From positions 1 through 7,786 of the forward strand of contig CAMPJN010000173.1 in assembly GCA_946886875.1 (NCBI GenBank): 7,786 bases of DNA, written 5' to 3'. This stretch comes from an uncultured Pseudomonas sp. Its GTDB lineage: Bacteria > Pseudomonadota > Gammaproteobacteria > Pseudomonadales > Pseudomonadaceae. How positions within the stretch are numbered: position 1 is the first letter of the stretch; each line of letters begins with the position of its first letter. The notes beneath the pieces are model-generated. The model was not told the origin of the DNA and searched no databases. It saw only the letters and a program-made list of their open reading frames with translations. Shown one piece after another: positions 1 to 7,786 of the stretch. A program made the translations under genes and the position numbers.

Positions 1-1607
1 AGTGGCAGGTACTCGCCGCGCACGCGGATCACCGTGCCGCGATTGCCGCTGAGGCTGTGGACGTCGTCGAGTTGCGGTTGCAGCGACTCGACTATGTAGG
101 TCAGCGGGATCACGTAATGCACGCGCTGCGCCGCGACTATCATGCCGTCGAGAATTGCCAGGGTCAGCGGCAGGCGGATCGAAATACGGGTGCCGACGCC
201 CGCCATCGAGTCGATATCGATACGCCCGCCGATGGCCGAAATATTGCGCCGCACCACGTCCATGCCGACGCCGCGACCGGAGAGGTCGGTGACCACCTCG
301 GCGGTGGAAAAACCGGGCATGAACACCAGTTGCCAGACCTCGCTGTCGGGCATCTCGTCGCTGACCGCAAACCCCTGTTGGCGGGCCTTGGAGATGATCT
401 TGTCGCGGGCCAGGCCGCGGCCGTCGTCGCTGATCTCGACGACGATGCGCCCGCCCTGGTGATAGGCCGCCAGGCGCACCGTGCCGTGCTCAGGCTTGCC
501 GGCGGCGCGGCGTTCGGCGGGCGTTTCGATGCCGTGGTCGACGCTGTTGCGGATGATATGGGTCAGCGGATCGGTGAGTTTTTCGATGACCCCCTTGTCC
601 AGTTCGGTGTGCTCGCCCTGCAGCTGCAGCTCGACCTGCTTGCCGAGCTTGCCGGCGGTGTCGCGCACCAGCCGCGGGAAGCGGTTGAAGATAAAGCTGA
701 TCGGCAGCATGCGGATCGACATCACCGATTCCTGCAACTCGCGGGTGTTGTGTTCGAGCTGGCCGAGGGCCTGATGGATAGCTTCGAATAGGCTCGGATC
801 GAGTTCGGTAGCGAGCTGCGCGAGCATCGCCTGGGTGATCACCAGTTCACCGACCTGATTGATCAGGCTGTCGATCTTTTCCACGCTGACGCGGATCGAG
901 CTGGACTCGCTGTCGCCGCTGCGTCTGTCGTTATTGCGCCGGTCGCTACCGCGCCTATCACCACTGCGGCGTTCTTCCACTGGTGGCGCTGGTGTCGCCG
1001 CTTCGGCCTGCGGCGGCGTACCCGGGGCGTCCTCGAACAGGCCGTAAGCGCTGTCCGTGTTGGCTGGCGCGTCGAACAAGCCGTAAGACTCATCGGTAGC
1101 GGCGGGGTTTGGCAGCCCCGGGGCATCGTCAAAAAAACCAAAGGCGTCGTCTGCGGCGGGGGCATCGTCGAACAAGCCGAAAGCCTGCTCCTCAGTGACA
1201 ACGGGAGCGGCGCTTGGCGCCTGATCGATAAAGCGTTGCAGGCGCGCGAGGGTATCGGAGACGGCGATGTCGGGGTCCTCGCGCTGGTTCTGGTGGGCGG
1301 CGAGCAGTTGCGCGAGGACGTCGCGGGCGGCGAGAAACACGTCGATCATCTCCGCCTGCAGGGCCATCCGCCCGCTGCGCAGTTTGTCCAGCAAGGTCTC
1401 GAGAACGTGGGTCAGCGCGCTCAGGTCGTCGAAGCCGAACATGCCGCTGGCGCCCTTGATCGAATGGGCCGCGCGGAAGATGCCGTCCAACGCCTCCTGA
1501 TCCGGCGCCTGGGTGTCCAGGGTCAGGAGCAGGTGTTCCAGATTGGCCAGATGTTCTTCGGCTTCCTCGAAAAACACCTGGAGAAATTGCTCCATGCCAT
1601 CGTTCAT
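1..1607 (-). CDS. cheA: Chemotaxis histidine kinase CheA (C-terminus cut by window edge)
   Basis: Cytoplasmic kinase that autophosphorylates on its P1 histidine and passes the phosphate to response regulators under receptor control. I translated the frame by hand: 535 residues are visible with no stop. The P1 Hpt domain is at residues 1-125, with phospho-accepting His48 in FRAAHSIKG. A long linker (about 130-235) contains four aromatic-acidic repeats and four RRxxD repeats; I see no folded P2 domain there. P3 dimerisation follows (about 236-300, SIRVSVEKIDSLINQVGELV). The P4 ATPase (about 300-482) has N-box HIIRNSVDHGIE, G1 DDGRGL and G2 GRGVGMDVV. The start of the CheW-like P5 domain (from about 483) is truncated by the edge. 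I chose the start at 1607 because AGG lies 9 nt upstream; Met5 (1595) is the alternative. It lies 42 nt downstream of cheY with no terminator between. CheW, CheR, CheB and CheD genes are expected to the left, but that is inference. Confidence 0.97.
   Translation of the reverse strand, partial: MNDGMEQFLQVFFEEAEEHLANLEHLLLTLDTQAPDQEALDGIFRAAHSIKGASGMFGFDDLSALTHVLETLLDKLRSGRMALQAEMIDVFLAARDVLAQLLAAHQNQREDPDIAVSDTLARLQRFIDQAPSAAPVVTEEQAFGLFDDAPAADDAFGFFDDAPGLPNPAATDESYGLFDAPANTDSAYGLFEDAPGTPPQAEAATPAPPVEERRSGDRRGSDRRNNDRRSGDSESSSIRVSVEKIDSLINQVGELVITQAMLAQLATELDPSLFEAIHQALGQLEHNTRELQESVMSIRMLPISFIFNRFPRLVRDTAGKLGKQVELQLQGEHTELDKGVIEKLTDPLTHIIRNSVDHGIETPAERRAAGKPEHGTVRLAAYHQGGRIVVEISDDGRGLARDKIISKARQQGFAVSDEMPDSEVWQLVFMPGFSTAEVVTDLSGRGVGMDVVRRNISAIGGRIDIDSMAGVGTRISIRLPLTLAILDGMIVAAQRVHYVIPLTYIVESLQPQLDDVHSLSGNRGTVIRVRGEYLP
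912..971 (-). repeat. Four tandem RRxxD pentapeptides in the CheA linker
   Basis: CheA residues 213-232 read RRSGD, RRGSD, RRNND, RRSGD: a perfect RRxxD period-five repeat just before the P3 dimerisation helix. The arginine pairs use different codons in each copy (CGC CGC, AGG CGC, CGG CGC, AGA CGC), including AGG and AGA, which are rare in GC-rich pseudomonads. The repeat is therefore kept at protein level and is not a fresh DNA duplication. The role is unknown; an electrostatic hinge or membrane/array contact is possible. Confidence 0.85.
1023..1184 (-). repeat. Four aromatic-acidic short motifs in the CheA linker
   Basis: Within CheA residues 142-195 the pattern [AS]-[FY]-G-[LF]-F-[DE]-(D)-A-P occurs four times: AFGLFDDAP, AFGFFDDAP, SYGLFDAP and AYGLFEDAP. 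The aromatic residues start at 143, 156, 175 and 188, giving spacings of 13, 19 and 13. The segments between are Ala/Pro/Asp-rich and look disordered. The motif sits where many CheA proteins have the CheY/CheB-binding P2 domain. A docking role is inference; the repetition is directly visible. Confidence 0.85.
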
Positions 1608-1649
1608 CTGCGCGCGCCTGTGCAGTGCCTACGTTTTTGAGCGGCCTGA

Positions 1650-2015
1650 TTAAGGAAGAACTTTCTTGGTCACCTCCAACAGCTTCGGCGGGTCGAAGGG
1701 CTTGACCAGCCAGCCGGTGGCGCCGGCGGCCTTGCCCTGTTGTTTCATCGCATCGCTGGACTCGGTGGTGAGCATCAGGATCGGCGTGCTGCGATAGCCG
1801 GGTAGGCCGCGCAGGCTTTTGATCAGGCTGATGCCGTCCATGTTCGGCATGTTCTGGTCGGTGAACACCAGTTGATAGCTCTTGCGCTGCGCCTTGCCCA
1901 GGCCATCGCGGCCATCCACGGCTTCGTCGACCTCGTAGCCGGCGGCGCGCAGGGTGAAACCGAGCATCTGCCGGATAGAGGTCGAGTCATCGACTATCAG
2001 GATGGTTTTGCTCAT
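1650..2015 (-). CDS. cheY: CheY-like single-domain response regulator
   Basis: A 121-residue stand-alone receiver, the expected length for CheY and the likely phosphate acceptor of the CheA encoded next to it. Asp9/Asp10 form the metal-binding acidic pair, Asp53 in FTDQNMPNMDG is the phosphorylation site, Thr84 is the conserved switch Thr and Lys105 (VKPF) is the conserved Lys. The position three residues before the Lys, Tyr106 in E. coli CheY, is Trp102 here (GWLVKPF). I chose the ATG at 2015 because GGAG lies 7 nt upstream (2026-2023) and because it forms a 4-nt ATGA overlap with the stop of the preceding regulator gene, typical of translational coupling. The open frame extends far upstream, but that part is antiparallel coding shadow of the neighbour. 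Whether it acts on the flagellar motor or on another output cannot be seen from sequence. Confidence 0.97.
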   Translation of the reverse strand: MSKTILIVDDSTSIRQMLGFTLRAAGYEVDEAVDGRDGLGKAQRKSYQLVFTDQNMPNMDGISLIKSLRGLPGYRSTPILMLTTESSDAMKQQGKAAGATGWLVKPFDPPKLLEVTKKVLP

Positions 2016-3775
2016 GAGATCGCTCCGTGCTGAGTGCGGATAGTGGCGTTGGCCGTCGGGGCAATGGCGTCGGGATGGCTCTGCTGCGCCTGGCCCCAGC
2101 ACAGTTCGGCCTTGACGCTGTTGCCCGGTGGATAGAACACCAGCTGCTGACACAGGCTGCGCACCAGGATCAGGCCGCGGCCGTGGTACTGATGGTTGAG
2201 GTCCTGGTCGAGCGGCAGCCGCTCGATATCGAAGCCTTTGCCGCTGTCGCAGACCCGCACCTGCAGGCTGTTGCCGCTGGCGTTGCCTTGCTGGCGCACC
2301 TCGACCCGGATCTCGCCCTGGGTCAGCGCGGCCAGGCGTTCGCGGCGGGTCTCGAAGTACTGCTCGAAACCGTCGGGCAGGTTCTTCATCGCTGAGTTGA
2401 GGCCGAGCAGGCCGTGGTCCAGGGCGTTGCTCAGCAGCTCGTAGAGAATCACCGCCAGGGCGCCCTGTTTTTCCGCGGCCAGGCCCAGGGTGTTGCATTG
2501 GGCGGCGACTATCGGCGCCAGGTCCAGGCGCTGCAGCTGGGTGACGCCGAAGCTCAGTTGCAGCTGCCAGTTCTCGGCGATTGCGCCGCCGACCTGTGGC
2601 GTCGGGCCATCGGTGCTGGCCTCCACGGCGCTGCATTCGAGCAGCAGGCAGGACAGATCGTCGTGCGGTTGGCGGCCATTCATATGGCTCAGCAACGCCT
2701 GTTGCAGGCTATCGATCAGGTCGCCGCGCGCGGGTTGTTGCAGGCATTGTTCCAGACGCGCCTTGCCGAACGGCTGGTGCGCGGCGTTCTCCGCCTCGAT
2801 CAAACCGTCGGAATACAGCAGCAGGCGTTGCCCTGGCGTGACGGCGACGGTTTCGTGCAGGTTTTCGAAATCGTCGCCATCGACGATGCCCAGCGGCAGG
2901 TTCAACGAGTTGAAACGGCGCACCACGGCGCCTTGCGGGTCGAGTAGCAGGGCTGCCGGAACGCCGCCGTTCCATACCGTCAGCAGGTTCTCGCGGGGGC
3001 GGTATTGCACCAGCAGGGCGGCGACGAAGCGGTCGACCGGCGAATAGGCGCGGTGGCGCAGGTTCAGTTCCCAGGCGATGCTGTCGAGGGTGAAGCCCTT
3101 GCTTGCCATGGCGTAGAAGGCTTGCGACAGCGGAATCAGGGTCAGCGCCGCGGGCAGGCCATGGCCGGTGGCGTCGGCGAGCATCACGTAGAGGTCGCCA
3201 TTGCTCGACGGACAGGCCAGCAGCAGGTCGCCTGAAACCTCGTTGGCCGGTTGCAGCAGGTAACGCACTTGCGGGTGGTCGAGCAGCTCGCTGCGCACCA
3301 GCCGGCTCATCAGGAAACGGCTGATGCGCCGTTCCTCGGCCTCGGCGTGGCGGTACTGCAACAGCTGGCGGTTCTGTTCGGCGACCTGCTCCTGGAGCAT
3401 GGCAATGCGCCCGAAGGCATTGATCTTGGCGGCGAGGATGGCGAAGTTCACCGGTTTGCCGATGAAGTCGTCGCAGCCGGCATCGAGCGAGGCGACCTGA
3501 TCGTCGGTTTCGCTCAAGCCCGAGAGCATGATGATCGGCCGCCAGCCACTGAGCTTTTGCAACTCGCGGATCGCCCGGGTGGCCGCGATGCCGCCCATGC
3601 CGGGCATCAGTTGGTCCATCAACACCAGGTCGAAGGCTGACTGCCGATACTGCTGCACCGCCCGCTCGCCGTCGCCGACCACCGTGCATTCATGCCCGAG
3701 GGAATGAATGAAGGTCTTGAGCAACAGGCCGAGGGTGGGATCGTCGTCGACGCTGAGGACGTTCAGGGGGCGCAT
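2012..3775 (-). CDS. REC-PP2C(SpoIIE/RsbU)-HATPase fused response regulator
   Basis: A 587-residue cytoplasmic regulator with three modules. The receiver (1-122) has Asp10/Asp11, phospho-acceptor Asp54 in VLMDQLMPGMGG and Lys107 in GKPV. A short coiled coil (about 125-150) leads into a SpoIIE/RsbU-type PP2C phosphatase (about 170-382), with metal-binding Asp183 (EVSGD), Asp201 (ADATGHG), DGL at 323-325 and Asp372/Asp373 (HDD). The C-terminal GHKL/RsbW-like ATPase (about 405-562) has N-box YELLSNALDHG (Glu446, Asn450), G1 CDSGKGF and G2 HGRGLILV. In this family the PP2C dephosphorylates, and the RsbW-like kinase phosphorylates, a STAS antagonist; the upstream gene encodes exactly such a protein. 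The start lies 7 nt after the STAS stop, with GAGTGAG in front of it. Phosphorylation by CheA is inferred from the operon. Similar proteins sit beside cheY-cheA in other F7-type clusters. Confidence 0.93.
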   Translation of the reverse strand: MRPLNVLSVDDDPTLGLLLKTFIHSLGHECTVVGDGERAVQQYRQSAFDLVLMDQLMPGMGGIAATRAIRELQKLSGWRPIIMLSGLSETDDQVASLDAGCDDFIGKPVNFAILAAKINAFGRIAMLQEQVAEQNRQLLQYRHAEAEERRISRFLMSRLVRSELLDHPQVRYLLQPANEVSGDLLLACPSSNGDLYVMLADATGHGLPAALTLIPLSQAFYAMASKGFTLDSIAWELNLRHRAYSPVDRFVAALLVQYRPRENLLTVWNGGVPAALLLDPQGAVVRRFNSLNLPLGIVDGDDFENLHETVAVTPGQRLLLYSDGLIEAENAAHQPFGKARLEQCLQQPARGDLIDSLQQALLSHMNGRQPHDDLSCLLLECSAVEASTDGPTPQVGGAIAENWQLQLSFGVTQLQRLDLAPIVAAQCNTLGLAAEKQGALAVILYELLSNALDHGLLGLNSAMKNLPDGFEQYFETRRERLAALTQGEIRVEVRQQGNASGNSLQVRVCDSGKGFDIERLPLDQDLNHQYHGRGLILVRSLCQQLVFYPPGNSVKAELCWGQAQQSHPDAIAPTANATIRTQHGAIS

Positions 3776-3782
3776 GGCTCAC

Positions 3783-4073
3783 TCAACTGATTTTGAACAG
3801 CTTCTGGAAATTGGCCACTTCGAATACGTCCTTGGCGGTGCCGTGCAGGCTGCGCAACTCCACACGCTTGTGCTGCGCCTGGGCCTTGTCGCGCAGCAGC
3901 AGGAGGATGCCGAGGGCGGCCGAGTCGATGTACTGCACCGCATGCAGATCGATGATCAGTACCTGCACCTCGGTTTTCGCCAGTTCCTGCTCATAGGCCT
4001 CGCGAAAGCCCCGGTAGGCCTGGAAGTCGAAACGTTCTCCGAGACGGATAACGGCTGTACCTGCGTCGCTCAT
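3783..4073 (-). CDS. STAS-domain anti-sigma factor antagonist-like protein
   Basis: A 96-residue single STAS domain, the normal size for SpoIIAA/RsbV-type antagonists. The core reads VLIIDLHAVQYIDSAALGILL, with Ser51 in the IDSAALG loop as the predicted phosphorylation site. The N-terminal beta strands (GTAVIRLGERFDF) and the C-terminal helix (DVFEVANFQKLFKI) fit the fold. AGGAAG precedes the ATG with about 8 nt spacing, and the receptor-like gene ends 17 nt upstream. The next gene, 7 nt downstream, encodes a protein with both a PP2C phosphatase and an RsbW-like kinase domain, so Ser51 is the obvious substrate of both (inference). The final target is not visible: no sigma factor lies in the window, and in SypA/SypE-like systems of Vibrio a STAS protein acts without one. 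Confidence 0.93.
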   Translation of the reverse strand: MSDAGTAVIRLGERFDFQAYRGFREAYEQELAKTEVQVLIIDLHAVQYIDSAALGILLLLRDKAQAQHKRVELRSLHGTAKDVFEVANFQKLFKIS

Positions 4074-4090
4074 AACAATGGCTTCCTATC

Positions 4091-5308
4091 CTAGAAAAAA
4101 TCGATTTCGCCGGCGTGCATCGAGGTCTGGTTGACCGGGTTGTGCACGTGGCTGTCGAGCTGTCGACGCTGGCTGTCGAGGCGATCCTGCTGGGCGTCCT
4201 GGCTAAGTTGCGCGACGCCTTCAAGACCGCCGCAGACCCGTTCGAGCTTTTCCGTGTGCTTGCCGATCTGGGCCAGCAGCTGGCTGCTGAGATCCTGGAA
4301 TTGCAAGGCGGTGATGGCCGCGTTTACGTCAACGGAAAAGGCTCTGGATATCTGCTCCAGTTCTTCCACGGCGATCACTGTCGAGCCGTTCATCTGCTCC
4401 AGTTCGTCGAGCATGGTGTGGATTTTCTTCTTCGAGGTCATGGCCACGCTCATATCCCTGGCCGCCAACTGGCTGATCGCGGCGTCGGCCTGCTGCAACT
4501 CGGCGTGTACGGTATTGATGTGGGTGCGAATGGCTTCGGAGAACACGCTGGAACGGGTCGACAGCGCGCGTACTTCATCGGCGACCACGGCGAAACCGCG
4601 GCCGGCCTCGCCGGCGCGTGCGGCCTCGATGGCGGCATTCAGCGCGAGCAAATTGGTTTGTTTGGCGATGGCGTCCATGTCTGCGGTGGATTTCACGATT
4701 TCGCCGATCTTCGCCGTAATACGGTCGATGCTGTCGACCAGCTCCATCGAGGTGCGGCTGGTTTCCACGGTGGCATCGACGAAGAAACTCAGGGTCTCCT
4801 GGGTGGTGCTGACGAATTGGCCGAAGTTCACCTCGCGACTGTCGTGCTGATCGGCCCGGTAGCGGTCGGTAAGCGAACCGGCGATCTGTAACTGGCGCTC
4901 GATCAGCTGGTTGAGGCGGGTGAAGCTGCCGATCAAGCCGTCGATCGCCGTGCCGAGCAATTGATCGATCTGGCGGCTGCGCTCGGCGATCGCTTGCGCC
5001 TCGTTAGCCACCCCTTGGCGCACGGGCTCGAATTCGTCGTGCAGCGCCAGGTTGGCCGACTGCGCCTGCTCGGATGCGCTCGCGTCGAGTGCCTCGCGTT
5101 GGCACAGGCGGCGGTACAGGTAGGCGAAGCTGGCCAGGCTTGCGAGCGCGCCGGGGATCAGCGCCTGCCAACCGGACAACCCGGCGCCGAGCAGCGCCAG
5201 GCTCAACAGCCAGGGCATGCCGAACAGACTGGAAAGGAGGGGGATAGGTAGCGGTGAGGTGCTTTGTCCGAGCATTGAGCGACTAATCCCTGTGCAATAC
5301 GGATTCAT
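4091..5308 (-). CDS. Methyl-accepting chemotaxis-like protein, no sensor domain, CheZ-like C-terminal motif
   Basis: A 405-residue membrane-anchored receptor-type signalling protein, first in the operon. A tight hydrophobic hairpin (about 22-45 and 48-66) with almost no periplasmic loop leads into a long helical region (70-213). The hallmark hairpin tip (about 214-250) includes [17 protein letters not shown] and [13 protein letters not shown]. The returning arm is helical to about 360. I see no HAMP, PAS or periplasmic ligand-binding domain, and no NWETF-type CheR tether. Near the end, [11 protein letters not shown] (335-345) matches the CheZ catalytic region (FQDLTGQ, DxxxQ), with Asp339 and Gln343 in register. 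The protein stops in EIDFF. It should couple to CheA/CheW, with a possible extra phosphatase role (inference). The start is uncertain: ATG 5308 lacks a well-spaced SD, while ATG 5275 (Met12) has AGGGA 11 nt upstream and suits the candidate promoter better. Confidence 0.9.
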
Positions 5309-5323
5309 CCTGGATTTGGCTTA

Positions 5324-5351
5324 ACCCTAGGAGTGCCGAGGGCTTTGTCAA
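5324..5351 (-). promoter_or_regulatory. Candidate sigma70-type promoter for the chemosensory operon
   Basis: On the minus strand a perfect -35 TTGACA (5351-5346) is followed by 16 nt and a weak -10 TAGGGT (5329-5324; 3 of 6 matches). The predicted transcript start is near 5317. That leaves only about 8 nt before the ATG at 5308 but about 41 nt before the ATG at 5275, where AGGGA can serve as SD. Overlapping the -35 is a direct repeat GTCAAAT (plus strand 5347-5353 and 5356-5362), possibly an operator. Judged by eye only. Confidence 0.35.
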
Positions 5352-5435
5352 ATGAGTCAAATCACCGGCGCGGGAACTGGGACGTCGACGAACGGCTTCA
5401 ACCCGGAAACGCCCGGCTTTAACCGCTTCGCCAGC

Positions 5436-5464
5436 AGAATAATGGAATTAAAAACAGCTTTTAA
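5436..5464 (-). promoter_or_regulatory. Second candidate promoter in AT-rich pocket, minus strand
   Basis: Minus-strand TTAAAA (5464-5459; 4 of 6 to TTGACA) and TATTCT (5441-5436; 4 of 6 to TATAAT) are separated by an ideal 17 nt. They lie in a conspicuously AT-rich pocket (about 5438-5515) between GC-rich genes. It would give a 5' leader of roughly 120-155 nt for the chemosensory operon. The same pocket probably holds the plus-strand promoter of the MAPEG gene, but I could not pick convincing boxes for it. Confidence 0.25.
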
Positions 5465-5595
5465 GGTGAAAATATTCTTAGCAGGCGACGAACTAAATTG
5501 ACCGAATAGACAATAAGCCGGCGCGAGCAAACATGGACGGCCGTGCAAGGACCGGGCAGGCTACGACGCTTCCTTGTTTTGTCGTCGGAGTAACC

Positions 5596-5982
5596 ATGAC
5601 GCTCGCTTACTGGTGTGTGCTGATCGCCCTGTTCCTGCCTTATCTGTCCACTGTCACGGCGAAACTGGTCAGTGGCGGTTTCCATCCCAGGCACAACTAT
5701 GATCCGCGGGCTTTGCTCGACAACCTCAGCGGTCTCGGCCGGCGCGCCAACAATGCCCAACTCAACAGCTTCGAGGTCACCCCGGCGTTTGCCGTGGCGG
5801 TGATCATCGCCCACCTCGCCGGCGGTGCCGAGCAGGCCTTGCTCGATCAGTTGGCCATCGCCTTTATCGTCAGCCGCCTGCTCTATTTCATTTGCTATAT
5901 CGCCGACTGGGCGTCGCTGCGCTCGCTGGTCTGGTTTGTCGGCATTGGGTTGATTGTCAGTCTGTTTGTGGTTGCCGCCTGA
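5596..5982 (+). CDS. MAPEG-family integral membrane protein
   Basis: A 128-residue inner-membrane protein with four hydrophobic segments (about 4-22, 60-78, 84-102, 107-126), the size and topology of short bacterial MAPEG (eicosanoid and glutathione metabolism) proteins. Family-type signatures are RANNAQLNSFE (50-60), with the Arg/Asn/Glu pattern of the MAPEG second-helix region, and RLLYFICYIAD (94-104), with the Arg-Tyr-Tyr pattern of the third. A polar loop with HPRHNYDPR lies between helices 1 and 2. I chose ATG 5596 because GGAG lies 5 nt upstream; a longer reading from 5533 adds a non-hydrophobic leader with no SD. Substrate and reaction are unknown; members include glutathione transferases, but many bacterial ones are uncharacterised. 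It is divergent from the chemosensory operon, and nothing in the sequence ties it to chemotaxis. Confidence 0.9.
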   Translation: MTLAYWCVLIALFLPYLSTVTAKLVSGGFHPRHNYDPRALLDNLSGLGRRANNAQLNSFEVTPAFAVAVIIAHLAGGAEQALLDQLAIAFIVSRLLYFICYIADWASLRSLVWFVGIGLIVSLFVVAA

Positions 5983-5983
5983 A

Positions 5984-6016
5984 CCATTTCAGGGCGCCAG
6001 GCACGCCCTGAAATGG
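5984..6016 (+). terminator. Strong hairpin after the MAPEG gene, possible terminator
   Basis: CCATTTCAGGGCG (5984-5996) and CGCCCTGAAATGG (6004-6016) form a perfect 13-bp stem with a 7-nt loop, beginning 2 nt after the MAPEG stop codon. The position and stability fit a transcript 3' end. There is no U-tract on either strand after the stem, so it may instead be an RNA-stabilising hairpin or a Rho-assisted terminator. Confidence 0.55.
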
Positions 6017-6023
6017 GGCGTGC

Positions 6024-6079
6024 AAACCCTACGACTAAAGTCGTAGGGGGTTTCGCCAGCGGGCTTGCGTCGGCTGGCG
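6024..6079. repeat. Two adjacent inverted repeats, REP-like
   Basis: CCCTACGAC (6027-6035), loop TAAA, GTCGTAGGG (6040-6048) is a perfect 9-bp stem, extendable by flanking AAA/TTT across a GG bulge. It is followed by CGCCAGC (6054-6060) and GCTGGCG (6073-6079), a 7-bp stem with a 12-nt loop. Together with the hairpin at 5984-6016 this makes three inverted repeats within 96 nt. The wording GTAGGG...GCGGGCTTGCG recalls Pseudomonas REP elements, which occur in many intergenic copies. The family assignment is by resemblance only. Confidence 0.5.
6036..6062 (+). promoter_or_regulatory. Weak FliA (sigma28)-like candidate promoter for the PilJ-type receptor
   Basis: TAAAGTCG (6036-6043), an 11-nt spacer, and GCCAGCGG (6055-6062) have the spacing of the FliA consensus TAAAGTTT-N11-GCCGATAA. 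The -35 half matches 6 of 8, but the -10 half keeps only GCC. It overlaps the inverted repeats, so chance is a real possibility. No good sigma70 boxes were seen upstream of the receptor gene. Confidence 0.2.
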
Positions 6080-6128
6080 TTCGAACGGCTATGGTGGAGT
6101 ATTCGGACAGGTCTCTGAGGGATGCTCC

Positions 6129-7718
6129 ATGTCAGTCACGCTGCTTTTCGATCGCCTGCTGTGCGCTATAGGTCTGCGCACCCTGAATCAACAGTTTCTG
6201 TTCTCCTATGCCTTGATGTTCCTGCTGGCGCTGGTCGCCTCAGTGGCGCTGTATCTGAATATGGCGGTGTCGCCGGAAACCATCAACGTGGCGGGCGCTC
6301 AGCGCATGCTCAGCCAGAAAATGAGCAAAGAGGCCCTGTTATTGCGTGAGGGGGCCATCGAGCGGGCGGTGCTGGACGCCACCATCAGCCAGTTCGCCCA
6401 GGCCCACGAGGCCCTGCTCAAGGGCAACGTCGAGCGCAAGATCAGCGTGATCCAAGCCCCGGAGGTTCAGGCGCAGATGCTGTTGGTTGGGCGTTTGTGG
6501 GAGGGCTTCCGCGTGCAATTGGAAACCTCGGCCAGTGCTGCCGAGAAGGTCGATCTGGCTGCTCTGGAAGGCGCTTCGACCCAGTTGCTGCGGGAAATGA
6601 ACAAGGCGGTCGGGCTGATGGCGACGCATATCGAGAGTCGCCAACGCGACCTGATGTGGCTAGCCTTCGGCTGTTTGGTGGGGATTCTGCTGCTAGTGGT
6701 ATTGGGCAGGCAGTTTGGCTTGCGGCCACTAATGAGCAACCTGAACCTGGTGGAACACGGCCTGACTCGGGTCGGCGGTGGCGATTTCACCCGGCGTCTG
6801 GAGGGCGGGCAGCGCGACAACGAAATTGGCAGGATCATCGCCGGCTATAACCGCATGCAGGCGGAGGTGCGCGCTTTGTTGGGCGAGGTCAAAGCCTCGG
6901 GCGGGAATACCCAGGCGCATGTCGAACAGGCGGTGACGGCGGCCCAGGCCGCGGGAGATGGCGCGCGGCGCCAACATGAGAACCTCGATCAGATGGCTAC
7001 CGCGATGACCGAGATGAGCGCAACCGTCGCCGAAGTAGCGCGACATGCCAGCCTGGCTGCGGAGTCCACGCGCAATGCCGATGAATGCGCCCAGGCCGGG
7101 CAGCGCGCGGTGCAGCGCAGCGCTGAGCTGTTGACCAGCCTGAGCGCCCAGATGGAACGTAATGCCGAAGGCCTGGTGGCCCTGCGCGAGGAAACTGCCG
7201 GGGTCGGTAAGGTATTGGAAGTAATTACCGCGATTGCCGAGCAAACCAATCTGCTGGCGCTCAACGCCGCCATCGAAGCGGCCCGCGCCGGTGAGGCCGG
7301 ACGCGGTTTCGCCGTGGTCGCCGACGAAGTGCGCACCCTGGCCAGCCGCACTCAACAATCCACTGGGGAAATCCAGGTCATTATTCAGCGCTTGCAAGCG
7401 GGGGCGGAGCAGGCCGTGGCGGCGATTCAGAGCAGCAGCGAACTGGTGCGCAGCAATCTGCAGCATGTGCAGGAGGCCAATCAGGTGCTCGATACCATAG
7501 TCGGAGCGGTGGATAGCATCAATACGATGAACGCGCAGATCGCCACCGCTGCGGAAGAGCAAAGCCAGGTGGCCCAGGATATCGATCAGCGTGTCGCCGA
7601 AGTCTCAGGGTTGGCCGAGCGTGGTCATGGCGACGCGCAGAGCGTGATGCAGGTCAGTGACCGAATTCATAGCGAGATACAGCGTCTGACCGCTCAGCTG
7701 AGCCGCTTTCAGACTTGA
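6129..7718 (+). CDS. Transmembrane chemoreceptor with PilJ/NarX-type periplasmic domain
   Basis: A 529-residue inner-membrane methyl-accepting chemotaxis protein of complete, normal architecture. TM1 is about 22-42, the periplasmic domain 43-175, TM2 about 176-193, HAMP about 194-248 and the cytoplasmic hairpin 250-529. The tip (about 368-403) carries [17 protein letters not shown] and [13 protein letters not shown]. Candidate methylation helices lie around 291-308 and 473-485. Right after TM1, [19 protein letters not shown] (52-70) is the P-box-like signature of PilJ and NarX/NarQ sensors, with Arg59 the likely nitrate-contact residue. P. aeruginosa McpN has such a domain and mediates nitrate taxis, so nitrate sensing is a fair inference, though PilJ domains can have other ligands. 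GAGGGA lies 6 nt before the ATG. The C-terminus (LSRFQT) has no CheR-tethering pentapeptide. It stands alone on the plus strand, so it may feed a different kinase from the one encoded here. Confidence 0.94.
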
Positions 7719-7786
7719 TGGGCGGGCGGCAATAAGCTGTCAGTCGGTGGTGTTCTGTGATTGCGGCTCTGCGATTGGCGTGTCAT

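What the first reader, a model, noticed from the sequence alone, without database searches (positions are those of the whole stretch)
4094..4303. Receptor-like protein with a CheZ-like DxxxQ motif and a CheY-docking-like C-terminus
Seen: residues 335-345 read [11 protein letters not shown], and the protein ends in GEIDFF 60 residues later. Known: E. coli CheZ dephosphorylates CheY-P using Asp143 and Gln147 in a helix reading DFQDLTGQ, and ends about 65 residues later in a CheY-binding peptide; FliM binds CheY through an N-terminal peptide containing EIDALL. The motif, its register (Asp339, Gln343), the distance to the C-terminus and the acidic-hydrophobic end all parallel CheZ. Inference: this operon-encoded MCP-like protein may be a receptor-phosphatase acting on CheY or on the REC-PP2C protein. 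No separate cheZ is visible in the window.
Basis: partly seen in the sequence, partly recalled or inferred. Interest (0 to 1): 0.8.

Follow-up and report, generated by a model that had tools for sequence, protein, structure and literature searches.

The report
Chemoreceptor carrying a CheZ-like module
A bacterial chemosensory receptor appears to contain, wrapped around its signalling hairpin, a small module resembling the enzyme CheZ that switches off the messenger protein CheY, which could explain how a signalling system without a cheZ gene in its cluster resets its messenger.

Summary
The 405-aa ORF (5308-4091, minus strand) is an F7-system McpA/CttP-type receptor with A334-x-x-F337-Q338-D339-x3-Q343, ending GEIDFF. 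Of 237 homologues listed by two searches, 235 keep motif and tail.

Three results go further. (1) The module persists without the receptor: a Gallionella-type family lost the MCP tip but keeps the motif in 119 and the tail in 120 of 120. Eleven frames of 152-212 aa, little more than helix 1, motif helix and tail, stand in mcpA's place before cheY and cheA. (2) McpA's outer helix matches helix 1 of those minis, so the MCP hairpin sits inside the module. (3) Comparison with CheZ falls in register (D339 on D143): Prob 54-66 for McpA, 85 for a motif-selected module set, but 9-22 for the minis alone. Kinship with CheZ is suggested, not proven.

Best reading: a receptor with a built-in CheZ-like phosphatase for its own F7 CheY; REC-PP2C is a poor candidate substrate. 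No activity was measured. I found no report of this (listings).

The parts
4091..5308 (-). McpA/CttP-type receptor, 405-aa ORF (probable start Met12 at 5275, 394 aa)
   Evidence: PF00015 E 1.2e-24; relatives include a P. aeruginosa protein named CttP
5111..5245 (-). hydrophobic N-terminal helices, about residues 22-66 (membrane anchor, inferred from sequence)
   Evidence: helices 22-41 and 46 onward; hydrophobic sequence
4856..5026 (-). outer helix N0, residues 95-151, with invariant A121, F129, Q139: helix 1 of the module
   Evidence: McpA 80-152 alone matches mini-protein helix 1, Prob 92.5, E 4.8e-7; two other McpA helices 0.7 and 0.4
4391..4825 (-). MCP signalling hairpin, residues 162-306, between the two helices of the module
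   Evidence: PF00015 188-323; lost or degenerate in relatives
4220..4390 (-). helix 2 of the module, residues 307-363
4280..4309 (-). CheZ-like motif A334-x-x-F337-Q338-D339-x3-Q343 (D339 codon 4292-4294, Q343 codon 4280-4282)
   Evidence: published CheZ signature seen
4094..4138 (-). C-terminal tail [15 protein letters not shown], residues 391-405, proposed CheY-docking peptide
   Evidence: Q394, G400, F405 132/132; low confidence and no helix in the model
3783..4073 (-). STAS protein (CrsA-like by position)
2012..3775 (-). REC-PP2C(SpoIIE)-HATPase protein (CrsR-like by domains and position)
1650..2015 (-). F7-type cheY, proposed substrate
   Evidence: PF00072 E 3.6e-28
3..1607 (-). F7-type cheA, cut by the window edge

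Best explanation
The protein is an F7-system McpA-type chemoreceptor whose MCP hairpin lies inside a CheZ-like module: outer helix N0 (residues 95-151), helix 2 with A-x-x-F-Q-D339-x3-Q343, a flexible linker and the tail Q394...GEIDFF. Inferred mechanism: the tail docks on the alpha4-beta5-alpha5 face of the F7 CheY encoded downstream. The stem then presents Asp339 and Gln343 to its phospho-aspartate, and the Gln side chain places water for hydrolysis as in CheZ. Shown here: identity, invariance, helix phase, the modular architecture and the cheY partnership. Inferred: docking, catalysis and any gating by the receptor.
For: Motif and tail in 235/237 homologues. Gln at D+4 and an [IV][DE]LF end in 80/80 loci found with a pattern ending in LQFQD and confirmed by tblastn. 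Tip-less family: 0/120 with MCP tip, 119/120 motif, 120/120 tail. Eleven mini frames of 152-212 aa, all followed by single-domain cheY and by cheA of an F7-type cluster. The mini profile gives split hits on both sides of the MCP hairpin in 6 genomes; N0 alone matches mini helix 1, E 4.8e-7, two other helices do not. cheY starts at most 200 bp after mcpA in 69/80 loci, at 350 bp in one, at 2.06-2.36 kb in 8; 2 contigs end too early. CheZ profile in register: McpA Prob 65.5, E 5.8e-5; C-terminal part 58, score 31.9 against 10.7-17.4 in 10 shuffles and 16.8 reversed; broad module 84.9, E 6.4e-6, score 37 against 7.6-15.4 in 20 shuffles. Heptad profile r 0.96 at the CheZ phase, next 0.60. 78 F7 CheYs keep D57, N59, T87, E89, K109 (78/78) and K or R at 26 (72+6).
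Against: No activity or binding was measured. PF04344 11.3 bits is below the cut-off 30.7; 12 of 31 aligned members match it at E up to 10 (best 0.0034), but unrelated coiled-coil models match as many (BLOC1_2 18 of 31). Minis alone match CheZ weakly (Prob 21.8 and 9.1), the tip-less family 0.8 and 0.3; N0 does not match CheZ (2.9). The 84 rows of the broad module were picked by carrying QFxD, which shuffles do not control for. Control helices of ordinary PA7 MCPs score up to 19.5 against the CheZ module and 20.5 against whole CheZ, higher than shuffles though below McpA's motif helix (29.1). A helix phase agrees by chance one time in seven. The A2 profile reached CheZ in 1 of 21 genomes at E 0.05 (L170), the level of ~250-aa proteins that I recognise, from recall, as PhoU. 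VcCheY4, an F7 CheY (cluster III/F7), was reported not to bind FliM and argued not to bind CheZ (PMC3774744, passages), so the docking peptide would have to differ. Fold searches listed MCPs or generic helical bundles, not CheZ.
Confidence: 0.7

Rival explanations
1. CheY anchor or phosphate sink: the module binds F7 CheY-P to hold it at an array without hydrolysing it.
For: Tail and partnership with cheY are as constant as the motif; McpA is reported to sit in F6 arrays while its gene belongs to F7 (PMC7184735 passages; PMC9855816 section 3.4).
Against: Gln343 is as invariant as any residue and has no obvious job in mere binding; D and Q sit at the same helix phases as in CheZ.
Confidence: 0.15
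2. Receptor-internal role: motif and tail serve receptor packing, methylation or docking of CheR, CheB or CheD, not CheY.
For: The tail end resembles CheR-tether pentapeptides in position; the motif lies at a register where 3 of the 21 other PA7 MCPs read also have hydrophobic-x-D-x3-Q.
Against: Module kept in proteins without the MCP tip and in short frames of 152-212 aa; the P. aeruginosa McpA C-terminus was reported not to interact with any of 4 CheR homologues (PMC7184735 passage).
Confidence: 0.08
3. The phosphatase acts mainly on another receiver: the REC-PP2C-HATPase protein encoded next to it, or the F6 CheY of the array in which McpA sits.
For: In the window mcpA directly precedes STAS and REC-PP2C; two ~340-aa relatives read in context also precede STAS and REC-PP2C (L249, L250); McpA localises with F6-type CheA3 in Shewanella.
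Against: STAS matched in 19/80 loci and near-full-length REC-PP2C in 10/80, against cheY in 78/80; the REC of REC-PP2C has His, Leu, Leu at positions 26, 59, 89; 11/11 minis sit beside a cheY 60-69% identical to the window's, two of them in clusters that also hold a second cheY with its own cheZ.
Confidence: 0.07

Closest known systems
CheZ (PF04344)
   Same: AxxFQDxxxQ signature, helix phase, flexible linker, acidic-hydrophobic C-terminal peptide, partnership with cheY; profile alignment in register
   Different: Below the PF04344 cut-off; here the two helices are separated by an MCP hairpin with hydrophobic N-terminal helices before them; the tail ends GDIELF-like rather than VDDLLxSLGF or SQxDIDALF; helix 1 not detectably related; minis and tip-less family match CheZ only weakly
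McpA/CttP (PA0180), VCA1088, SO_2117: F7 McpA-like receptors
   Same: Same family and gene cluster type; highly conserved C-terminus noted by Ortega et al. 2020 (PMC7184735, passages), who called its role unclear
   Different: No phosphatase reading is given in the passages and discussion that I saw; the link to CheZ and to mini proteins is proposed here
CheC/CheX/FliY and Rap phosphatases
   Same: Use a side-chain amide to place water at the phospho-aspartate (PMC3035606, passages)
   Different: Other protein families; I did not compare their sequences or folds with this one
CrsA/CrsR partner-switch genes of Shewanella che1
   Different: STAS found in 19 and near-full-length REC-PP2C in 10 of 80 McpA loci

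Membership tests
CheZ (PF04344) | PF04344 score above the curated cut-off | tested here: not met
   11.3 bits against 30.7
CheZ (PF04344) | catalytic Asp and Gln, DxxxQ, with AxxFQ before it | tested here: met
   A334..Q343; D and Q 132/132 in the McpA alignment; signature from PMC7750401 passages. The CheZ rows used for comparison were themselves picked by this motif, so their 53/53 is no independent count
CheZ (PF04344) | profile homology along the catalytic helix | tested here: inconclusive
   in register, Prob 54-66 for McpA, 85 for a motif-selected module set, but 9-22 for minis and under 1 for the tip-less family
CheZ (PF04344) | C-terminal CheY-binding peptide | tested here: inconclusive
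   tail invariant; mini tails such as TQSEMDAGSIDLF resemble alpha-type CheZ tails such as SQDDIDALF, but binding cannot be tested here
CheZ (PF04344) | dimeric four-helix bundle fold | tested here: inconclusive
   models of low confidence (pTM 0.39 and 0.38); fold comparisons undiscriminating
CheZ (PF04344) | accelerates CheY-P dephosphorylation | not testable with these tools
   needs purified proteins
McpA-like F7 receptor | MCP signalling domain | tested here: met
   PF00015 E 1.2e-24
[quoted passage not shown]
   window gene order and the description in PMC7184735 (passages)
McpA-like F7 receptor | conserved C-terminus without the CheR pentapeptide | tested here: met
   the last five residues EIDFF have Ile where x-[HFYW]-x2-[HFYW] needs an aromatic residue

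The most novel reading that the evidence does not exclude
F7-type chemosensory systems possess their own, so far unnamed, family of CheZ-like CheY-P phosphatases. It exists as short frames of 152-212 aa, as forms without a receptor tip, and as receptors (McpA) in which a complete MCP hairpin lies inside the phosphatase hairpin, so that one protein could couple array state to removal of its own output signal. CheZ of the flagellar systems would be a distant member of the same superfamily.
Probability: 0.4. Interest if true: 0.87.

Novelty: new variant of a known kind. Interest (0 to 1): 0.76.

Why it matters
Ortega et al. left open why the McpA C-terminus is so conserved and what McpA does for F7, whose stage 1 and 2 clusters have no cheZ. 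A V. cholerae study left open what turns over CheY4, encoded in the F7 cluster, which did not bind FliM and by its argument not CheZ. A built-in phosphatase would answer these together and predicts single residues to test. It would be a case of a receptor hairpin lying inside a phosphatase, with kinase control and phosphatase in one array component, and it offers a lead on where CheZ came from.

Tried and rejected
Rejected: DxxxQ spacing alone as evidence (same-register hits in 3 other PA7 MCPs). PF04344 weak hits as evidence by themselves (BLOC1_2 hits 18 and CheZ 12 of 31 members). Helix 1 of CheZ as a proven relative of N0 (Prob 2.9; a spliced alignment did cover both helices, but at Prob 25.7 it was no better than the C-terminal part alone at 58). 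Structural proof: AF2 drew no turn at the MCP tip; Foldseek listed MCPs first for the full protein and generic helical bundles for the tip-less one; CheZ is in none of the 50 rows shown, which excludes nothing. REC-PP2C as main substrate. A tblastn of one mini protein against plasmids: no match. Literature: no paper found that describes a phosphatase role for McpA or a CheZ-like module in a receptor (listings; the library lacks most subscription papers).

Limits of the counts: A2 and A4 searches are seeded on the module, so proteins lacking both motif and tail would not be found; what they show is loss of the receptor part. In one search the pattern fixed LQFQD and tblastn over the module confirmed each hit. 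'Tip absent' was called by a pattern in 23 of 29 loci, which are the best-scoring ones; of three read in full L192 is degenerate, L205 more so, L215 has none. Of 15 frames under 215 aa, 14 were fetched: 11 minis, 2 of the FYDxxxQ family, 1 alpha-type CheZ. Frame lengths are stop to stop. In some searches at most 10 or 11 candidates a genome were scored. The 132-row alignment leaves out P0091, P0115, the tip-less P0231 and P0240, frames under 340 aa and near-duplicates. The 78 CheYs were picked by similarity to the window's CheY and include it. In one search, 22 receptors were read from 25 matches in PA7.

Full report
What it is. The reading frame 5308-4091 (minus strand) has an MCP signalling domain and belongs to the McpA/CttP family of F7 chemosensory systems: its relatives include a P. 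aeruginosa protein named CttP. The gene order mcpA - STAS - REC-PP2C-HATPase - cheY - cheA fits the early F7 clusters described by Ortega et al. 2020 (PMC7184735, passages and discussion seen). That paper notes that with stage 1 and 2 F7 systems only the F6 cluster has cheZ, that McpA is not needed for the F7 array, and that the McpA C-terminus is strikingly conserved with an unclear role.

The observation. Asp339, Gln343 and the GEIDFF end are as stated. The stretch matches the published extended CheZ signature AXXFQ followed by DXXXQ (PMC7750401, passages). Of 237 homologues listed by two searches, 235 keep motif and tail. In 132 aligned members D339, Q343, Q394, G400 and F405 never vary, and neither do A121, F129 and Q139 in the outer helix N0. 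From the Asp to the end there are about 57 to 83 residues in members with a tail, as expected of a flexible linker. Spacing alone is weak evidence: three other receptors of PA7, of 22 read, have hydrophobic-x-D-x3-Q at the same register.

Partnership with CheY. In 80 loci from genome contigs (best of 478 relatives), found with a pattern ending in LQFQD and confirmed by tblastn, all 80 have Gln at +4 and end in [IV][DE]LF. A single-domain CheY starts within 200 bp downstream on the same strand in 69 of 80, at 350 bp in one and at 2.06-2.36 kb in 8; in 2 the contig ends. In 7 of those 8 STAS and REC-PP2C lie between; in L053 the stretch is unidentified. By tblastn, CheA is nearby in 77 of 80, the window's STAS in 19, a near-full-length REC-PP2C in 10 and E. 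coli CheZ in 5 (contigs differ in length). CheZ exists elsewhere in 21 of 21 such genomes, as expected for a separate motility system.

The module stands without the receptor. Searching with P0240 lists 120 proteins with no MCP tip; 119 keep FQDxxxQ and 120 the tail, and the profile alignment with McpA (Prob 100, E 7e-45) shows the tip region missing. In 398 Pseudomonadota genomes the module profile hits 108. All 29 new loci read, the best-scoring ones, have motif and tail, and in 23 the canonical tip pattern is missing. Eleven frames of 152-212 aa hold little besides helix 1, motif helix and tail (alignment A4). All eleven are followed by cheY and, by similarity to the PA7 F7 cluster, by cheA and further F7-type genes, in mcpA's place (in L242 a receptor gene lies between cheY and cheA). 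Two of these clusters (L241, L243) also hold a second cheY with a cheZ at the other end, so each phosphatase candidate sits beside its own CheY. Four minis scanned in Pfam and six in NCBIfam fall in no family above cut-off; the best CheZ hit is L225, PF04344 15.5 bits, E 0.016.

Architecture. The mini profile gives split hits on either side of the MCP hairpin, in frames of the same length on the same contig, in six genomes (G247, G132, G108, G062, G069, G121) of 86 with a match. McpA helix N0 alone matches mini helix 1 at Prob 92.5, E 4.8e-7, while two other McpA helices give 0.7 and 0.4. So the MCP hairpin is an insertion in, or the minis are an excision from, one two-helix module. Which came first is not settled.

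Relation to CheZ. Profile comparison aligns D339 with CheZ D143 (alignment printed). McpA against 53 CheZ gives Prob 65.5, E 5.8e-5, and its C-terminal part 53.8. A set of 84 modules gives Prob 84.9, E 6.4e-6, score 37, against 7.6-15.4 in 20 column shuffles; its rows were picked by carrying QFxD, which the shuffles do not control for. McpA's motif helix scores 29.1, its other helices 16.5-18.5. Ordinary PA7 MCP helices score 12.5 and 19.5 against the CheZ module, 20.5 and 18.7 against whole CheZ. E-values are for single comparisons. The hydrophobic phase profile of the helix matches CheZ at r 0.96 at zero shift (next best 0.60), with D339 and Q343 on polar phases; one phase in seven would agree by chance. 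This answers the worry that the face is buried as far as sequence can. The A2 profile also reached an alpha-type CheZ (L234, PF04344 E 1.5e-11) at E 8.5e-4 in one genome of 398, marginal after that many genomes, and a gamma CheZ in 1 of 21 genomes at noise level. Against: PF04344 is not passed, N0 does not match CheZ, minis alone give 9.1-21.8 and the tip-less family 0.3-0.8, and fold comparisons are undiscriminating. I therefore do not file it as CheZ; common descent and convergence both remain open.

Substrate. In 78 F7 CheYs from these searches, positions equivalent to E. coli Asp57, Asn59, Thr87, Glu89 and Lys109 are invariant and position 26 is Lys (72) or Arg (6). The REC of REC-PP2C has His, Leu and Leu at 26, 59 and 89. 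The docking face differs from E. coli (I95 to K, A99 to K/R, Y106 to W, K119 to V), which fits a different docking peptide. CheY4 of V. cholerae, in the F7 cluster, was reported not to bind FliM and argued not to bind CheZ (PMC3774744, passages). The role of positions 26, 59 and 89 in CheZ sensitivity is recalled, not read here.

Tail. Mini tails (mostly TQSEMDAGS[IV][DE]LF) resemble alpha-type CheZ tails (such as SQDDIDALF) and, from recall, the FliM peptide SQxEIDALL. A CheR tether is unlikely: an earlier study cited in PMC7184735 found no interaction of McpA with CheR, and the tail survives in proteins without a receptor tip. In two tandem pairs (L228, L229) the first copy lacks the tail and has Glu in place of the motif Asp, so both marks are lost together there.

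Mechanism and confidence. Shown: identity, invariance, modularity, cheY partnership. Inferred: docking by the tail, Gln-assisted hydrolysis as in CheZ (mechanism from PMC3035606, passages), and possible gating by receptor state. McpA has been placed with F6-type CheA3 in Shewanella (PMC9855816, section 3.4 and discussion). Overproduced McpA raised swimming there, but so did three other MCPs, so this says nothing on phosphatase activity. I put 0.7 on the phosphatase reading.

Noticed in passing
L157-L162, L235, L236 (6 of 21 genomes; 2 fetched): A ~190-240-aa family without MCP tip, with AFQFYDxxxQR and an [DE]IELF end; three scanned in Pfam and NCBIfam fall in no family above cut-off; no receiver gene in the held flanks. 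Possibly another CheZ-like branch.
   Followed up: partly
L164, L173, L175: A different MCP-like family with LQFQDRVSQ and an EITFF or DITFF end, each directly followed by a CheY gene.
   Followed up: partly
L192, L193, L195-L201, L203-L216: About 330-460-aa frames (one of 631), mostly LQFEDMVxQ with a VxQxxMDEG[DE][IV]ELF-type tail and without the canonical MCP tip; two loci read in context (L249, L250) lie before STAS and REC-PP2C.
   Followed up: partly
L228, L229: Tandem paralogues whose first copy lacks both the tail and the motif Asp (LQFEETVT, LHYEEVVT).
   Followed up: no
L241, L243: Clusters with mini-cheY-cheA at one end and cheY-cheZ at the other: apparently two CheY/phosphatase-candidate pairs side by side.
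   Followed up: partly
L105-L107: Second, divergent CheZ paralogues with AQAFQDLVGQ and an SQxxVDxLFG end in three genomes.
   Followed up: no
window 5533-5982 (+): MAPEG family protein (PF01124 E 6.8e-27), divergent from the operon.
   Followed up: no
window 6129-7718 (+): PilJ-HAMP-MCP receptor next to the F7 cluster, ending without the McpA-type tail.
   Followed up: no
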